Positions 1 to 64,000 of a DNA stretch of 64,000 nt are shown here, one piece after another. The translations under genes were made by a program, and so were the position numbers. This DNA comes from Stenotrophomonas sp. SAU14A_NAIMI4_8 (lineage in GTDB: Bacteria > Pseudomonadota > Gammaproteobacteria > Xanthomonadales > Xanthomonadaceae): assembly GCF_003086695.1 (NCBI RefSeq), contig NZ_CP025999.1, positions 546,820 to 610,819 of the forward strand. The letters are read 5' to 3'. Every line of letters starts with the position of its first letter. Within the stretch, counting starts at the first letter, position 1. Below the pieces are notes generated by a model. The model did not search any database, was not told where the DNA came from, and saw nothing but the letters and a program-made list of their open reading frames with translations.

Positions 1-4
1 AAGC

Positions 5-65
5 GCAGTCGAGCAAGCTCGACTCTACGGGGAAGCGAAGAGCAGTCGAGCAAGCTCGACTCTAC
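5..65. repeat. Two SMAG/GTAG palindromes (AGTCGAGC type)
   Basis: Two copies of the same palindrome, at 5-28 and 42-65, read here as their reverse complement and both ending in GACTCTAC. The core is GTCGAGCAAGCTCGAC. The same type recurs at 36319-36415 and 55278-55406. They lie directly after the stop codon of the LysR gene, as expected for REP-like elements between genes. Confidence 0.8.
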
Positions 66-74
66 AAAGAGCGG

Positions 75-974
75 TTACGGTACGGTTTCCAGGCGGGCGC
101 TGACGAAGTCGATGAAGGCGCGCAGCTTGGGCAGTACGTGGCGGCCGGACGGCCACAGCAGGTGGAAGATGCCGCAGGAATGCACGTGCTCGTCGAGCAC
201 GGTGACCAGGCGACCGTCGGCCAGCGCTTGGCGCACGGAGTGCACGGGCACGAAGGCCAGCCCACCATCGCGCAATGCCATGGCCACGCGCGCTTCAATG
301 GTGTTGGCCACCATGTTCACCGGCAGTTCCTGCGCGACTTCGCCGTCGGGCCACTGCACCGGCCAGGTTTCCAGCTTGCCGGTACTGGGGAAGCGATAGT
401 GCAGCAGGCGATGCTGCAGCATGTCCGTGGGCGTGCGCGGTACACCGTGGCGTTGCAGGTACGCCGGCGAGGCCACCACGCGGCGCGGGAATATGCCCAG
501 GCGCCGTGCGTTCATGCGTGAATCGCTGGGCTCGCCCACGCGCAGCACCGCATCGAAGCCCTCTTCGATCACATCCACCAGACGGTCACTGAAATCCAGT
601 TCCAGGCGGATATCCGGGTAGGCCGCCATGAAGTCGGCCAGCAGCGGCAGAGTCAGGTCGCCGACCAGCGGCAGGCTGATGCGCAGGGTGCCGCTGGGCG
701 AGGCGCTCTGCTGGGCCAGTTCGGTACGGGCGGCATCGCGTTCGTGCAGGATCCGCCGGCAGCGCGCCAGGAACAACTGGCCTTCGGCGGTGAGGGTGAT
801 GCTGCGCGTGCTGCGATGGAACAGGCGCACGCCCAGCGCGTGTTCCAGCCGGGCCACGCATTTGCCCGCCGCCGATGCGGAAATGCCCTGCAGGCGACCG
901 GTTTCCACGAAGCTGCGGGTTTCAGCGGCATGGATGAAGGTCTGCAGGTTGGCCAGATTGTCGAGCACGGACAT
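75..974 (-). CDS. LysR-family transcriptional regulator
   Basis: A 299-residue LysR-type regulator. The N-terminal winged helix-turn-helix is at about residues 8-65, with an SFVETGRLQGIS...AAGKCVARLE pattern followed by LGVRLFHRSTRSITLT. The substrate-binding fold fills residues 90-295 (SGTLRISLP, FDAVLRVG). The frame is open upstream, but homology to LysR proteins begins at MSVLDNL, so that ATG was chosen. The gene is divergent from a serine hydrolase/MFS operon 151 bp away, the classic arrangement for a LysR protein controlling its neighbour. The effector cannot be read from the sequence. Confidence 0.9.
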   Translation of the reverse strand: MSVLDNLANLQTFIHAAETRSFVETGRLQGISASAAGKCVARLEHALGVRLFHRSTRSITLTAEGQLFLARCRRILHERDAARTELAQQSASPSGTLRISLPLVGDLTLPLLADFMAAYPDIRLELDFSDRLVDVIEEGFDAVLRVGEPSDSRMNARRLGIFPRRVVASPAYLQRHGVPRTPTDMLQHRLLHYRFPSTGKLETWPVQWPDGEVAQELPVNMVANTIEARVAMALRDGGLAFVPVHSVRQALADGRLVTVLDEHVHSCGIFHLLWPSGRHVLPKLRAFIDFVSARLETVP

Positions 975-1125
975 GGCGGGCGTTCCGGGGGCATGGCGGT
1001 AGTGTGGGTCCGCCCATGGTGCCGATTGCGGACCGAGCAGTCCACGATGTAGGGAGCGCAGCGTGGGTTTTTCCCGCGGGTGGTGGGCTCTAACGTGGCG
1101 GCCCTCCCACCCAAGGATCGCCGTG

Positions 1126-2304
1126 ATGAATGCACTCCCCACGTTGGCGCCGGACCCGGTGCTTCCTTCCGTGCAGCGCGTGCTGCAGCAGGCCCACCCC
1201 GGCCAGATCGTGGGGGCGGTGGTGCTGGTGCGCCAGCACGGTGCGTGGCGCCACGCCAGCGCCAGCGGGTTGGCCGACCGGGAACAGGGCCTGCCCATGC
1301 AGCGCGACCAGCTGTTCCGCTTGGCGTCGGTCAGCAAGCTGCTGCTGACCGTGGTGGTGCTGCGCCTGGTGCAGCAAGGCGAGCTGGATCTGGATGCGCC
1401 AGTGCAGCGCTGGCTGCCGCAGTTCCGCCCGGCATTGGCGAGCGGTGAAACGCCGGACATCAGCCTGCGCCAGCTGCTGAGCCACAGCAGCGGACTGGGC
1501 TACCGCTTCCTGGAAGCCGACGCGCAGGGGCCTTATGCGCGGGCGGGGGTGAGCGATGGCATGGATGCCAGCCCGATCACCCTGGCCGAGAACGTGCGGC
1601 GTATTGGCCAGGTGCCGCTGCAGTTCGCCCCCGGTACGCAATGGCTGTATTCGCTGGGCGTGGACGTGGCCGGTGCCGTGGCCGAGGCCGCCACCGGGCA
1701 GCGCCTGCAGGCATTGTTCGAGCAGCATCTGGCGCGGCCATTGGGGCTGCGCGATACCGGTTTTTCCACCGCCGAAGGGCAACGCCTGGCCGTGCCCTAT
1801 GTGGATGATCTGCCGCAGCCGCACCGGCTGGGCGAAGGCGAGACAGTGCCGGTCTACGCCGACACCGTGGGCATTGCCTACAGCCCGGCGCGCGCCACCG
1901 ATGCCACGCGTTTTCCTTCGGCCGGCGCGGGCCTGGTGGGCAGCGCCGACGATCTGATGGCGGTGCTGGAGGCGCTGCGCGATGTCGATCATTCGCAGCT
2001 GCTGGCGCCGGCGTTGGCCGCGCAGATGGTCAGCCTGCAGGTCGGCCGTGCCGGGCCTCCCGATCCGGCAGGTTGGGGCTTCGGTCTGGGCGCGGCGGTG
2101 TTGTTTGACCCCGCTGCCGCCGTTACGCCGCAGGCCATGGGCACCTGGCGCTGGGGCGGTGCTTACGGCCACAGTTGGTTTGTCGATCCGCAGCGGGGCC
2201 TGAGCGCGGTGGCGCTGACCAACACGCTGTATGCCGGCATGCACGGGCCGTTCGTGGATGCGCTGCGCGATGCGATCTATGCCGACCTGGACGGTGCGCG
2301 ATGA
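1126..2304 (+). CDS. Serine hydrolase, beta-lactamase/class C esterase fold
   Basis: A 392-residue member of the beta-lactamase-related serine hydrolases (class C beta-lactamase, EstB, D-aminopeptidase relatives). The nucleophile motif SxxK is S68-V-S-K71 in RLASVSKLLL. The second motif is a tyrosine in WLYSLGVDVAG, and a GHSWFVDP segment sits where the third KTG/HTG motif is expected. No signal peptide is visible, so it is probably cytoplasmic and more likely an esterase or peptidase than a resistance beta-lactamase. The ATG at 1126 follows AAGGA by 9 bases. Its last codon overlaps the start of the MFS gene (ATGA), so the two are co-transcribed. Confidence 0.88.
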   Translation: MNALPTLAPDPVLPSVQRVLQQAHPGQIVGAVVLVRQHGAWRHASASGLADREQGLPMQRDQLFRLASVSKLLLTVVVLRLVQQGELDLDAPVQRWLPQFRPALASGETPDISLRQLLSHSSGLGYRFLEADAQGPYARAGVSDGMDASPITLAENVRRIGQVPLQFAPGTQWLYSLGVDVAGAVAEAATGQRLQALFEQHLARPLGLRDTGFSTAEGQRLAVPYVDDLPQPHRLGEGETVPVYADTVGIAYSPARATDATRFPSAGAGLVGSADDLMAVLEALRDVDHSQLLAPALAAQMVSLQVGRAGPPDPAGWGFGLGAAVLFDPAAAVTPQAMGTWRWGGAYGHSWFVDPQRGLSAVALTNTLYAGMHGPFVDALRDAIYADLDGAR

Positions 2305-3485
2305 GCGGCCATGCAGCGGCAGACGCCTTGCCCGCAGGCTCGGCAACGCGCCTGCCGTGGCCGGCGCTGCTGGCACTGGCCGGCGGCGGCTTCATCACCC
2401 TGTTGACCGAAACCCTGCCGGCCGGTGTGCTGCGCCCGATTGGAACCAGCCTGGGCGTGAGCGATGCGGCGGCCGGCCAGTTGGTGAGCGTGTACGCGCT
2501 GGGGTCGCTGCTGGCGGCCCTGCCGATGACCGCGCTGACCCAGCGGTTGCCGCGCCGCCCGCTGCTGATGGCGGCCATTGCCGGCTTCGTGCTGGTGAAC
2601 ACACTGACCGCGCTGGGCAGCAGCTATCCGCTGATTCTGGTGGCGCGCTTCCTGGCCGGTGTGTGCGCAGGCCTGCTGTGGTCGCTGGTGGCCGGCTATG
2701 CGGCACGCATGGTGGTGCCGTCGCTGCAGGGCCGGGCCATCGCCGTGGCCATGGTGGGCTCGCCGCTGGCGCTGTCGCTGGGCGTGCCGGCGGGCACGCT
2801 GCTGGGGCAGCAGATCGGCTGGCGCTGGGTGTTCGCGCTGATGAGCGTGCTGGCCGTGGCCCTGCTGGGCTATGCGCGCTGGGCGCTGCCGGACCTGCCG
2901 GCCGCAGGCAGCGGCAAACGCACGCCGTTGGCTTCGGTATGGCGCCTGCCCGGCGTGCGCAGCACCCTGCTGGTGATGGCGCTGTACGTGCTGGCGCACA
3001 ACGTGCTGTACACCTACATCGAGCCGCTGGCCCTGCTGGCCCACGCCGGCGCCTGGCTGGACCGCCTGTTGCTGGTGTTCGGCGTATCGGCCATTGCCGG
3101 CATTGCGGTGGCGGCATGGGGCGTGGACCAGCATCTGCGCGCCCTGGTCTGGGCGGCGGTGCTGGGCTTTGCCGCGGCCGCGCTGGCCCTTCTGCTGTGG
3201 CCGGGCAGGCCGCAGGTGCTGCTGCTGGCAACGGCGCTGTGGGGGCTGGCGTTCGGCGCGGTACCGGCGTTGTTCCAGACCGCGCTGGCGCGCCGCGCCG
3301 GTGCCGCCGCCGATCTTGCCCAGTCGATGCTGGTGACCGGCTGGAACCTGGCCATTGCCGCCGGTGGCGTGGCCGGTGGACTGCTGCTGCAGACCGGCGG
3401 TGCGCAGCAGCTGGCGTGGCTGCCGCTGGGCCTGCTGCTGGTGTGCGGGGCCTGGCTGCTGGCCCGGCCGCGGGCCTGGGGCTGA
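2301..3485 (+). CDS. MFS transporter, drug/sugar efflux type
   Basis: A 394-residue major facilitator protein with about 12 hydrophobic segments. Segments 1 and 2 begin at LLALAGGGFITLLTETLPAG and are followed by a loop ending in TQRLPRRPLL, the usual motif A position. The GVLRPIGTSLGVSDAAAGQ stretch resembles the AraJ/YdhP/sugar-efflux branch of DHA1 transporters. It overlaps the serine hydrolase by 4 bases. A hydrolase and an exporter next to a divergent LysR gene suggest detoxification of a small substrate, which is inference; the substrate is unknown. Confidence 0.88.
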   Translation: MSGHAAADALPAGSATRLPWPALLALAGGGFITLLTETLPAGVLRPIGTSLGVSDAAAGQLVSVYALGSLLAALPMTALTQRLPRRPLLMAAIAGFVLVNTLTALGSSYPLILVARFLAGVCAGLLWSLVAGYAARMVVPSLQGRAIAVAMVGSPLALSLGVPAGTLLGQQIGWRWVFALMSVLAVALLGYARWALPDLPAAGSGKRTPLASVWRLPGVRSTLLVMALYVLAHNVLYTYIEPLALLAHAGAWLDRLLLVFGVSAIAGIAVAAWGVDQHLRALVWAAVLGFAAAALALLLWPGRPQVLLLATALWGLAFGAVPALFQTALARRAGAAADLAQSMLVTGWNLAIAAGGVAGGLLLQTGGAQQLAWLPLGLLLVCGAWLLARPRAWG

Positions 3486-3488
3486 CGG

Positions 3489-5108
3489 TCAGGTATCGGA
3501 GAATTCGCGCTCGATCGGCACGCTGCGCGGATTCTGCATGTGCTCGCGCGCGGCACCGTACTGCTGCTGGCGCCGGTGGTGGAAGGCCACGAATTCATCG
3601 CGTGGCAACGGCCGCGAGAACAGCCAACCCTGGCCGAACTGCACATGCTGGCTGTGCAGGTAGGCCAGCTGTGCCTCGGTTTCCACGCCTTCGGCGACCA
3701 CCCACAGGCCCAGTTCGCGGGCCATTTCGATGATGTGCGGGGTGACCGGCGTGGTGGCGCTTTCGGTGCCGATCGCATCGATGAAGGACTTGTCGATCTT
3801 CAGCGCATCCAGGGGCAACTGTTCCAGGTACTGCAGGCTGGAATAGCCGACGCCGAAATCATCGATGGCGATGCTGTGGCCGGCCCGGCGTGCGGCGGCC
3901 ATCATGGTGCGGGCACGGTCGATATCCAGGAAGCCGCGTTCGGTGGCTTCCAGCCAGATCTGCTGCGGCAGGATGCCGCTGCCGGCCATGCGTGCAGACA
4001 CTACCTTCAGTGCACGGCCACTGCTGATGTCATCCGGTGCAAGGTTGATGGCGATGTGTGCGCTGCGGTCGGACACCAGCAGCTCGCGCATGTCCTTCAC
4101 TACGTTTTCGATCACCACATCGGTCAGTGCCTGGATCAGGCCGTGTTCCTCGGCCAGCGGGATGAAGATATCCGGGCGCACCTGGGTGCCGTCGGGATGC
4201 TGCCAGCGCACCAGTGCTTCGGCACCCACGCAGATGCCGGTATCCAGCTCGATGATGGGCTGGTAGTGCAGGTACAGTTCGCGGCGGCGGATGGCGGTGG
4301 CCAGTTCACCGCGCATGGACAGGCGGCGCTGCGACAGCCATACCACCAGGCCCACGCCCAGGGCGGCCAGCAGCAGGCCCACCGGCACGAACAGCCAGGC
4401 CTGCTGGCGGAAGGTGGCCGCCAGGGCGGTGCGCGGCGCGGTGGCGATGGCCAGCCATTGTTCACTGCGCGCGCTGGCATACAGCGTTTCGTCGTCCAGG
4501 CCTTCGCCCGGGTCGCGCAGCAGCTTCAGCAGCAGGGTCTGGTCAATGCCGCTCTGGCGGGTCAGCAGGCGCCCATCCGGACTGGCCAGGGCCAGGCGCA
4601 CATCGGGGTCGGCGATGATGCCGACGAAGTGGCGTGGGTCCACCAGTACATCGTAGGAACCGTACAGCACGGCCAGCACCTTGCGCCCGCCGGTGGCGGC
4701 CGGGCGGATATCCACGGCGATGCCGGCGCCATCACTGGTGACATGGTCGGCAGCGGGCTGTGCCACGTTGCCTTCGAAGGCGCCCCACGAGGTGCAGCGC
4801 AGCCGGCCGCCTTCGAAGTAGCCCATCTGGTCGATGGATGGCGTGGTCATCACCAGGGTCTGCATGCGCCGGACGTGCTCGCTGCTGCACGGGGCCATCG
4901 CACTGGCTTCGGCGGATTTGAGTGCAGCCAGTGCTTCCTGGTAGGACAGGTCGGCCCGCCGCAGGGTGCGTTCGGCAATGCCATGCAGCCGCTTCTGCTC
5001 CACGTCCACGGCGCTGTGCCAGGTGGCATAGACCATGGCGGCAATGGGCACGATGGCGGCCAGCAGGGCCGCGAAGACGCCGAGGATGATGACCCGCAGG
5101 CGGTTCAT
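3489..5108 (-). CDS. CSS-motif EAL c-di-GMP phosphodiesterase
   Basis: A 539-residue membrane-anchored phosphodiesterase predicted to hydrolyse cyclic di-GMP to pGpG. Order: N-terminal membrane helix (residues 5-28), a periplasmic sensor of the CSS-motif type (APCSSEH near residue 93), a second helix (about 235-258), then an EAL domain. Catalytic features are intact: EALVRW, DDFGVGYSS, LKIDKSFID and AEGVETEAQ. The CSS motif is known in E. coli PdeB/PdeC-type proteins, where periplasmic cysteines sense redox state. The gene ends 3 bp from the convergent MFS gene. Confidence 0.92.
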   Translation of the reverse strand: MNRLRVIILGVFAALLAAIVPIAAMVYATWHSAVDVEQKRLHGIAERTLRRADLSYQEALAALKSAEASAMAPCSSEHVRRMQTLVMTTPSIDQMGYFEGGRLRCTSWGAFEGNVAQPAADHVTSDGAGIAVDIRPAATGGRKVLAVLYGSYDVLVDPRHFVGIIADPDVRLALASPDGRLLTRQSGIDQTLLLKLLRDPGEGLDDETLYASARSEQWLAIATAPRTALAATFRQQAWLFVPVGLLLAALGVGLVVWLSQRRLSMRGELATAIRRRELYLHYQPIIELDTGICVGAEALVRWQHPDGTQVRPDIFIPLAEEHGLIQALTDVVIENVVKDMRELLVSDRSAHIAINLAPDDISSGRALKVVSARMAGSGILPQQIWLEATERGFLDIDRARTMMAAARRAGHSIAIDDFGVGYSSLQYLEQLPLDALKIDKSFIDAIGTESATTPVTPHIIEMARELGLWVVAEGVETEAQLAYLHSQHVQFGQGWLFSRPLPRDEFVAFHHRRQQQYGAAREHMQNPRSVPIEREFSDT

Positions 5109-5339
5109 GGCCGGTACTCCGGGCGGGCGGGCAGGGCTGCGGGCATGGCGACCGATCCTTGGGCGGATGCCCTATCTGAGCATGTTGGCCGCCTGTGCGG
5201 AATGGGGCAGGACCGATAATCCGTCACATTGTGGCAATTGCGACAACCGATGACGGCAGCGATCCGGCTGAGACTGGCGCTCCGGGCCGCACAGGTCTAC
5301 CTTCGGGGGCTTCACCCGCCCCTTCCAGCGCCCCCTTCC

Positions 5340-6713
5340 ATGACCGAACCCGCCGCACCCCCGGAGCACCTGCGCCGCAGCCTGTCCAACCGCCACCTGC
5401 AACTGATCGCCATCGGCGGTGCCATCGGCACCGGCCTGTTCATGGGGTCGGGCAAGACCATCAGCCTGGCGGGCCCGTCCATCATCTTCGTCTACCTGAT
5501 CATCGGCGCGATGCTGTTCTTCGTGATGCGGGCGATGGGCGAGCTGCTGCTGTCCAATCTGAACTACAAGTCCTTCATCGATTTTTCCACCGATCTGCTG
5601 GGCCCATGGGCCGGCTTCTTCTGCGGCTGGACGTACTGGTTCTGCTGGATCGTGACCGCCATTGCCGATGTGATCGCGATCGCCGCCTATGCGCAGTTCT
5701 GGTTCCCGGAACTGGCCGCCTGGATACCAGCGCTGCTGTGCGTGCTGCTGTTGCTGGGGCTGAACCTGGTGACGGTGAAGCTGTTCGGCGAAATGGAATT
5801 CTGGTTCGCGCTGATCAAGATCGTGGCCATCTGCGCGCTGATCATCACTGGCGCCGGACTGGTGGCCTGGGGCTTCACCTCGCCCAGCGGCCACACCGCC
5901 TCGCTGTCGAACCTGTGGAATGACGGCGGCATGTTCCCGATGGGGCTGGTCGGCTTCTTCGCCGGCTTCCAGATCGCGGTGTTCGCCTTCGTTGGCATCG
6001 AACTGGTGGGCACCACCGCCGCGGAAACCGCCAACCCGGAGCGCAACCTGCCCAAGGCGATCAATTCCATCCCGGTGCGCATCATCATCTTCTATGTGCT
6101 GGCGCTGATCGCGATCATGGCGGTGACGCCGTGGCGCCAGGTGGTGCCGGACAAGAGCCCGTTCGTGCAGCTGTTCGTGCTGGCCGGCATTCCCGCCGCC
6201 GCCAGCCTGATCAACTTCGTGGTGCTGACCTCGGCCACCTCGTCGGCCAACAGCGGCATTTTCTCTACCAGCCGCATGCTGTACGGCCTGGCTGAAGAAG
6301 GGCACGCGCCGCGCGGGCTTTCCAAGCTGTCGCGCGCGGCGGTGCCGGCCCGTGGGTTGCTGTTCTCGTGCCTGTGCCTGCTGGGCGGCACGCTGCTGAT
6401 CTACCTGATTCCCAACCTGGTGACCGCCTTTACCCTGGTGACCACGCTGGCCACCGTGCTGTTCATCTTCGTCTGGTCGCTGATCCTGGTGGCCTACATG
6501 GTCTACCGCCGCCGCTACCCGGAACGGCATGCGGCATCGATCTTCAAGATGCCCGGCGGCGTGGCCATGTGCTGGGCCTGTCTGCTGTTCTTCGCGGCCG
6601 TGCTGGTGCTGTTGAGCCTGCAGGCCGACACCCGCCAGGCGCTGCTGGCCAGCCCGGCGTGGTTCGTGCTGCTGGGCGCAGGGTATTGGCTGCGCCGCAG
6701 AGCGGTGACGTGA
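5340..6713 (+). CDS. cycA: D-serine/D-alanine/glycine permease CycA
   Basis: A 457-residue amino acid/proton symporter of the APC superfamily with about 12 membrane segments. It is close to E. coli CycA along its length: LIAIGGAIGTGLFMGSGKTI near the start, then AMGELLLSN, GIELVGTTAAET and TSATSSANSG. It should import D-alanine, D-serine and glycine across the inner membrane. The ATG at 5340 was chosen because CycA homology starts a few residues later; an in-frame upstream start at 5229 would add 37 unrelated residues. The dadA-alr catabolic pair lies 37 kb away in this window, so uptake and use are encoded separately. Confidence 0.93.
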   Translation: MTEPAAPPEHLRRSLSNRHLQLIAIGGAIGTGLFMGSGKTISLAGPSIIFVYLIIGAMLFFVMRAMGELLLSNLNYKSFIDFSTDLLGPWAGFFCGWTYWFCWIVTAIADVIAIAAYAQFWFPELAAWIPALLCVLLLLGLNLVTVKLFGEMEFWFALIKIVAICALIITGAGLVAWGFTSPSGHTASLSNLWNDGGMFPMGLVGFFAGFQIAVFAFVGIELVGTTAAETANPERNLPKAINSIPVRIIIFYVLALIAIMAVTPWRQVVPDKSPFVQLFVLAGIPAAASLINFVVLTSATSSANSGIFSTSRMLYGLAEEGHAPRGLSKLSRAAVPARGLLFSCLCLLGGTLLIYLIPNLVTAFTLVTTLATVLFIFVWSLILVAYMVYRRRYPERHAASIFKMPGGVAMCWACLLFFAAVLVLLSLQADTRQALLASPAWFVLLGAGYWLRRRAVT

Positions 6714-6718
6714 TTTGC

Positions 6719-6757
6719 GGGGTCGGATCCCGTTGCGTGGCAACGGGCTCTGACCCC
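6719..6757. repeat. GGGGTC...GACCCC hairpin repeat
   Basis: A 39-base imperfect palindrome with arms GGGGTCGGATCCCGTTGC and GCAACGGGCTCTGACCCC around a short loop. It sits just after cycA. The same family occurs at 19908, 38311, 41525-41693 and 54108. The inner stem varies (GTTGC, CTTTCC, GCGC) while the outer GGGGTC/GACCCC is kept. Confidence 0.8.
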
Positions 6758-6800
6758 ATTCACCCGGATTTAGCGGGCGCGGCCGGATCATCCGGCCGCC

Positions 6801-7577
6801 ATGTTGCCCTGCCGTGCCGCCGTTGCGCTGTCGCTCCTGCTGGGCCTGTGGCCTGGCCACGCTGGCGCGCGCACGGTGTACCGCTGCGTGCAGGGCAACA
6901 CGGTCAGCCTGGCCACCGCGCCCGAGCCGGGCTCGCGCTGTACGGCAAAACAGATTGACGACAACGCGGTGCAGGCGCCCAACCTGTGGGGCAACATGGG
7001 GGTGTTCAGCGGCGTGCTGTACGAGCGCGAGCAGGACGGCACCCTGGTCTATTCCACCCGCAACCTGCCCGGATCGCGGGTGTACCTGAAATTCACCGTG
7101 GCCACGCCGCCGGGCGAGCCGGCCCATGAAGGCCTGGGCAAGGTTGGCGCGCCGCAGCTGGCCCCACATGCAACACAGTTCAAGGCAGCAGCCAAGGCCA
7201 CCGGCGTGGACGACGCTTGGCTGCGTGCGATCGCCCATGCCGAAAGCAACTTCGATGCGCTTGCCGTCTCGCGCAAGGGCGCGCAGGGCGTGATGCAGCT
7301 GATGCCTGAAACCGCGGTGGAGTACGGCGTGCGCGATCCCTTTTCGGCGCAGCAATCGATCGACGGCGGCGCGCGCTACATGCGCAGCCTGCTGCGCCGC
7401 TACAACGGCGACCGCCCATTGGCGGCGGCAGCCTACAACGCCGGCATCGGTGCGGTGGCCCGCTACAACGGCGTGCCGCCGTATGCCGAAACCCTGGCCT
7501 ACGTGGAGAAGGTGATGGCGCTGTACGCGCGCTACCGCCAGGCGATGGGCATCCGTAGCGAAGTGCCGGCGAAGTAG
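6801..7577 (+). CDS. Lytic transglycosylase, SLT domain
   Basis: A 258-residue exported muramidase-like protein. A signal peptide covers residues 1-23 (cleavage near GHAGA|RT). A variable domain with a YRCVQGNTVSL start, similar to DUF4124-type modules, fills residues 25-110. The SLT domain is at about 125-250: catalytic Glu148 in AHAESNFD, then GAQGVMQLMPET, SIDGGARYM and AAAYNAGIGAV. It should cleave the MurNAc-GlcNAc bond of peptidoglycan in the periplasm. No clear ribosome binding site precedes the ATG. Confidence 0.9.
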   Translation: MLPCRAAVALSLLLGLWPGHAGARTVYRCVQGNTVSLATAPEPGSRCTAKQIDDNAVQAPNLWGNMGVFSGVLYEREQDGTLVYSTRNLPGSRVYLKFTVATPPGEPAHEGLGKVGAPQLAPHATQFKAAAKATGVDDAWLRAIAHAESNFDALAVSRKGAQGVMQLMPETAVEYGVRDPFSAQQSIDGGARYMRSLLRRYNGDRPLAAAAYNAGIGAVARYNGVPPYAETLAYVEKVMALYARYRQAMGIRSEVPAK

Positions 7578-7583
7578 AGTGGT

Positions 7584-9077
7584 TCAGCGCGAAGACGCGT
7601 TTCCATACAGCGCGTAGCGCTCCACCCGGCCTACCTTGGCAATGGCCGCGCGCACATCGGCACGCTGCTTCAGCTGCCGCCAGCGTGCATCGATCTGCAC
7701 TTCGGTGGGCAGCGACGGGTAGACGCGCATGTCCTGCAGGTCCAGCAGGGCTTCGTTGCGGTCATCGGGTGATTGCAGCTGGCCGATCAGCGCAGCGGCT
7801 GCACCGTCCAGGTCGCCTTCTTCCAGCAGCATTTCCCGGTGGAAGGTGCGTGCCGTGTCGCGGTTGCGTACCAGGGTGGCCCGCGCGCTGGCTTCGGCGG
7901 CGGCGTCGCCACGCTTGCGTGCGGCAAGGAAGCCCACCAGCGCCTGCGCCGATTCGCCATAGGGACTCAGGTCCTCCAGCCGCGCCAGCACCGACACGGC
8001 CTCGTCCAGCTGGTCGGTGGCAGCCAGCATGAAGGCCAGGTTGATGATGTGGTCGACATGGTCCGGCCCGCGTGAACCCACCTTCTCGGCCAGCCGAGCC
8101 GTGGCCACGGAATCGTCCAAGCGATCCAGCCGACGCAGCGCGATCATCCGGTTGCTCAGCAGCCAGGCCAGCCATTGCGCCTCGGGGCCATTGGGCAGGT
8201 TGCCTTCGGCCACGAATCCGGCGATGCCGTCGCTGAACTGCACGACCTGCTCGTTCTCGCCCAGCATCAACTGGGTGGAACTGAAATCGACCAGCGCGGC
8301 GTCCAGGCTGCGATCGAGCAGGCTGGAAACACGCAGCTCGTCCAGGTACTGGCGCGCTGCGCGCTCCGGGTCATAACGAGGGTCATTGCGATCCACGTAG
8401 CGGTCGAAGCGTTTGTCGCTGCGCAGGGTGATCAGTTCCAGCGGTGTCCGCACGCGTTCAAGCGTGGCCGCTACATTCCGGCCCGAATCGGTGTCGATCT
8501 GCAGGCTGGCCAGCAGCACCCAGAAGGCGCCTGGCTCCAGTCCATCACTTTTCCAGCCGTTGTCGAACAGGGCCTTGAGCACCTCGCGCCGGCGCGCAGG
8601 CTGGTCGCGCAGCGTGTACTGCAGGAAGCTGACCACCTGGGTATCGAATTCGAGCGGCTCGCGCGCATGCGCCGTGGCCTGCAGCAGATGGGTGACGGCC
8701 AGCTCGTTCTGGTCTTCGCTCAGGTCGACCGACACCAGCGGCATCAAGGCCTCTACGTCGCCCGGGTCGATCGCCAGCGCCATCTGCAGGTAGCGGCGGG
8801 CCAGAGGGTTGTCATGCTGCAGGTACGCGGTCACGCCGCCAACCCGCGCGCCCTCGGCACGCGCTTCGGGTGAGAGCGTGGCCAACTGCGGATCGTCGAT
8901 CAGTTTTTCGAATTCGACCATCGCGCCGAGCGTATTGCCGCTGGTGGCGGTGGTCTGCGCGTTCTCCCAGCGCTGCTGGAACGTGGTGGCGGCGGTGCTG
9001 TCGGCAGCCCCCGCAGCAAAAGGCGCAGCCAGCAGGACGGCGGACAGCGCAAGCGGCAGCAGGCGGGCAGGGGACAT
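7584..9077 (-). CDS. Exported tetratricopeptide-like protein of unknown function
   Basis: A 497-residue secreted protein. The signal peptide is MSPARLLPLALSAVLLAAPFAA... with cleavage near AGA|AD. The rest is alpha-helical and TPR-like: ALAIDPGDVEALMPL, NLAFMLAATDQLDEAVSVLARL and YGESAQALVGFLA. No catalytic motif is visible, so a scaffolding role is likely. The frame is open upstream; the ATG at 9077 was chosen because it starts the signal peptide and follows AAGGA. It ends 6 bp from the convergent transglycosylase gene and is divergent from the NHL/LytM gene, which suggests an envelope theme but proves nothing. Confidence 0.75.
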   Translation of the reverse strand: MSPARLLPLALSAVLLAAPFAAGAADSTAATTFQQRWENAQTTATSGNTLGAMVEFEKLIDDPQLATLSPEARAEGARVGGVTAYLQHDNPLARRYLQMALAIDPGDVEALMPLVSVDLSEDQNELAVTHLLQATAHAREPLEFDTQVVSFLQYTLRDQPARRREVLKALFDNGWKSDGLEPGAFWVLLASLQIDTDSGRNVAATLERVRTPLELITLRSDKRFDRYVDRNDPRYDPERAARQYLDELRVSSLLDRSLDAALVDFSSTQLMLGENEQVVQFSDGIAGFVAEGNLPNGPEAQWLAWLLSNRMIALRRLDRLDDSVATARLAEKVGSRGPDHVDHIINLAFMLAATDQLDEAVSVLARLEDLSPYGESAQALVGFLAARKRGDAAAEASARATLVRNRDTARTFHREMLLEEGDLDGAAAALIGQLQSPDDRNEALLDLQDMRVYPSLPTEVQIDARWRQLKQRADVRAAIAKVGRVERYALYGNASSR

Positions 9078-9228
9078 GGCGGTTCCATCCTTGGCGTGAG
9101 CGCTGATTGAAACCCGCCGCGCGGCTGGCGGCAAGCAAGGGCCGGGTAGCCGGCGCTGCAGGTGGTGGCACAACGACAGTGCAGCGACTATCGTCGTGGG
9201 CTGAAATCGGCAGGGATGACGCGTAGCG

Positions 9229-11310
9229 ATGGCACAGCGGCAGTGGTGGGTGGTGGGCGTGGTGGTGGTGACCGCAGCGGCGTTGGCCGCCACCTGGTGG
9301 CCTGATCGGGCCACCGAGGTATCCGCACCCGCTGGGCCGCAACCCACGCCCCTGGCCTGGACGGCGCAGATCGAAACGCTGGCCGGCGATGGCCATCCCG
9401 GCAATCGTGATGGCGCGGCCGCGCAGGCGCGCTTCGCTGATCCCTACGCAGTGGTGCGCACGGCGCAGGGCGCGGTGTACTTCACCGACGCCGGCGACAA
9501 CAACCGTATCCGCCGCTGGTGGCCCGATGGCCGCGTGCAGACCGTGGCCGGGCAGGGCGAGGGGCGCGTGGACGGCCCGGCGCTGCAGGCCAGCTTCCAC
9601 ACGCCTTCGGGCATTGCCGCCGATGCGCAGGGCAACCTGTACGTGGCCGACACCGGCAACCACGCGATCCGGCGCATTTCTGCCGACGGGCAGGTGACCA
9701 CGCTGGCCGGCGGCGAGCAGGGGTATGCCGATGGACCCGCCGCACAGGCGCGCTTCGATGGGCCGATGGGCATCGCCGTGGATGCGCAGGGCCAGGTGTT
9801 CGTGGCCGATACCTGGAACGACCGCATCCGCGTGATCGGCACCGATGGCCAGGTGCGGACCCTGGCCGGTGGCGACCGCCCGGGGTTCACCGATGCGATC
9901 GGCGGCGAGGCGCGGTTCGATACCCCGGTGGCGCTGGCCTTCGATGCGCATGGCGCGCTGCTGGTGGCCGATCTGTTCAACAACGCAGTGCGCCGCGTGG
10001 GCGGCGACGGCACGGTCAGTACGGTGGTGAGCAGCGGCGGGGTGATGAACGCCCCGCTGTCGTTGGCCACGACCCACGATGGCGTGCTGTACGTAGGCGA
10101 CCTCGATGGGCGCGTGCTGCAGATCACCCCGCAGGGCCACCAGATCGCGCTGCTGGGTAACGACCGCCTGCCCCGCCTGGCGCGCCCCAGTGGTCTGGCC
10201 GTGGATGCAGATGGCAGCGTGCTGGTGGCCGACTCGACTGCCTACCGCCTGCATCGCCTGCGCCCGCTGCCGGTGGGCGAGCTTCCTGCACCGGCCCTGG
10301 TGGGTCCGGCCGCCGATGCCGGGTTGCCCGACACGGGCGGACGCTGGCCGTTGGCACCGCAGGACGGCTGGCACGAAGTGGTGGGCACGCTGGGCGAGGT
10401 ACGTGGCAACTTCAAGGGTGAGAGCCGCCATCACCTGCACGGCGGTTTCGATGTGCGCGGCGATGTGGGGCAGACCGTGCTGGCCATTGCCGAGGGCAAG
10501 ATCAGCAGCCCGATCGCCGCCTGGAGCCTGGGCGGGCAGGGCGAAGGCCTGGCGGTGGATCGCCTGAAGTACATCCACATGCGCGTGGGCCGCACGCCGC
10601 GCGGTGAACCCTTCGATGCACGCTGGCAGCCGTTGTACGCCGACGATGGAACGCTGGAGCGCATCCGCGTGCGTCGTGGCACGCGCATCCACGTGGGGGA
10701 TCGGCTGGGCAGCATCAACAGCCAGGCGCACGTGCACCTGGCGCTGGGCACCGGTGGTTTCGAGACCAATGCGGTGGCACTGGGCTTCCACAACTACGCC
10801 GACCACTTCGCCCCGCGCATCACCGACGTGGCCCTGCTGGACGACAACGACCAACCCATGGCGCCGGGCAGCGATGGCGTGGTGATGGTGGCGCGGCAGG
10901 GGCGTGGCGTGCAGATCGTGGTGGAGGCGTGGGACCAGGTGGACAACAACCTGCCACGCCGCCGGCTGGGGCCGTACCAGGTGGGTTACCAGATCCTGGA
11001 TGGCAACGGCCAGGCGTTGCAGGGCTACGAGCAGCCGCGCTGGAACATCGTGTTCAACCGCATGCCGCCGCAGAACCTGGCGGCGAAGGTGGCCTATGCG
11101 CCGGACAGCGGCATTACCGTGCACGGCAGCGCGGTTACCCGCTTCCGCTACCTGGTGACCAACACCGTGCGCGATGGCCTGATGGAAACCGGGCGCTGGC
11201 AGCCGGCGGCGCTGCCGCCGGGCGAGTACATCGTGCGTGCCAGTGCGCGTGATTACAGCGGCAACGAAGGCGTTGGCCGGCGCGAGGTCAGAGTGCGGCT
11301 GTTGCCGTAG
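9229..11310 (+). CDS. NHL-repeat propeller fused to an M23/LytM-like domain
   Basis: A 693-residue protein anchored by one N-terminal helix (residues 5-23). Residues 45-345 hold about six NHL repeats with a GIAxDAQGNLYVADTGNHxIRR pattern, forming a beta-propeller. Residues 385-530 look like an M23 (LytM) metallopeptidase: HLHGGFDVRGDVGQTVLAIAEGKI carries the HxxxD zinc pair and HVHLALG the HxH motif. The C-terminal 150 residues are beta-rich and of unknown fold. It could be a periplasmic peptidoglycan-binding or cleaving protein. The M23 assignment is from motif spacing only. Confidence 0.75.
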   Translation: MAQRQWWVVGVVVVTAAALAATWWPDRATEVSAPAGPQPTPLAWTAQIETLAGDGHPGNRDGAAAQARFADPYAVVRTAQGAVYFTDAGDNNRIRRWWPDGRVQTVAGQGEGRVDGPALQASFHTPSGIAADAQGNLYVADTGNHAIRRISADGQVTTLAGGEQGYADGPAAQARFDGPMGIAVDAQGQVFVADTWNDRIRVIGTDGQVRTLAGGDRPGFTDAIGGEARFDTPVALAFDAHGALLVADLFNNAVRRVGGDGTVSTVVSSGGVMNAPLSLATTHDGVLYVGDLDGRVLQITPQGHQIALLGNDRLPRLARPSGLAVDADGSVLVADSTAYRLHRLRPLPVGELPAPALVGPAADAGLPDTGGRWPLAPQDGWHEVVGTLGEVRGNFKGESRHHLHGGFDVRGDVGQTVLAIAEGKISSPIAAWSLGGQGEGLAVDRLKYIHMRVGRTPRGEPFDARWQPLYADDGTLERIRVRRGTRIHVGDRLGSINSQAHVHLALGTGGFETNAVALGFHNYADHFAPRITDVALLDDNDQPMAPGSDGVVMVARQGRGVQIVVEAWDQVDNNLPRRRLGPYQVGYQILDGNGQALQGYEQPRWNIVFNRMPPQNLAAKVAYAPDSGITVHGSAVTRFRYLVTNTVRDGLMETGRWQPAALPPGEYIVRASARDYSGNEGVGRREVRVRLLP

Positions 11311-11692
11311 CGGCCGGCGCGCCGCAGCGTTCGCGTTCGGCGTCCATGTCTTCCAGCGGGCGCACTTCGATGCTGCCGAAGCGTGCCCAGGGGAAGTCGC
11401 GGGCGATGGCCATGGCCTCGTCGCGGTTGCGCGCCACGATCAGGTTGAACCCGGCCAGCAGTTCGCGGGTTTCGGCGAAGGGGCCATCAAGCACGCGGCT
11501 GTGGCCGTCGCGCACGCGCAGGGTCTGTGCGGTGTCCACCGGCTGCAGTTTCTGTGCGGCCAGCAGGGTGCCTTCGGCCTGCAGCTGGTCGGCGTGGGCC
11601 AGGCAGTCGCGCATCAGCGCGTTGAACTCTTCGCTGGGCAGGGCCTGCAGCAGGGCGGGCTCAATGTAGATCAGGAGCAGGTACTGCTGCAT
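11288..11692 (-). CDS. YCII/DGPF-domain protein
   Basis: A 134-residue YCII-related (PF03795) protein. It starts MQQYLLLIYIEP, with a helical middle and the hallmark VLDGPFAETRELLAGFNLI at residues 68-86, then ARDFPWARFGSIEVRPL. DGPF proteins are the standard genomic partners of ECF42 sigma factors, and one lies 2.1 kb away. Their biochemical function is unknown. The 3' end overlaps the convergent NHL/LytM gene by 23 bp. No ECF42-like promoter is visible upstream of this copy. Confidence 0.88.
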   Translation of the reverse strand: MQQYLLLIYIEPALLQALPSEEFNALMRDCLAHADQLQAEGTLLAAQKLQPVDTAQTLRVRDGHSRVLDGPFAETRELLAGFNLIVARNRDEAMAIARDFPWARFGSIEVRPLEDMDAERERCGAPAATATAAL

Positions 11693-11844
11693 GGGGTGGT
11701 CCTGGCGTGGCGGGCGGGGTGACCATGATGGCGCAGGTCTGCGCGGAATCATGCTGCAGCGCGAGAAGCGCGCCTTCGGCGGGGAGCGGCGAACGGCGGA
11801 GCCCCTCCGTGGTGGGGCATTTTTTGGGGAGCGCTGGCTGGGCA

Positions 11845-11940
11845 GGTGGGGGTGGGGCCGCGGGACACGCCGTGAATCCATCCATGGAGGCTCGTAGGCG
11901 CCATCCATGGCGCCTGCGGTCCCGCGGCCCCACCCCCACC
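11845..11940 (-). repeat. Branched stem-loop element, copy A
   Basis: A 22-bp perfect stem (GGTGGGGGTGGGGCCGCGGG arm) enclosing a loop that, on the minus strand, carries GCGCCATGGATGGCGC and then GGATTCACGGCGT. The loop pattern matches copies at 12109, 20012 and 54179. It is inverted relative to copy B within the large palindrome. Confidence 0.85.
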
Positions 11941-12108
11941 GGCCTCGGACAGGTTCACGCGGCTGACCCACCACGGGAAATCACAAAGCAAAAGCGAGAA
12001 GCGGGTCGCTTCGCTCCAGGGCCGGCACCGCGCGCAGACCGCCTTTGCTTTTGCTTCTGCCTTTTTCTCTTGATCTACCGTGGTGGGTCAGTCGCGTGAA
12101 CCTGTCTG

Positions 12109-12212
12109 GGGCCGGGCGGGTGGGGTTGGCGGGGTATCCGCGCCATGGATGGCGCGGCTAAGCCTCCACGGACGGATTCACGGCGTCCCCGCCAGCCCCA
12201 CCCGCCCGGCCC
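12109..12212 (+). repeat. Branched stem-loop element, copy B
   Basis: A 26-bp stem with one G-U pair around a loop with two sub-hairpins: CGCGCCATGGATGGCGCG and GGACGGATTCACGGCGTCC. The sub-hairpin sequences and the AAGCCT linker recur in copies C and D even though the long stem sequence differs, which suggests a conserved structure. Confidence 0.85.
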
Positions 12213-12326
12213 TCTCGCAGAAAGCCCAGCTTTCCGCGACCAAGCACCCCACCACGGAGGGGCTCCGCCGTTCGCCGACCCCCGCCGAAGGCGCGCGCTC
12301 CGCGGGAAAAATAATTTCCAGGAACC

Positions 12327-12353
12327 TGTCGATCCCCGTCCTCCTCGTTCGTT
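12327..12353 (+). promoter_or_regulatory. Candidate ECF42 target promoter
   Basis: TGTCGA at 12327-12332 followed after 17 bases by CGTT at 12350, and 44 bases from there to the ATG of the YCII gene. ECF42 promoters are reported to have TGTCGA in the -35 region and CGA/TC-type bases at -10. The match to -35 is exact, to -10 partial. Confidence 0.45.
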
Positions 12354-12396
12354 GTAAGAGTGAAGGGCGCGCCACTGCCGCCCACGGGAGACCGAC

Positions 12397-12810
12397 ATGA
12401 AAGTGATGGTGATCGTCAAAGCCAGCGCCGATTCCGAAGCCGGGCGCATGCCCAGCGCAGCGGAACTGACCGCCATGGGCGCCTACAACGAACAACTGGT
12501 CGCCGCCGGCATCATGCTCGCTGGCGAAGGCCTGCACGCCACCGCCCGCGGCCATCGCATTCAGTTCGGTGAGGGCGCACCGGCCGTGCAGTCCGGCCCG
12601 TTCGGCCCGGCCGAGCACCAGATCGCCGGCTTCTGGCTGTGGGAAGTGCGGTCGCTGGACGAAGCCATCGAGTGGGCGCGGCGCGCACCGTTCAAGCCCG
12701 GTGATGCCCTGGAACTGCGCCCGCTGATCACCGCCGAGGACTTCGGCGAGGCTTTCACCCCCGAATTACAGCAACAGGAACAGCGTCTGCGGAACCAGAT
12801 CGACGCTTGA
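12397..12810 (+). CDS. YCII-domain protein, first gene of the ECF42 locus
   Basis: A 137-residue YCII-related protein: MKVMVIVKA start, MGAYNEQLVAAGIMLAGEGL, VQSGPFGPAEHQIAGFWLWEV in the DGPF position, and a basic/amphipathic tail ending LQQQEQRLRNQIDA. The DGPF motif has become SGPF. It is followed by two VOC proteins and an ECF42 sigma factor on the same strand with gaps of 69, 33 and 44 bp, so one transcript is likely. Function of the family is not established. Confidence 0.88.
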   Translation: MKVMVIVKASADSEAGRMPSAAELTAMGAYNEQLVAAGIMLAGEGLHATARGHRIQFGEGAPAVQSGPFGPAEHQIAGFWLWEVRSLDEAIEWARRAPFKPGDALELRPLITAEDFGEAFTPELQQQEQRLRNQIDA

Positions 12811-12879
12811 GCCCGCCGTAGTGCCATCGCCGGGTACGCCCCGGCACCCACGCCCCCGCCTTCCCAATGGAGCAATGCC

Positions 12880-13299
12880 ATGAAACTGATTCCCTTCCTT
12901 GGCTTCAGCGGCCAGACCCACGATGCCATGGCGTTCTACGCCAAGGCGCTGGGCGGCCAGGTCACGTCGGAAATGAAGTACCGCGACATGCCGCCGTCCG
13001 ATGAGCCCGGTTGCAGCGAAATGCCGCCGGAAACGCTGGACCACGTAGCGCACAGCCAGCTGGAGATCGGTGCGGCGATCCTGATGGCCGCCGATGGTCC
13101 CGGCGGCGAGGGTGGCAGCGCCACCACCATCAACGTGGACGTGGACAGCATCGAGGAGGCCGAACGCGTGTTCGCCGCGCTGGCCGAAGGTGGCCAGGTG
13201 CAGATGCCGATTGCCGAAACCTTCTGGGCGCACCGCTGGGGCATGTTGATCGACCGCTTCGGCAAGCCGTGGATGGTCAACTGCATGAAGCAGCCGTAA
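12880..13299 (+). CDS. VOC-superfamily protein, PhnB-like
   Basis: A 139-residue glyoxalase/bleomycin-resistance-fold (VOC) protein. The opening MKLIPFLGFSGQTHDAMAFYAKALGG is typical of the PhnB/YjdN group, followed by ILMAADGPGG and a C-terminal ETFWAHRWGMLIDRFGKPWMVN. The fold binds a metal or small molecule in a paired beta-alpha module; no catalytic role can be fixed. PhnB-like proteins often accompany YCII genes and ECF sigma factors, as here. AATGG-AGCAATGCC precedes the ATG. Confidence 0.9.
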   Translation: MKLIPFLGFSGQTHDAMAFYAKALGGQVTSEMKYRDMPPSDEPGCSEMPPETLDHVAHSQLEIGAAILMAADGPGGEGGSATTINVDVDSIEEAERVFAALAEGGQVQMPIAETFWAHRWGMLIDRFGKPWMVNCMKQP

Positions 13300-13332
13300 C
13301 CGGCCCTCTCTTCAACCCAAGGAAAGCAGACC

Positions 13333-13743
13333 ATGAGTGCAGCGCAACCGCAGATGATCTTCGTCAACCTGCCCGTGCAGGATCTGGAGGCGTCCAAGGC
13401 GTTCTTCAGCGCCCTGGGCTACCAGTTCAATCCCGCGTTCACCGACGAGAACGCGGCCTGCATGGTCATCAGCGAGAGCATCTTCGTGATGCTGCTGGTG
13501 AAGCCGTTCTTCCAGCAGTTCACCACCAAGGCCATTGCCGATGCACAGGCCAGCACCGAGGTGATCACCTGCCTGTCGGCGGACAGCCGCAAGGCGGTGG
13601 ATACGCTGGTGGACAAGGCGCTGGCGGCCGGTGCCCGCGAACCGCAGCCGGCGCGCGATTACGGCTTCATGTACCAGCGTGGCTTCCAGGACCTGGATGG
13701 CCATCTGTGGGAGATCGCGCACATGGACGGTGAACCGGGGTGA
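13333..13743 (+). CDS. VOC-superfamily protein, glyoxalase-like
   Basis: A 136-residue VOC protein: MIFVNLPVQDLEASKAFFSALGY at the N-terminus, ACMVISESIFVMLL, and GFMYQRGFQDLDGHLWEIAHMD at the C-terminus, where the final E is a typical metal-ligand position. AAGGAAAG lies 8 bases before the ATG. It is the third gene of the sigma-factor operon. A stress-related or metabolite-modifying role is inferred from context only. Confidence 0.9.
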   Translation: MSAAQPQMIFVNLPVQDLEASKAFFSALGYQFNPAFTDENAACMVISESIFVMLLVKPFFQQFTTKAIADAQASTEVITCLSADSRKAVDTLVDKALAAGAREPQPARDYGFMYQRGFQDLDGHLWEIAHMDGEPG

Positions 13744-13787
13744 GCGGCACGCTTGTGGGGCCCGGCCGTTGATGCTGTGATCGGCAC

Positions 13788-15050
13788 ATGGCCGAGCCCA
13801 CCCTGACCCAGCGCATGGATACCCTGTGGCGAATGGAATCGCCCGTGCTGATCGCGCGCCTGGCACGGCTGCTGGGCGGTGACGTGGGCCGTGCCGAAGA
13901 GCTGGCCCAGGACACCTGGCTGGCCGCGCTGGAGCGCTGGCCGGCGCAGGGCATGCCGGACAACCCGGGGGCCTGGTTGATGACCACCGCACGCAACCGT
14001 GCCATCGATGTGCTGCGCCAGCACCAGCGCGTGGCCCAGCAGCACGCGCAGTGGGGCGAGCTGCTGCACCCGGCCGCGCTGCCCGCGCCCGATGACAACC
14101 AGATGCTGGAAGACGACCTGGGCGACGATCTGCTGCGGTTGATGTTCGTGGCCTGCCACCCGCTGCTGCCGGCCGATGCCCGGGTGGCGCTGACCCTGCG
14201 CCTGCTGGGTGGCCTGACCACGGTGGAGATCGCCCGCGCGTTCCTGCAGCCGGAGCCCACCATCGCCCAGCGCATCGTGCGCGCCAAGCGCACGCTGGCG
14301 CAGAAGCAGGTGCCGTATGAGGTACCGCGCGCCGACGCGCTGCCGGAGCGGCTTGGCTCGGTACTGGAAGCGATCTACCTGATCTTCAACGAAGGCTACG
14401 CGGCCAGCGCCGGTGATGACTGGATGCGCCCGGCGCTGTGCGAGGAAGCCCTGCGACTGGCGCGCATCCTGGCCCATCGCATGCCAGCACCGCCGGTGCT
14501 GGGCCTGTTGGCGCTGATGGAACTGCAGGCCTCGCGCGCGGCAGCGCGGGTGGACGCGCAGGGCATGCCGGTGCTGTTGGACCAGCAGAACCGCGCGCGC
14601 TGGGACTGGCTGCAGATCGCGCGTGGGCAGCAGGCGCTGGCGCAGGCCTTGGCCGCCGGTGGCCAGCACGATGTCTACGTGCTGCAGGCGCAGATTGCCG
14701 CCTGCCATGCCGCCGCGCGGCAGGCGGTGGATACCGACTGGGCACGCATCGCGGCGCTGTACGCACAGCTGTTGCAGGTGCTGCCTTCGCCGGTGGTGGC
14801 ACTGAACCGCGTGGTGGCGGTATCGCGCAGCGACGGCGCGTTCGCCGCATGGGCGCTGCTGCAGCCGCTGCTGGACGATGCACGGCTGCAGGGCTATGCA
14901 CCGTTGCAGGTGGTGCGCGGCGAGCTGTTGCTGCAGTTGGGGCGGGAGGCGGATGCGCGGGAGGCGTTTGCCATGGCGGCGGCACAGAGCCCCAATGCCG
15001 CCGAGCGCGCCGTGTTGCGGGAGAGGGCCGGCCACGCCCCGGAAAACTGA
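13788..15050 (+). CDS. ECF42-type RNA polymerase sigma factor with C-terminal extension
   Basis: A 420-residue extracytoplasmic-function sigma factor. Region 2 is at residues 10-80 (EELAQDTWLAALERW, NPGAWLMTTARNRAIDVLR) and region 4 at about 115-175 (LRLLGGLTTVEIARAFLQPEPTIAQRIVRAKRTL). The extra 240 residues (LIFNEGYAAS, LLDQQNRARWDW, helical repeats) are the TPR-like extension that defines ECF42, which needs no anti-sigma factor in the cases studied. YCII/DGPF genes beside it are the known signature of this group. Likely targets are the YCII and VOC genes upstream. Confidence 0.92.
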   Translation: MAEPTLTQRMDTLWRMESPVLIARLARLLGGDVGRAEELAQDTWLAALERWPAQGMPDNPGAWLMTTARNRAIDVLRQHQRVAQQHAQWGELLHPAALPAPDDNQMLEDDLGDDLLRLMFVACHPLLPADARVALTLRLLGGLTTVEIARAFLQPEPTIAQRIVRAKRTLAQKQVPYEVPRADALPERLGSVLEAIYLIFNEGYAASAGDDWMRPALCEEALRLARILAHRMPAPPVLGLLALMELQASRAAARVDAQGMPVLLDQQNRARWDWLQIARGQQALAQALAAGGQHDVYVLQAQIAACHAAARQAVDTDWARIAALYAQLLQVLPSPVVALNRVVAVSRSDGAFAAWALLQPLLDDARLQGYAPLQVVRGELLLQLGREADAREAFAMAAAQSPNAAERAVLRERAGHAPEN

Positions 15051-15155
15051 AGCCGACCAAGGCAGCACTTGTGGGCGGACGCCTGAGCGGCTATGTTTCG
15101 CGCCCAGCGAACGTGAATGCGTTCGCATTCCGTGTGTAGACCCAGGAGCGGTTGG

Positions 15156-16352
15156 ATGTTTTCAAGGACGAAGAGCGCGCCGCGCGCTTTTGCGCGCCTG
15201 CTTGCCTATGCGTTGTGCCTGGCCGTCTGGCCGCTGGCAACCCAGGCCGCAGAGAAATCACAGCAGGCCTACTGGGCCGGTTTCGCCTATACCGCCGATG
15301 CCGCCGCCGTAAAGGCGACCACGCCGCACGCGCAGGCAGTGCTGGAATCGCGCGGCCTGCTGCCGTTGAACCAGACCCTGTGGCAGGCACTGCAACGCCG
15401 CAAGCCGGCGCAGCTGGAGCTGATCGACCAGCCGGTGGCCATGCTGGACGGCACCACCAGCGCTACCGTGCTGGCTGCCGCACTGGACCGCGAACTGGTG
15501 TCGGTCGAGCCGATCGGCAACCAGTACAAAGTGCTTGTGGAAGTGGCCCTGCAGGCGTTGTTCTTCGACTTCCGCGAGCGCCAGGTGATTGCGTCCTATC
15601 CGCTTACCCTGCAGCGCATTGACGTGCAGGATTACCGCCCGGACCGCGACGATATCGACGCGATCGTGGCCGACCTGCTGTACGGCAGCGCCGATACCAG
15701 CCTGTCGCAGGTGCTGGCCCAGGCCCTGGCCCAGGCAAAGTTGCCGGAAGCGGCCACGCGCCGCCTGCAGGTGGGCGCGGTCACCCTGTCCGATGCCACG
15801 CTGGCCAAGCTGCCGGACCCGAAGTGGGCCGACACGCTGCGGGCAACCCTGGCCCACGAGCTGTCCAAGACGCTGTCGTCCAACACCGGCGTCGGCCTGC
15901 TGCCGCCGGCCTCGGGTCAGGCGATCGGCGGTGCCATGGCCGCGCGCTTTGCCGACGGCAAGGTCTACCAGCTGAAGATTCCCGAGGCCGATTACCTGAT
16001 CAGCGTGCAGGTGGATGCGCTGAAGAACGGCGTGATCGAAGAAACCCCGGCGATGAAGACGATGCTGTTCGGCGCGTTCTTCACCGCGAAGGTGACCGAG
16101 CCGTTCTCGGGCAAGGTCTATTTCGAACAGCCGCTGCGCAAGGGCGCCACCAAGGTGGTGCCGGTCACGCAATGGCAGGTTGACCAGTGGTCGGCCAGCT
16201 ACGAAACCCTGCTGGCGGGCTTTGATGCCTTCGCCGGCGCCGCCGCCAAGCGTGCCGATTCGCGCACCTGGCTGGACGAACAGAAGCCGGGCGGCCGCCC
16301 GTTGCAGCAGCAGACCCAAGCCCTCCAGGAGTTGATCAAGTCATGTCGTTGA
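15156..16352 (+). CDS. Exported protein of unknown function, CsgG-like region (cluster gene 1)
   Basis: A 398-residue protein with a signal peptide (residues 1-28, cleavage near ATQA|AE). The start was set at the ATG after CAGGAG, 13 residues inside a longer open frame. The middle has an alternating alpha/beta pattern with LRATLAHELSKTLSSNTGVGLLPPASGQAIG, then ADYLISVQVDALKNGVIEE, resembling the way CsgG/PelC-like proteins arrange strands after a TGV...LPP loop. That likeness is by eye only. It overlaps the next gene by 10 bp, and the four genes to 19897 share strand and close spacing. Confidence 0.7.
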   Translation: MFSRTKSAPRAFARLLAYALCLAVWPLATQAAEKSQQAYWAGFAYTADAAAVKATTPHAQAVLESRGLLPLNQTLWQALQRRKPAQLELIDQPVAMLDGTTSATVLAAALDRELVSVEPIGNQYKVLVEVALQALFFDFRERQVIASYPLTLQRIDVQDYRPDRDDIDAIVADLLYGSADTSLSQVLAQALAQAKLPEAATRRLQVGAVTLSDATLAKLPDPKWADTLRATLAHELSKTLSSNTGVGLLPPASGQAIGGAMAARFADGKVYQLKIPEADYLISVQVDALKNGVIEETPAMKTMLFGAFFTAKVTEPFSGKVYFEQPLRKGATKVVPVTQWQVDQWSASYETLLAGFDAFAGAAAKRADSRTWLDEQKPGGRPLQQQTQALQELIKSCR

Positions 16353-17443
16353 TGCGTACCATCCTGCTCGTCCTCATCGCCCTGGCGGTGGCTTCACCGG
16401 TGGCGGCGCAGTCCGCCAGCTCCCGCGGCACCGGATCGGCCAGCTACAGCCTGCGCCTGAGCGCCGGCACCCGTGCCGAAGCCCTGGAAAAGGCCAAGGT
16501 GAATGCACTGGAGGCGTACATCGCCGAAACCGGTGCAGCCAAGCTGCGCCTGTTCGAAGCGCGCCGCGCCGAGTTCATCGGTGAAATCGACCGCTACGTG
16601 CTCAGCGCCGTACAGCTGTCGGACAACGAAGACAAGAAGGCCAAGACCTACAGCGTGACCGTGCGTGCGGAAATCAACACCACGCTGCTGCAGACCAAGC
16701 TGGATGCCGGCTCGGCCGTGGCCGGCGCCACCGCGGCACAGCGTTCGCTGCTGACCTTCCTGTTCATGGCGCGCTCGCAGGACACCGTGCAGTCGTTCCA
16801 GGACAAGGAATACCGCCGCGCCGACGTGAGCACCAGCTACAGCGAGAACACCCGCGAAGGTGATTCGTTCCGTGGCAACTCGGTCAGCACCAACGGCAGC
16901 ATCAACCAGAACGGCTCGATGTCGGTCACCACCGGCGGCAGCACCACCGCGCGCAGCGACAACATCAGCTGGAAGGTGGCCAATGCGGCGGAAGTGAACA
17001 CCGCCATGACCGGTGCCTTCAGTGCCGCCGGCTATGAAGTGGTGGAAGCGGAGTACGTGGAAGGTGAGTCGCGCGGCCTGCTGAACATCGAACGCATCCG
17101 CAAGGATTTCAGCACTGGCAACGATCTGGCCCCGGCCACCCTGCGCGATACCGCCAACGGCATCCGCGCGGCCAACATTCCGTACATCGCGGTGGGCACG
17201 CTGGACGTGGGCATGCGCGATCGTGATCCGGCCAGCGGCAACACCCGCGTGTTTGTCACCGTGACCGGCAAGGTGCTGGACGTGACCGGTCGCTTCCCGC
17301 GCACCGTGTCGTCGGTCGGCCCGGTGCAGTACTCCGGTACCGGCCCGAACGAGACCGTGGCCCGTACCAACGCGCTGCAGCTGGCCGCTGAAAAGGCCGC
17401 GCAGCAGATGATCAACGAACTGAACGTCAAGGCCGTTCGCTGA
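16343..17443 (+). CDS. Exported protein with FlgT/LPP20-like N-terminal domain (cluster gene 2)
   Basis: A 366-residue secreted protein: signal peptide with cleavage near VAAQ|SA. Residues 30-125 (SLRLSAGTRAEALEKAKVNALEAYI..., then AEFIGEIDRYVLSAVQL and KTYSVTVRAEINTTLL) follow the pattern of FlgT N-terminal/LPP20-type domains. Residues 165-205 form a Ser/Thr/Asn/Gly-rich linker. A second alpha/beta domain ends with VARTNALQLAAEKAAQQMINEL. Either ATG 16343 or ATG 16352 could be the start; the second touches the upstream TGA. Confidence 0.7.
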   Translation: MSLMRTILLVLIALAVASPVAAQSASSRGTGSASYSLRLSAGTRAEALEKAKVNALEAYIAETGAAKLRLFEARRAEFIGEIDRYVLSAVQLSDNEDKKAKTYSVTVRAEINTTLLQTKLDAGSAVAGATAAQRSLLTFLFMARSQDTVQSFQDKEYRRADVSTSYSENTREGDSFRGNSVSTNGSINQNGSMSVTTGGSTTARSDNISWKVANAAEVNTAMTGAFSAAGYEVVEAEYVEGESRGLLNIERIRKDFSTGNDLAPATLRDTANGIRAANIPYIAVGTLDVGMRDRDPASGNTRVFVTVTGKVLDVTGRFPRTVSSVGPVQYSGTGPNETVARTNALQLAAEKAAQQMINELNVKAVR

Positions 17444-17532
17444 TCCGCCGCGTTCCAACGCCGGGCACGGCCCGGCGCTACCCCGTTGCCTGTGTGCCGC
17501 ACCGCGGCCGTCTCTGTCATAAAGGAAATTCC

Positions 17533-18207
17533 ATGATCCGCACTACCGCTCTTGCCGTGGCCATTGCCGCCGCCACCCTGTCGATGCCGGCCCACGCTGG
17601 CCTGGGCAAGCTGAAGGATCTGGCCGGTGCCGCCACCGGCACCTCCGCCAGCGCCTCCAGCGCCGCTGCACCGGACGAAGCCGCGCAGGAAGCGCTGGTG
17701 CGCCGTTTCGTCAGCTCGCAGTCGCATTCGCTGCAGGCACAGACCTCGTTCGCCCGTGCCTTCGGCCTGGCCGAGCAGGTGCAGCTGCTGGAAGCCGAGC
17801 GCCAGGCGCTGTCGTCCGGTTCGGTGAGCGTGGATGCCATGAAGAAGTCGGTCTCGGTGAGCGAGTCGGCCCAGGCCGCCATCGATGAGCGCGTGGCCGC
17901 GCAGCCGGAACTGAGCGCCGAATCGAAGCAGCACTACGCCGAAGGCCTGGTGTCGATGCTGGCCTCGGCCGCCGAAGCACAGAAGCTGGGCGGCGAAGCC
18001 GGCAACTTCACCGCGGGCATGAAGAACCTGGGCGCCACCCAGCTGGCCACCGTGGGCCGCAAGCTGGCTGCCGGTGCGTGGGTGGCCAAGGAATCGCCGG
18101 GCTTCATCAAGGGCCTGTACAGCTCGTCCAAGTCGGCCGTGACCTTCGCCAAGAAGAGCAAGGTGAAGGTGCCGTCGAACGCCGATTCGCTGCTCGACAG
18201 CCTCTGA
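17533..18207 (+). CDS. Exported helical protein of unknown function (cluster gene 3)
   Basis: A 224-residue protein with a clean signal peptide (MIRTTALAVAIAAATLSMPAHA|GL) behind AAAGGAAA. The mature part is Ala/Ser-rich and helical, with a GKLKDLAGAATGTSASASS linker and a basic end (FAKKSKVKVPSNADSLLDSL). No family is recognised. It is conserved in position only by inference from its neighbours: 89 bp after gene 2 and 16 bp before the lipoprotein gene. Confidence 0.68.
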   Translation: MIRTTALAVAIAAATLSMPAHAGLGKLKDLAGAATGTSASASSAAAPDEAAQEALVRRFVSSQSHSLQAQTSFARAFGLAEQVQLLEAERQALSSGSVSVDAMKKSVSVSESAQAAIDERVAAQPELSAESKQHYAEGLVSMLASAAEAQKLGGEAGNFTAGMKNLGATQLATVGRKLAAGAWVAKESPGFIKGLYSSSKSAVTFAKKSKVKVPSNADSLLDSL

Positions 18208-18223
18208 TCGCAGGTCCATGTCC

Positions 18224-19897
18224 ATGCGCACCACCACCCGACTGATCGGCCTGGGCCTGGCCGCTGCCTTGCTGGCGGCCTGTGGCGACAAGGAAGCCCC
18301 GGCGGCAGACACCGCGCCGGTCCCCGCCAAGGAAAAGGCAGCCAGCGCGCTGGTCAGCAACGCACCGGCCGACGACGCGCCGTTGCGCGGCACGCCGGAT
18401 TTCGGCGGCACCACCCAGGTCGCGCGCGAGGCCGATGGTATCGGCAGCACGCCGGAACTGGCGGTGCTGGCCGCCCTGCAATCGGCGGTGGCGCAGGTCA
18501 ATGGCGTGCGCGTGGCCAGCCAGATGCAGGGCCTGCGCGCAGGCCTGCATGTGGACGTGGATGGGGAACACGTCGGCGACATCCGCGCCGACGCGTTCAC
18601 CCAGCAGATGATTGCCGGCTCGCAGGGTGCGGTGCTGGGCTATGAAATCCTGTCGCAGGACGAAGTGCGGCAGCTGGATGAAGAGACCATTGCCCGCGTG
18701 CGCGCCAGCGATGAAGGCTGGAGCTTCAAGGGCTCGGCCTCGGCCAGCGCGTCGGGCCAGGCCTCGGCGAAGGCCTCCGGCGGCGGTGGTTCGGCCGAAG
18801 CCAGCTACAAGGAAAACTACGAAGAGAACGTGCAGGTGGACGCCAAGCGCGGCGCCAGCTCGTTCGATTCGGACGTGACCCACCGCAGCATGCGCAGCTA
18901 CTGGAAGGTGCGCGTGCGTGCGCAGATTGCCCAGTACCGCGCGCCGGACGAGCAGGGCAAGCCGAAGATCGTGGTGGCCCTGCCGCGCACCAAGTCCGGC
19001 AGCTATGCCGTGGGTGATGGTCGCGTGGATGCCGGCGAAGTGGCCGATGCCATTCGCGCACGGCTGTCCGATACGCTGACCCAGACCCAGCGCTTCATCG
19101 TGCTGGACCGCGAATTCGGTGATGAACTGCAGGCCGAGATCGACCACATCAACAGCGGCAACGTGCGCCTGCAGGACACTGCACGCATCGGCCAGCAGTT
19201 GGCGACCGATCTGATCCTGATTCCCACCATCGAACGCTTCGAGTACCCGCGCAGCGTGCGCAACCTGCGCATGTCCGATCGCCAGGTCACCTCGTATTCC
19301 GGTGGCGGCCGCATCACCCTGCGCCTGGTCAACGCCACCACCGGCCAGGTGGTGATGTCCGACAGCTTCGACCACCAGCTGGCCTCCACCGGCCCCAGCA
19401 CGCTGCCGCGCGTGGTCAACGGCCGCAACATGGCCGCCTCGATGATGGAATCGTTGTCCGGGCAGATCGGTACGACCATCGTCACCACGCTGTTCCCGGT
19501 GTCGGTGGTATCGGTGGACGGCGACCAGGTGGTGCTCAGCCAGGGCGGTGAAACGCTGCAGGCCGGCCAGCGCTGGCAGGCCGTGCGCCTGGGCGAAGAA
19601 CTGAAGGACCCGCAGACCGGTCGTTCGCTGGGCCGCAGCGAGCACCCGTGCTGCACCATCCGCGTGGATCGCGTGGCCGCGCAGACCTCGTACGGCACCA
19701 TCGAAGACGGTGTGGACGCAACCCGCGGTGGCTTCCGTCCCGGCCAGATCGAGCTGCGGCAGAAGCTGGGCAGCAAGCCGGCTGCGGCTGCCACGGCAAG
19801 CGCATCGGCGGCACCGGCCGCCAGCGCGCGCCCGGCGGCCAAGCCCAAGCCCAAGGCCGCTGCTGCTGCCGCACCGGCAGAAGACCCGAACTGGTAA
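18224..19897 (+). CDS. CsgG-like lipoprotein (cluster gene 4)
   Basis: A 557-residue lipoprotein: LAAALLAAC lipobox with the acylated Cys near residue 21, followed by an Ala/Pro linker. Residues 75-250 resemble a FlgT N-terminal domain (ELAVLAALQSAVAQVNGVRV, GYEILSQDEV, YWKVRVRAQIAQY) interrupted by a Ser/Ala/Gly insert. Residues 260-420 look like CsgG: RARLSDTLTQTQRFIVLDREF, ARIGQQLATDLILIPTIERF and GRITLRLVNATTGQVV. The tail is Ala/Pro/Lys-rich. GCAGG is 9 bases before ATG 18224; the ATG at 18218 is too close. Possibly outer-membrane and oligomeric. Confidence 0.75.
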   Translation: MRTTTRLIGLGLAAALLAACGDKEAPAADTAPVPAKEKAASALVSNAPADDAPLRGTPDFGGTTQVAREADGIGSTPELAVLAALQSAVAQVNGVRVASQMQGLRAGLHVDVDGEHVGDIRADAFTQQMIAGSQGAVLGYEILSQDEVRQLDEETIARVRASDEGWSFKGSASASASGQASAKASGGGGSAEASYKENYEENVQVDAKRGASSFDSDVTHRSMRSYWKVRVRAQIAQYRAPDEQGKPKIVVALPRTKSGSYAVGDGRVDAGEVADAIRARLSDTLTQTQRFIVLDREFGDELQAEIDHINSGNVRLQDTARIGQQLATDLILIPTIERFEYPRSVRNLRMSDRQVTSYSGGGRITLRLVNATTGQVVMSDSFDHQLASTGPSTLPRVVNGRNMAASMMESLSGQIGTTIVTTLFPVSVVSVDGDQVVLSQGGETLQAGQRWQAVRLGEELKDPQTGRSLGRSEHPCCTIRVDRVAAQTSYGTIEDGVDATRGGFRPGQIELRQKLGSKPAAAATASASAAPAASARPAAKPKPKAAAAAAPAEDPNW

Positions 19898-19907
19898 GAC
19901 ATCGCGC

Positions 19908-19987
19908 GGGGTCAGATCCCTTTCCCATAGGGAAAGGGATCTGACCCCTTCGTGTCTGTGTCCGTGTCGACCAAGGTCGACACCTAC
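19908..19987. repeat. GGGGTC hairpin followed by SMAG palindrome
   Basis: 19908-19948 is a near-perfect palindrome (GGGGTCAGATCCCTTTCCC / GGGAAAGGGATCTGACCCC) and may end transcription of the lipoprotein gene. 19964-19987 is a SMAG palindrome in reverse orientation (GTGTCGACCAAGGTCGACAC then CTAC). Together with the element at 20012, the 329-bp gap 19898-20226 is almost entirely repeat. Confidence 0.8.
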
Positions 19988-20011
19988 CATCAGGACCGAG
20001 AATCTGTCGAA

Positions 20012-20113
20012 GGCGGGGTGGGTCCGGTTGCGGGGGCGTGAGCCGCATGGATGCGGCGACCGAGCTTACATGGACGTACTTGCAGCGTCCCCCGCGACCG
20101 GACCCACCCCGCC
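20012..20113 (+). repeat. Branched stem-loop element, copy C
   Basis: A 25-bp stem (GGCGGGGTGGGTCCGGTTGC / GCGACCGGACCCACCCCGCC, one G-U pair) enclosing GCCGCATGGATGCGGC and GGACGTACTTGCAGCGTCC. The lead-in CTGTCGAAGGCGGGGTGGG is identical to that of copy D at 54 kb. Confidence 0.88.
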
Positions 20114-20226
20114 GATCCTCAGGAAGCCAGCTGTAGCTTCTGTTGTTGCCCTGGCTTCGGCGGGTGCAGGGCGCAGCCCTGCCGAACCCCTTACACTCCG
20201 GTAGGTTTGTCCTGCTGGAGAGAGCA

Positions 20227-21876
20227 ATGAAACGAGTGGCACTGGGCCTGCTGGCCCTTTCGGTAAGCAGCGCATTGATGGCGGCCACGCCGAAGTTCGA
20301 TGGCGCGCGCATTTCCGCCGATGTGAAGGAGCTGGCCTCCGACGCGTATGAAGGCCGTTCGCCGGCCACCGCCGGCGAAGAGAAGACCATCGCCTACCTC
20401 AGCAAGCAGTTCGCCGACGCCGGCCTGCAGCCGGGCGGCGACCTGAAGGACGGCAAGCGCCTGTGGACCCAGGCCGTGCCGCTGCTCAAGGGCGATATCG
20501 TCGGCGCGCCGCAGCTGGCGCTGCACCAGGGCGGAAAGACCGTGGCGCTGCAGCAGGGCAAGCAGATTGCCGTGCGCGCGGCCATGAACGGTGCCAGCGC
20601 AGTGGATATCAGCAAGGCACCGCTGGTGTTCCTGGGCTATGGCGTGAAGGCGCCGGAACGCAACTGGGACGACTTCAAGGGCGTGGACCTGAAGGGCAAG
20701 ATCGCCGTGGTGCTGATCAACGACCCCGACTTCGAGACCGGCAAGGGCGACTTCGACGGCAAGGGCATGACCTGGTACGGGCGCTGGCCGTACAAGTACG
20801 AAGAGGGTGCCCGCCAGGGTGCGCTGGGCGTGCTGATCGTGCATGAGACCGCGCCGGCATCCTACGGCTGGGCCACCGTGGCCGGCTCCAACACCAACAC
20901 CATGTTCGACGTGGTGCGTGACAATCCCGCCGACACCCATCCGACGCTGGAAGGCTGGATCCAGCGCGATCTGGCGGTGGACCTGTTCCGCTCGGCCGGC
21001 CTGGATTTCGAGGCGCTGAAGAAGCAGGCGCAGCAGCGCGACTTCACCCCGGTGCCGCTGACCGGCGCCAGCCTGGATGCGAAGTACGCGGTGAAGACCG
21101 AGGTGATCACCTCGCACAACGTGGCCGCGCGCCTGGAAGGCAGCCGCTACCCGGACGAGACCATCGTCTACAGCGCGCACTGGGACCATATTGGCGTGGG
21201 TGAGCCCGATGCCCGTGGCGACCGCATCTTCAACGGTGCGCTGGACAACGCCAGCGGCACCGCTTCGCTGCTGGAACTGGCCCGTGGCTTCGCCAAGGGC
21301 AAGCGCCCGGAACGTTCGGTGCTGTTCCTGGCGGTCACCGCCGAGGAAAAGGGCCTGCTGGGTTCGGAGTACTACGCCACCCATCCGCTGTACCCGCTGG
21401 AAAAGACCGTGGCGATGATCAACATGGACGGCATGGCGCCGTTCGGTCCGTCGCGTGATTTCGGCATCTACGGCACCGCGCGCTTCGAGCTGCTGGACCA
21501 GTTGAAGGACGTGGCCAAGGGCTGGGACATCCGCTACACCCCCGACCCGAAGCCGGAAGCGGGCCTGTTCTTCCGTTCCGACCACTTCTCGTTCGCCAAG
21601 CGCGGCGTGCCGGCGCTGTCCTGGTCGGCCGGCCAGGACTGGGTGGACGGTGGCGTGGCGGCGGGCAAGAAGGCGTCCGACGATTACACCGCCAAGCGCT
21701 ACCACCAGCAGGGCGACGAGTGGCAGCCGGATTGGGTGTTCGCCGGTGCGGCACGCGACCTGGAAGTGCTCTACACGCTGGGCAGCCAGCTGGCCAACTC
21801 GCGCAGCTGGCCGAACTGGAGCACCGACGAGTCGTTCCGCGCCGTGCGTGACGCCAGCGCCGACCAGCGCAAGTAA
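20227..21876 (+). CDS. M28-family metallopeptidase with PA insert
   Basis: A 549-residue secreted aminopeptidase-like protein. The signal peptide is MKRVALGLLALSVSSALMA|AT. An N-terminal M28 segment is followed by a protease-associated domain at about 130-260 (PLVFLGYGVKAPERNWDDFKG, GALGVLIVHETAPASYGW). The zinc site then appears as SAHWDHIG, GALDNASGTASLLELA, TAEEKGLLGSEYYA and RSDHFSFAKRGVPAL. It should release N-terminal residues from peptides in the periplasm or outside. The ATG after GGAGAGAGCA was chosen over a longer frame that lacks a signal peptide. Confidence 0.93.
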   Translation: MKRVALGLLALSVSSALMAATPKFDGARISADVKELASDAYEGRSPATAGEEKTIAYLSKQFADAGLQPGGDLKDGKRLWTQAVPLLKGDIVGAPQLALHQGGKTVALQQGKQIAVRAAMNGASAVDISKAPLVFLGYGVKAPERNWDDFKGVDLKGKIAVVLINDPDFETGKGDFDGKGMTWYGRWPYKYEEGARQGALGVLIVHETAPASYGWATVAGSNTNTMFDVVRDNPADTHPTLEGWIQRDLAVDLFRSAGLDFEALKKQAQQRDFTPVPLTGASLDAKYAVKTEVITSHNVAARLEGSRYPDETIVYSAHWDHIGVGEPDARGDRIFNGALDNASGTASLLELARGFAKGKRPERSVLFLAVTAEEKGLLGSEYYATHPLYPLEKTVAMINMDGMAPFGPSRDFGIYGTARFELLDQLKDVAKGWDIRYTPDPKPEAGLFFRSDHFSFAKRGVPALSWSAGQDWVDGGVAAGKKASDDYTAKRYHQQGDEWQPDWVFAGAARDLEVLYTLGSQLANSRSWPNWSTDESFRAVRDASADQRK

Positions 21877-21881
21877 GGCAA

Positions 21882-21931
21882 GGCGGGGCGCTGCCCCGCC
21901 ACCTACCGGTAGCGCCGGGCCATGCCCGGCG
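21882..21931. terminator. GC hairpin plus SMAG palindrome after the M28 gene
   Basis: GGCGGGGCGCTGCCCCGCC at 21882-21900 is a perfect 8-bp stem right after the stop codon, without a T run. A SMAG palindrome (GTAGCGCCGGGCCATGCCCG) follows at 21909-21931. Either may stop transcription or protect the mRNA end. Confidence 0.5.
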
Positions 21932-22039
21932 TTGCTGTAACAGCTTCCATCCCCGCTTTCCGGGGCTTCGTCGCAGGCCGCTTGTCTGCCCGGTGCGCCG
22001 GCCTATGCTCGGCTCACCCCTTCCCACCAAGGCACTGCC

Positions 22040-23299
22040 GTGTTCGCCAGCCTTACTCTCATTGTTCGTCATTTGTTGGCCTGGGCCGTGGCGCTGCTGG
22101 TGGCGGGCATGGTCTGGAGTGGCATCTTCAGCGGCATGAACGATGGCCCGGGCTGGATCTTCGGCCTGCTGGCGATGTTCCTGATGATCACCGCGCTGGG
22201 CAGCGCCATTACCCATGTGCGCCGGGTGTGGATGGTGGCCGGCAAGCTGGACGGCAGCACCCTGTCTGGCCGCCAGCGGCGGCAGGTGGAACTGCCCATG
22301 GACGCCGGCCAGGCCTACGCGGTGGTCGAGGCGGCGGTGGCCGAACTGCCGCGCGTGGAAGACGTGGAAAGTTCGGCCGGCAGCCTGCAGGTGCGCGCCT
22401 ACGTGCGCCGCGTGGACCCCTGGAACGGCCGCCAGCCCTCGCGCTGGAACCTGCCGGCGCGGCTGGCGATCAAGCGCAACAGCGTGCAGGCCACGGTCAC
22501 TCCGGGGCAGGGCACCAGCACGGTCACCCTGCTGTTCGAGCCCGATGCCGGCTGGTGGGCCGATCTGCTGGCGCTGGATGAAGGCAGCAACTACGAGAAC
22601 GCCGAAGCGGTGACCCGCGCGATCAGCCGCCGGGTGGCCGACCAGCGCCGCGACGAACAGGCCGCCGCCGAGCAGACCCAGGTGGAAAAGGAACTGTCGG
22701 TGGCGCGGCTGAACCTGCTGCACGCACAGGTGGAACCGCACTTCCTGTACAACACGCTGGCCAATGCGCAGGTGCTGACCCGCACCGATCCGGGCCGCGC
22801 CGATCAGATGCTGGGGCACCTGATCCAGTACCTGCGCAGTTCGCTGCCGCAGGTGGATGAATCGGTGTCCACGCTGGGCGTGGAGCTGGAACGCACACGC
22901 GCCTACCTGGAAATCCTGCGCATCCGCATGGGCGCGCGGTTGGCGGTGGAAGTGCAGGTGCCCAACGAACTGCAGGGTGTGCACCTGCCGGCCATGGCCC
23001 TGCAGACGCTGGTGGAAAACGCGATCAAGCACGGCTTGGAGCCCAAGCCGGGTGGCGGCACGATCTGGATCCTGGCGCGTGGCTTCGATGACCACGTGAC
23101 CGTAACGGTGGCCGACGATGGACTGGGCTTCGGCCAGGGCACCAGCGGCACCGGCATCGGCCTGAAGAACCTGCGCGAGCGCCTGCGCCTGACCTGCGGC
23201 GAGCAGGCCGGCGTGGCGATCGTGGCCAACTTCCCCTCGGGCGTGGCCGCTACCATGACCCTGCCGCAGCCGGCCAAGGAGCGCACCCATGCCGCTTGA
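22040..23299 (+). CDS. LytS/AlgZ-type sensor histidine kinase
   Basis: A 419-residue sensor kinase starting at GTG behind AAGG. Two membrane helices lie in residues 5-65 with no large periplasmic loop. A cytoplasmic region (about 85-215) follows, then a His_kinase (PF06580) domain with His234 in AQVEPHFLYNTLANAQ, and an ATPase domain with LVENAIKHGLEP, VADDGLGFG and GTGIGLKNLRERL. It should phosphorylate the LytTR regulator whose start overlaps its end by 11 bp. The lack of an external sensor suggests a membrane or cytoplasmic signal. Confidence 0.92.
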   Translation: MFASLTLIVRHLLAWAVALLVAGMVWSGIFSGMNDGPGWIFGLLAMFLMITALGSAITHVRRVWMVAGKLDGSTLSGRQRRQVELPMDAGQAYAVVEAAVAELPRVEDVESSAGSLQVRAYVRRVDPWNGRQPSRWNLPARLAIKRNSVQATVTPGQGTSTVTLLFEPDAGWWADLLALDEGSNYENAEAVTRAISRRVADQRRDEQAAAEQTQVEKELSVARLNLLHAQVEPHFLYNTLANAQVLTRTDPGRADQMLGHLIQYLRSSLPQVDESVSTLGVELERTRAYLEILRIRMGARLAVEVQVPNELQGVHLPAMALQTLVENAIKHGLEPKPGGGTIWILARGFDDHVTVTVADDGLGFGQGTSGTGIGLKNLRERLRLTCGEQAGVAIVANFPSGVAATMTLPQPAKERTHAA

Positions 23300-24059
23300 A
23301 GCCCTGATTGCCGAAGACGAAGAACTGCTGCGCCAGGCACTGGTGGACCAACTGGCGCGGCTGTGGCCGGAACTGAAGCTGGTGGCCGCGTGCGAGGACG
23401 GCGCCAGCGCGCTGGAGCAACTGGCTGAGAAACAGCCGGACATCGCCTTCCTGGATATCCGCATGCCGGGCATCAGCGGCATCGAAGTGGCCCGTTCGCT
23501 GTCCGAACTGAGCCCGCGTACGCAGGTGGTGTTCGTGACCGCCTACGACCAGTACGCCATCGATGCGTTCGAACAGGGCGCGATGGACTACCTGCTGAAG
23601 CCGGTCAGCGATGAGCGCCTGCTGGCCACCCGCGAACGCATCCTGTCGCGCCTGCCATCCACGCGCCAGGACGATGCCGTGCTGGAGCGATTGTTGCAGC
23701 GTCTGGGCCCGTCGCAGGCACAGCCCGAGCGTCCGCCGCTGGCCTGGATCACCGCCAGCAATGGCCGCGAAACGCAGCTGATCATGCTGGATGACGTGGT
23801 CTATTTCCGCGCCGACAACAAGTACACCACGGTGGTCACCGCCGAGGGCGAGAGCCTGCTGCGCACGCCGCTGCGCGAACTGCTGGAGGCGCTGGACCCG
23901 CAGCAGTTCCGGCAGATCCACCGTTCCACCATCGTGCACATGAAGGCGGTGGCGGCGGTCAGCCGCGACGATACCGGCAGGGGCGTGCTGCGCCTGCGCC
24001 AGCGCCCGGAAACGCTGGTGGTCAGCCAGCCGTTCATGAGCCTGTTCCGCGGCATGTAG
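23289..24059 (+). CDS. LytTR response regulator
   Basis: A 256-residue response regulator. Receiver domain residues 1-120 have the acidic pair D/E at 10-11, phospho-acceptor Asp56 in AFLDIRMPG, a Thr in VFVTAYDQYA and Lys in YLLKPVS. A LytTR DNA-binding domain covers about 155-250 (VVYFRADNKYTTV, FRQIHRSTIVHMKAV). It is of the AlgR/LytR class, which often controls exopolysaccharide, pili or envelope genes. Targets cannot be read here. Confidence 0.93.
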   Translation: MPLEALIAEDEELLRQALVDQLARLWPELKLVAACEDGASALEQLAEKQPDIAFLDIRMPGISGIEVARSLSELSPRTQVVFVTAYDQYAIDAFEQGAMDYLLKPVSDERLLATRERILSRLPSTRQDDAVLERLLQRLGPSQAQPERPPLAWITASNGRETQLIMLDDVVYFRADNKYTTVVTAEGESLLRTPLRELLEALDPQQFRQIHRSTIVHMKAVAAVSRDDTGRGVLRLRQRPETLVVSQPFMSLFRGM

Positions 24060-24075
24060 CAGGCGCCAGAAAGAA

Positions 24076-24107
24076 CAATGCCACCGTGGCAGTGCACGGT
24101 GGCATTG
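24076..24107. terminator. Hairpin between convergent genes
   Basis: CAATGCCACCGTG at 24076-24088 pairs perfectly with CACGGTGGCATTG at 24095-24107 around a six-base loop. It follows the response regulator and could serve as a bidirectional terminator, although no T run is present on either side. Confidence 0.6.
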
Positions 24108-24131
24108 TGGCTCCCCCCGCTTTCCGGGTGA

Positions 24132-24746
24132 TCAGAACGCCGGTTGCAGCGTCATGTCGTGGTGGTGTTCGGTCTCGCCCACGTGGTTCAGGCGGCCCAC
24201 CAGTTCCGAGTGCTGCTTCATGCGCCCGATCTCGGTCATGATGCGGATGTCTTCATGGCGCAGTTCGCGCCGGGCGGTGACCGCCTGCTTGTAGTCCAGC
24301 ACTTCCGGGTAATGCTCGGCCAGGTCCAGCGCCTCGGCCACGCATTCCACGCTGTCGGCACTGGAGCTGATGCGCGCGCGGCTGTTGAAGGCCTTCATCC
24401 AGCGTTCGAAGCCGGCGGTGTGGTCGAACATGTTGGCCATGAACCAGATGACGAACAGGATCGACACCCACGAACCGAACACGATCACCACGCGGGTGAA
24501 GGTGATATGGAAGTCGTCGCGCCACAGGTAGTTGGCGATCAGGCCCAGGATCAGCAGCGACGCTGCCTGCCAACCCACGATCGAGGCCATCAGCCACTGG
24601 CACTTGGCCTTGGCCAGCACGGCCACCTCGTCGCGGATCTGCTGCTCGCTCAGGTTGCGCCAGTGCGCGACCTGTTTTTCGAACGGGCTGCTGTACAGCT
24701 CGTTGTCCCGCAGCAGCATTCCCAAACCCTTGAACAAAGCAATCAT
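24132..24746 (-). CDS. Membrane protein of unknown function, two transmembrane helices
   Basis: A 204-residue protein. The N-terminal 50 residues are amphipathic (LRDNELYSSPFEKQVAHWRNLSEQQI). Two helices follow (about 52-70, SIVGWQAASLLILGLIA, and 82-108, VVIVFGSWVSILFVIWFMANM). The C-terminal 90 residues are charged and helical. GGAG is 8 bases before the ATG. No known family is recognised. Confidence 0.75.
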   Translation of the reverse strand: MIALFKGLGMLLRDNELYSSPFEKQVAHWRNLSEQQIRDEVAVLAKAKCQWLMASIVGWQAASLLILGLIANYLWRDDFHITFTRVVIVFGSWVSILFVIWFMANMFDHTAGFERWMKAFNSRARISSSADSVECVAEALDLAEHYPEVLDYKQAVTARRELRHEDIRIMTEIGRMKQHSELVGRLNHVGETEHHHDMTLQPAF

Positions 24747-24864
24747 GGCTGGCTCCTTTCTGGAACGTGCGTCGATCAGCATTGGACGATGTGGCGGATT
24801 CAGTTCTAGCACTTCCAGCGGCCGGTGCAATGGGCGCAAAGCGAAGGGGCGCAAGGGTTTTGCC

Positions 24865-24925
24865 TGAATGCGTGAAGATTGGTGCGGCGCACCATCGCAT
24901 TCACAGGCTGCGACAAGATGTCGCA
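24865..24925. other. Nested palindromes in a 309-bp intergenic stretch
   Basis: The gap 24747-25055 has no gene. It contains TGAATGCG (24865-24872) paired with CGCATTCA (24896-24903), enclosing the perfect palindrome TGGTGCGGCGCACCA (24880-24894), and next to it TGCGACAAGATGTCGCA (24909-24925), a 7-bp dyad with a 3-base centre. They could be operators or a structured leader of the DUF2236 gene. Confidence 0.5.
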
Positions 24926-25055
24926 GGGTGAATCGTGCTGCGTGCGCACATGCTGCTGCGGCGTGGCCGTCGGGCTCGCCGCAGGGCGCCGGATCGCCCA
25001 GAATCAAGCCGGACCGCGCAGAACCCGGTCGATTCCGCCACCCACTGGACCCCGT

Positions 25056-25982
25056 ATGCCGCCGTTGCTGCACCGCTTGACCCGCCCGGTTACCGCGCCC
25101 ATCCGCCGCTGGGTGCTCGACGCCTTCCCGCGTGGCCAGAGCGGCATCGATTACGACCACCCGCAGGGCGATCCCGGCTGGTTCGGGCCGGACAGCATCA
25201 CCTGGCGCGTGCATGCGGAACTGCCGTCCATGCTGGCCGGCGGGCTGTGCGCGCTCATGCTGCAGACCCTGCACCCGCGCGCGCTGGCCGGCGTGTATGA
25301 CCACTCCAATTTCCGCCAGGACCTGGTGGGGCGGCTGCGCCGCACCACGGCCTTCGTGGCCGGCACCAGTTACGCGCCCAGTGGCGAAGTGGAAACGCTG
25401 GTGGCCAAGGTGCGCCACATCCATGCGCAGATCCGCGGCCGCACCGCACAGGGCCAGGCGTATGCGGCTGACGATCCGCACCTGCTGACGTGGGTGCACG
25501 TGACCGAGGCCTACGGCTTCCTGCAGGGCTACCGCCGCTATGGGCGCGAGGTTCCCGAGGCGATTGCTGACCGCTACTACGACGAGTACCGCTGCGTGGC
25601 CGAGGCGCTGGGCGCGGTGGACGTGCCGCGCAGCGAGGCCGAAGTGGCGGCGTATTTCTGTGCGCGCCAGCCCGAGTTGATGGCCGATGCGCGTTCGCGC
25701 GAAGTACTGGACGTGCTGTCTGCGGTGAACCTGCCGGTGCCGATCCCGGGGCTGTCACGCGCGGTGTTCCTGGGCGCGGGCGCGGCGCTGTTGCCGGACT
25801 GGGCCGAGGCGATGCTGGAACGCACGACTGCACAGCGTGCGCAGGCGGCGGCTTCGGCGAAGCTGATGCAGGGCATGGCGCCGCTGTTCCGTCGCGCATT
25901 GCCCGATGGCCTGGCCACCCGGGCGTGCGCACGCATGGGCGTGCCGGTGGAGGTGTTGCGCGAGTGGCCGGCCGCGGGGTGA
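25056..25982 (+). CDS. Oxygenase MpaB family (DUF2236) protein
   Basis: A 308-residue protein of the MpaB/latex-oxygenase-like family (DUF2236), which bind heme through conserved histidines in characterised members. Visible signatures are SMLAGGLCALMLQTLHPRAL followed by GVYDHSNFRQD at residues 57-85, and LTWVHVTEAYGFL near 148. The ATG at 25056 was chosen because family homology starts soon after. A longer frame would begin inside the palindromic intergenic region. Substrate unknown. Confidence 0.85.
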   Translation: MPPLLHRLTRPVTAPIRRWVLDAFPRGQSGIDYDHPQGDPGWFGPDSITWRVHAELPSMLAGGLCALMLQTLHPRALAGVYDHSNFRQDLVGRLRRTTAFVAGTSYAPSGEVETLVAKVRHIHAQIRGRTAQGQAYAADDPHLLTWVHVTEAYGFLQGYRRYGREVPEAIADRYYDEYRCVAEALGAVDVPRSEAEVAAYFCARQPELMADARSREVLDVLSAVNLPVPIPGLSRAVFLGAGAALLPDWAEAMLERTTAQRAQAAASAKLMQGMAPLFRRALPDGLATRACARMGVPVEVLREWPAAG

Positions 25983-26000
25983 TCCACGCTACGCGCGGTG

Positions 26001-26128
26001 ATCCACGCTACGCGTGGATGGCACCCGGCGCCCCGCCTTGGGTAGGTGCCAACCTTGGTTGGCACAGCGTAGATCCACGCCATGCGTGGATGAGATGCCC
26101 TGCGTTGCCAACCAAGGTTGGCACCCAC
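26001..26128. repeat. Cluster of four SMAG-type palindromes
   Basis: In order: ATCCACGCTACGCGTGGAT (26001-26019), a GTAGGTGCCAACC type (26042-26065), a GTAGATCCACGCC type (26069-26091), and an inverted GTTGCCAACC type (26105-26128). It lies between the ends of two convergent genes. Confidence 0.8.
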
Positions 26129-26178
26129 CAGAGGATGGGGGTGGCATCCACCAGAGCATCCCGCCCCCCCGCAAACGA

Positions 26179-26202
26179 AACGGGCGCCTTTCGGCGCCCG
26201 TT
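26179..26202 (-). terminator. Intrinsic terminator of the M13 peptidase gene
   Basis: The minus strand reads AACGGGCGCC-GAAA-GGCGCCCGTT, a perfect 10-bp stem with a GAAA tetraloop, followed by TCGTTT. It starts 10 bp after the stop codon of the M13 gene. Confidence 0.75.
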
Positions 26203-26211
26203 CGCATTACA

Positions 26212-28323
26212 TCACCACACCTTGACCCGCTTTTCCGGGGCCAGGTACAACTTCTGGCCATCCTTCACTTCAAACGCCGGGTACCAGGCGTCGATGTTGC
26301 GCACGGTCAGCGCACGGAACTGGCCCGGTGCGTGCACGTCGGTCAGCAGCGAATTGCGCAGTGCCTGCTCGCGGCTCTTGCTGCGCCAGGCCTGGGCGAA
26401 GCCCAGGAAGAAGCGCTGGTCCGGGGTGAAGCCTTCCAGGGTCTGGCCCGGCTTGCCCTGCAGCGACAGCTGGTAGGCATCGTAGGCGGTGCCCAGGCCG
26501 GCCACGTCGGCGATGTTCTCGCCCAGGGTCAGCTTGCCGTTCACGTGCACGCCCGGGAACGGTTCGTAGCTGCTGAACTGCGCGGCCAGCGCATCACCGG
26601 CGGCGTTGAACTGCTTCAGGTCTTCGGCGGTCCACCAGTTGTGCAGCTTGCCGGTGGCATCGAACAGCGCGCCGGCGTTGTCGAAGCCATGGCTGATCTC
26701 GTGGCCGATCACCGCGCCGATCGCACCGTAGTTCACCGCATCGTCGGCGGCACCGTCGAAGAACGGCGGCTGCAGGATCGCGGCCGGGAACACCAGGCGG
26801 TTTTCCAGCGGCACGTTCATCGCGTTGATGGTCTGCGGCAGCATGGCCCACTCGCTGTGGTCCACCGGCTTGCCCAGCTTGGCGATGTTGCGCTCGTATT
26901 CGAAGCGTTCGGCACGCTGCGCATTGCCCAGCGGATCGTCGCGGCGGATCTCCAGGCCGGTGTAGTCACGCCACTTGTCCGGGTAGCCCATGCCTACGGT
27001 CAGGCCGGCCACCTTGGCCTTGGCGCTGGCCTTGGTCTGCGGTGACATCCAGGCCAGGGCATCGATGCGCTTGGCGAAGGCGGCAATGATGTTCTTTGCC
27101 ATCTCGTCGGCGCGTTCCTTGGTCTTCGCGTCGAAGTGCTTTTCCACGTAGCGCTTGCCGATGGCTTCGCCGACGGCGTGGTTGGCATCGTCTACCGCGC
27201 GCTTCCAGCGATCGCTCTGCTGCGGGGTGCCGCTGAGCGCCGTGCCGTGGAAGGCGAAGCGGGCGTCGGCGAAGGTCTTGGGCAGGTAGCTGGCGGCACG
27301 GTCCAGGGCATGGAAGGTCATGTAGTCTTTCCAGGCATCCAGCGGCTCGGTGGCCACCAGCTTGGACAGGCCGGCCACGGCCTTGGGCTGCCAGACGATG
27401 AAGTCCTGCTGCTGGCCCAGCTTGGCCGCTTCCAGGAACGCGGCCCAGTCCATGCCCGGCGCCTTGGCGCTGAAATCGGCCTGGGTCCAGGGGTTGGCGC
27501 CCTTGGTCACATCGTTGGTTTCTTCCTGCGTGGCATGCGCCTGGGCGATCTTGGTTTCCAGCGCCAGGATGCGCTGCGCCTTGCCGGCCGGGTCGGCCAC
27601 GCCGGCCAGCTGCAGCACCTTGGCGATGTAGGCCTGGTACTGCTTGCGCAGTTCGGCCATGCGGCCATCGCCCAGGTAGAAGTCACGGTCGGGCATGCCC
27701 AGACCGCCCTGCACCAGGTACGGCGCGGTGCGGTCGGGCTGCAGCAGATCCACCGACACCCACAGGCCGAACAGGCGGTCGGTGTAGAAATTGGTGGCGT
27801 TCAGCAGGTCCACGTCGGCGCGCATGTCATCGCCCAGTGCACGGGCCAGACCGGCCTTGTCGGTGATCGCACCGATGGCCTGCAGCTGCGGCTGTACCGG
27901 GGCCAGGCCGCGCTTCTCGATGCCGGCTTCATCCATGTAGGCGGCGTAGTAATCGCCGATCAGCTTGTCATCGCCGCTGGCCTGGGCGTTGCCGGCCGCA
28001 CCTTCCAGGATGGCGCGGGTATCGGCCTGGGTCTTTTCGGCAATCACGTTGAAGCTGCCGAAGCGCGAACGGTCGGCCGGAATCTCGGTGTTCTTCACCC
28101 AGCTGCCGTTGGCGAAACCGAAGAAGTCATCGCCGGCGGCGATGCTGCGGTCCATGCCGCTGGCATCGAAGCCGAAGCTGCCCAGCATCGGCTTGGCGGC
28201 AGCCGGCGCGGCTTCGGCGGGGGCGGCCGTACCTGCCGCCGGCTCGGCCGGGCGATCGCAGGCGGCCAGGGACAGGCTGGCGAGAATGGCCAGCGCCAGG
28301 GTGGGACGGCGCAGCTTGGACAT
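26212..28323 (-). CDS. M13-family zinc metallopeptidase lipoprotein
   Basis: A 703-residue endopeptidase of the neprilysin/PepO family. The lipobox is ASLSLAACD (Cys22), then an Ala/Pro linker. The M13 N-terminal domain begins at FGFDASGMDRSIAAGDDFFGFANGSW. The catalytic site is intact: AVIGHEISHGFDNAGALFD with the HExxH pair, and LTLGENIADVAGL supplying the third zinc ligand. NAMNVPLENRLVFPAAILQPPFF is the usual substrate-edge segment. It should cleave short peptides in the periplasm. Length is normal for the family. Confidence 0.95.
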   Translation of the reverse strand: MSKLRRPTLALAILASLSLAACDRPAEPAAGTAAPAEAAPAAAKPMLGSFGFDASGMDRSIAAGDDFFGFANGSWVKNTEIPADRSRFGSFNVIAEKTQADTRAILEGAAGNAQASGDDKLIGDYYAAYMDEAGIEKRGLAPVQPQLQAIGAITDKAGLARALGDDMRADVDLLNATNFYTDRLFGLWVSVDLLQPDRTAPYLVQGGLGMPDRDFYLGDGRMAELRKQYQAYIAKVLQLAGVADPAGKAQRILALETKIAQAHATQEETNDVTKGANPWTQADFSAKAPGMDWAAFLEAAKLGQQQDFIVWQPKAVAGLSKLVATEPLDAWKDYMTFHALDRAASYLPKTFADARFAFHGTALSGTPQQSDRWKRAVDDANHAVGEAIGKRYVEKHFDAKTKERADEMAKNIIAAFAKRIDALAWMSPQTKASAKAKVAGLTVGMGYPDKWRDYTGLEIRRDDPLGNAQRAERFEYERNIAKLGKPVDHSEWAMLPQTINAMNVPLENRLVFPAAILQPPFFDGAADDAVNYGAIGAVIGHEISHGFDNAGALFDATGKLHNWWTAEDLKQFNAAGDALAAQFSSYEPFPGVHVNGKLTLGENIADVAGLGTAYDAYQLSLQGKPGQTLEGFTPDQRFFLGFAQAWRSKSREQALRNSLLTDVHAPGQFRALTVRNIDAWYPAFEVKDGQKLYLAPEKRVKVW

Positions 28324-28602
28324 GGACTTCTCTTGCGACGGAAAACCCCAAGTCTAATCCTCTGCGGCAGCGCTGGACGCGCGCCAGCACGGGTTCGGGT
28401 GTGCGCGATCTGGCTGAACACGCGCCGCCGCGCTTCACGCAGTCATCGCGCTGGTGCATGCTGCGGGGTAGGGACCCACACAGGGAATGGCCCGCGGAGC
28501 AGGTGCAGGCGTCAAGAATGCCGCGCTGCGGCCGCTCTGGTCGGGGATGTGGAGGAATCGTTCGCGCATGAAGCCAGCTGTCTGCACAGGGAATACCGAC
28601 CG

Positions 28603-31554
28603 ATGCCCGCGCTGAAACGGGCGTTGGCCCGGCCGTTGCGTGCCATCACCTGGGGCGGCGTGGCGCTGGGCGTGCTGCTGGCCGTGGGCATGGCGGCCAT
28701 GCTGGCCAACGACCACCAGCGCCGGCTGGAGGCTGCGCAGCGGCAGAGCCGGGCGCTGGCGGTGGGCAGTGAACGCCTGCTGGCGCTGGAGCTGCGCAAC
28801 CTGGAACGGGCACTGGCCGGGATTGCCGGCGATGCCGCCGAGCTGTTCAGCAACGTGCCGGCGCAGGCGCCGAAGCTGCTGGAGGCGGCCATTGCCGGGG
28901 TGCTGCAGCGGCACGCCGAACTGCACAGCATCGTGGTGGTCGATGCCTATGGGCGCGCGCTGACCGGCGGTGCCGACGAACTGAAACTGCCGCTGTGGGC
29001 CGACCCGCAGCGGCGCGGGCAGGGCAGCGCGCTGTACCTGGGGCCGCCGCAACGCGCCGACGATGGCACCTGGGTGGTGCCGCTGGCCCTGCCGATGGCC
29101 GACGACCGCTGGCTGCTGGCGCGGCTGCGCTGTGGCGAGCTGCAGCGCATCATCGGCGGGTTGGACGTGGGCCCCAATGGCATGGTGTCGATCACCGATG
29201 CCGACGGCTTCATGCTGGCGCGCGTGCCCGATCCGTATGGCACGGTGGGCCGCCGCTACACCCTGCCGTACCGCAACCTGGTGGGCGGACCGGCGGTGGT
29301 GGAGCTGGGCAGCTTCCCCGGCGTGGTCGACCAGATTCCGCGCATGTCCACCATCAGCACGCTGGAACACAGCCCGCTGGCGGTGCAGGTGGGGCTGGCC
29401 GATGCCGATGTGCTGGCCGCGTGGTGGCCCTACCTGCATGCGGCAGTGGCGATCCTGCTGACCTACGTGCTGGTGTTGCTGGGCCTGCTGTTCGCAATGC
29501 GCCGCAGCACCCGCAGCCAGCAGTGGATGGCGGCCGAACTGCGCACCGGCCATACCGAACTGCGCATGGCCCACCAGGTGGGCCGGGTCTGCACCTGGTA
29601 CGTGGACGAAGACGCCGCGCTGCTGCACTGGTCGCCGCTGGCGCGCGAGATCTTCGGCGTGCAGACCGATGCCTTGCCGGTGGCGGAGTTCTTCGGGCGC
29701 GTGCACCGCGAAGATGCCGAACGGCTGCAGCACGCATTCCATGAAGCGTTCGCGCGCGGCGCCGTGCTGGATGAAATGTTCCGCCTGGTGCTGCCCGGCG
29801 GCGATGTGCGCTGGGTGTCCGCGCGCGGGCAGCGGGTGGAACTGGCCGACAGCCAGCGGCGCATGATCGGTGCGTTGACCGACGTGAGCGAGCGTCATCT
29901 GGCGCAGGAGCAGATGAACCAGGTCGAGCGCCGCTTCCGCCTGCTGTTTGACCGCAACCCGGCGCCGTTCTGGGTATTCGATCCCGATACGCTGCGCTTC
30001 CTGGAAGTGAACGAAGCGGCGGTGCTGCAGTACGGCTACACGCGCGAGGAATTCCTCGGCATGAGCATCCTGGACATCCGCCCGCGCGAAGGCTGGGAGG
30101 AAGTGAAGGGCGCCATTGCCCGCGCCCGCGTGGGCGAACTGCAGGATGCGGCCGTGCGCATGCACCGGCGCAAGGATGGCACCGTGTTCGAAGTGCGCGC
30201 GCACCTGTCCAGGCTGGATTTCGATGGCCAGCCCGCCTGCCTGGTGCTGGCCGAAGATGTGAGCGAGCGCCTGGCCTACGAGCGTGACCTGGCCTACCGC
30301 GCGCGGCACAACCCGGCCACCGGCCTGTTGAACGTGCGCGCCCTGAGCGAACAGCTGGACAGCCAGGACCGCGGCTACACCATCGCCTACGTGCAGCTGC
30401 GCGGCCTGCAGCTGGTGGCCGATACGCTGGGCCGTGACATCGGCGATGCCATCCTGCAGTCGATGGCCGCACGCCTGGGCGGGCTGGGCGCGCGCTTCGG
30501 CACGCTGGCCTTCCAGCCGGCCGAAGACTTCGTGCTGGCCATCGCCCCGCAGCACAACACCCAGTCGGTGCTGGACGATCTGCTGCAGATCGTGTCGGCG
30601 CCGATGCGCGGCAAGGATTCGCTGCACCAGTTCGAGCCGCGCATCGGCGTGGCCGTGCGCGAGGAAGGCGATGCGCTGCGCGCCGAACAGGTGGTGGGCA
30701 TGGCCGCGCAGGCGGCACATGCCGGCCGCGTGGAAGGCAACGTGGTGGCCTGGTTCGATGCGGCCGTGTCGACCCGCCTGGCCGACCGCCTGCGCCTGGC
30801 CGGGCGCATCCATGCGGCCATCGACAACGAGTTCCAGCTGTATTTCCAGCCCATCCGCCACGCCAGCGATGGCAGCCCGGCGGCGCTGGAAGCGCTGCTG
30901 CGCTGGCCGCAACCGGACGGCAGCTTCATTCCGCCCAGCGAGTTCATCCAGCTGTGCGAAGACACCGGGCTGATCCTGGCGCTGGGCCGCTGGGTGATCC
31001 GCGCCGCCGCACAGGCCCAGCGCCAACTGATGGATGCCGGCTGGGGCGAGCTGCCGATCGCGGTGAATGTGTCGGCGGTGCAGTTCTTCAACAGCGACCT
31101 GGTGGCCGAGTTCGCCCGCGCCCAGGAAGATTTCGGCCTGGCCCGCGGCGCGCTGCACGTGGAACTGACCGAGAGCAGCCTGATGCGCAAGCCGGCGCAG
31201 GCCATGCAGACCATGCGCCGCCTGCACGAGCAGGGCATCTGCGTGTCGCTGGATGATTTCGGCACCGGCTATTCCAGCATGTCCTACCTGCAGCACCTGC
31301 CGCTGGACATCCTGAAGATCGACCGCAGCTTCGTGGCCGACGTGGAAACCAACCCGCGCAACGCCTCGATCTGCCGCGCGCTGCTGTCGCTGGGCCACAG
31401 CATGGGCCTGACCATCATTGCCGAAGGCGTGGAAACCCCGGGCCAGCTGGACTGGCTGGCCGCGCACGGCTGTGACCAGGTGCAGGGCTACCTGCTGGGG
31501 CGGCCGGCGCCGCTGGAAAAGATCATCCAGGCGCTGGACGAAGTGGTTGCCTGA
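28603..31554 (+). CDS. PAS-GGDEF(degenerate)-EAL signalling protein
   Basis: A 983-residue membrane protein. Helices at about 15-33 and 278-302 flank a large periplasmic sensor (CACHE-like by length). Two PAS domains follow (VGRVCTWYVDEDAALLHWSP; RFRLLFDRNPAPFWVFDP). The GGDEF domain starts ARHNPATGLLNVRAL but its signature is replaced by PAEDFVLA, so cyclase activity is unlikely. The EAL domain is intact: LEALLRW, ELTESSLM, LDDFGTGYSSM, KIDRSFV and AEGVETPGQ. Predicted c-di-GMP phosphodiesterase. The open frame runs 489 codons further upstream, antisense to the M13 gene, but that part has no homology. Confidence 0.9.
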   Translation: MPALKRALARPLRAITWGGVALGVLLAVGMAAMLANDHQRRLEAAQRQSRALAVGSERLLALELRNLERALAGIAGDAAELFSNVPAQAPKLLEAAIAGVLQRHAELHSIVVVDAYGRALTGGADELKLPLWADPQRRGQGSALYLGPPQRADDGTWVVPLALPMADDRWLLARLRCGELQRIIGGLDVGPNGMVSITDADGFMLARVPDPYGTVGRRYTLPYRNLVGGPAVVELGSFPGVVDQIPRMSTISTLEHSPLAVQVGLADADVLAAWWPYLHAAVAILLTYVLVLLGLLFAMRRSTRSQQWMAAELRTGHTELRMAHQVGRVCTWYVDEDAALLHWSPLAREIFGVQTDALPVAEFFGRVHREDAERLQHAFHEAFARGAVLDEMFRLVLPGGDVRWVSARGQRVELADSQRRMIGALTDVSERHLAQEQMNQVERRFRLLFDRNPAPFWVFDPDTLRFLEVNEAAVLQYGYTREEFLGMSILDIRPREGWEEVKGAIARARVGELQDAAVRMHRRKDGTVFEVRAHLSRLDFDGQPACLVLAEDVSERLAYERDLAYRARHNPATGLLNVRALSEQLDSQDRGYTIAYVQLRGLQLVADTLGRDIGDAILQSMAARLGGLGARFGTLAFQPAEDFVLAIAPQHNTQSVLDDLLQIVSAPMRGKDSLHQFEPRIGVAVREEGDALRAEQVVGMAAQAAHAGRVEGNVVAWFDAAVSTRLADRLRLAGRIHAAIDNEFQLYFQPIRHASDGSPAALEALLRWPQPDGSFIPPSEFIQLCEDTGLILALGRWVIRAAAQAQRQLMDAGWGELPIAVNVSAVQFFNSDLVAEFARAQEDFGLARGALHVELTESSLMRKPAQAMQTMRRLHEQGICVSLDDFGTGYSSMSYLQHLPLDILKIDRSFVADVETNPRNASICRALLSLGHSMGLTIIAEGVETPGQLDWLAAHGCDQVQGYLLGRPAPLEKIIQALDEVVA

Positions 31555-31565
31555 TCGTGCAAACC

Positions 31566-31630
31566 CGCCGGGCATGGCCCGGCGCTACCGTGTCATCGGC
31601 GCAGGGGGTAGCGCCGGGCCATGCCCGGCG
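31566..31630. repeat. Inverted pair of SMAG palindromes
   Basis: CGCCGGGCATGGCCCGGCG followed by CTAC at 31566-31588 faces a GTAGCGCCGGGCC copy at 31608-31630. Facing pairs of this kind can fold into one long hairpin. They sit between the convergent EAL and LysR genes and may terminate both. Confidence 0.85.
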
Positions 31631-31637
31631 GATGCAT

Positions 31638-32519
31638 TCACACCCCGGCGTCCACCAGGTAATCAATGAAACTGCGCACCTTCGGTGCCAGATGGCTGCG
31701 GCTGGTGTATACGGCGAAGATGCCGATCGGCGGCACTTCCCACTCGGGCAGCACGCGCACCAGGCGGCCATCGGCCAGCGCCTGTTCCAGCAGGAAATCG
31801 GGCTGCAGGATCACGCCCAGGCCGGCGATGGCGGCTTCGCGCAGCACGTCGCCGTTGTTGGCCTGCAGGATGCTGTTCACCGCCACGCGAACTTCGCCGC
31901 CGGGCCCCTGCAGCGGCCACTGGTTGCCCGAGGCCCAGTAGCTGTAGCCCAGGCAGTCGTGCGTCGCCAGATCCTGCGGCGTGGCCGGCGTGCCACGCGC
32001 GGCCAGGTATGCCGGTGCCGCGCACAGGGTGATGCGGGCCTGGCCCAGGCGCCGGGCGATCAGCGCCGGGCTGGGTTCGCGGGTAATGCGCAGGGCCACG
32101 TCGTAGCCTTCTTCCACCATGTCCACCAGACGGTCGGACAGCGCCAGGTCCAGTTCCACCTGCGGGTAGCGTTGCCGGTAGCCGGCCAACAGCGGCCCCA
32201 GCCGGGCGATGCCCCAGCTGACCGGTGCGTTGATGCGCAGCGTGCCCGACGGTTCCAGCGCCTGCGCTCCGACGCTGGCTTCCAGCGCGTCGAATTCGGC
32301 CAGCAGGCGCACGCACTGCGCGTAGTAGGCGGCGCCTGCGCTGGTGGGGCTGACCCGGCGGGTAGTGCGGTGCAGCAGGCGGGTGGACAGGCGCTTTTCC
32401 AGCGCGGCCACCTGCCGGGTGACCCCGGCCGTGGATACGCCCAGTGCCTCGGCGGCGGCACTGAACCCGTTGCGCTCGACCACGGCCACGAACACGCGCA
32501 TGGCGTCCAGAGTGTCCAT
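31638..32519 (-). CDS. LysR-family transcriptional regulator
   Basis: A 293-residue LysR protein: MDTLDAMRVFVAVVERNGFSAAAEALGVSTAGVTRQVAALEKRL winged helix, RLLHRTTRRVSPT, then an effector domain (SGTLRINAPVSWG, YDVALRITREPSPALIARRL). It belongs to the group that regulates adjacent DoxX/reductase-type genes. It is divergent from doxX-dioxygenase-esterase with 96 bp between starts; that gap includes an AT-rich AAATAAATACGG stretch suited to promoter and operator. Confidence 0.92.
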   Translation of the reverse strand: MDTLDAMRVFVAVVERNGFSAAAEALGVSTAGVTRQVAALEKRLSTRLLHRTTRRVSPTSAGAAYYAQCVRLLAEFDALEASVGAQALEPSGTLRINAPVSWGIARLGPLLAGYRQRYPQVELDLALSDRLVDMVEEGYDVALRITREPSPALIARRLGQARITLCAAPAYLAARGTPATPQDLATHDCLGYSYWASGNQWPLQGPGGEVRVAVNSILQANNGDVLREAAIAGLGVILQPDFLLEQALADGRLVRVLPEWEVPPIGIFAVYTSRSHLAPKVRSFIDYLVDAGV

Positions 32520-32615
32520 TGTTGCGCCTTCTGAAATAAATACGGTCGTTTCATCGTATTTATCGGCTGACGGCTGCGCAATAACCTGTACGCACTCTCC
32601 CTGAGGTACGCCTCC

Positions 32616-33026
32616 ATGAAAACCTCCGCTGCTGCCGTTTCGCCGCTGGCCCCGTATGCCGCCACCGTGCTGCGCCTGGCCCTGGGCGGCCTGTTCCTGG
32701 TGCACGCGCTGACCAAGCTGCTGGTGTTCACCCCCGCCGGTACCGCCGCGTTCTTTGCATCGCTGGGCCTGCCGGGCGCGCTGGGCTACCTGACCATCGT
32801 GGTCGAGCTGGCGATCGCGGCGGCCCTGCTGCTGGGCGTGTACGCGCGCTGGGTGGGCCTGCTGGGCGTGCCGCTGCTGCTGGGCACGATCGTGACTGTG
32901 CACGGCGCCAACGGTTTCGGCTTCGCCAACGCCGGCGGTGGCTGGGAATACCCGGCGTTCTGGGCGCTGGCGCTGGTGGTGCTGTTCCTGCTGGGCGATG
33001 GCCGCTGGACCCTGCGTTCGCGCTGA
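32616..33026 (+). CDS. DoxX-family membrane protein
   Basis: A 136-residue protein with four hydrophobic segments and the DoxX pattern VLRLALGGLFLVHALTKLLVF, then AFFASLGLPGALGYLTIVVELAIAAALLLG. DoxX proteins are small inner-membrane proteins linked to redox or quinone chemistry, function unresolved. TGAGGTACGCCTCC lies before the ATG. Probably the first gene of a unit with the dioxygenase and esterase and controlled by the divergent LysR protein. Confidence 0.9.
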   Translation: MKTSAAAVSPLAPYAATVLRLALGGLFLVHALTKLLVFTPAGTAAFFASLGLPGALGYLTIVVELAIAAALLLGVYARWVGLLGVPLLLGTIVTVHGANGFGFANAGGGWEYPAFWALALVVLFLLGDGRWTLRSR

Positions 33027-33057
33027 TCGCCGCTTCCCCCCGTATCTGGAGAACCTC

Positions 33058-33867
33058 ATGTCCCGCCTGCCTTCGCTGTACATCTCCCACGGCTCGCCGA
33101 TGACCGCCCTGCACCCGGGGCAGGTGGGCGTGCGGCTGGCCGAACTGGCCCGCGACCTGCCCACTCCGCGTGCCATCGTGATGGCATCGGCGCACTGGCT
33201 GGCGCGCCAGCCGCTGGTCGGCGCGCATCCGCAGCCGCCCACCATCCACGATTTCGGCGGCTTCCCGCGCGCGCTGTTCGAGCTGCAGTACCCGGCGCCT
33301 GGCGACCCCGCGCTGGCCGAAGAAGTGGCCGGGCGCATCGCTGCGGCCGGCCTGCCGGTGGCGCTGGATGCGCAGCGCGGGCTGGACCATGGCGCCTGGG
33401 TGCCGCTGCGGCTGCTGCGCCCGCAGGCCGATATTCCGGTGGTGCCGCTGTCGATCCAGCCGATGCTGGGGCCGCAGCACCAGTTCGCGCTGGGCCGTGC
33501 GCTGGCGCCGCTGCGCGAACAGGGCGTGCTGCTGGTCGGCTCAGGCAGCATCACCCACAACCTGCATGACTGGCGCGACTACCAGGACGGCAAGGAAGCG
33601 CCCTACGTGCGCCCCTTTATTGAATGGGTGGAACAGCGACTGGCGGCCAACGATCGCGATGCGCTGTTCGACTACCGCCGCCAGGCGCCGTTTGCCGAGC
33701 GCGCGCATCCCACCGACGAGCATCTGCTGCCGTTGTACTTCGCCATGGGCGCGGCCGGCGGCGATGATTTCGGTGCCACCCGCATCGATGCGGGTATCGA
33801 TGCGGGCATGCTGGCGATGGACCTGTACCGCTTCGATGGCGCCGCGCCCGTGCAGGAGGCCGCATGA
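33058..33867 (+). CDS. DODA/LigB-type extradiol dioxygenase (YgiD-like)
   Basis: A 269-residue member of the class III extradiol ring-cleavage dioxygenases (4,5-DOPA dioxygenase, YgiD). It has SLYISHGSPM near the N-terminus with a metal-binding His, MASAHWLARQP, LDHGAWVPLRLL, and VGSGSITHNLHDW. These His residues and the C-terminal Glu form the Fe or Zn site. Natural substrate unknown. TGGAG precedes the ATG by 7 bases; the longer frame upstream overlaps doxX and was rejected. It overlaps the esterase gene by 4 bp. Confidence 0.92.
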   Translation: MSRLPSLYISHGSPMTALHPGQVGVRLAELARDLPTPRAIVMASAHWLARQPLVGAHPQPPTIHDFGGFPRALFELQYPAPGDPALAEEVAGRIAAAGLPVALDAQRGLDHGAWVPLRLLRPQADIPVVPLSIQPMLGPQHQFALGRALAPLREQGVLLVGSGSITHNLHDWRDYQDGKEAPYVRPFIEWVEQRLAANDRDALFDYRRQAPFAERAHPTDEHLLPLYFAMGAAGGDDFGATRIDAGIDAGMLAMDLYRFDGAAPVQEAA

Positions 33868-34520
33868 ACCCCGTGCTGACGCCGGTGCTGGAGCGGCCGG
33901 CGCAGGGCAGGGCGCAGGGCCTGGTGGTACTGCTGCACGGCGTGGGCAGCAACGAGCAGTCGCTGGCCGCGCTGGCCAGCACGCTCGATCCGCGCCTGCA
34001 CGTGCTGCTGCCGCGCGCACCGCTGGCGTTCGGGCCGCAGGCGTTCGGCTGGTTCACCGTGCGCTTCGGCGCGCAGGGGCCGGTGATCGATCCGGCCCAG
34101 GCCGAAGCGTCGCGGGTGCTGCTGCGCGACTGGTTGGCCGTGCAGCAGCAGCGGCTGGGGCTGGATGCGCGGCAGACCGTGCTGGCCGGCTTCAGCCAGG
34201 GCGGCATCATGAGTGCCAGCGTGGCGCTGACCGCGCCGGAGCGGGTGAAGTCCTTCGCGATCCTGTGCGGGCGCATCCTGCCGGAGATCGCGCCGCTGAT
34301 TCCGGCCGATGTGGCCGGCGCCGGGCTGGACGGCCTGGTGGTGCACGGGCGGCAGGATGACAAGCTGCCGTTTGCGCTGGCCGAATCTGCCTCGCAGCGC
34401 CTGCAGGGGCTGGGCGTGGCTCACCGGCTGCGCGATTACCCGGTGGGGCATACCTTGTCCGCGGACATGCAACAGGACACCCGGGACTGGATCGCGGCGC
34501 GTTTGCTGTCGCCGCCCTGA
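33864..34520 (+). CDS. Carboxylesterase/phospholipase, alpha/beta hydrolase
   Basis: A 218-residue hydrolase of the carboxylesterase 2/phospholipase family (EstB, YpfH type). The oxyanion loop is LVVLLHGVGSNEQS, the nucleophile Ser111 sits in LAGFSQGGIMSAS, and the acid and base are the Asp in HGRQDDKLP and the His in YPVGHTL. No signal peptide. The ATGA overlap with the dioxygenase indicates translational coupling. Confidence 0.92.
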   Translation: MNPVLTPVLERPAQGRAQGLVVLLHGVGSNEQSLAALASTLDPRLHVLLPRAPLAFGPQAFGWFTVRFGAQGPVIDPAQAEASRVLLRDWLAVQQQRLGLDARQTVLAGFSQGGIMSASVALTAPERVKSFAILCGRILPEIAPLIPADVAGAGLDGLVVHGRQDDKLPFALAESASQRLQGLGVAHRLRDYPVGHTLSADMQQDTRDWIAARLLSPP

Positions 34521-34629
34521 CGCGCATTCATACGGGCGGCCGCAGCGGCCGCCAGCTGTGCTAAGTTTTTTTCCTGTCTCCGGCGCACACCGGTTTTTCC
34601 GGCCCCACGCGCCGCTTCCCGGAAGAAGC

Positions 34630-36279
34630 ATGCACACCATCGAAGTCGTCCTGGCGATGCTGGTGGCCGTTGTCGCCAGCGGTTACCTGGTTCGCGTCCT
34701 GCCCTTTTCACTGCCGCTGCCGCTGGTGCAGATCGGTTTGGGCGCAGTCATCGCCGGGGTGTTCAACCGCGGCCATGCGCTGGAACCGGAAGTGTTCTTC
34801 CTGCTGTTCCTGCCGCCGCTGCTGTTCCTCGATGGCTGGCGTATTCCCAAACAAGGCCTGTTCCGCGACAAGGGCGCGATCCTGGAACTGGCCTTTGGCC
34901 TGGTGGTGTTCACCGTCATCGGCGCGGGCCTGCTGATCCACTGGATGATTCCGGTGATGCCGCTGGCGGTGTGCTTCGCGCTGGCGGCCATCGTCTCGCC
35001 CACCGATCCGGTGGCGGTGGGGGCAATCGCTTCGAAGGCGCCCATTCCCAAGCGGCTGATGCACATCCTGGAAGGCGAATCGCTGTTGAACGATGCCTCC
35101 GGTCTGGTCTGCTTCCGCTTCGCGGTGGCCGCGGTGATGACCGGATCGTTCTCGCTGGCCACCGCCTCGCTCACCTTCCTGTGGGTGGCTGTGGCGGGCC
35201 TGGCGGTGGGCGTGGCGGTCACCCTGGGCGTGTCCACCTTCCAGCGCTGGCTGTGGCGCCGCTTCGGCGAAGAGCCCGGCGCGGCCATGCTGGTGAACCT
35301 GCTGATTCCGTTCGCGGCCTATCTGCTGGCCGAAGAGATCCATGCCTCGGGCATCCTTGCGGCCGTGGCCGCCGGCATTGCGATGAGCTACGTGGAGCTG
35401 ACCGGTCGCGTGTCCGGCAGCATGCGCGTGCAGCGCGCCGGGGTCTGGAACATGCTGCAGTTCAGCTTCAACGGCATCATGTTCGTGCTGCTGGGCGAGC
35501 AGTTGCCGGGCATCGTCGAGCGCGCGACCACCACCATGAACGAGACCGGCCATCAGAGCGCCTGGTGGCTGCTGGTGTACGTGGTGGTGATCAACGCGAT
35601 GCTGATCGCGCTGCGCCTGCTGTGGGTGTGGCTGTCGCTGCGCTGGAACCTGCTGCGCGCGCGCCGCCGTGGCCTGCAGCATGGCGAGGCACCGAACTGG
35701 CGCATCGTGGTGGCCACCTCGGTGGCCGGCGTGCGCGGTGCCATCACCCTGGCCGGCGTGCTGACCCTGCCGCTGTTCCTGCCCGATGGCAGCCCGTTCC
35801 CCGCGCGTGACCTGGTCATCTTCCTGGCCGCAGCGGTCATCCTGTTCTCACTGGTGGGCGCCAGCGTGGCCTTGCCGCAGCTGCTGAAGGGCCTGCAGCT
35901 GCCGGCTGATTCGGGCGAGCGCAAGGAAGAGGACCTGGCCCGCAAGCTGTCTTCCAAGGCCGCACTGGCCGGGGTGGAGCGCATGCGCCAGCAGCTGGTG
36001 ATGAACCAGAACACCGACAACGTGCAGCTGTTCAATGACGCTGCATCGCGGGTCAGCCTGCTGTACCAGCGGCACCTGGAAAAGGACAACGAAGGCCCCG
36101 ACGTGGACCCGGACAAGGTGAAGCGGATGGAGCAGGGCTACCGCCAGCTGCGCAGCGCGGGCCTGAATGCCGAACGCGAGGAGCTGTTCCGGCTGACCCG
36201 GCGCGGGGTGATTTCCGATGAGATCTCGCGGCGCCTGATCCGCAACCTGGACCTGCTGGAATCGCGCCAGCGCGGCTGA
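34630..36279 (+). CDS. Na+/H+ antiporter, CPA1 family
   Basis: A 549-residue monovalent cation/proton antiporter with about 12 helices in residues 1-415 and a soluble C-terminal domain of about 130 residues. Signatures: FLLFLPPLLFLDGWRIPK, IVSPTDPVAVGAIASKAPIP with the ion-binding Asp, and HILEGESLLNDASGLVCF. The YjcE/NhaP-like layout suggests Na+ (or K+) extrusion and pH control at the inner membrane. AGAAG precedes the ATG; no partner gene is linked. Confidence 0.93.
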   Translation: MHTIEVVLAMLVAVVASGYLVRVLPFSLPLPLVQIGLGAVIAGVFNRGHALEPEVFFLLFLPPLLFLDGWRIPKQGLFRDKGAILELAFGLVVFTVIGAGLLIHWMIPVMPLAVCFALAAIVSPTDPVAVGAIASKAPIPKRLMHILEGESLLNDASGLVCFRFAVAAVMTGSFSLATASLTFLWVAVAGLAVGVAVTLGVSTFQRWLWRRFGEEPGAAMLVNLLIPFAAYLLAEEIHASGILAAVAAGIAMSYVELTGRVSGSMRVQRAGVWNMLQFSFNGIMFVLLGEQLPGIVERATTTMNETGHQSAWWLLVYVVVINAMLIALRLLWVWLSLRWNLLRARRRGLQHGEAPNWRIVVATSVAGVRGAITLAGVLTLPLFLPDGSPFPARDLVIFLAAAVILFSLVGASVALPQLLKGLQLPADSGERKEEDLARKLSSKAALAGVERMRQQLVMNQNTDNVQLFNDAASRVSLLYQRHLEKDNEGPDVDPDKVKRMEQGYRQLRSAGLNAEREELFRLTRRGVISDEISRRLIRNLDLLESRQRG

Positions 36280-36318
36280 CCGACCCGGCCCATGCCGCTG
36301 CGCGGCTGACCCTGGAAC

Positions 36319-36415
36319 GTAGAGTCGAGCTTGCTCGACTGCTCTTTCTCAACGCAGTCGAGCAAGCTCAAAACAATCGAGCAAGCTCAAAGCAGTCGAG
36401 CAAGCTCGACTCTAC
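36319..36415. repeat. Array of AGTCGAGC SMAG palindromes, two of them partial
   Basis: A full GTAG copy (36319-36342), two half copies lacking the GACTCTAC end (36354-36369 and about 36375-36388), then a full inverted copy (36392-36415). The half copies look like decay or recombination products of tandem elements. Confidence 0.8.
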
Positions 36416-36425
36416 GAGAGCCGGG

Positions 36426-36674
36426 TTATTCCGGCTTCTGTTCCAGGAAGTACACCTCGACCTTGCCCTTGACCTTGATGGTCATCGGGTTGCCGCGGCG
36501 GTCGCGCGCCTTGCCGGCCTGCACGCGGATCCAGCCTTCGCTGACCGAGTATTCCTCGACGTTGTCACGCTCGACATCGTTGAAGCGCACGCCCACGCCG
36601 CGCTCCAGCGCCTGCGCATCGTGGAAGGGGCTGGCCGGGTTGATGGCCAGGTGGTCGGGAGGGGTATCGCTCAT
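36426..36674 (-). CDS. DUF3297 protein
   Basis: An 82-residue protein: PPDHLAINPASPFHDAQALERGVGVRFN, then GWIRVQAGKARDRRGNPMTIKVKGKVEVYFL. This matches the small DUF3297 family of proteobacteria; function unknown. The start ATG lies after GTGAATGATGCG. It is divergent from the next gene with 90 bp between starts. Confidence 0.88.
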   Translation of the reverse strand: MSDTPPDHLAINPASPFHDAQALERGVGVRFNDVERDNVEEYSVSEGWIRVQAGKARDRRGNPMTIKVKGKVEVYFLEQKPE

Positions 36675-36764
36675 CGCATCATTCACAGTGACGGCCACCA
36701 CGGCCGGCTTCAGCGGCACAGGATAAACCGTAGAATGCCGGCCTGCCCCACAGGAATGCCCGCC

Positions 36765-37307
36765 ATGCCCGACAACAGCGACTATTTCGACTTCGAGGAA
36801 GACGCCCACGATTTCGACGAGGACGACTTCGAGGCCCGCATCTGGAACCTGCTGGTACTGATCAACCCCGGCGATGATGAGCTGGCCCTGCAGCAGTTCA
36901 ACCGCTGGCGCGAGATGCTGGCCGAGGCCGGCGAGCCGCTGGAGGCCGACGCGGACTGGCTGCCCGCGCTGTTCACCGCCATCGCCTGGCAGTCCGGGTT
37001 CGAGGTGGAGCGCGATGATCTGGAATCGCTGCAGTCGGCGGTGAACGAGCTGTCGGCGCGCTTCAACCTGCAGCTGGACTGGGGTGGCGACCTGGACGAC
37101 GAGGATTTCGCCGAAGACCTGGACGGGGTGCAGCTGATGTCCACCGCCTTCGACCGCCTGCGCGAGCACAACTACACGCTGTGGAGCGTGGATGCTGGCA
37201 GCGGCGGCTTCACTGGCTGGATGGCGCTGACCCGCGACGACGATGCGCTGCTTGCGCTGTGTTCGTTGCTGAACGTGGAAGTGCGGCTGGGCAGCGACCC
37301 GTTCTGA
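36765..37307 (+). CDS. Acidic protein, DUF6630-like
   Basis: A 180-residue, strongly acidic protein (DNSDYFDFEEDAHDFDEDDFE at the N-terminus). The conserved-looking end LWSVDAGSGGFTGWMALTRDDDALLAL suggests the DUF6630 family, an assignment I hold only moderately. ATG 36765 is 9 bases after AGGA; two ATGs upstream (36735, 36756) are in frame but less well placed. Confidence 0.75.
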   Translation: MPDNSDYFDFEEDAHDFDEDDFEARIWNLLVLINPGDDELALQQFNRWREMLAEAGEPLEADADWLPALFTAIAWQSGFEVERDDLESLQSAVNELSARFNLQLDWGGDLDDEDFAEDLDGVQLMSTAFDRLREHNYTLWSVDAGSGGFTGWMALTRDDDALLALCSLLNVEVRLGSDPF

Positions 37308-37310
37308 TCG

Positions 37311-37378
37311 GTAGCGCCGGGCCATGCCCGGCGGCTTCTCACCGCGCTGCGCGCTCGCCGGGCATGGCCCGGCGCTAC
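37311..37378. repeat. Inverted pair of SMAG palindromes
   Basis: GTAGCGCCGGGCC copy at 37311-37333 faces CGCCGGGCATGGCC...CTAC at 37356-37378. The CGCTGCGCGCTC spacer recurs in the pair at 38235. Located between convergent genes. Confidence 0.85.
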
Positions 37379-37388
37379 CCGTACCGGC

Positions 37389-37664
37389 CTACGGCCGGTA
37401 CTGGGCGCGGGCGTTGGCGATCACAGCTTTGACGAGAGCGCGGTCGCTGTGCCGGGAAATGGCGCGGGCGCCGAGGGCGATCGCCTGCGCGCGCAGTTCG
37501 GCGTTGACGTCGTAGTGCGCGCCGCTGGCCTTGTTCTGGAAGGCCCGCGGTGGAATGCCGAGCTGCGCCGCCATGGCGTGCAGCTCGGCCAGGGTGTCGG
37601 CCATCAGGTGCGCCCAGCGCTGTCCGCGCCAGGCATGCACCGCGTCATCGACGTAGACCGCCAC
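37389..37664 (-). CDS. DUF4031 protein
   Basis: A 91-residue protein starting at GTG: (M)AVYVDDAVHAWRGQRWAHLMAD, then LGIPPRAFQNKASGAHYDV and an ISRHSDRALVKAV end. The pattern matches DUF4031. There is no ATG in the region; the GTG was chosen because the family starts there and it lies 13 bp after the upstream stop. Function unknown. Confidence 0.82.
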   Translation of the reverse strand: MAVYVDDAVHAWRGQRWAHLMADTLAELHAMAAQLGIPPRAFQNKASGAHYDVNAELRAQAIALGARAISRHSDRALVKAVIANARAQYRP

Positions 37665-37677
37665 CGCCGTGGCCGGC

Positions 37678-38175
37678 TCAGGCCTGCGGCTTGCCGTCGG
37701 TGTCGGCGTCAGCGGCCACCGGGGCCTCGGCGTCGGCAGCGACTTCTTCGGCCACCACCGGTTCAGCGCCGGCATCTGCGCCTTCTTCGGCTTCCACGCC
37801 TTCGAACTCGGACACCAGCTTGTCCAGGTACTCATCGGCGGTCTGGCCGGCTTCGGCGGCCAGGGTGTCCAGCAGCTTCTGCAGCAGCTCGGAATATTCC
37901 AGGTTGACCTTGCGGCCTTCCTTTTCCTGCACGTTGGACAGGTGCTTGAGCATGGCCAGCATCGGCACCGGGTTGTCGGCGTTGCCCATGGTCTGGCCGC
38001 CGATGGCCAGCAGCCACTCGCGGCCCTGCAGGCCGATGGCGGCGACCGGCTGGCCGTCTTCGTTGGTCAGCACGGCGTGGTTCTGCACCTGCTGCTGGGC
38101 GTTCAGGCGCAGGAACGGACGCTTGGCCTGCTGCTTCTTGCGCTTGTCGCGCTTGGCCTTGGAGTTCTGGGACAT
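37678..38175 (-). CDS. Conserved hypothetical protein with basic start and acidic tail
   Basis: A 165-residue protein. A lysine/arginine-rich start (MSQNSKAKRDKRKKQQAKR) could bind nucleic acid. A compact domain follows (QNHAVLTNEDGQPVAAIGLQGREWLLAIGGQ), and an Ala/Glu/Asp-rich low-complexity tail ends DADTDGKPQA. No family recognised. Likely operon with the DUF4031 gene. Confidence 0.75.
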   Translation of the reverse strand: MSQNSKAKRDKRKKQQAKRPFLRLNAQQQVQNHAVLTNEDGQPVAAIGLQGREWLLAIGGQTMGNADNPVPMLAMLKHLSNVQEKEGRKVNLEYSELLQKLLDTLAAEAGQTADEYLDKLVSEFEGVEAEEGADAGAEPVVAEEVAADAEAPVAADADTDGKPQA

Positions 38176-38234
38176 GGGTGGGGTCACCTGGAAAAGGAAA
38201 GACCGCCATTGTACTGGGTGCCGCGCTGCGCGCT

Positions 38235-38300
38235 CGCCGGGCGTGGCCCGGCGCTACCGGATCGCAGCGCCCCGCGGTAGCGCCGGGCCATGCCCGGCGG
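38235..38300. repeat. Inverted pair of SMAG palindromes
   Basis: CGCCGGGCGTGGCCCGGCG then CTAC at 38235-38257 faces GTAGCGCCGGGCC at 38277-38300. Directly adjacent is a GGGGTC hairpin that reaches into motB. Confidence 0.85.
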
Positions 38301-38307
38301 AGACCGG

Positions 38308-39288
38308 TCAGGGGTCAGAGCCCTTACCGGGGGAAAGGGATCCGACCCCGCTCGCGGCCTCACCCTGTGCGGCCTTCACGTCCGGGTCGACCGTGGTGGC
38401 CGACAGCCCCACCTGCGGGCCGGCACCGGCCAACGCGGCCTCTTCGGCAGCGTGGGTCATCACCACGATGCTGATGCGGCGGTTGATCGGGTTCTGCGGG
38501 TCCACCTTGTCGAACAGCACCGACGAGGACAGGCCCACCACGCGGGTGATCTTGCTGTCTTCCAGGCCACCATCGACCAGCGCACGACGCGCGGCGTTGG
38601 CGCGGTCGGCGCTCAGTTCCCAGTTGCCGTAGCCGCGCGCAGCCGAATAGGCGGTGATATCGGTGTGGCCGGTCAGGCTGATCCGGTTCGGCACGTGGTT
38701 CAGGTACTCGGCCAGCTCGTGCAGGATCTGCTGCGTGTACGGCTTCAGCGACGCGCTGCCCAGGTCGAACATCGGCCGGTTCTGCTTGTCCACGATCTGG
38801 ATGCGCAGGCCTTCCGGGGTCAGGTCCAGCAGCAGCTGGTCCTTGAACGGTTCCAGCGCCTGGCTGCGGCTGATCGCTTCCTGCAGCTCCTTCATCAGCG
38901 CTTCCAGCTGCTGCTTGTCGCGCTGCTGCTGGTCCACCGGCTGCTGCATGGCCTGCTTCTGGTTCTGGAAGGGGTCGTTGCTGTTGCCGCGGGACAGATC
39001 GGTGGCACCGCCCAGCTTGATCATCGAGGTGCTGGCGCCGCCCGGGCCGGCCATGCCCGGTGCCGGCGTGGGGCTCTGCCCGGCCAGCGGGCTGGGGTTG
39101 CGGAAGTATTCGGAAATGGCCGCGCGTTCGGGCTTGCTGGTGCTGGCCATCAGCCACAGCACCAGGAAGAAGGCCATCATCGCGGTCACGAAGTCCGCGT
39201 AGGCCACCTTCCACGAGCCGCCATGGTGGCCGCCGTGGCCGGCCTTCTTGACCTTGCGGACGATGACGGTGGGCTTGGTCTCGGCCAT
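38308..39288 (-). CDS. motB: Flagellar motor stator protein MotB
   Basis: A 326-residue stator subunit. One membrane helix at residues 30-50 carries the essential proton-binding Asp32 in VAYADFVTAMMAFFLVLWLM. A Ser/Gln-rich linker follows, and an OmpA-like peptidoglycan-binding domain covers about 170-290 (ISLTGHTDITAY, NWELSADRANAARRAL, PQNPINRRISIVV). With MotA it forms the ion channel driving the flagellum. The last 13 or so residues (GVGSLSPGKGSDP) are encoded by a GGGGTC repeat at 38311-38349. Confidence 0.95.
   Translation of the reverse strand: MAETKPTVIVRKVKKAGHGGHHGGSWKVAYADFVTAMMAFFLVLWLMASTSKPERAAISEYFRNPSPLAGQSPTPAPGMAGPGGASTSMIKLGGATDLSRGNSNDPFQNQKQAMQQPVDQQQRDKQQLEALMKELQEAISRSQALEPFKDQLLLDLTPEGLRIQIVDKQNRPMFDLGSASLKPYTQQILHELAEYLNHVPNRISLTGHTDITAYSAARGYGNWELSADRANAARRALVDGGLEDSKITRVVGLSSSVLFDKVDPQNPINRRISIVVMTHAAEEAALAGAGPQVGLSATTVDPDVKAAQGEAASGVGSLSPGKGSDP
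38311..38349. repeat. GGGGTC hairpin forming the end of motB
   Basis: GGGGTCAGAGCCCTTACC / GGAAAGGGATCCGACCCC, the same family as 6719, 19908, 41525 and 54108. It overlaps the 3' end of motB; the stop codon lies just outside. Confidence 0.85.
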
Positions 39289-39291
39289 GGC

Positions 39292-40146
39292 TTACTTGAC
39301 CGTCTTCAGGTGCTGCTCGAAATCGGAGAACGCCGGGCGCACGTTCGACGGCAGCGTCTTGCGGGCGAATTCCAGCGCGATCTTCGGGTTGTAGCCACGC
39401 AGGCAGGCCAGCAGCGCGGTCTTCACCGATTCGTAGATGCGGCTGTCCTGTTCGGCGCGGGCTTCCATGGCCGAGGCCATCGGGCCGACGAAGCCATAGC
39501 CCAGCAGGATGCCCAGGAAGGTGCCGACCAGCGCGCCGGCCACGTGGCCGCCCACTTCAACGATGTCGCCACCGATCGAGCCCATGGTGATGACGATGCC
39601 CAGCACGGCCGCCACGATGCCGAAGCCGGGCAGGCCGTCGGCCACCTTGGTCAGTACCTGCGACGGCGCCATGGCTTCGGCGTGGTGCTTTTCCAGCTCC
39701 AGCTCCAGCAGCGGTTCCAGTTCGTGCGGCTCGATGTTGCTGCCGATCATCAGGCGCAGGCAGTCGGTGATGAAATCGACCAGGTGGTGGTCGGCCTGCA
39801 CCTTGGGGTAGTTGGCGAACAGGGCACTTTCGGCGGGGCGTTCGACGTGGTCTTCCAGCGCCATGAAGCCTTCGCGGCGGGCCTTGTTCAGCAGTTCATA
39901 GAGCAGGCTGAGGACATCGATGTAGTCCTGCTGCTTGTAGCGCGGGCCCTTGAACACGCCGACCATGGCCTGCAGGGTCTGCTTGACCGTCTTGGCCGGC
40001 GTGCCGACCAGGAAGGCGCCCAGGGCGGCGCCGCCGATGATGACCAGTTCGTAGGGCTGCCAGAGGGCACCCAGGCGGCCGTGGGCACCGAGGTAGCCGC
40101 CGAGCACGCTGATGATGACGACCAGGAATCCAACGATGATGAGCAT
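39292..40146 (-). CDS. motA: Flagellar motor stator protein MotA
   Basis: A 284-residue four-helix membrane protein: MLIIVGFLVVIISVLGGYLGAHG, GALWQPYELVIIGGAALGAFL, the cytoplasmic loop with YELLNKARREGFMALEDHVE that touches the rotor, then DGLPGFGIVAAVLGIVITMGSIG and ALVGTFLGILLGYGFVGPMA. It forms the proton channel with MotB, 3 bp downstream. ATG 40146 matches family starts; an in-frame TTG at 40158 is possible. The only good AAGGAG lies about 24 bases upstream and can pair with CTCCTT. Confidence 0.94.
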   Translation of the reverse strand: MLIIVGFLVVIISVLGGYLGAHGRLGALWQPYELVIIGGAALGAFLVGTPAKTVKQTLQAMVGVFKGPRYKQQDYIDVLSLLYELLNKARREGFMALEDHVERPAESALFANYPKVQADHHLVDFITDCLRLMIGSNIEPHELEPLLELELEKHHAEAMAPSQVLTKVADGLPGFGIVAAVLGIVITMGSIGGDIVEVGGHVAGALVGTFLGILLGYGFVGPMASAMEARAEQDSRIYESVKTALLACLRGYNPKIALEFARKTLPSNVRPAFSDFEQHLKTVK

Positions 40147-40237
40147 GGCGTGACGCAAGGAGGGGGGATATCTCCTTGTCGGCGCGCCACCGGGATTTCT
40201 GAAGAGCGAATTGTGTGAAGTCGGTCGGCGGGGGTGT

Positions 40238-40705
40238 TCAGTCCGCCGTGCCGGTCTCTGCGCCGCCGCGCTGCAGCGGATTGGGCCACGGCTCGCCCTG
40301 GCCGGTGAAGGAAAGTGAGACCGAATTCAGGCAGTGGCGCTCGAAGGTGGGCGGCGGGCCGTCCGGGAAGACGTGGCCCAGGTGGCTGCCACAGCGGGCG
40401 CAGGTGATCTCGGTACGCACCATGCCGTGGCTGGTGTCGCGGATTTCGCGCACGTGCGCCGGGTCGTAGGGCGCGAAGAAGCTGGGCCAGCCGGTGCCCG
40501 AATCGAACTTGGTGCTGGAACGGAACAGCGGCAGCGCGCAGAGGCGGCAGCAGTAGACGCCGTCGCGCTTGTTGTCCAGGAACACGCCGCAGAACGGCGC
40601 CTCGGTACCGTGCTGCAGCAGCACGCGGCGCTCTTCGGCGCTCAGGCCGGCAACCAGCGCATCGGTCTGGGCGGCGGTGGGGGGCGTGAGGTCGAACGCG
40701 CTCAT
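40238..40705 (-). CDS. msrB: Peptide-methionine (R)-S-oxide reductase MsrB
   Basis: A 155-residue enzyme reducing methionine-R-sulfoxide in proteins. Zinc ligands C53 and C56 (CRLC) and C102 and C105 (CARC); catalytic C125 in [30 protein letters not shown] and [10 protein letters not shown] are family motifs. No signal peptide, so cytoplasmic. The ATG of MSAFDL was chosen over a longer frame with no homology. Confidence 0.95.
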
Positions 40706-40835
40706 GCGGCTCTCCGGGGCGGTGGGATGCTGGCTGAAGTGGGGATGGCGGGGCGGCGTTGCAAGTGTGATGGCCATTCATGGGCGGCACACGGGGCCGG
40801 GCGCATGGTGGAGGCAACCCACGCTGGAGCGTGCC

Positions 40836-41210
40836 ATGAAACGCCCCCTTGTCCTGCTGTTGTCGGCGCTGCTGCCTCTGGTGGCACAGGCACAGGTGCC
40901 CACCGGCAACCCGACCGGCACCCGCAGCAGCACCACGGTGGCGCCGCCGCCGGTGGCACCGCCGGTGCAGCCGGCACGCCCGCAGCCGCAACCGCTGCCT
41001 TCACCGCAGCCCCGGCAGCCAATCAAGGCCACCGGCCCGGCGCCGATCACCGCCACCCCTGCACCAGCACTGCCGGACAAGGTCTATGACCGCAACGGCC
41101 GCATCGTGCCGGGGGTGAAGCCGGTCGGCCCCAACCGCGTGTTTGATTCGCGCACCGGGCGCTACTACGACAGCGTGCCGCAGGGTGCCGGGCAGCAGAT
41201 CAAGCCGTAA
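40836..41210 (+). CDS. Exported proline-rich small protein
   Basis: A 124-residue protein with a signal peptide (MKRPLVLLLSALLPLVAQA|QV). A Pro/Gln-rich middle (PVQPARPQPQPLPSPQPRQP) may span the peptidoglycan, and the end (YDRNGRIVPGVKPVGPNRVF..GRYYDSVPQGAG) looks like a small conserved module. GGAGCGTGCC precedes the ATG. No family name recognised. Confidence 0.7.
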   Translation: MKRPLVLLLSALLPLVAQAQVPTGNPTGTRSSTTVAPPPVAPPVQPARPQPQPLPSPQPRQPIKATGPAPITATPAPALPDKVYDRNGRIVPGVKPVGPNRVFDSRTGRYYDSVPQGAGQQIKP

Positions 41211-41358
41211 CAGGGCGTGCCGGGGTAGCGGGCTGAACCCAGCAAAACGCGTGCGTGCCGATCACTGTTTTTTCGCCTGCGATTAACCGCTGCGGGACCA
41301 CCGTGGCGCTGCGCCGGCATGGTGTCGGCGCATGTCCTTCGTCCTATGGATCGCGATC

Positions 41359-41517
41359 ATGAAGAACCAGCAGAACCGTCCGTCCGGCAAGGAACCGCAG
41401 GGCCGCAACCCGCAGCAGCAGCAACAGCAGCAGATGGACCAGCAGCAGGCGCACAAGGGCGGCAAGCAGCAGGACCACCGCCAGCAGAGCGGCATGAAGC
41501 ACCCGCAGCAGCGGTGA
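41359..41517 (+). CDS. Small Gln-rich protein
   Basis: A 52-residue polar protein: MKNQQNRPSGKEPQG, a QQQQQQQ run, then basic/Gln/His-rich to the end. There is no hydrophobic segment. It stands alone between a gene and a repeat array. The in-frame ATG at 41332 would add a hydrophobic MSFVLWIAI. Coding status rests on composition and a plausible start only. Confidence 0.5.
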   Translation: MKNQQNRPSGKEPQGRNPQQQQQQQMDQQQAHKGGKQQDHRQQSGMKHPQQR

Positions 41518-41524
41518 ACGATCA

Positions 41525-41693
41525 GGGGTCAGAGCCCGCCTTGCGGGATCTGACCCCGCGCCCAACCAGGGGTCGGATCCCGCGCAGCGGGCTCTGACCC
41601 CCACATTCCCGCCAGGGGTCGGATCCCGCGCAGCGGGCTCTGACCCCCACATTCTCGGCAGGGGTCGGATCCCGCGCAGCGGGCTCTGACCCC
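41525..41693. repeat. Tandem array of four GGGGTC hairpins
   Basis: Copies start at 41525, 41569, 41615 and 41661. The last three repeat with an exact 46-bp period and near-identical linkers (CCCACATTCCCGCCA / CCCACATTCTCGGCA), so they arose by tandem duplication. It lies just after dadR's stop codon on the minus strand. Confidence 0.88.
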
Positions 41694-41707
41694 ACCCCCG
41701 GCACCGC

Positions 41708-42187
41708 TCAGTCGGCAATCGGCAGCGCCCAGGTCTCTTTCACTTCTTCCATCACGATGTAGCTCTTGGACTCGCGCACATGCGGCAGGGTCAGCAGGGT
41801 GCTGCCCAGCAGCTTGCGGTAGCTGGCCATTTCACTGATGCGCGCCTTCAGCAGGTAGTCGAAATCGCCCGACACCAGATGGCATTCCAGCACGTTGGGC
41901 AGCTTCAGCGCGGCGCGGCGGAATTCTTCGAAGATGTCGCCCGATTTGTAGGCCAGGCTGATTTCCACGAACACCAGCAGGCTGGCCTTCAGCGCGGTGG
42001 GGTCCAGGTGGGCGTGGTACCCGGTGATCACGCCCTCGCGTTCCAGCCGGCGTACGCGCTCGGTGCAGGGCGTGGTGGACAGGCCCACCCGCTCACCCAG
42101 TTCGGTGAAGGAAATACGGCCTTCGGACTGCAGGATGCGCAGGATCTTGCGGTCGATCTTGTCCAGTTCGCGGGAGCGGGTGGCCAT
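41708..42187 (-). CDS. dadR: Lrp/AsnC-family regulator (DadR-type)
   Basis: A 159-residue Lrp-like regulator. DNA-binding helix-turn-helix at residues 7-60 (LDKIDRKILRILQSEGRISFTELGERVGLSTTPCTERVRRLE). RAM ligand domain at 70-150 (ECHLVSGDFDYLLKARISEMASYRKLL). It is divergent from dadA, so it most likely senses alanine and controls dadA-alr, as in Pseudomonas and E. coli relatives. GAGG lies 9 bases before ATG 42187. Confidence 0.9.
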   Translation of the reverse strand: MATRSRELDKIDRKILRILQSEGRISFTELGERVGLSTTPCTERVRRLEREGVITGYHAHLDPTALKASLLVFVEISLAYKSGDIFEEFRRAALKLPNVLECHLVSGDFDYLLKARISEMASYRKLLGSTLLTLPHVRESKSYIVMEEVKETWALPIAD

Positions 42188-42336
42188 GGCCGTCAACCTC
42201 GGGGAATGAATCGCAGGGAAACTGCCTGACTGTAGTCCTAAAAACAGGCAAATGCTCTAGGAATGCGCGCCTATACTTCCCCAATTGTGGTCCCGGCGTG
42301 CTCAAACGCAGGGAATGATCGGGTTGGAGAGTCCCC
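42188..42336 (+). promoter_or_regulatory. dadR-dadA divergent control region
   Basis: A 149-bp gap with a short AT-richer stretch. TATACT at 42272-42277 is a good -10 candidate for dadA, and CCTAAAAACAGGC nearby may be part of an Lrp-type site. No perfect dyad is visible. Confidence 0.4.
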
Positions 42337-43641
42337 ATGCGAGTCCTCGTTCTTGGCAGCGGCGTGATCGGCACCACCAGTGCCTGGTACCTGCGGCAGG
42401 CCGGCTTTGAAGTCACGGTCATCGACCGCCAGCCGGGCCCCGCGCTGGAAACCAGTTTCGCCAACGCGGGCCAGCTCTCGTTCGGCTACACCTCGCCGTG
42501 GGCCGCCCCGGGCGTGCCGAAGAAGGCGATCGGTTGGCTGTTCGAAAAGCATGCGCCGCTGGCCATCAAGCCCGGCATGGACCTGGCCCAGTACCGCTGG
42601 CTGTGGCAGATGCTGCGCAACTGCACCCAGGAACGCTATGCCATCAACAAGGCGCGCATGGTGCGCATGTCCGAATACAGCCGCGACTGCCTGAACGAGC
42701 TGCGCGCGCAGATCGGCATCGAGTTCGAAGGCCGCGATCTGGGCACCACCCAGTTGTTCCGCACCCAGCAGCAGCTGGACGCCTCGGCGCAGGACATCGA
42801 GATCCTGGCCCAGTACGGCGTGCCCTACGAAGTGCTGGACCGCGCCGGCATCATCCAGGCCGAGCCTGCGCTGGCCCACGTGGATGGTCTGGTGGGCGCG
42901 CTGCGCCTGCCGCGCGACCAGACCGGTGACTGCCAGCTGTTCACCCGTCGCCTGGCCCAGCTGGCCGCCGACGCCGGCGTGGAATTCCGCTACGACCAGG
43001 ACATCACCGGCCTGCAGCTCGAAGGCGACCGGGTGACCGGCGTACGCATCGGCAACCGCGTGGAAACCGCCGACCGGGTGGTCGTGGCGCTGGGCAGCTA
43101 CTCGCCGGCCATGGTGGCGCCGCTGGGCATGCGCCTGCCGGTGTACCCGCTGAAGGGCTATTCGCTGACCCTGCCGATCACCGACCCGGCGATGGCGCCG
43201 ACCTCGACCATCCTGGACGAGAGCTACAAGGTGGCCGTCACCCGTTTCGACAACCGCATCCGCGTGGGCGGCATGGCCGAAGTGGCCGGGTTCGACCTGT
43301 CGCTGTCGCAGCGCCGCCGCGAAACCCTGGAACTGGTGGTACGCGATCTGTACCCGAAGGGCGGCGACCTGGCCAAGGCGCAGTTCTGGACGGGCCTGCG
43401 CCCGGCCACCCCGGATGGCACGCCGGTGATCGGCGCCACCCCGCTGCGCAACCTGTACCTGAACACCGGCCACGGCACCCTGGGCTGGACCATGGCCTGC
43501 GGTTCGGGCCGCTACCTGGCCGACCTGATGAGCGCGCGCCAGCCGCAGATCAGCACCGAGGGCCTGGATATCTTCCGTTACGGCCAGTACGGCCATGCCC
43601 CACAGCAGGAGAGCCGCGCATGCGTCCTGCCCGCGCGCTGA
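42337..43641 (+). CDS. dadA: D-amino acid dehydrogenase small subunit DadA
   Basis: A 434-residue FAD enzyme oxidising D-alanine (and other D-amino acids) to 2-oxo acids, donating electrons to the respiratory chain at the inner membrane. The dinucleotide fold is [17 protein letters not shown] with the following acidic residue in VTVIDRQ. Other DadA marks: [38 protein letters not shown] and [20 protein letters not shown]. It overlaps alr by 22 bp. Confidence 0.95.
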
Positions 43642-44690
43642 TCGATCTGGGCGCGCTGCGCAGCAACTACCGCCTGGCCCGTGAACTCGGTGGCGGCAAG
43701 GCGCTGGCCGTGGTCAAGGCCGATGCCTACGGGCACGGCGCGGTGCGCTGCGCGCAGGCGCTGGAAGGCGAGGCCGACGGTTTTGCGGTGGCCACCATCG
43801 AAGAAGCTTTGGAGCTGCGCCAGGCCGGCATCCGCGCGCCGATCCTGCTGCTGGAAGGCATCTTCGAAGCCAGCGAACTGCCGCTGGTGGCCGAACATGA
43901 CCTGTGGTTCTCGGTGGGTTCGCCGTGGCAGGTGGAGGCGCTGGCCGCCTTCGACAGCCCGCGCCCGCTGACGGTCTGGCTGAAGCTGGACAGTGGCATG
44001 CACCGGCTGGGCCTGGACGTGGCCGGCTTCCGTGCCGCGCACGCGCGCCTGTCGGCGCTGCCGCAGGTCGAGCGCATCGTGATGATGACCCACCTGGCGC
44101 GCGCCGATGAGCTGGACAGCGAGCGCACGCATGAGCAGGCCGCAACGTTCAAGGCGGCCATCGACCGCCTGTCCGGCGAGACCAGCGTGTGCAATTCGCC
44201 GGCGCTGCTGGGCTGGCCCGATGTGCGCAGTGACTGGGTGCGCCCGGGCCTGATGCTGTACGGGGCCAACCCGCTGCCGGACGACAGCGCGCTGACCGCG
44301 CGCCTGCGCCCGGTGATGACCATGCAGTCGCAGGTGATTGCCGAGCGCTGGATTGAACCGGGCGAGCCGGTGGGCTATGGCGCCCGCTTCGTGGCCAAGG
44401 CGCGTACCCGCGTGGGCGTGGTGGCGCTGGGGTACGCCGATGGTTACCCGCAGTTCGCCCCGAATGGCACGCCGGTGCTGATCGATGGCCAGCCCGGTGG
44501 CCTGATCGGCCGTGTGTCGATGGACATGCTGACGGTGGACCTGACCGCCCACCCGCAGGCCGGTGTGGGCAGCGTGGTTGAACTCTGGGGCAGCGCACCG
44601 ACCCTGGCCGAACTGGCCCCGCGCTGCGGCGTGAGTGCCTACCAGTTGCCGTGCGCGGTGAAGCGCGTGGCGCGGGTGTACCAGGATTAA
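43620..44690 (+). CDS. alr: Catabolic alanine racemase (DadX-type)
   Basis: A 356-residue PLP-dependent racemase interconverting L- and D-alanine. The PLP Lys33 is in [12 protein letters not shown]. The catalytic Tyr is in [18 protein letters not shown] and [11 protein letters not shown] are conserved. Position after dadA and under DadR indicates the catabolic DadX role: L-alanine is racemised, then oxidised by DadA. Whether it is the cell's only racemase cannot be told. Confidence 0.93.
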
Positions 44691-44711
44691 GGGACGCCCG
44701 TAGCGCTCTGC

Positions 44712-44756
44712 GTGTCGACCAAGGTCGACACCTACCGGTGCGTGCTGCACCGGTAG
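44712..44756. repeat. SMAG palindrome and adjoining hairpin after alr
   Basis: GTGTCGACCAAGGTCGACAC then CTAC at 44712-44735, followed by CCGGTGCGTGCTGCACCGG then TAG. They lie between convergent alr and the DUF3016 gene and probably end both transcripts. Confidence 0.75.
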
Positions 44757-44773
44757 GCGCGCGCTGTGCGGGC

Positions 44774-45346
44774 TTACCGCGCGGCGGTGACCTGCGGGGC
44801 CAGCTGCTTCTTCACCCAGTCATCGATCAGGCGCTTTTCGTAGCGCAGCGGATCGGTATCGCTGCGCACGCCGATGTTGTGCAGATAGCCGCTGTCACTC
44901 AGCTTGGCCTCGCCCTCGTTGACGATGCGGCCGCTGGCATCCTTCAGCGTGTACTGCAGGCTGATGCGCGGCGGGTAGATATCACGCATGACCCGGATGT
45001 CGCTGCCGCGCGGGCCGTGCCACGGCTCATAGTCGCCTGCACGCTTGATGTCGGTCACGGTCACATCCAGCGTCTGCCCGGGCTGCAGCGGCTTGGCCGC
45101 CGTGGTCTGGATGTAGCGGGCGATCTGCTGCACCCAGTCACCCCGCTCGGCTTCAAAGCGGTTGGTGGTCTGGCGCAGCTCGGTGAACTGCGCCGGATCG
45201 GTCCACTTCACGCTGACCGGGCCGTCGGCCTGCAGCGCACGGGGCGCATCGGGCGCGGTGACCGTGCGTGGCGCAGCGGTGGCGCTGCCGGCGGCCAGGG
45301 CACAGGCCAGCAGCAACGTGGCGGTAGTGAAACGCGAACGGTTCAT
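44774..45346 (-). CDS. DUF3016 exported protein
   Basis: A 190-residue secreted protein: signal peptide with cleavage near GSATA|AP, then VSVKWTDPAQFTELR, and the family core LDVTVTDIKRAGDYEPWHG...DIRVMRDIYPPRISLQYTL. This matches DUF3016; function unknown. CAGGAG lies 7 bases before the ATG. The in-frame extension upstream lacks a signal and overlaps the control region of the next gene. Confidence 0.88.
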   Translation of the reverse strand: MNRSRFTTATLLLACALAAGSATAAPRTVTAPDAPRALQADGPVSVKWTDPAQFTELRQTTNRFEAERGDWVQQIARYIQTTAAKPLQPGQTLDVTVTDIKRAGDYEPWHGPRGSDIRVMRDIYPPRISLQYTLKDASGRIVNEGEAKLSDSGYLHNIGVRSDTDPLRYEKRLIDDWVKKQLAPQVTAAR

Positions 45347-45519
45347 GGCAGGACTCCTGCGGCCGGGATGGCCGACGGTCGGGGTTTCAGGGCGAGTGTG
45401 AGCCTGCCCCGGAGGCGCAGCAATGGCCAAATGCGTCACAAATGGCCGTGGTTGCCGCGAATTCATGCTCGTCAAGCATGACCGACGGCGCTTGACGCTG
45501 TGAATACGTCCTTTGGAAG

Positions 45520-47580
45520 ATGCTGTGCGTCCATACCGGCTTGCCTCGACCCCCTTTGTCCACACTGCCGCCCCTCGCCGAGCGCCCAGACCCGCTGGCC
45601 CCCACGCCGGAAACCGATCTGCACCGAGGCGTGCTCGAGCGCATCAACGCCGGTTTTTGCGTGATTCACGTGATCTTCGAGGGCAGCCGTGCCGTTGATT
45701 ACCGCTTCGTAGAGGTCAACGACGCGTTCGAGCGCCACACCGGCCTGAAGGACGCGCGCGGCAAGCGCATGACCGAGCTGGAGCCGAACCACGAAAGCGA
45801 CTGGTTCCGCATCTACGGCGATGTGGCACGCAGTGGCCGGCCGGCGCAGTTCGAAATGGAAGCACGCGCGCTGGGGCGCTCGTTCTCGGTCGACGCCGTG
45901 CGCGTGGGCCAGGCCGGCGAAGACATGGTCGGCATCCTGTTCTTCGATGTGACCGCCCGCAAACAGATTGAAGTGGAGCTGGGCGAAAGCGAGGCGCGCT
46001 TCAGCGCGCTGGCCGACGGCCTGCCCATGCCGGTCTGGGTGCTGGACGAGAAAGGCCATGCACGCTTCGTCAACAGCGCCTTCAGTGAATTCTTCGGTGG
46101 CGACGAAACCCGCGTACCGGAAGATGTCTGGCGCGGACTGGTGCACCCGGACGACGCTTCGGTGTTCGAGTACGAGCTGCAGGAAGCGCTGAAGGCGCAG
46201 CGGTCGATGCATGCGCTGGTGCGCGCCCGGCGTGCCGATGGCCAGTGGCGCTGGCTGGAAATGAATGCCCGCCCGCGCTTTTCGCGCATGGGCCGCTTCA
46301 TTGGCCTGGCCGGCAGCAGCCCGGACGTGACCGACCGCCGCGAGATCGAGCTGGCCCGCGAAGAACTGCTGCAGTCCGAACGCGCAGCACGCAGCGCGGC
46401 GGAAAACATGGCGCGGCTGAAGGACGAATTCCTGGCCACGCTGTCGCATGAACTGCGCACCCCGCTGACCACCATCCTGGGCTGGAGCGAACTGCTGCTG
46501 CAGCGCGTGGACAACACCAGCCCGCTGTTCAAGGGCCTGAACGTGATCGCCAGCAGTGCCACGGCACAGAAGCGGCTGATCTCGGACATGCTGGACCTGA
46601 GCAGCATGCTGCTGGGCAAGGTGCAGCTGGAAGTGGAATCGCTGGACCTGCGTGGGCAGCTGGTCGAAGCCATGGGTGCGCAGGAACTGGTGGCCGAAGG
46701 CAAGGCGCTGGACGTCACCCTGCAGATGCCCGAGGAACGCTGCCTGGTGCTGGGCGATGCCACGCGCCTGCAGCAGGTGTTCTGGAACCTGCTGTCCAAC
46801 GCCATCAAGTTCACCCCGGCCGAGGGCCGCATCGACGTGCAGCTGCAGGCCGACGGCGCGTACTGGGTGGTGACCCTGCGCGATACCGGCGACGGCATTG
46901 CGCCTGAATTCCTCAACCATCTGTTCAGCCGGTTCCGCCAGGCCGATGGCACCACCACCCGCCGCCATGGCGGCCTGGGGCTGGGCCTGGCCATCGTGCA
47001 GCAGCTCGTGGAACTGCATGGCGGTACGGTCAGCGCGGCCAGCGAGGGCCATGGCCACGGTGCCACCTTCACCGTGCGCCTGCCGCAGCATTACCCCGAT
47101 GCGGACAAGCGGCCGCTGCGCGAAGTGATCAGCGGCCCCATCGTCGAACCGATGGTGGTGGAGCCGTACCCGCTGCGTGGCCTGCACGTGCTGGCGGTGG
47201 AAGACCAGCCGGAAGTGCTGGAATACCTGCGGCGCATGCTGGAAGAGCAGGGCGCATCGGTATCGGCGGCCACCTCGGCCGTGGAAGCGCTGGCCCTGCT
47301 GGCCGACAACGGCCATCTGCACTACAACGTGCTGCTGACCGATATCGGTATGCCGGGCATGGATGGTTATGGGCTGGTGCGCACGCTGCGCGATGACATG
47401 GGCGTGGATGCCACCACCCTGCCGGCCGTGGCGGTAACCGCGCTGGCGCGCGCCGATGATCGCCGTCGGGCGCTGGCATCGGGCTTCCAGGAGCATGTGG
47501 CCAAGCCGTATTCGGTGGCCCAGCTGGTGGCGGCGGTGCGCCACGTGCAGGCGGCGCGCAACGGCGACGCATTGCACTGA
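45520..47580 (+). CDS. Hybrid sensor histidine kinase, PAS-PAS-HisKA-HATPase-REC
   Basis: A 686-residue soluble hybrid kinase with no membrane helix. PAS 1 at about 40-150, PAS 2 at about 160-290 (PVWVLDEKGHARFVNSAF). HisKA with His310 in ATLSHELRTPLTTILGW. ATPase domain with QVFWNLLSNAIKFTP, DTGDGIAPE and GGLGLGLAIVQQ. A receiver domain at about 555-680 has Asp608 in VLLTDIGMPGMDG. No response regulator is adjacent. The ATG at 45520 has a weak ribosome site (GGAAG only 2 bases away); a GTG/TTG start just downstream is possible. Confidence 0.9.
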   Translation: MLCVHTGLPRPPLSTLPPLAERPDPLAPTPETDLHRGVLERINAGFCVIHVIFEGSRAVDYRFVEVNDAFERHTGLKDARGKRMTELEPNHESDWFRIYGDVARSGRPAQFEMEARALGRSFSVDAVRVGQAGEDMVGILFFDVTARKQIEVELGESEARFSALADGLPMPVWVLDEKGHARFVNSAFSEFFGGDETRVPEDVWRGLVHPDDASVFEYELQEALKAQRSMHALVRARRADGQWRWLEMNARPRFSRMGRFIGLAGSSPDVTDRREIELAREELLQSERAARSAAENMARLKDEFLATLSHELRTPLTTILGWSELLLQRVDNTSPLFKGLNVIASSATAQKRLISDMLDLSSMLLGKVQLEVESLDLRGQLVEAMGAQELVAEGKALDVTLQMPEERCLVLGDATRLQQVFWNLLSNAIKFTPAEGRIDVQLQADGAYWVVTLRDTGDGIAPEFLNHLFSRFRQADGTTTRRHGGLGLGLAIVQQLVELHGGTVSAASEGHGHGATFTVRLPQHYPDADKRPLREVISGPIVEPMVVEPYPLRGLHVLAVEDQPEVLEYLRRMLEEQGASVSAATSAVEALALLADNGHLHYNVLLTDIGMPGMDGYGLVRTLRDDMGVDATTLPAVAVTALARADDRRRALASGFQEHVAKPYSVAQLVAAVRHVQAARNGDALH

Positions 47581-47624
47581 GCATTCACGGCTGATCGGCG
47601 ACCCTGCGTGCAGGAGGTCGCCGA

Positions 47625-47915
47625 ATGTCCCGTATCGCTCCCCGTATCCACACCGACCCGGCGCAGATCGCGCGCCTGGAATCCCTGCTGCCACAGCTGG
47701 AAGGCGAAACGCAGGTGGAACTGACCCTGCAGGATGGTCGTCGCCTGCTGGGCACCGTGGCAGTCAGGCCAACGGTGCAGCAGTTCCGTAATGACGCCGG
47801 TGATGAAGGCACCAACGGCCAGCTGCGCCTGGATGACTACGATGCGCCCGTACAGCAGCACTATGTGTGGCTGGACGAGATCGCCAGCGTGCGCAGGTTG
47901 CCGCCGAGACCATGA
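47625..47915 (+). CDS. DUF3247 protein
   Basis: A 96-residue protein with an excellent AGGAGG 7 bases before the ATG. Features: RIHTDPAQIARLESLLPQLEGETQVELTLQDGRRLLGTVAVRPTVQQF and YVWLDEIASVRRL, matching the Xanthomonadaceae DUF3247 family with an Sm-like beta fold in the known structure. Function unknown. Confidence 0.88.
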   Translation: MSRIAPRIHTDPAQIARLESLLPQLEGETQVELTLQDGRRLLGTVAVRPTVQQFRNDAGDEGTNGQLRLDDYDAPVQQHYVWLDEIASVRRLPPRP

Positions 47916-47920
47916 GCACA

Positions 47921-47969
47921 GCCACCCACGGGGTGGCTCTACCCAGTAGAGCCACGCCATGCGTGGCTG
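47921..47969. repeat. Pair of SMAG palindromes (AGAGCCACGC type)
   Basis: An inverted copy GCCACCCACGGGGTGGC then TCTAC (47921-47942), and a GTAGAGCCACGCCATGCGTG copy (47946-47969). Between convergent genes. Confidence 0.75.
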
Positions 47970-47975
47970 GTCTGC

Positions 47976-48239
47976 CTAATGTTCAAACACGGTAGGCGTC
48001 GCCTCGAAGCGCCGCGCATAGGCGCGTTCTTCGGCCACGCGGGCGACTTCGTCATCGGCCAGGTCCGGGGCCCCATACACCGCATAGGCCACGGCACCGT
48101 CGGCACCATGGCCGATCTGGTGCAGGCGGTAGCGCGAATGCCCGCCGCCGGTGTCCTCGGGGTAATGCACGGGCGGATGGCTGCCCTCCAGGTCCATTTC
48201 ACTGTTGTCGACCACACCACCGACGAACAAGGCGCGCAT
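47976..48239 (-). CDS. Conserved small protein of unknown function
   Basis: An 87-residue protein: MRALFVGGVVDNSEMDLEG, HYPEDTGGGHSRYRLHQIGHGADGAVAYAVYGAPDLADDEV. No hydrophobic segment. I recognise no domain. GGAGCTCC lies before the ATG at suitable distance. Confidence 0.68.
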   Translation of the reverse strand: MRALFVGGVVDNSEMDLEGSHPPVHYPEDTGGGHSRYRLHQIGHGADGAVAYAVYGAPDLADDEVARVAEERAYARRFEATPTVFEH

Positions 48240-48396
48240 GCAGGAGCTCCAATAGGTTGCGGGGGGAGCCCTTACCCTGAACCCTTCAATGTTGGCGGCG
48301 CATCAACGCCCCGTTGAACTTTCGCAAAGCGCGCCCGGGGCGGGGGGGGCCGAGCCGGTACAATGGACGGCCCTCACGCTTCCAGTACCCGCGCCG

Positions 48397-49458
48397 ATGG
48401 CCGCCAGCGACGACGCCCCCCTGCAGACCCTGTTCCTGCCGTTTTCCAGCGGCGCCCTGCGCTGGCCGGAGGGTCCGGTGGCCTTCCTGCGCGCCCGCGA
48501 TGGCTGGCCGCTGCGCGAAGCGGCCGGCACCCGCGAGGTCCACTTCGAACAGAGCTTTGCCCCGTTCGCCCAGCCGCTGCAGGCCAGCGGCTGGACCGTC
48601 AGCGGGCAGCTGGACGATGCCGCCGGCAAGGGCCGCTACCCGCTGGTGCTGGTGCTGCCGCCGCGCCAGCGCGAAGAAGCCCGCGCGCTGTTCGCCCGCG
48701 CCCTGGCCCTGGTGGCCGACGGCGGCCGCATCGTGGCCTGCCAGTCCAATAATGAGGGCGCGCGCTCCGGCGAAGGCGATCTGAAGCAGCTGACCGGCCT
48801 GGGCGGCTGCCTGACCAAGAACCATTGCCGGGTGTACTGGACCGCGCCGCTGCAGGGCCAGCACGATGCCGACCTGGCCAAGCGCTGGGCCGCACTGGAT
48901 GCGGTGCGGCCGATCATGGGGGGGCGCTTCCTCAGCCGCCCGGGCGTGTTTGCCTGGGACCGCATCGACCCGGCTTCGGCGCTGCTGGCCGAGCACCTGC
49001 CGGCCGACCTGGCCGGCCGTGCCGCCGATCTGGGCGCCGGCTATGGCTACCTGTCGCGCGAACTGCTGGAGCGCTGCCCGAAGATCACCGCGCTGGACCT
49101 GTACGAAGCCGAGCAGCGTGCGCTGGCCCTGGCCGAGCTGAACCTGGCGCCGCCGCCGCGCGCGCTGCCGCTGCGCTTCCTGTGGCGCGACGTGACCGCC
49201 GGCATCGAGCCGGGCTACGACGTCATCATCAGCAACCCGCCGTTCCACACGCCCTCGCGCGCCGACCGCCCGGACATCGGCCAGCGCTTCATTGCGGTGG
49301 CCGCGCAGGCGCTGCGCCCCGGTGGCCGGCTGTACGTAGTGGCCAACCGCCACCTGCCGTACGAGCACACCTTGAACGACAGCTTCGGCGCGGTGCGCGT
49401 GGTGGCCGAGCGCGATGGCTTCAAGCTGGTGGAAGCCGTGAAGGGGAAGGGCCGATGA
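48397..49458 (+). CDS. rsmC: 16S rRNA (guanine-N2)-methyltransferase RsmC-like
   Basis: A 353-residue methyltransferase made of two related halves. The C-terminal half is catalytic: VFAWDRIDPASALLAEHLP, SAM-binding ADLGAGYGYLS, and the N2-guanine motif IISNPPFHTPSRAD. RsmC methylates G1207 of 16S rRNA in the small subunit. The ATG of MAASDD was chosen. It overlaps rsuA by 4 bp, giving an rRNA-modification operon. Confidence 0.88.
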   Translation: MAASDDAPLQTLFLPFSSGALRWPEGPVAFLRARDGWPLREAAGTREVHFEQSFAPFAQPLQASGWTVSGQLDDAAGKGRYPLVLVLPPRQREEARALFARALALVADGGRIVACQSNNEGARSGEGDLKQLTGLGGCLTKNHCRVYWTAPLQGQHDADLAKRWAALDAVRPIMGGRFLSRPGVFAWDRIDPASALLAEHLPADLAGRAADLGAGYGYLSRELLERCPKITALDLYEAEQRALALAELNLAPPPRALPLRFLWRDVTAGIEPGYDVIISNPPFHTPSRADRPDIGQRFIAVAAQALRPGGRLYVVANRHLPYEHTLNDSFGAVRVVAERDGFKLVEAVKGKGR

Positions 49459-50156
49459 AGCTGGTCAAGCACATCGCCAACCTGGGCTACGGCAGCCGCA
49501 AGCAGGTGCAGTGGATGTTCCGCGAAGGGCGCATCACCGATGCCGACGGTGAGGTGCTGTACGCCGATGACCAGGTGCCGCACGAGGCGGTGCGGGTTGA
49601 TGGCGAGCCGCTGGACCCGCCGCCGGGCCTGACCCTTGCCCTGCACAAGCCGGCCGGCTACACCTGTTCGACCAAGGACACCGGCCGCCTGATCTACGAT
49701 CTGCTGCCGCCGCGTTTCCGCGACCGCGACCCGGTGCTGTCCACCGTCGGCCGCCTGGACCGCGAAACCAGCGGCCTGCTGCTGCTGACCGACGATGGCG
49801 GCCTGCTGCACCGGATCATCTCGCCCAAGTCGAAGCTGCCCAAGGTCTACGACGTGGCGCTGAGCGAAGACCTGCGCGGCGATGAAGTGGCGCTGTTCGC
49901 CAGCGGCACGCTGATGCTGGAATCGGAAAAGACCCCGCTTCTGCCGGCCGAGCTGGAGGTGCTGGGCCCGCGCCAGGTGCGGCTGGTGCTGCACGAAGGC
50001 CGCTACCACCAGGTACGCCGCATGTTTGCCGCCACCGGCAACCACGTGCAGGCACTGCACCGCAGCCGGGTGGGTGGCATGGACCTGCAGGGCCTGGACG
50101 AAGGCCAGTGGCGCATGCTGGATGCCGCCGATCTGGACACGCTGTTCGCCGTATGA
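49455..50156 (+). CDS. rsuA: 16S rRNA pseudouridine synthase RsuA-like
   Basis: A 233-residue enzyme with an S4 RNA-binding segment (residues 1-50, NLGYGSRKQVQWMFREGRI) and a catalytic domain with Asp in GRLDRETSGLLLLTDDG. HKPAGYTCSTKD and HEGRYHQVRRMFAATGNHV are RsuA-family motifs. Expected product: pseudouridine 516 in 16S rRNA. ATGA overlaps link it to rsmC and the HAD gene. Confidence 0.9.
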   Translation: MKLVKHIANLGYGSRKQVQWMFREGRITDADGEVLYADDQVPHEAVRVDGEPLDPPPGLTLALHKPAGYTCSTKDTGRLIYDLLPPRFRDRDPVLSTVGRLDRETSGLLLLTDDGGLLHRIISPKSKLPKVYDVALSEDLRGDEVALFASGTLMLESEKTPLLPAELEVLGPRQVRLVLHEGRYHQVRRMFAATGNHVQALHRSRVGGMDLQGLDEGQWRMLDAADLDTLFAV

Positions 50157-50833
50157 CCGTGATCGCTGCGCTGCCGTTCCTGCCCGACGCCGTCATCTTC
50201 GACATGGACGGCCTGATGATCGACAGCGAGCGCGTCTCGCTGGCGTGCTGGAACGAGGCGGCGCAGGCCAGCGGGCTGCCGCTGGATGAGCGCTTCTTCC
50301 TGCGCATGGTGGGCCTGGGTGACCGTGACTGCCGCGCGCTGCTGCAGCAGCAGGGGCTGAGCGAGAGCACGATCGAGGCGCTGGTGGGCAGCTGCCATGA
50401 TCTGTATGACGCTCGCACCCAGCATGGCCTGCCGCTGCGGCCGGGCATCATGGAGTTGCTGGAGCTGCTGAAGGCGCACGCCGTGCCGCGCGCGGTCGCT
50501 ACCTCGACCCGGCAGCCGCGGGCCAACCGCAAGCTGGCCGCGGCCGGGCTGCTGCCGTATTTCGATGCCGTGGTCGCGGGCAACGACGTGGAGCGGCCGA
50601 AGCCGGCGCCGGATATCTATCTGCTGGCCGCCCGCACGCTCGGGCAGGACCCGCAGCGCTGCCTGGCACTGGAGGATTCACCGGCAGGCACGCGCGCCGC
50701 ACTGGCGGCCGGCATGACCGTGATCCAAGTGCCGGACCTGGTGGACCCGGATGACGCGCAGCGCGCCCTGGGCCACCGCATCGTGACCTCGCTGCTGGAT
50801 GCGCACGCGTTGCTGCTGCCGCTGCTGCGGTAG
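50153..50833 (+). CDS. HAD-superfamily sugar-phosphate phosphatase
   Basis: A 226-residue HAD hydrolase with nucleophile motif VIFDMDGLMIDSE, Thr/Ser in AVATSTRQ, Lys in VERPKPAPD and the acidic LALEDSPAG. The cap is helical (type C1), like beta-phosphoglucomutase and YniC/YcjU-type phosphatases. Substrate not predictable. Third gene of the rsmC-rsuA operon. Confidence 0.88.
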   Translation: MTVIAALPFLPDAVIFDMDGLMIDSERVSLACWNEAAQASGLPLDERFFLRMVGLGDRDCRALLQQQGLSESTIEALVGSCHDLYDARTQHGLPLRPGIMELLELLKAHAVPRAVATSTRQPRANRKLAAAGLLPYFDAVVAGNDVERPKPAPDIYLLAARTLGQDPQRCLALEDSPAGTRAALAAGMTVIQVPDLVDPDDAQRALGHRIVTSLLDAHALLLPLLR

Positions 50834-50844
50834 GTACCTGGTGG

Positions 50845-51076
50845 GTGCCGACCGTTGGTCGGCACGCTTCACCGCTCTCGCCAGGCATGGCCCGGCGCTA
50901 CCGCTCCGGTAGGTGCCAACCTTGGTTGGCACGCATACCCGCTCTGGTAGGTGCCGACCGTTGGTCGGCACGCTTCACCGCTCTCGCCGGGCATGGCCCG
51001 GCGCTACCGCTCCGGTAGGTGCCAACCTTGGTTGGCACACATGGTCGTTCCGGTGGGTGCCGACCGTTGGTCGGCA
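50845..51076. repeat. Composite SMAG array with a 106-bp period
   Basis: Seven palindromes of three types alternate: GTGCCGACCG (50845), CGCCAGGCATGG (50879), GTAGGTGCCAACC (50909), GTAGGTGCCGACC (50947), CGCCGGGCATGG (50985), GTAGGTGCCAACC (51015) and GTGCCGACCG (51052). The 88-bp block 50845-50932 recurs at 50951-51038 almost unchanged, so a composite unit was duplicated. It fills the whole gap between the convergent HAD and fabB genes. Confidence 0.88.
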
Positions 51077-51086
51077 CGCCCTCCCA

Positions 51087-52295
51087 TCACACCCGGCCGA
51101 ACACCAGCGCTGCGTTGGTACCACCGAACCCGAAGCTGTTGGACATCACCGTGTCCAGCTTCTGCTCGCGGCTTTCGCGCAGGATCGGGAAGCCTTCCAC
51201 CGCCGGGTCCAGCTCGGTGATGTTGGCCGAACCGGCCACGAAGCCATCGCGCATCATCAGCAGGCAGTAGATCGCCTCGTGCACGCTGGCCGCACCCAGC
51301 GAGTGGCCCGACAGCGCCTTGGTCGACGACAGCGGCGGCACCGCATCGCCGAACACTTCGCGGATCGCACCCAGTTCGGTCACATCGCCCAGCGGGGTGG
51401 AGGTGCCGTGGGTATTCAGGTAATCCAGCGGACGGTCGACGTTCTGCAGCGCCATCTTCATGCAGCGCACTGCGCCTTCGCCGGACGGTGCCACCATGTC
51501 GGCACCGTCGGAGGTCACGCCGTAGCCGATCAGTTCGGCGTAGATGCGTGCACCACGGGCCACGGCGTGGTCGTAATCTTCCAGCACCAGCATGCCGCCG
51601 CCGCCGGCAATGACGAAGCCATCGCGGTCCTTGTCATACGGGCGCGATGCGGTGGCCGGGGTGTCGTTGAAGCTGGTGGACAGCGCGCCCATCGCGTCGA
51701 ACATCACGCTCATCGACCAGTGCAGGTCTTCGCCGCCACCGGCGAACATGATGTCCTGCGCACCGTGGCGGATCATGTCCGCAGCGGCGCCGATGCAGTG
51801 CGCCGAGGTGGCGCAGGCGGCCGACAGCGAATAGCTGACGCCCTTGATCTGGAACGCGGTGGCCAGGCAGGCCGACACGGTCGAGCACATCGTGCGCGGC
51901 ACCATGTACGGGCCAACCTTGCGCACGCCACGGGCGCGCAGCAGGTCCACCGCACCTACCTGCCATTCACTGGAACCACCACCGGAACCGGCGATCAGGC
52001 CGGTACGCAGCGCGCTGACCTGTTCCTGGGAAAGGCCGGCATCGGCGATCGCATCGCGCATGGCCACGTAGGCGAAGGCCGCCGCATCGCTCATGAAGCG
52101 CTTCTGCTTGCGGTCGATCTGCGCATCCAGATCCATGTCCACGCGGCCGCCAATCTGGCTGCGCAGGCCGGCTTCAGCGTGGTCGGGCAGCGCGGTGATG
52201 CCGGCGCGGCCGTCGCGCAGTGCCGACGACACGGTATCCAGATCGTTGCCCAGGCAGGAGGTGATGCCCATGCCGGTAATGACGACGCGACGCAT
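51087..52295 (-). CDS. fabB: 3-oxoacyl-ACP synthase I FabB
   Basis: A 402-residue condensing enzyme. The active-site Cys161 is in [10 protein letters not shown], with His residues in [12 protein letters not shown] and [14 protein letters not shown], and the usual [13 protein letters not shown] start and [14 protein letters not shown] end. It elongates unsaturated acyl chains downstream of FabA. Its start shares bases with the fabA stop (TGATG). Confidence 0.95.
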
Positions 52296-52810
52296 CAGAA
52301 GCTCCCGGTTTCGGTGAACAGACCCACGCGCAGGTCGCGGGCGTTGTAGATTTCGCGGTCGTCCACGTACATGCGGGCGTCGGCTTGGGCCATCACCAGC
52401 TTGCGGTTGATCACGCGGGTGATGTCGATTTCATAGCGCACCAGCTTTGCTTCCGGCAGCACCTGACCGGTGAACTTCACCTCGCCGCAGCCCAGGGCGC
52501 GGCCCTTGCCGGGGGCACCCAGCCAGGTCAGGTAGAAGCCGGTCAGCTGCCACATGGCATCCAGGCCCAGGCAGCCGGGCATCACCGGGTCGCCGATGAA
52601 GTGGCAGCCGAAGAACCACAGGTCCGGGCGGATATCCAGTTCGGCACGCACCATGCCTTTGCCATGCGGTCCGCCGTCCTCGCGGATTTCGGTGATGCGG
52701 TCGAACATCAGCATCGGGTCGTTGGGCAGCCGGCCGGCGGCGGCGCCGAACAGTTCACCGCGGGCGCTGGCCAGCAGCTGGTCGCGGTTGAACGCGTGGA
52801 GACGAGTCAT
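52295..52810 (-). CDS. fabA: 3-hydroxydecanoyl-ACP dehydratase/isomerase FabA
   Basis: A 171-residue dehydratase-isomerase that makes trans-2- and cis-3-decenoyl-ACP, the branch point to unsaturated fatty acids. His70 ([12 protein letters not shown]) and Asp84 (LGLDAMWQL) align in number with E. coli FabA. It is divergent from dinB across a 191-bp gap that should hold the fabAB promoter. Confidence 0.96.
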
Positions 52811-53001
52811 GGAAAGCGCATTCCTGGAAGCGAAAACAAGGCAACAAGCCCCCGAGGATGCACGACGGTTGCAACGGGAATCAAACCGCCACACCGTACG
52901 CGTGCGTAGTGTTCTGCGCCGGAATCGCGCATCCCGTTGATGCACAACGACCATACTTTGGCGTCTGGACGGGTACGGTGCAGGTATGATGGCGGCCGAC
53001 C

Positions 53002-54096
53002 ATGAACGCACTGCGCAAGATCATCCACGTAGACATGGACGCCTTCTATGCGTCGGTGGAGCAGCGCGACGCGCCTTCGCTGCGCGGCAAGCCGGTGGTG
53101 GTGGCCTGGCGCGGCGCGCGTTCCGTGGTGTGCGCCGCGTCCTACGAGGCGCGGGTATTCGGCGTGCGCTCGGCCATGCCGGCGCTGCGTGCCGAGCGCC
53201 TGTGCCCCGATGCGATCTTCGTTCCGCCCGATTTCGCCCGTTACAAGGCCGTGTCGCGGCAGGTGCGCGAGATCTTCCTGCGCCATACCGACCTGGTCGA
53301 ACCGCTGTCGCTGGACGAGGCTTACCTGGATGTGACCGAGCCGAAGAGCGGCATGGCACTGGCGACCGATATCGCCCGCACCATCCGCGCGCAGATCCGC
53401 GAAGAGACCCAGCTGACTGCTTCAGCCGGCATCGCACCGAACAAGTTCCTGGCCAAGATCGCCTCGGACTGGCGCAAGCCCGACGGCCAGTTCGTCATCC
53501 CGCCGCAGCGGGTGGATGCCTTCCTGCTGCCGTTGCCGGTGAACCGGGTTCCCGGCGTGGGCAAGGTGATGGAAGGCAAGCTGGCCGCGCGCGGCATCGT
53601 CACCTGTGGCGACCTGCGGCAATGGGCGTTGCCGGACCTGGAAGAAGCGTTCGGCAGTTTCGGCCGCAGCCTGTACAACCGCGCCCGTGGCATCGATGAG
53701 CGGCCGGTGGAACCGGACCAGCAGGTGCAGTCCATTTCCTCCGAAGACACCTTCGCCGAAGACCTGCTGCTGGAAGACCTGGCCGAGGCCATCGTGCAGT
53801 TGGCAGAGAAGACCTGGAAGGCCACGCGCAAAACCGAACGCATTGGGCATACCGTGGTGCTGAAGCTGAAGACCGCCCAGTTCCGCATCCTGACCCGCAG
53901 CTTTACCCCCGAGCGCCCACCCGAATCGGAACAGGAGCTGCGTGACATCGCCCTGGCACTGCGCGCACGCGTGGACCTGCCGGCCGATACCCGTTATCGC
54001 CTGGTGGGCGTGGGCCTGGGCGGTTTCCGCGAAAAGGAACCGGTGGTGCAGGGCGAACTGTTCGGGCACGACCCAACCCATCCCACAGAAATCTAG
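53002..54096 (+). CDS. dinB: DNA polymerase IV (Y family)
   Basis: A 364-residue translesion polymerase. Metal ligands are in [14 protein letters not shown] (Asp11) and LSLDEAYLD (Asp105, Glu106). The steric gate YASVE, helix-hairpin-helix [14 protein letters not shown] and little-finger domain are all present. QGELFG near the C-terminus is a beta-clamp-binding motif. TATGAT at 52985 is a possible -10, giving a very short leader. No obvious LexA box is visible. Confidence 0.95.
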
Positions 54097-54107
54097 TCGT
54101 CAAACAT

Positions 54108-54146
54108 GGGGTCAGAGCCCGTTGCGCAGCAACGGGATCCGACCCC
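54108..54146. repeat. GGGGTC hairpin repeat after dinB
   Basis: GGGGTCAGAGCCCGTTGC / GCAACGGGATCCGACCCC, inverted relative to the copy at 6719 and sharing its inner stem. It lies 11 bp after the dinB stop and may terminate it. Confidence 0.8.
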
Positions 54147-54178
54147 AAGTCCATGAGCGCCGGCCAACTGTCGAAGGC

Positions 54179-54274
54179 GGGGTGGGTCCGGTTGCGGGGG
54201 TGTCCGCAGCATGGATGCCGCGGCCAAGCCTACAGGGACGTATTCACGGCGTCCCCCGCAACCGGACCCACCCC
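54179..54274 (+). repeat. Branched stem-loop element, copy D
   Basis: A perfect 22-bp stem (GGGGTGGGTCCGGTTGCGGG arm) around CGCAGCATGGATGCCGCG and GGACGTATTCACGGCGTCC. The lead-in CTGTCGAAGGCGGGG matches copy C at 20 kb. Found between dinB and the convergent metallo-beta-lactamase gene. The 269-bp gap 54097-54365 otherwise holds nothing I can name. Confidence 0.88.
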
Positions 54275-54365
54275 CCCATATCACGGATAGCCCGCTTTTG
54301 ACGTTGCCTTTGAAGTTGACGTTGAGCAGGTGCAGGGCGCAGCCCTGCAAAAAACTCCCCCTGCC

Positions 54366-55265
54366 TTACGGCCACTGCATCTCGCCCTTGGCCACCTTCG
54401 CACTCAGCTCCAGCGATTCAACGCCGGCCAGCGTCGGGTAGCGCGCCCGCATGGCCTGCACCAGCGCCGCACTGTCCTTGGCCTTGGCCGCTTCAACATC
54501 GAACGCACGGATGTAGTCGGCAGTGAAGCGCAACGCACTGGCATCCAGCGCCGCGCCCGGCGCGTAGTGCCCCGGCACCACCACCGTCGGCTTCAGCGCC
54601 TGCAACTGCTGCAAGGTCTGCAGCCAGTCCGCGTGCGATTGCGCTGTCTGCGTGTCGGCCATCCACACGTGTTCGCCCGCCACCACCGGAATGCCGCCAA
54701 CGATCGCACGCAGCGAGGGCACCCACAGCACGCTGCGGTCCGGCGTCGGCCCGTCCAGGCCGATCAGCGGCAGGCGCTGGCCTTCCAGGACCAGTGCATC
54801 ACCGTCCAGCACCTGCGGTACGACGATGCGCGCGGGTACGTCGGCACCCATCTTCGGCCCCCAGTAGGCCAGCTTGCCAGCCTGGGTCTGCTGGATGTGA
54901 GCTACCGTCTGCGCGGTGGCGACGATGCGTGCCTGCGGGAACGCATCCTGCAGCGTGGCCAGGCCGAAGTAGTAATCCGGATCGCCATGGCTGATGTAGA
55001 TCGTGGCCAGCTGCTTGCCACTGGCGCGGATCTTTTCGACCAGCGCACGTGCGTCGCTGGCAGCGAACTGCGCATCGACCAGGATTGCATCACGACGCCC
55101 TTCGATCAGCACCGAGGACACCGCGAACATCGCCTGCGGCCCGGGGTGGAAGGTCTGCAGGTGCAGCTGTGACTTTGCAGCGGTGGTGGTAGCGGGCGCG
55201 GCCAGCAGCGGTGCGCTGGCCGTGCCAAGTGCCAGCGCCATGAAGAACAGCAGAGCGTTGCGCAT
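54366..55265 (-). CDS. Exported metallo-beta-lactamase-fold protein
   Basis: A 299-residue secreted MBL-fold protein (signal peptide, cleavage near LLAA|PA). The metal motif is altered: IYISHGDPDYYFGL in place of HxHxDH, so the second His is an Asp. Downstream ligands appear as VVAGEHVWMAD and VVVPGHYAPG. Such variants occur in Vmh-type MBL hydrolases. It may be a lactonase or esterase; beta-lactam activity is not implied. Confidence 0.85.
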   Translation of the reverse strand: MRNALLFFMALALGTASAPLLAAPATTTAAKSQLHLQTFHPGPQAMFAVSSVLIEGRRDAILVDAQFAASDARALVEKIRASGKQLATIYISHGDPDYYFGLATLQDAFPQARIVATAQTVAHIQQTQAGKLAYWGPKMGADVPARIVVPQVLDGDALVLEGQRLPLIGLDGPTPDRSVLWVPSLRAIVGGIPVVAGEHVWMADTQTAQSHADWLQTLQQLQALKPTVVVPGHYAPGAALDASALRFTADYIRAFDVEAAKAKDSAALVQAMRARYPTLAGVESLELSAKVAKGEMQWP

Positions 55266-55277
55266 GCGCGATTCCTC

Positions 55278-55406
55278 GTAGCGTCGAGCTTGCTCGACGG
55301 GATAGCAGTCGAGGTAGCGTCGAGCTTGCTCGACGGGATAGCAGTCGAGGTAGCGTCGAGCTTGCTCGACGGGTTTTTGGGGTCAGTCGAGCAAGCTCGA
55401 CTCTAC
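55278..55406. repeat. Tandem SMAG array, 36-bp period
   Basis: Three direct copies start at 55278, 55314 and 55350 (GTAGCGTCGAGCTTGCTCGA each, with the spacer CGGGATAGCAGTCGAG), followed by one inverted full copy ending CGACTCTAC at 55406. Between two genes on the same strand. Confidence 0.88.
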
Positions 55407-55416
55407 GGTTTCGGCA

Positions 55417-56055
55417 TCAGTACGCGGCGGTGATGATCTGCTTCGGGTACTTGCCCGCTTCCAGTTCCGCCACGAAGGCGGCGCCGTAGTCGGCATAGCT
55501 GATGCGGCTGTGGCCTTCGGCATCGGCCAGGAAGGTTTTGGCCTGCACGCGGTACTGGCCGCGTTCGTCGCCGGGGCCGATTTCCGCCGCCGGCGAGAAG
55601 AACGTCCAGTCGATGTCCTTTACGGCCTGCAGCTGCTTCAGCGCTTCACGCGCGGCCAGTGCGTACGGCTTGTAAGCCTCGGGGAACCCGGGGGTGTCGA
55701 CCAGCTGCACGCCCGGCGCCACTTCCAGGCTGCCGGCGCCGCCGACCACCACCACGCGCGGCACCTGGGCCTGGCGGGCAGCGGCCACCAGCTGGCCGGC
55801 CACGGTGGCGATCTGGCCGATGTCATCGCCCGGGCGCGGGCCATAGGCACTGGCCAGCACATCGTGGCCGGCAATGGCGGCGGCCAGCGCGTCGCGGTCA
55901 TCCAGTGCTGCGATGACCGGGTGGGCGCCGGCCAGTTCGCTGGGCAGGTTCTGTGCGCTGCGCACGATCACGGTCAACTGGTGGCCGTGGGCCAGGGCGT
56001 GGCGGGCAATCTGGCGACCGATGTTGCCGGTGGCGCCGACGAGGGCAATCTTCAT
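55417..56055 (-). CDS. NAD(P)-binding reductase, NmrA/YwnB-like
   Basis: A 212-residue short-chain-type Rossmann protein: MKIALVGATGNIGRQIARHAL nucleotide site, VVVVGGAGSLEVAPG, and DIDWTFFSPAAEIGPGDE. No catalytic YxxxK is visible, so it fits the atypical NAD(P)H-binding group that includes YwnB/NmrA. It is divergent from a LysR gene 107 bp away, its probable regulator. Confidence 0.88.
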   Translation of the reverse strand: MKIALVGATGNIGRQIARHALAHGHQLTVIVRSAQNLPSELAGAHPVIAALDDRDALAAAIAGHDVLASAYGPRPGDDIGQIATVAGQLVAAARQAQVPRVVVVGGAGSLEVAPGVQLVDTPGFPEAYKPYALAAREALKQLQAVKDIDWTFFSPAAEIGPGDERGQYRVQAKTFLADAEGHSRISYADYGAAFVAELEAGKYPKQIITAAY

Positions 56056-56162
56056 GGCACGACTCCGTGGGGCAGTAGGTTGGGGTACGGGCCCACTGTA
56101 GGCCGCTGCAGTTGCTCGAAAAACAGCGTATAACGCGCTTGTTTGTTGCATGGATCGAGCAT

Positions 56163-57095
56163 ATGGACCGATTGACCGCCATGACCGTGTTCGTGGAAGT
56201 GGCCGAGCGCGGCAGCCTGACCGCCGCCGCCGAGGTGCTGGACATGTCGCGGGCGATGGTCAGCCGTTACTTGGCCGAAGCGGAAGGCTGGCTGGGCGCG
56301 CGCCTGCTGCACCGGACCACCCGCCGCATCAGCCTGACCGCGGCCGGTGAGGCGGCACTGGCGCGCTTCCGGCAGATGCTGGCCATCGGCGAGGAACTGC
56401 AGGGCGAGCTGGCCAGCGACGACCCCGAACCGCACGGCACGTTGCGGATCACCGCCAGCGTGTCGTTCGGGCAGAGCCACCTGGCCCGCGCGGTGGCGGC
56501 GTTCGTGCAGCGCCACCCGGCCGCACGCATCGAACTGCTGCTGGTGGACCGCATGGTGAACCTGGTGGAAGAGCGGGTGGATCTGGCGGTGCGTATCGCG
56601 CGGCAGATCGATTTGGGCCTGATCGCACGGCGCCTGGCCACCTGCCGGTCGGTGCTGTGCGCCAGCCCGGCGTACCTGCAGGCACATGGCACGCCCACCG
56701 CGCCGGAGCACCTGGCCGCGCACAACTGCCTGACCCACCACTACGTGGGTCGCAGCCTCTGGCACCTGCACCGCGACGGCCGCGCGCTGTCGGTGGCGGT
56801 GGGCGGGAATATCAGTGCGAACGAGGCATCGCTGCTGGTGGAAGCGGTACGCGCCAATGCGGGCATCGCCATGCTGCCCAGCTACCAGGTGGCACCGCTG
56901 CTGCGCAGTGGCGCGCTGGTGGCCGTACTGCCGGACTACCAGCTGGACGAGCTGGGCGTTCATGCCGTCTACGCATCGCGTCGACAGCAGCCCGTTATCA
57001 TGCGCCGATTCCTGGATTTCCTGGCCGGCTGCTTCGAGCACGATCCGGCCTTCCAGGACCTCGACTGGCAACCGACGGGCAAGGAGAGCGCATGA
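56163..57095 (+). CDS. LysR-family transcriptional regulator
   Basis: A 310-residue LysR protein: MDRLTAMTVFVEVAERGSLTAAAEVLDMSRAMVSRYLAEAE winged helix, LLHRTTRRISLT, and an effector domain (GTLRITASVSFGQ, VDLAVRIARQID). The ATG of MDRLTAM is the family start. Likely represses or activates the divergent reductase; it overlaps the methyltransferase gene by 4 bp. Confidence 0.92.
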   Translation: MDRLTAMTVFVEVAERGSLTAAAEVLDMSRAMVSRYLAEAEGWLGARLLHRTTRRISLTAAGEAALARFRQMLAIGEELQGELASDDPEPHGTLRITASVSFGQSHLARAVAAFVQRHPAARIELLLVDRMVNLVEERVDLAVRIARQIDLGLIARRLATCRSVLCASPAYLQAHGTPTAPEHLAAHNCLTHHYVGRSLWHLHRDGRALSVAVGGNISANEASLLVEAVRANAGIAMLPSYQVAPLLRSGALVAVLPDYQLDELGVHAVYASRRQQPVIMRRFLDFLAGCFEHDPAFQDLDWQPTGKESA

Positions 57096-57883
57096 ACCAT
57101 GGAACGGTAGTGAGAGATCACCGTCGTACGAGCTGGGAACTGCAAGCGCAGCAGGCGCCGCCGCAGGCCCAGCCGGTGGATGCGGAGACCATCGCCGCCG
57201 CCCGCACTGGGCGCTGGCAGGTACACCTGACCCCGCGGGCGCTGCCCTTGGACTGGCTGGGCGATGTGCGTGGTCGCCGCATCCTGTGCCTGGCTTCAGG
57301 CGGTGGCCAGCAGGCGCCGGTGCTGGCCGCTGCCGGTGCCGATGTGACCGTGTTCGACCTGTGCGAGCAGCAACTGGCGCTGGACCGCGCGGTGGCTGCA
57401 CGCGATGGCCTGCGCCTGCAGGCGGTGCAGGGCGACATGCGTGACCTGCAGGCCTTCGGCCATGGCAGCTTCGATGTGGTGTTCCATCCGGTGTCCAACC
57501 TGTTCGTGCCCGATGTGCGGCCGGTCTGGGCCGAGTGCCACCGCGTGCTGGCGCGTGATGGCCTGCTGCTGGCCAGCTTCTACAACCCGGTGCTGTTCGT
57601 GGGCAGCGACGATGCGCCGTTGGCCGAACAGGGCCTGATGCGCCCGCGCTTCGCCATTCCCTATTCCGATCTGGAAGACCTGCCCGCGGACGAGCGGCAG
57701 GCCAAGCAGGCGCGTGGCGAGGCGATGACGTTCGGCCACAGCCTGGGCGATCTGATCGGTGGCCAGCTGGACGCAGGGTTCGTGATCGAGCGCTTCATGG
57801 AAGATTGGCAGCCACGCCCGCGGGTGTTGATCGAACGCTACCTGCCCGCGTTCCTGGCCACCCGCGCGCGGCGGATCGGCTGA
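57092..57883 (+). CDS. SAM-dependent methyltransferase, class I
   Basis: A 263-residue methyltransferase: RILCLASGGGQQAPVLAAAGADVTVFDLCEQQL gives SAM motifs I and II, GDMRDLQAFGHGSFDVVFHPVS motif III/IV, and ECHRVLARDGLLLASFYNP the post-motif strand. Substrate unknown. GGAG lies 9 bases before the ATG. Translationally coupled to the LysR gene. Confidence 0.9.
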   Translation: MNHGTVVRDHRRTSWELQAQQAPPQAQPVDAETIAAARTGRWQVHLTPRALPLDWLGDVRGRRILCLASGGGQQAPVLAAAGADVTVFDLCEQQLALDRAVAARDGLRLQAVQGDMRDLQAFGHGSFDVVFHPVSNLFVPDVRPVWAECHRVLARDGLLLASFYNPVLFVGSDDAPLAEQGLMRPRFAIPYSDLEDLPADERQAKQARGEAMTFGHSLGDLIGGQLDAGFVIERFMEDWQPRPRVLIERYLPAFLATRARRIG

Positions 57884-57942
57884 GCGGATCGGCAGACCCG
57901 CAGGAGTACACTGGGCGGCCCACGTCGTGCAGGTACCGTCTC

Positions 57943-58614
57943 TTGTCCTATCCCTATCCGTTGGTGGTGTTCGACCTGGACGGCACGCTGGTGGACAGCG
58001 CCGCCGATATCGCCGAGGCGCTGAACCGCACGCTGGAAGACATCGGGCTGGCACGCGTGGCCGAAGCAACCGTGCTGGGTTGGATCGGTGATGGCGTGCG
58101 GCGGCTGGTCGAACAGGCGGTGCAGGCGGCCGGTCGCGAAGTGGACCTGGCACAGGTGATGCCGGTGTTCATGGTGCACTACCGCGATTGCCTGCTGCGC
58201 AGCCCGCGTCTGTTCGACGGTGTGCCCGAAGCGCTGGAGCAGCTGCGTGCGCGGCAGGTGCCGCTGGCGATCTGCACCAACAAGCCGGCCGCACTGGTGC
58301 CGCCGCTGCTGCAGCACCTGGGCATCGCCGATGCATTTGCACTGGTACTGGGCGGCGATTCACTGCCGCAGCGCAAGCCCAGCGGTGAACCGCTGCGGCA
58401 TATCGCCGCGCACTTCGGCCTGCCGGTCGCGCAGTGCCTGATGGTGGGCGATTCGCTCACCGACTACCGCGCCGCGCAGGACGCCGACATGCCGATCGCC
58501 CTGGTGCGTTACGGCTACCCGCGCGGCCTGGACCTGCACACCGCGCAGGCCGTGGCGGTGATCGACGACCTGCGCGAACTGCCGGGCCTGGCCGCCGAGC
58601 TGCCGACGGCGTGA
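57943..58614 (+). CDS. gph: Phosphoglycolate phosphatase-type HAD hydrolase
   Basis: A 223-residue HAD phosphatase: YPLVVFDLDGTLVDSAADIAEALN, CTNKPAALV, LPQRKPSGEPL and LMVGDSLTDYRAA. The helical cap fits Gph, which removes phosphate from 2-phosphoglycolate formed in DNA repair. It starts at TTG (SYPYPLV follows) about 10 bases after AGG; a GTG at 57964 would be too late. No ATG is available except far inside the upstream gene. Confidence 0.88.
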   Translation: MSYPYPLVVFDLDGTLVDSAADIAEALNRTLEDIGLARVAEATVLGWIGDGVRRLVEQAVQAAGREVDLAQVMPVFMVHYRDCLLRSPRLFDGVPEALEQLRARQVPLAICTNKPAALVPPLLQHLGIADAFALVLGGDSLPQRKPSGEPLRHIAAHFGLPVAQCLMVGDSLTDYRAAQDADMPIALVRYGYPRGLDLHTAQAVAVIDDLRELPGLAAELPTA

Positions 58615-58623
58615 TGCATCGAT

Positions 58624-58648
58624 AACGCCGGGCGGGGCCCGGCGTTAC
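58624..58648. repeat. SMAG-type palindrome after gph
   Basis: AACGCCGGGCGGGGCCCGGCGTTAC, an 11-bp stem, between convergent gph and btuB. Confidence 0.75.
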
Positions 58649-58666
58649 CGTGTGCGCGTCAACCGA

Positions 58667-60508
58667 TCACTTCGGCTGGTAGCGCACGCTCAGCTGGTAC
58701 TCGCGGCCCGGCTGGTTGTACCAGGCAATGGTCTCGTACTGGCGATCGAACACATTGGCCACGCGCGCCAGCACCGACCACGCCGGGGTAAGCGCGTACT
58801 CGGCACGCAGGTCCAGCAGGCCATAGCCGCCCAGCTTCACCGCGTTGTCGGCATCGTCGAAGCGCTTGCCGGCGCCCTGCACGGTCAGGCCGGCACGGAA
58901 GTCGCCGAAGCGGCGGTCCACGTCCAGGCGCGCGGTCTGCTGTGCGCGGCGCGCCAGCCAGTTGTCGAACTGGTCGCTGCCGGCGGTGCGGTTGCGCGGG
59001 TCGGTGAAGCTGAGCTGCGCGTTGATGTCGAAGCCGGCCAGCACTGCGCCAGCGGTCAGTTCCGCGCCGCGGATACGCGCCTTTTCCACCTGCTGCATCA
59101 TGAAGGTGGCCGCGTCGTAGGTGATCAGATCGTCGATGCGGGTTTCATACACATCCAGGCCCCAGTGCCAGCCCTGGCCGTGCTGGGAAACGCCGATGTT
59201 GGCGCTCTTGGATTTCTCCGGATCCAGCGTCGGCACGCCGCTCCACGGGTCGTACAGATCGCTGAAGGTCGGTGCCTTGAACGCGGTGCCGTAGCTGGCG
59301 TTCACGCGCAGGCCGTGGCCCAGCTCCATCGCCCAGCCCAGGCTGCCGGTGGCATGGTTGCCGAACTGCTGGTTGTCGTCGTTGCGTGCGCTGGCCTGCA
59401 GCTGGTGGCGGCCGAATCGCGCCTGGTACTGCACGAACACGCCGGTGTTGCGGCGGCTGTCGACCAGGTAGCCGGCGCTGCTGCCATCCAGGTTGTCCTG
59501 GCTCCAGTCCACGCCGGTGCTCAACAGCTGGCCGTCGGCCACGCCGATGTCGGCCTGCAGCGACGCGCTGTCGCGGTGGGTCTGCGCGCTGCCACGCACA
59601 CCGAAGTCGCCGAAGTTGTCCGACTCGTTGTCGCCGCGGCCGACGTTGGCGGTCAGCGACAGGCGCTCGGAGGGCGTGTAACGCACCTTGCCGGCCAGTA
59701 CCTGCTGGCGGGTTTCCGAGTAGTTGTAGTAGCCGTCGTAGTGGTTTTCACCATCGGCGCGCAGGGCGCTGCCTTCCACCGTCCACTGTTCGTTGAAGCT
59801 GTAGCCACCGCGCAGGCTCTTGGACAGATTGCGGTAGCCATCGCGGTCGGGCTCATCGGCGAAGCAGCCGGTGAACAGGGTGGCCGACCCCCGGCAGGCA
59901 TCGATGCCATCGCTGTGCTGGTAGGCGATGTCGGCGCCGAACCAGCCATTGCTGCCGCTGCCGCCGATGCCGCCGCTGGCCTGGCGCAGGCCATTGCTGC
60001 CACCGCCCAGCTGGAAGTGCGGCGCGAAGCTGCCGGCATTGCGGCGGGTGAAGATCTGGATGACGCCACCGATCGCATCGGCACCGTACAGGCTGGACTG
60101 CGGGCCGCGCACGATCTCGATGCGCTCGATCTGCGCCAGCGGCAGGTCCTGGAACATGGCCAGGTTCAGGTCGGCGCTGTTGATGCGCACGCCATCGACC
60201 AGCACCACCGTGTGCGAGGAATTGGTACCGCGCAGGAACAGCGAGGTCTGCTTGCCCAGGCCGCCGGCATTGGTCAGGTTGATGCCAGCGCGGCCGGCCA
60301 GCAGTTCCTGCAGCGAGGTGGCCTGGCTGGCCTCGATCTGTTCGCGGTCGATCACCTGCGCCGGCGCGATGCTGTCCTGCAGGGCGATCGGGGTGCGGGT
60401 GGCGGTGACCAGGATGGGGTCGAGCGCCTCGGCGGCTTCATCGGCCATCGCCAACGCGGGCAGGGTGGCCAGCACGGCCAGGGACAGCAATCGGGACTGC
60501 GGCTTCAT
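58667..60508 (-). CDS. btuB: TonB-dependent vitamin B12 receptor BtuB
   Basis: A 613-residue outer-membrane receptor for cobalamin. Signal peptide (cleavage ALAMA|DE), TonB box DPILVTATR, plug domain (NLTNAGGLGKQTSLFLRGTNSSHTVVLVDGVRIN, IERIEIVRGPQSSLYGADAIGG), then a 22-strand barrel ending in SVRYQPK. A cobalamin riboswitch precedes it, which settles the substrate. The ATG of MKPQSR carries the signal peptide. Confidence 0.96.
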   Translation of the reverse strand: MKPQSRLLSLAVLATLPALAMADEAAEALDPILVTATRTPIALQDSIAPAQVIDREQIEASQATSLQELLAGRAGINLTNAGGLGKQTSLFLRGTNSSHTVVLVDGVRINSADLNLAMFQDLPLAQIERIEIVRGPQSSLYGADAIGGVIQIFTRRNAGSFAPHFQLGGGSNGLRQASGGIGGSGSNGWFGADIAYQHSDGIDACRGSATLFTGCFADEPDRDGYRNLSKSLRGGYSFNEQWTVEGSALRADGENHYDGYYNYSETRQQVLAGKVRYTPSERLSLTANVGRGDNESDNFGDFGVRGSAQTHRDSASLQADIGVADGQLLSTGVDWSQDNLDGSSAGYLVDSRRNTGVFVQYQARFGRHQLQASARNDDNQQFGNHATGSLGWAMELGHGLRVNASYGTAFKAPTFSDLYDPWSGVPTLDPEKSKSANIGVSQHGQGWHWGLDVYETRIDDLITYDAATFMMQQVEKARIRGAELTAGAVLAGFDINAQLSFTDPRNRTAGSDQFDNWLARRAQQTARLDVDRRFGDFRAGLTVQGAGKRFDDADNAVKLGGYGLLDLRAEYALTPAWSVLARVANVFDRQYETIAWYNQPGREYQLSVRYQPK

Positions 60509-60635
60509 CGGGGGAACTCCGGGTGCCGCGCACGCCCGCGCGGCGAAGGGGAGGAGCCACGAGGGCAGGCACGCGCCGATGCCGCAGCAGGCGCCGCGGT
60601 CATCCAGCGCCATGCCCACCGCATCGCGACCTGAG

Positions 60636-60812
60636 GCTTCCGGGCCGGTCTCCGGGCTTGCCGCCTGATGGCACCTGGGCCATCGTCCAGGCGCCTTCCC
60701 GTGCGCGCGGCACAGTGGCGTATTGCCTGGAACTGACGTGCTTACCGTTGCGGGGGCAGCGCCGGCCTGGCGTGTTGCCACGCGTCACCGGCTTCCCGTT
60801 TCAACCTGCCAG
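60636..60812 (-). ncRNA. Cobalamin riboswitch of btuB
   Basis: The minus strand shows the class hallmarks in order: GGGAAGCCGGTG near 60795, GCCCCCGCAACGGTAAGC near 60750, the B12 box GCCACTG at 60713-60719, CGGGAAGGC near 60695, and GGCAAGCCCGGAGACCGGCC near 60650. Binding of adenosylcobalamin should shut off btuB. The leader continues about 130 bases to the ATG. Ends are approximate. Confidence 0.93.
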
Positions 60813-60907
60813 CCAAGGCCGCAGGTCACCTGGAAGTGCGCGCAGTCTAAGTCATTGCCTGGCGTGGGCGTTAGAGTAGTCGCCTCTCTGTGCTGGTGCC
60901 GGTACCC

Positions 60908-62032
60908 ATGGTTGCGAAGGATCGCCTGCAGTTTCTTGATGCCCTGCGTGGCCTGGCGGCCGTGTACGTCGTGCTGTTCCATGTGCAGTCGATGCCCGCA
61001 CCTGCCTTGCCGGTGGCGGCGGCCTGGCTGCCGGCCGTGCAGATGGGGGCGACCGGCGTCGCGCTCTTCTTCGTGATCAGCGCGTTTTCCCTGTGCTACA
61101 CCATGCCCCGGCACCATGCCAGCGGCAGGCCGCTGCTCAGCTTCTACCTGCACCGCTTCCTGCGCATCGCGCCGCTCTTCTATGTGCTGTTGATGTTTTC
61201 CCTGTTCCGCGATGGCCGCGGCGATCACCCTGGCCATTCATGGGGCGAGATCGCGGCGAACCTGTCCTTCACCTTCAACCTTTTCCCGGGGTGGGAACAG
61301 GGCATCGTATGGGCCAGCTGGGCGGTGGGCGTGGAGATGCTGTTCTACGCCATCTTCCCTGCGCTCTACCTGCTGGTCGGCAAGCCGCGCAGCGCCTGGC
61401 TGCTGATGGTGGGGCTGCAGGTGCTGGTGGTGTTGGCCTGGCTGGGCTGGCTCGGCCCGCGCATGGCAGCGTCATTGAGTGACTATGGGTGGCTGCGCCA
61501 CGCCCCGGTCTTTGCGATGGGGCTGGTGGCCTTCCACGCCTTTGGCGCGCTGTCCCGATTGCCGGCGCAGCGCGCGCGGCAATGGGCCCACGGCTTGAAT
61601 CTGCTGGGTGTGCTGCTGCTTCTGCTCGCCGCGTCCGCGATCTGGTGGCCTGCCGCCGGCCCTTGGCAGTGGCAGCTGTCAGGCATGGCATACCTGTGCC
61701 TGTTGCTGGGCTTCTCGCAGTGCCCGCCAGGTTGGCTCGTCAACCGCTGGACCGCATGGTTGGGAGCCGTGAGCTACTCGCTGTATCTCGGCCACCCGAT
61801 CGTGATTGCGGTGCTCGGTCCCGTCTTCGCGCGGGTGCTTGAAGTGCAGGGCGGCACTCTCGGCTATCTGCTGTGCGCTTCGATCACGTTGCTGGTGGTG
61901 CTGCCCTTGGCTGCACTCGGCCATCGTTTCGTGGAAGCGCCGATGATTCGCTTGGGCAAGCGGTTGCTGTCGCCCGCGATGCCGCTGCACACCGCCGCCG
62001 CAAATGGGCAGCGTGATGGTGGCGCACGCTAG
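60908..62032 (+). CDS. Acyltransferase family 3 membrane protein (OafA/YrhL-like)
   Basis: A 374-residue integral membrane protein with about ten helices. The opening DRLQFLDALRGLAAVYVVLFHV carries the catalytic His of family 3 acyltransferases, then FFVISAFSLCYTMPRH, FYLHRFLRIAPLFYVLL and WAVGVEMLFYAIFPALYLL. These enzymes O-acetylate surface sugars or peptidoglycan-linked polymers. ATG 60908 chosen; GTG 60890 is also possible. Confidence 0.9.
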   Translation: MVAKDRLQFLDALRGLAAVYVVLFHVQSMPAPALPVAAAWLPAVQMGATGVALFFVISAFSLCYTMPRHHASGRPLLSFYLHRFLRIAPLFYVLLMFSLFRDGRGDHPGHSWGEIAANLSFTFNLFPGWEQGIVWASWAVGVEMLFYAIFPALYLLVGKPRSAWLLMVGLQVLVVLAWLGWLGPRMAASLSDYGWLRHAPVFAMGLVAFHAFGALSRLPAQRARQWAHGLNLLGVLLLLLAASAIWWPAAGPWQWQLSGMAYLCLLLGFSQCPPGWLVNRWTAWLGAVSYSLYLGHPIVIAVLGPVFARVLEVQGGTLGYLLCASITLLVVLPLAALGHRFVEAPMIRLGKRLLSPAMPLHTAAANGQRDGGAR

Positions 62033-62040
62033 AATGAAGC

Positions 62041-62055
62041 GCCCCGTCGCGGGGC
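62041..62055 (+). terminator. GC hairpin after the acyltransferase gene
   Basis: GCCCCGTCGCGGGGC, a perfect 6-bp stem, 9 bp after the stop codon. No T run, so a weak call. Confidence 0.4.
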
Positions 62056-62077
62056 ATCAGTTCTGGAAGTTCTGCCC

Positions 62078-62167
62078 ATGATCGTGTTCCACCTGCCGCC
62101 GCCCCTCGCCACTGGCCTGCTCATGGCGCTACCGCGCCGCCCGTTGCTGAGCGGCCGGCCGCGATGA
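62078..62167 (+). CDS. 29-codon ORF coupled to the phosphatase gene
   Basis: An ATG frame of 29 residues (MIVFHLPPPLATGLLMALPR...) whose TGA overlaps the ATG of the histidine phosphatase (ATGA). It is too short for a known domain. It could be a translational leader, or the remnant of a longer cobalamin gene. No other evidence of coding. Confidence 0.3.
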   Translation: MIVFHLPPPLATGLLMALPRRPLLSGRPR

Positions 62168-62742
62168 TCCTCGATCTGGTCCGCCACGCCGCCAATGGTC
62201 GCGATGAATTCCTGGACGGCCGCACCGACCCACCGCAGCTTGCGCGTCTGCCGCAGGAACTGGTCGATGCCTACGCCGCGCAGGAATGGCAGCGGGTGAT
62301 CAGCTCACCGCGCCTGCGTTCGCTGCACACCGCCATGGCGCTGGCCACGCCGCGCGGGCTGGACGTGGAAGCCGACGAGGAATGGGAGGAGCTGGATTTC
62401 GGTGACTGGGACGGGCAGAGCCTGTTCGATCTGCCGGAAGATGCGCTGGCCGCGTTCCATGCCGATCCGCATGCCTTCCCGCCGCCGCACGGCGAAAGCT
62501 GGGGGCACTTCGAGCGCCGCATCGCGCGTGCGTTGGACCGTCTGCTGGACGAGGAGGACGCCGCGCCGACCGTGGTGGTCAGCCATGGCGGACCGCTGCG
62601 GATGGTGCTGTCGCTGGTCTGTGGCCTGCCGCTGTCGCTGTGCTGGGCGCTGCGCATCGACCACGGCACGCGCCTGCGGGTGTGGGTCGAGCGCGGTGAA
62701 GTGGGGTTGGTGGGCGAACTGCTGGAGCTGCAGCAGCCCTGA
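62164..62742 (+). CDS. Histidine phosphatase, CobC-like
   Basis: A 192-residue phosphoglycerate-mutase-fold phosphatase. The phospho-His is in MILDLVRHAANG, the family's RHG motif reduced to RHA. SSPRLRSLHTA, WEELDFGDWDGQ and VVVSHGGPLRMVL complete the active site. Sequence pattern and the nearby btuB/riboswitch suggest alpha-ribazole phosphatase (CobC), acting late in cobalamin assembly. A general small-molecule phosphatase is the alternative. Confidence 0.82.
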   Translation: MILDLVRHAANGRDEFLDGRTDPPQLARLPQELVDAYAAQEWQRVISSPRLRSLHTAMALATPRGLDVEADEEWEELDFGDWDGQSLFDLPEDALAAFHADPHAFPPPHGESWGHFERRIARALDRLLDEEDAAPTVVVSHGGPLRMVLSLVCGLPLSLCWALRIDHGTRLRVWVERGEVGLVGELLELQQP

Positions 62743-62748
62743 GTGCGT

Positions 62749-62838
62749 CGCCGGGCAGGGCCCGGCGCTACCCGACGAATACCGGGCCATGCCCGGCGGA
62801 GACGCGCGCACACCGGTAGCGCCGGGCCATGCCCGGCG
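62749..62838. repeat. Three SMAG palindromes
   Basis: CGCCGGGCAGGGCCCGGCG then CTAC (62749-62771), a partial copy ACCGGGCCATGCCCGGCGG (62781-62800), and GTAGCGCCGGGCC (62816-62838). Between convergent genes. Confidence 0.8.
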
Positions 62839-62850
62839 AGCGCGGCGACC

Positions 62851-63207
62851 TCAATCTTCGTCGGCGCTGTCTGTGTCGTTGTCGTTGCCGCCGTCATCGA
62901 AGCGCTGCTCGTGCACCGGGCCCGAGGCCGGGCCGGCAGCCTTCAACGGGTGTGCGGCAATGCGCGCTTCGTAGTCCTGTACCAGCGCTTCGCGCTGCGG
63001 CTCGCTCAGCTCCTGCCAGTGGCAGTCCAGCAGTGCGCCTTCCAGCGAATAGAGCAGGTTCAGGCTGGGCTTGAAGCCGGCCCGCTTGACCTTCACGAAG
63101 GCCCCGACCGCGCCCAGCGCGGCCAGGTCCTCGCGGCTGCGCAGACCGACCTGGCGCAGCCAGGCCGCACTCTTCGGGCCGATGTTGCGCAGCTTGGCCG
63201 CGCTCAT
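62851..63207 (-). CDS. TfoX C-terminal-domain protein
   Basis: A 118-residue protein matching the C-terminal (helix-hairpin-helix) half of TfoX/Sxy: LRNIGPKSAAWLRQVGLRSREDLAALGAVGAFVKVKRAG, NLLYSLEGALLDCHWQEL. The N-terminal TfoX domain is absent. An acidic tail (GGNDNDTDSADED) follows. TfoX proteins regulate competence; a stand-alone C-terminal domain is common but uncharacterised. It overlaps msrC by 4 bp. Confidence 0.85.
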   Translation of the reverse strand: MSAAKLRNIGPKSAAWLRQVGLRSREDLAALGAVGAFVKVKRAGFKPSLNLLYSLEGALLDCHWQELSEPQREALVQDYEARIAAHPLKAAGPASGPVHEQRFDDGGNDNDTDSADED

Positions 63208-63686
63208 CCCAACGCCTCCACGAACACGCGGGCGATGGCTTCCAGGCCGGCCTGGTCGTCACCATCGAAGCGGGCGACCTTGGGGCTGTCGATGTCGAAC
63301 ACGCCGATCAGTTCATCGCCGCGCAGCAGCGGCACCACCAGTTCCGAACGCGAGGCCGAATCGCAGGCGATGTGGCCGGGGAAGGCATCCACGTCCTCCA
63401 CGCGCTGGGTCACGCGCTGGCTGGCGGCGGCACCGCACACGCCCTTGTCCAGCGGAATGCGCACGCAGGCGGGCAGGCCCTGGAACGGGCCGACGACCAG
63501 CTCCTTGCCGTCGTACAGGTAGAAGCCCACCCAGTTCAGGTCGGGCAGGGCGTGGTAGACCAGTGCAGAGAGGTTGGCCGCATTGGCGATGCGGTCGGTC
63601 TCGCCGTAGACCAGGCCACGGGCCTGTTCCAGCAGCTGGGCGTATTGTTCCGGCTTGCTGCCGGTAAGCGAGGCGTTGGCGAACAT
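63204..63686 (-). CDS. msrC: Free methionine-(R)-sulfoxide reductase (GAF type)
   Basis: A 160-residue GAF-domain enzyme reducing free methionine-R-sulfoxide in the cytoplasm. The three catalytic/resolving cysteines C74, C84 and C108 are present (ACVRIPLDKGVCGAAA, HIACDSASRSELVVPL) with the spacing of E. coli fRMsr C84, C94 and C118. Pairs functionally with msrB elsewhere in the window. Confidence 0.93.
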   Translation of the reverse strand: MFANASLTGSKPEQYAQLLEQARGLVYGETDRIANAANLSALVYHALPDLNWVGFYLYDGKELVVGPFQGLPACVRIPLDKGVCGAAASQRVTQRVEDVDAFPGHIACDSASRSELVVPLLRGDELIGVFDIDSPKVARFDGDDQAGLEAIARVFVEALG

Positions 63687-63755
63687 GGCCGCAGTCTAGC
63701 AAGCGCGCCCGGCCAGCGATAATGAACGCTCTGTTGCCCTGCTGGAGCCCTTGCC

Positions 63756-64000
63756 ATGCCGTTGCCCACCGTGTTGCCACCGGCGCTGTTCGTCACCGGC
63801 ACCGATACCGAGATCGGCAAGACCGCGGCCAGTACCGCGCTGCTGCACGCGCTGCGCCGGCGCGGCCTGCGCGCGGTGGGCATGAAGCCGGTGGCCAGTG
63901 GCAGCCACGATCTGGGCGAAGGGCTGCGCAACGACGATGCGCTGGCGCTGCAGGCGGCCAGTGACCCGGTGCCGGCCTATGCCGATCTGAACCCGTATGC
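63756..64000 (+). CDS. bioD: Dethiobiotin synthetase BioD, truncated by window end
   Basis: The first 81 residues of Bio[25 protein letters not shown] is the P-loop (GxxxxGKT), followed by VGMKPVASG with the catalytic Lys, and the beginning of the DAPA-binding region. BioD closes the ureido ring of biotin using ATP and CO2. GGAG lies 9 bases before the ATG. The frame is still open at the right edge. Confidence 0.9.

Follow-up and report, generated by a model that had tools for sequence, protein, structure and literature searches.

An inverted doublet of Y-shaped repeat units between divergent YCII genes of Stenotrophomonas, with hairpin loops that match the RsmA/CsrA binding rule

In the window, the whole 64,000-nt stretch of DNA that was analysed, two divergent genes for YCII-domain proteins are separated by a gap of 704 bp, which is mostly taken up by a palindrome (Table 1). 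Its outer arms enclose a first branched unit (A), a central hairpin and a second branched unit (B), which is unit A inverted and diverged. The outer arms are 96% complementary over 50 nt, with A·C and G·A as the mismatches. Branch A (11841-11866 / 11919-11944) and branch B (12109-12134 / 12187-12212) each form 25 of 26 pairs (96% complementary), and the mismatch is A·G in branch A and T·G on the + strand in branch B. The central arms form 34 of 39 pairs, and their mismatches are three wobble-type pairs (G·T or T·G on the + strand) besides one G·A and one A·C; within the stretch 11948-11976, 28 of 29 positions are paired and the sole mismatch is G·T. Aligned with its reverse complement, the full 529 bp gives a 73% match. 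An earlier note, made from the sequence of this stretch, had described a nested palindrome with inner repeats matching 28/29 and 25/26 and G-U mismatches on one strand. A base-by-base check agrees with these counts, and its outer arms were found where it had placed them.

Table 1. Features of the YCII gap and further Y-units, in window coordinates
Feature	Position	Strand	Detail
YCII-domain gene, flanking	11288..11692	-	PF03795, E 7.8e-19
Left outer arm	11768..11817	.	type-2 outer module GGCGAACGGCGGAGCCCCTCCGTGGTGGGG
Unit A, Y-shaped hairpin	11841..11944	+	model R1 match G000:C1:558670-558753 +
Unit A mini-hairpin 1 loop	11880..11885	-	ATCCAT on +, AUGGAU on -
Unit A mini-hairpin 2 loop	11903..11908	-	ATCCAT on +, AUGGAU on -
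Central hairpin	11945..12109	.	arms 11945-11983 / 12071-12109, middle part containing AAGCAAAAGC / GCTTTTGCTTTTGC runs
Unit B, inverted relative of unit A	12109..12212	-	model R1 match G000:C1:558938-559021 -
Unit B mini-hairpin 2 loop	12145..12150	+	AUGGAU
Unit B mini-hairpin 1 loop	12168..12173	+	ACGGAC
Right outer arm	12247..12296	.	48/50 pairs with left outer arm
YCII-domain gene, flanking, divergent from the other	12397..12810	+	PF03795, E 6.6e-15
Further single Y-unit	20021-20104	-	G000:C1:566840-566923
Further single Y-unit	54185-54268	-	G000:C1:601004-601087

RNA folding of the region 11740-12320, which the earlier note had proposed, gave a minimum free energy of -440.5 kcal/mol, compared with a mean of -283.3 (sd 7.1) for shuffled sequences (z -22.1, with 0 of 100 shuffles as good). 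The minimum free energy structure is a cloverleaf, and in the centroid structure unit A is paired with unit B in a single long hairpin. The palindrome exists and greatly exceeds chance expectation, yet it is not the only one of its kind.

Each unit is a Y-shaped hairpin of about 100 bp, composed of a long stem, a three-way junction and two mini-hairpins. Comparison of the copies shows that, on the forward strand, mini-hairpin 1 is a 26-nt element of the form ACGCYGYRAA-NNC-loop-GNN-RGCY with a 5-nt bulge, located inside the outer stem; mini-hairpin 2 is 26 nt long with a 6-nt loop, and is followed by the second stem arm. The core of unit A (11867-11918) carries TCC on the + strand, and so presents GGA loops on the - strand, while that of unit B (12135-12186) has its GGA loops on the + strand. 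The observation in the earlier note that the two inner elements mirror each other, and have copies elsewhere, was confirmed: unit B is inverted unit A (I1 pair, 81% complementary over 64 nt), and a search of the genome with the whole element returned at least 105 matches from the 40 of 133 candidates that were scored. Its reading of the region as a repeat and a structured nucleic acid was right.

A covariance model built from 31 units found at least 117 matches in the genome, including 4 partial ones; the number is a lower bound because 150 of 7242 candidates were scored. Among these matches, 78 form 39 doublets in the order +/-, and none is in the order -/+. Only two same-strand (tandem) neighbour pairs lie within 1300 bp, a distance at which about 3.9 neighbours of any kind are expected by chance. 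The unit starts are 236-355 bp apart in 31 doublets and 478-1078 bp apart in the other 8. Some of the single units may be doublets that lost a partner. These data show that the palindrome of 530 bp consists of two inverted copies of a repeat that is dispersed between genes and has a unit of the YPAL/Ysr224 class.

At least two types of outer module occur, and the two sides of a doublet sometimes carry different ones; modules similar to the left outer arm of the YCII gap flank other doublets (for example L101, L128 and L129). The doublet centres often contain other palindromes, SMAG-like GTAG repeats among them. In the outer and central arms of loci L101-L139 there are short runs such as (CAACGT)n, (GAGCCA)n and AAGCAAAAGC, whose repeat number differs among copies and whose complementary runs are often found on the opposite arm.

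Gene context was assigned with a simple gene caller trained on the window. None of 76 loci lies inside a called gene. The 38 doublets considered, a three-unit locus (L233) being excluded, lie between convergent genes in 11 cases, co-directional genes in 20 and divergent genes in 7, the last class including the doublet of the window; siting at convergent gene ends, which had been expected, is thus not the rule. For single units between genes of the same direction, the GGA strand is co-directional with the genes in 13 and opposite in 7 (p 0.26), or 14 and 7 if one tandem locus is included (p 0.19). This orientation was dropped as a test of transcription, not being significant.

The YCII gene pair was followed through GTDB genomes, and both genes were present at 38 loci. 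The gap measures 711-815 bp at 8 of these (L024, L025, L028, L031, L033, L034, L037, L038), 435-437 bp at 2 (L036, L039) and 156-322 bp at 28. Among 17 gaps inspected, the 8 long ones carry the doublet, and the 2 of middle length carry one unit or a fusion, L039 looking like the fusion of units. Part of the outer arm is retained in the 209-bp gaps of L023 and L026. These two loci seem to have arisen by deletion between near-repeats located at the base of the stem, whereas L041 and L042 are too diverged for a junction to be read. The unit stems at this site consist of different modules in different species, each of them largely paired.

Some of these loci carry further repeats. In L028, L031 and L037 a palindromic insert of about 90 bp (GCCCGAGGC...TGCCGTGTGCGCAGGACAGCGCACACG) lies within mini-hairpin 2 of unit B, and a very similar insert is present in L160. 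A different palindromic insert lies in mini-hairpin 1 of unit B in L034. The inserts in L028, L031, L034 and L037 are repeats inserted into the loops of repeats. At eight further loci (L021, L022, L027, L029, L030, L032, L035, L040) the contig ends 182 to 974 bp upstream of the YCII gene, as expected for such repeats.

To place the repeat more widely, the model was run on three sets of genomes, in which absences are not firm, 111 candidates having been scored per genome in the first set and 16 to 18 in the other two. Matches were found in 22 of 41 genomes (the host and 40 relatives), including three genomes from two other families; in 49 of 276 genomes of a gammaproteobacterial sample, corresponding to 43 of 215 genera; and in 23 of 249 genomes drawn across the phylum, all 23 belonging to the same class. 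Two genomes of another family (G030 and G040) hold 87 matches, with 10 +/- doublets, no -/+ doublet and 1 same-strand neighbour. In other Stenotrophomonas, 10 of 10 doublets, counted by locus, share the orientation; the one doublet of the class set has the opposite orientation.

Two loci in genomes of other families contain features of a different kind. In L153, at about 1470-1615, a long-stemmed Y-unit lies in frame within an open frame of 1017 aa, which is dnaE2-like to judge from its letters. In L175 (2552-2805), a group I intron match scores above gathering, at 67.5 bits.

The stems were compared across the 31 units of the model, in which 96.2% of pair cells are paired and two-sided changes occur at 24 of 32 pairs. 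Of the 992 pair cells, 235 depart from the most frequent pair on both sides and 2 on a single side. The covariation score lies above all 500 shuffles and all slid versions; further pair types were no more numerous than in shuffles (44 compared with 43.3, with 214 of 500 as high). Drifting RNA helices usually pass via G·U intermediates, and wobble pairs are rare across the unit family. This pattern points to stem change mainly via exchange of whole units or copying of one arm from the other. Covariation was therefore dropped as proof of an RNA, given the 2 one-sided cells in 992 and the module differences at one orthologous site: the compensatory changes that the earlier note had looked to do exist, but exchange or arm-to-arm copying fits them equally well. 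Distinct 16-nt arms number 28 in 36 units and 16 in 17 units from other families, and 34 in 61 in the host genome. As there is almost one stem per copy in the other families, copying of the stems from the target site was also considered.

The loops behave differently from the stems. A first count (71 units listed, 65 parsed, 61 above the score cut) was followed by a geometry scan blind to the loop letters, covering 155 units from four chosen locus sets (141 distinct, overlapping loci being counted twice). The loop reads NTCCNT, or ANGGAN on the other strand, in 149 of 155 units for mini-hairpin 1 and in 154 of 155 for mini-hairpin 2, and is closed by a C-G pair in 153 and 155, respectively. 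All four bases were seen at both N positions of each loop, and the opposite strand of such a loop reads C-ANGGAN-G. The six exceptions in mini-hairpin 1 are GTCACT (twice), ATCCTG, ATCCCC and TCCCTG (twice, perhaps out of register), and the one exception in mini-hairpin 2 is GCCCAT.

Among 54 further units from other genomes (60 were fetched; 5 were lost at the stem cut or in parsing, and a duplicate was removed), mini-hairpin 1 conforms in all 54 and mini-hairpin 2 in 51; by eye, two of the three exceptions (L359 and L363) have a TCC loop shorter by one base, and the third (L331) is a misparse. In some of these units the stem of mini-hairpin 2 is an AT-rich run, with the loop and closing pair kept. 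Since most loci were retrieved by searches to which the loop letters are visible, this agreement is inflated. A fairer test, a pattern search without loop letters across the 276 genomes, gave 780 hits, of which 722 contain NTCCNT, compared with about 22 hits for the reversed pattern, so some of the 58 hits with other loops are chance. One genome, G258 (5.1 Mb in 2 contigs), contributes 468 of these hits, far more than any other, and 435 of those with NTCCNT; without it the counts are 312 and 287.

The letters that are fixed and free in these loops correspond to a known rule. High-affinity binding by Csr/Rsm proteins is described for the hexaloop ANGGAX sitting directly on its stem, with N and X looped out and variable; the closing pair is C-G in one solved RNA, and some natural sites have a shorter A-GGAX loop (PMC4005645). 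Both mini-hairpin loops of the Y-unit present ANGGAX directly on the stem when read on the GGA strand. Within one unit the two GGA triplets lie 20 nt apart, a distance that a single CsrA dimer could span. CsrA (PF02599) was present in 242 of the 276 genomes, comprising 48 of 49 with the repeat and 194 of 227 without it (Fisher p 0.015), a co-occurrence that was read by eye from the overlap of the two lists and is confounded by phylogeny and genome size. The sole repeat-bearing genome without a CsrA hit is G214. Among the literature matches listed, which cover few subscription journals, we found no paper that joins these repeats with CsrA or RsmA.

Mismatches in the stems distinguish the two strands. 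Read on the TCC strand, and omitting the known non-pairing column of mini-hairpin 2, A·C outnumbers G·T by 57 to 14 (p 2.7e-7), in addition to 144 other mismatches, and by 49 to 14 in distinct contexts (p 1.1e-5), which is an excess of G·U over A·C on the GGA strand; the copies being related, neither these counts nor those of the loops are independent. In the 54 further units there are 20 G·U and 8 A·C on the GGA strand (p 0.036). Since the model was built on the TCC strand, any bias from it would be expected to act in the opposite direction, favouring G·U on that strand. The statistics show a strand-specific selection on a single strand, RNA or ssDNA, or a strand-specific mutation bias from transcription. 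The earlier note had argued from retained wobble pairs to selection at the RNA level; the family-wide excess supports this in part, as it speaks for selection on a single strand, RNA or ssDNA, but the few G·U pairs of the locus are insufficient for it.

Our preferred reading is selection on the GGA strand as a single strand, with binding of its RNA by RsmA/CsrA as the most likely basis. RNA and RsmA/CsrA are preferred because the fixed and free positions of the loops match the CsrA rule. To judge from sequence comparison, it is somewhat more likely than not that the Y-units are binding sites of this protein. In the mechanism that we propose, a transcript reading through from a flanking gene or promoter would carry a unit in its GGA strand, which would bind an RsmA dimer via its two loops. 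Owing to the inversion of one unit relative to the other, a doublet would offer one candidate RsmA-binding Y-hairpin whichever strand is transcribed. The element could thus act as a landing pad or decoy for RsmA in a UTR or read-through RNA, where binding would alter the stability of the mRNA that carries it; dozens of copies together might titrate RsmA, and the element would spread as a REPIN-like non-autonomous mobile element.

Paired changes in the stems beside a constant loop and closing pair count toward RsmA binding, as do the reported expression of Ysr224 as an sRNA and, weakly, the co-occurrence with CsrA. Against it count the TCC loops that the other unit presents in any doublet transcript, the folding of unit A against unit B in the centroid structure of the doublet RNA, and the occurrence of doublets in all gene contexts together with the lack of orientation among single units. 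Selection on ssDNA, or mutation biased toward one strand, could also explain the G·U excess.

The main rival is a hairpin of ssDNA transposition. Here the repeat would be a selfish REPIN-like element, the Y-hairpin of one strand being read by a Y1/HUH transposase, with the loops as recognition letters and no role as RNA. The single inverted orientation shared by 39 of 39 doublets of the host genome, by those of G030 and G040 (10 to 0) and by the 10 loci of other Stenotrophomonas speaks for such an element, as does the occurrence of the YCII gap in long, intermediate and short forms, and folding of one strand as ssDNA would likewise favour G·T over A·C. The genome also has 5 matches to Y1_Tnp (PF01797), but the Y-core pattern occurs at none of these loci (about 1.5 kb on each side), one of which has SMAG repeats. 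Linkage to a RAYT by neighbourhood is hence unsupported; a RAYT could act in trans. Transposition does not predict that, in both hairpins, the fixed letters as well as the two variable positions follow the CsrA rule. The presence of CsrA in 48 of 49 element-bearing genomes also counts against this reading, which we regard as less likely.

A hairpin that stabilises or terminates mRNA 3' ends through its stem alone, a role put forward for YPAL, with loops inherited and unused, would agree with the very stable fold, and YPAL possibly affects the stability of upstream transcripts (PMC2229807). It predicts conserved stems and free loops, the reverse of what is seen, and the doublet of the window lies between divergent genes, only 11 of 38 doublets being placed between convergent ones; we consider it improbable. 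A functionless local inverted duplication or recombination product, the fallback of the earlier note, could draw on the 73% self-match and on the deletion-like and fused loci (L023, L026, L039), but is very improbable, being already contradicted by the 39 doublets in one orientation, the element at the same site in several Stenotrophomonas species, the class-wide core and the strand-specific mismatch bias.

More broadly, we suggest, tentatively, that the mobile YPAL/Ysr224 repeats found throughout the class are transposable pairs of RsmA/CsrA-binding hairpins, and that the inverted doublets of Stenotrophomonas form a dispersed genomic sponge that rewires Csr/Rsm regulation wherever a copy lands in a transcript. 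Palindromic intergenic repeats have mostly been treated as selfish DNA or as generic mRNA stabilisers. If the suggestion is true, a core present in 43 of 215 sampled gammaproteobacterial genera belongs to a network of global regulation, and Csr/Rsm targets can arise from mobile elements. This raises the question of what selects the loops of YPAL-type repeats, and the strand and meaning of Ysr224 may need revision.

Because the core is that of YPAL/RU-2 and Ysr224, the family is a known one; what goes further than the portions of the cited sources that we consulted is its breadth and its doublet form, and an RsmA/CsrA signature, as read from the loops, would be a new addition to a YPAL/REPIN-like repeat. 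The printed YPAL/RU-2 sequence (PMC2759123, Table 1b) has the same core on its reverse strand, with mini-hairpin 1 of the same form, and both loops of the printed strand are ANGGAN (AAGGAT and ATGGAT). The core pattern begins at position 52 of the RU-2 reverse complement, where 9 of 16 pairs were counted, mini-hairpin 2 being one base off the fixed geometry. Like the repeat described here, YPAL is dispersed and mainly intergenic, with filled and empty sites reported, and a review table lists Yersinia sp. and Erwinia carotovora as hosts (PMC2229807), compared with the 43 genera found here. Both have a Y-core with two mini-hairpins within a longer palindrome. YPAL, however, consists of single elements of 168 bp with an outer sequence of their own, whereas the elements here are inverted doublets of about 530 bp with other stems and outer modules, and neither the length of about 168 bp nor the YPAL outer sequence was found. 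YPAL also has target-site duplications of 3-26 bp; from the short gaps at the YCII site no clean one could be read. The 2006 YPAL paper is said to describe insertion just downstream of stop codons; the doublets here, unlike YPAL, have no clear preference for gene 3' ends.

Rfam family RF02770 (Ysr224) is the best-scoring bacterial family for both units, with the same core letters (unit B 31.7 bits, E 2.4e-5; unit A 27.8 bits, E 3.1e-4), far below its gathering score of 70 bits. The Rfam consensus is the TCC strand, whereas the evidence here favours the GGA strand. Ysr224 is reported to be an expressed sRNA present in several copies in Yersinia (PMC9029176, PMC12112432), and is counted among the 20 most prevalent sRNAs (PMC9029176). 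Matches to miRNA and other low-scoring Rfam families, all below gathering, were taken as chance; this verdict does not extend to the tRNA and group I intron matches in loci of other genomes. Elsewhere in the window, a cobalamin riboswitch lies at 60626-60848 (-), at 97.3 bits.

REPINs consist of two inverted units in constant orientation, are intergenic, reach high copy number and are associated with a RAYT transposase. The doublets resemble them in their constant inverted orientation (39 +/- to 0 -/+), copy number and intergenic position, and SMAG in the SMAG-like GTAG repeats inside some doublet centres, but differ in that no Y-core pattern lies within about 1.5 kb of the Y1_Tnp genes. GTAG is not a constant end of the palindrome: it precedes mini-hairpin 2 in only some units, those in which this hairpin is CGTAGGCGCC..., and other units have TGGCC, TAGCC or CGGTC. 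The units are also three-way hairpins of about 100 bp, compared with 20-40 bp for REPs (PMC3733652).

The candidate RNA TwoAYGGAY, listed for human gut, gammaproteobacteria and Clostridiales (PMC2864571), has two AYGGAY hairpins according to its name. It was not among the Rfam matches obtained here, and in its row of that source the name carries no RF number. Several GGA motifs are shared with RsmX/RsmY/RsmZ, CsrB/CsrC and RsmU of Xanthomonas, although Rfam gave no match to RsmX/RsmY/RsmZ or CsrB/CsrC in the window at gathering, or in the element at E up to 10. RsmU derives from a 3'-UTR and binds RsmA; with all four GGA motifs changed, RsmA binding (as a smaller complex) and the overexpression phenotype remain (PMC7694677). 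These Rsm and Csr RNAs are encoded by single genes, whereas the Y-unit is a dispersed repeat.
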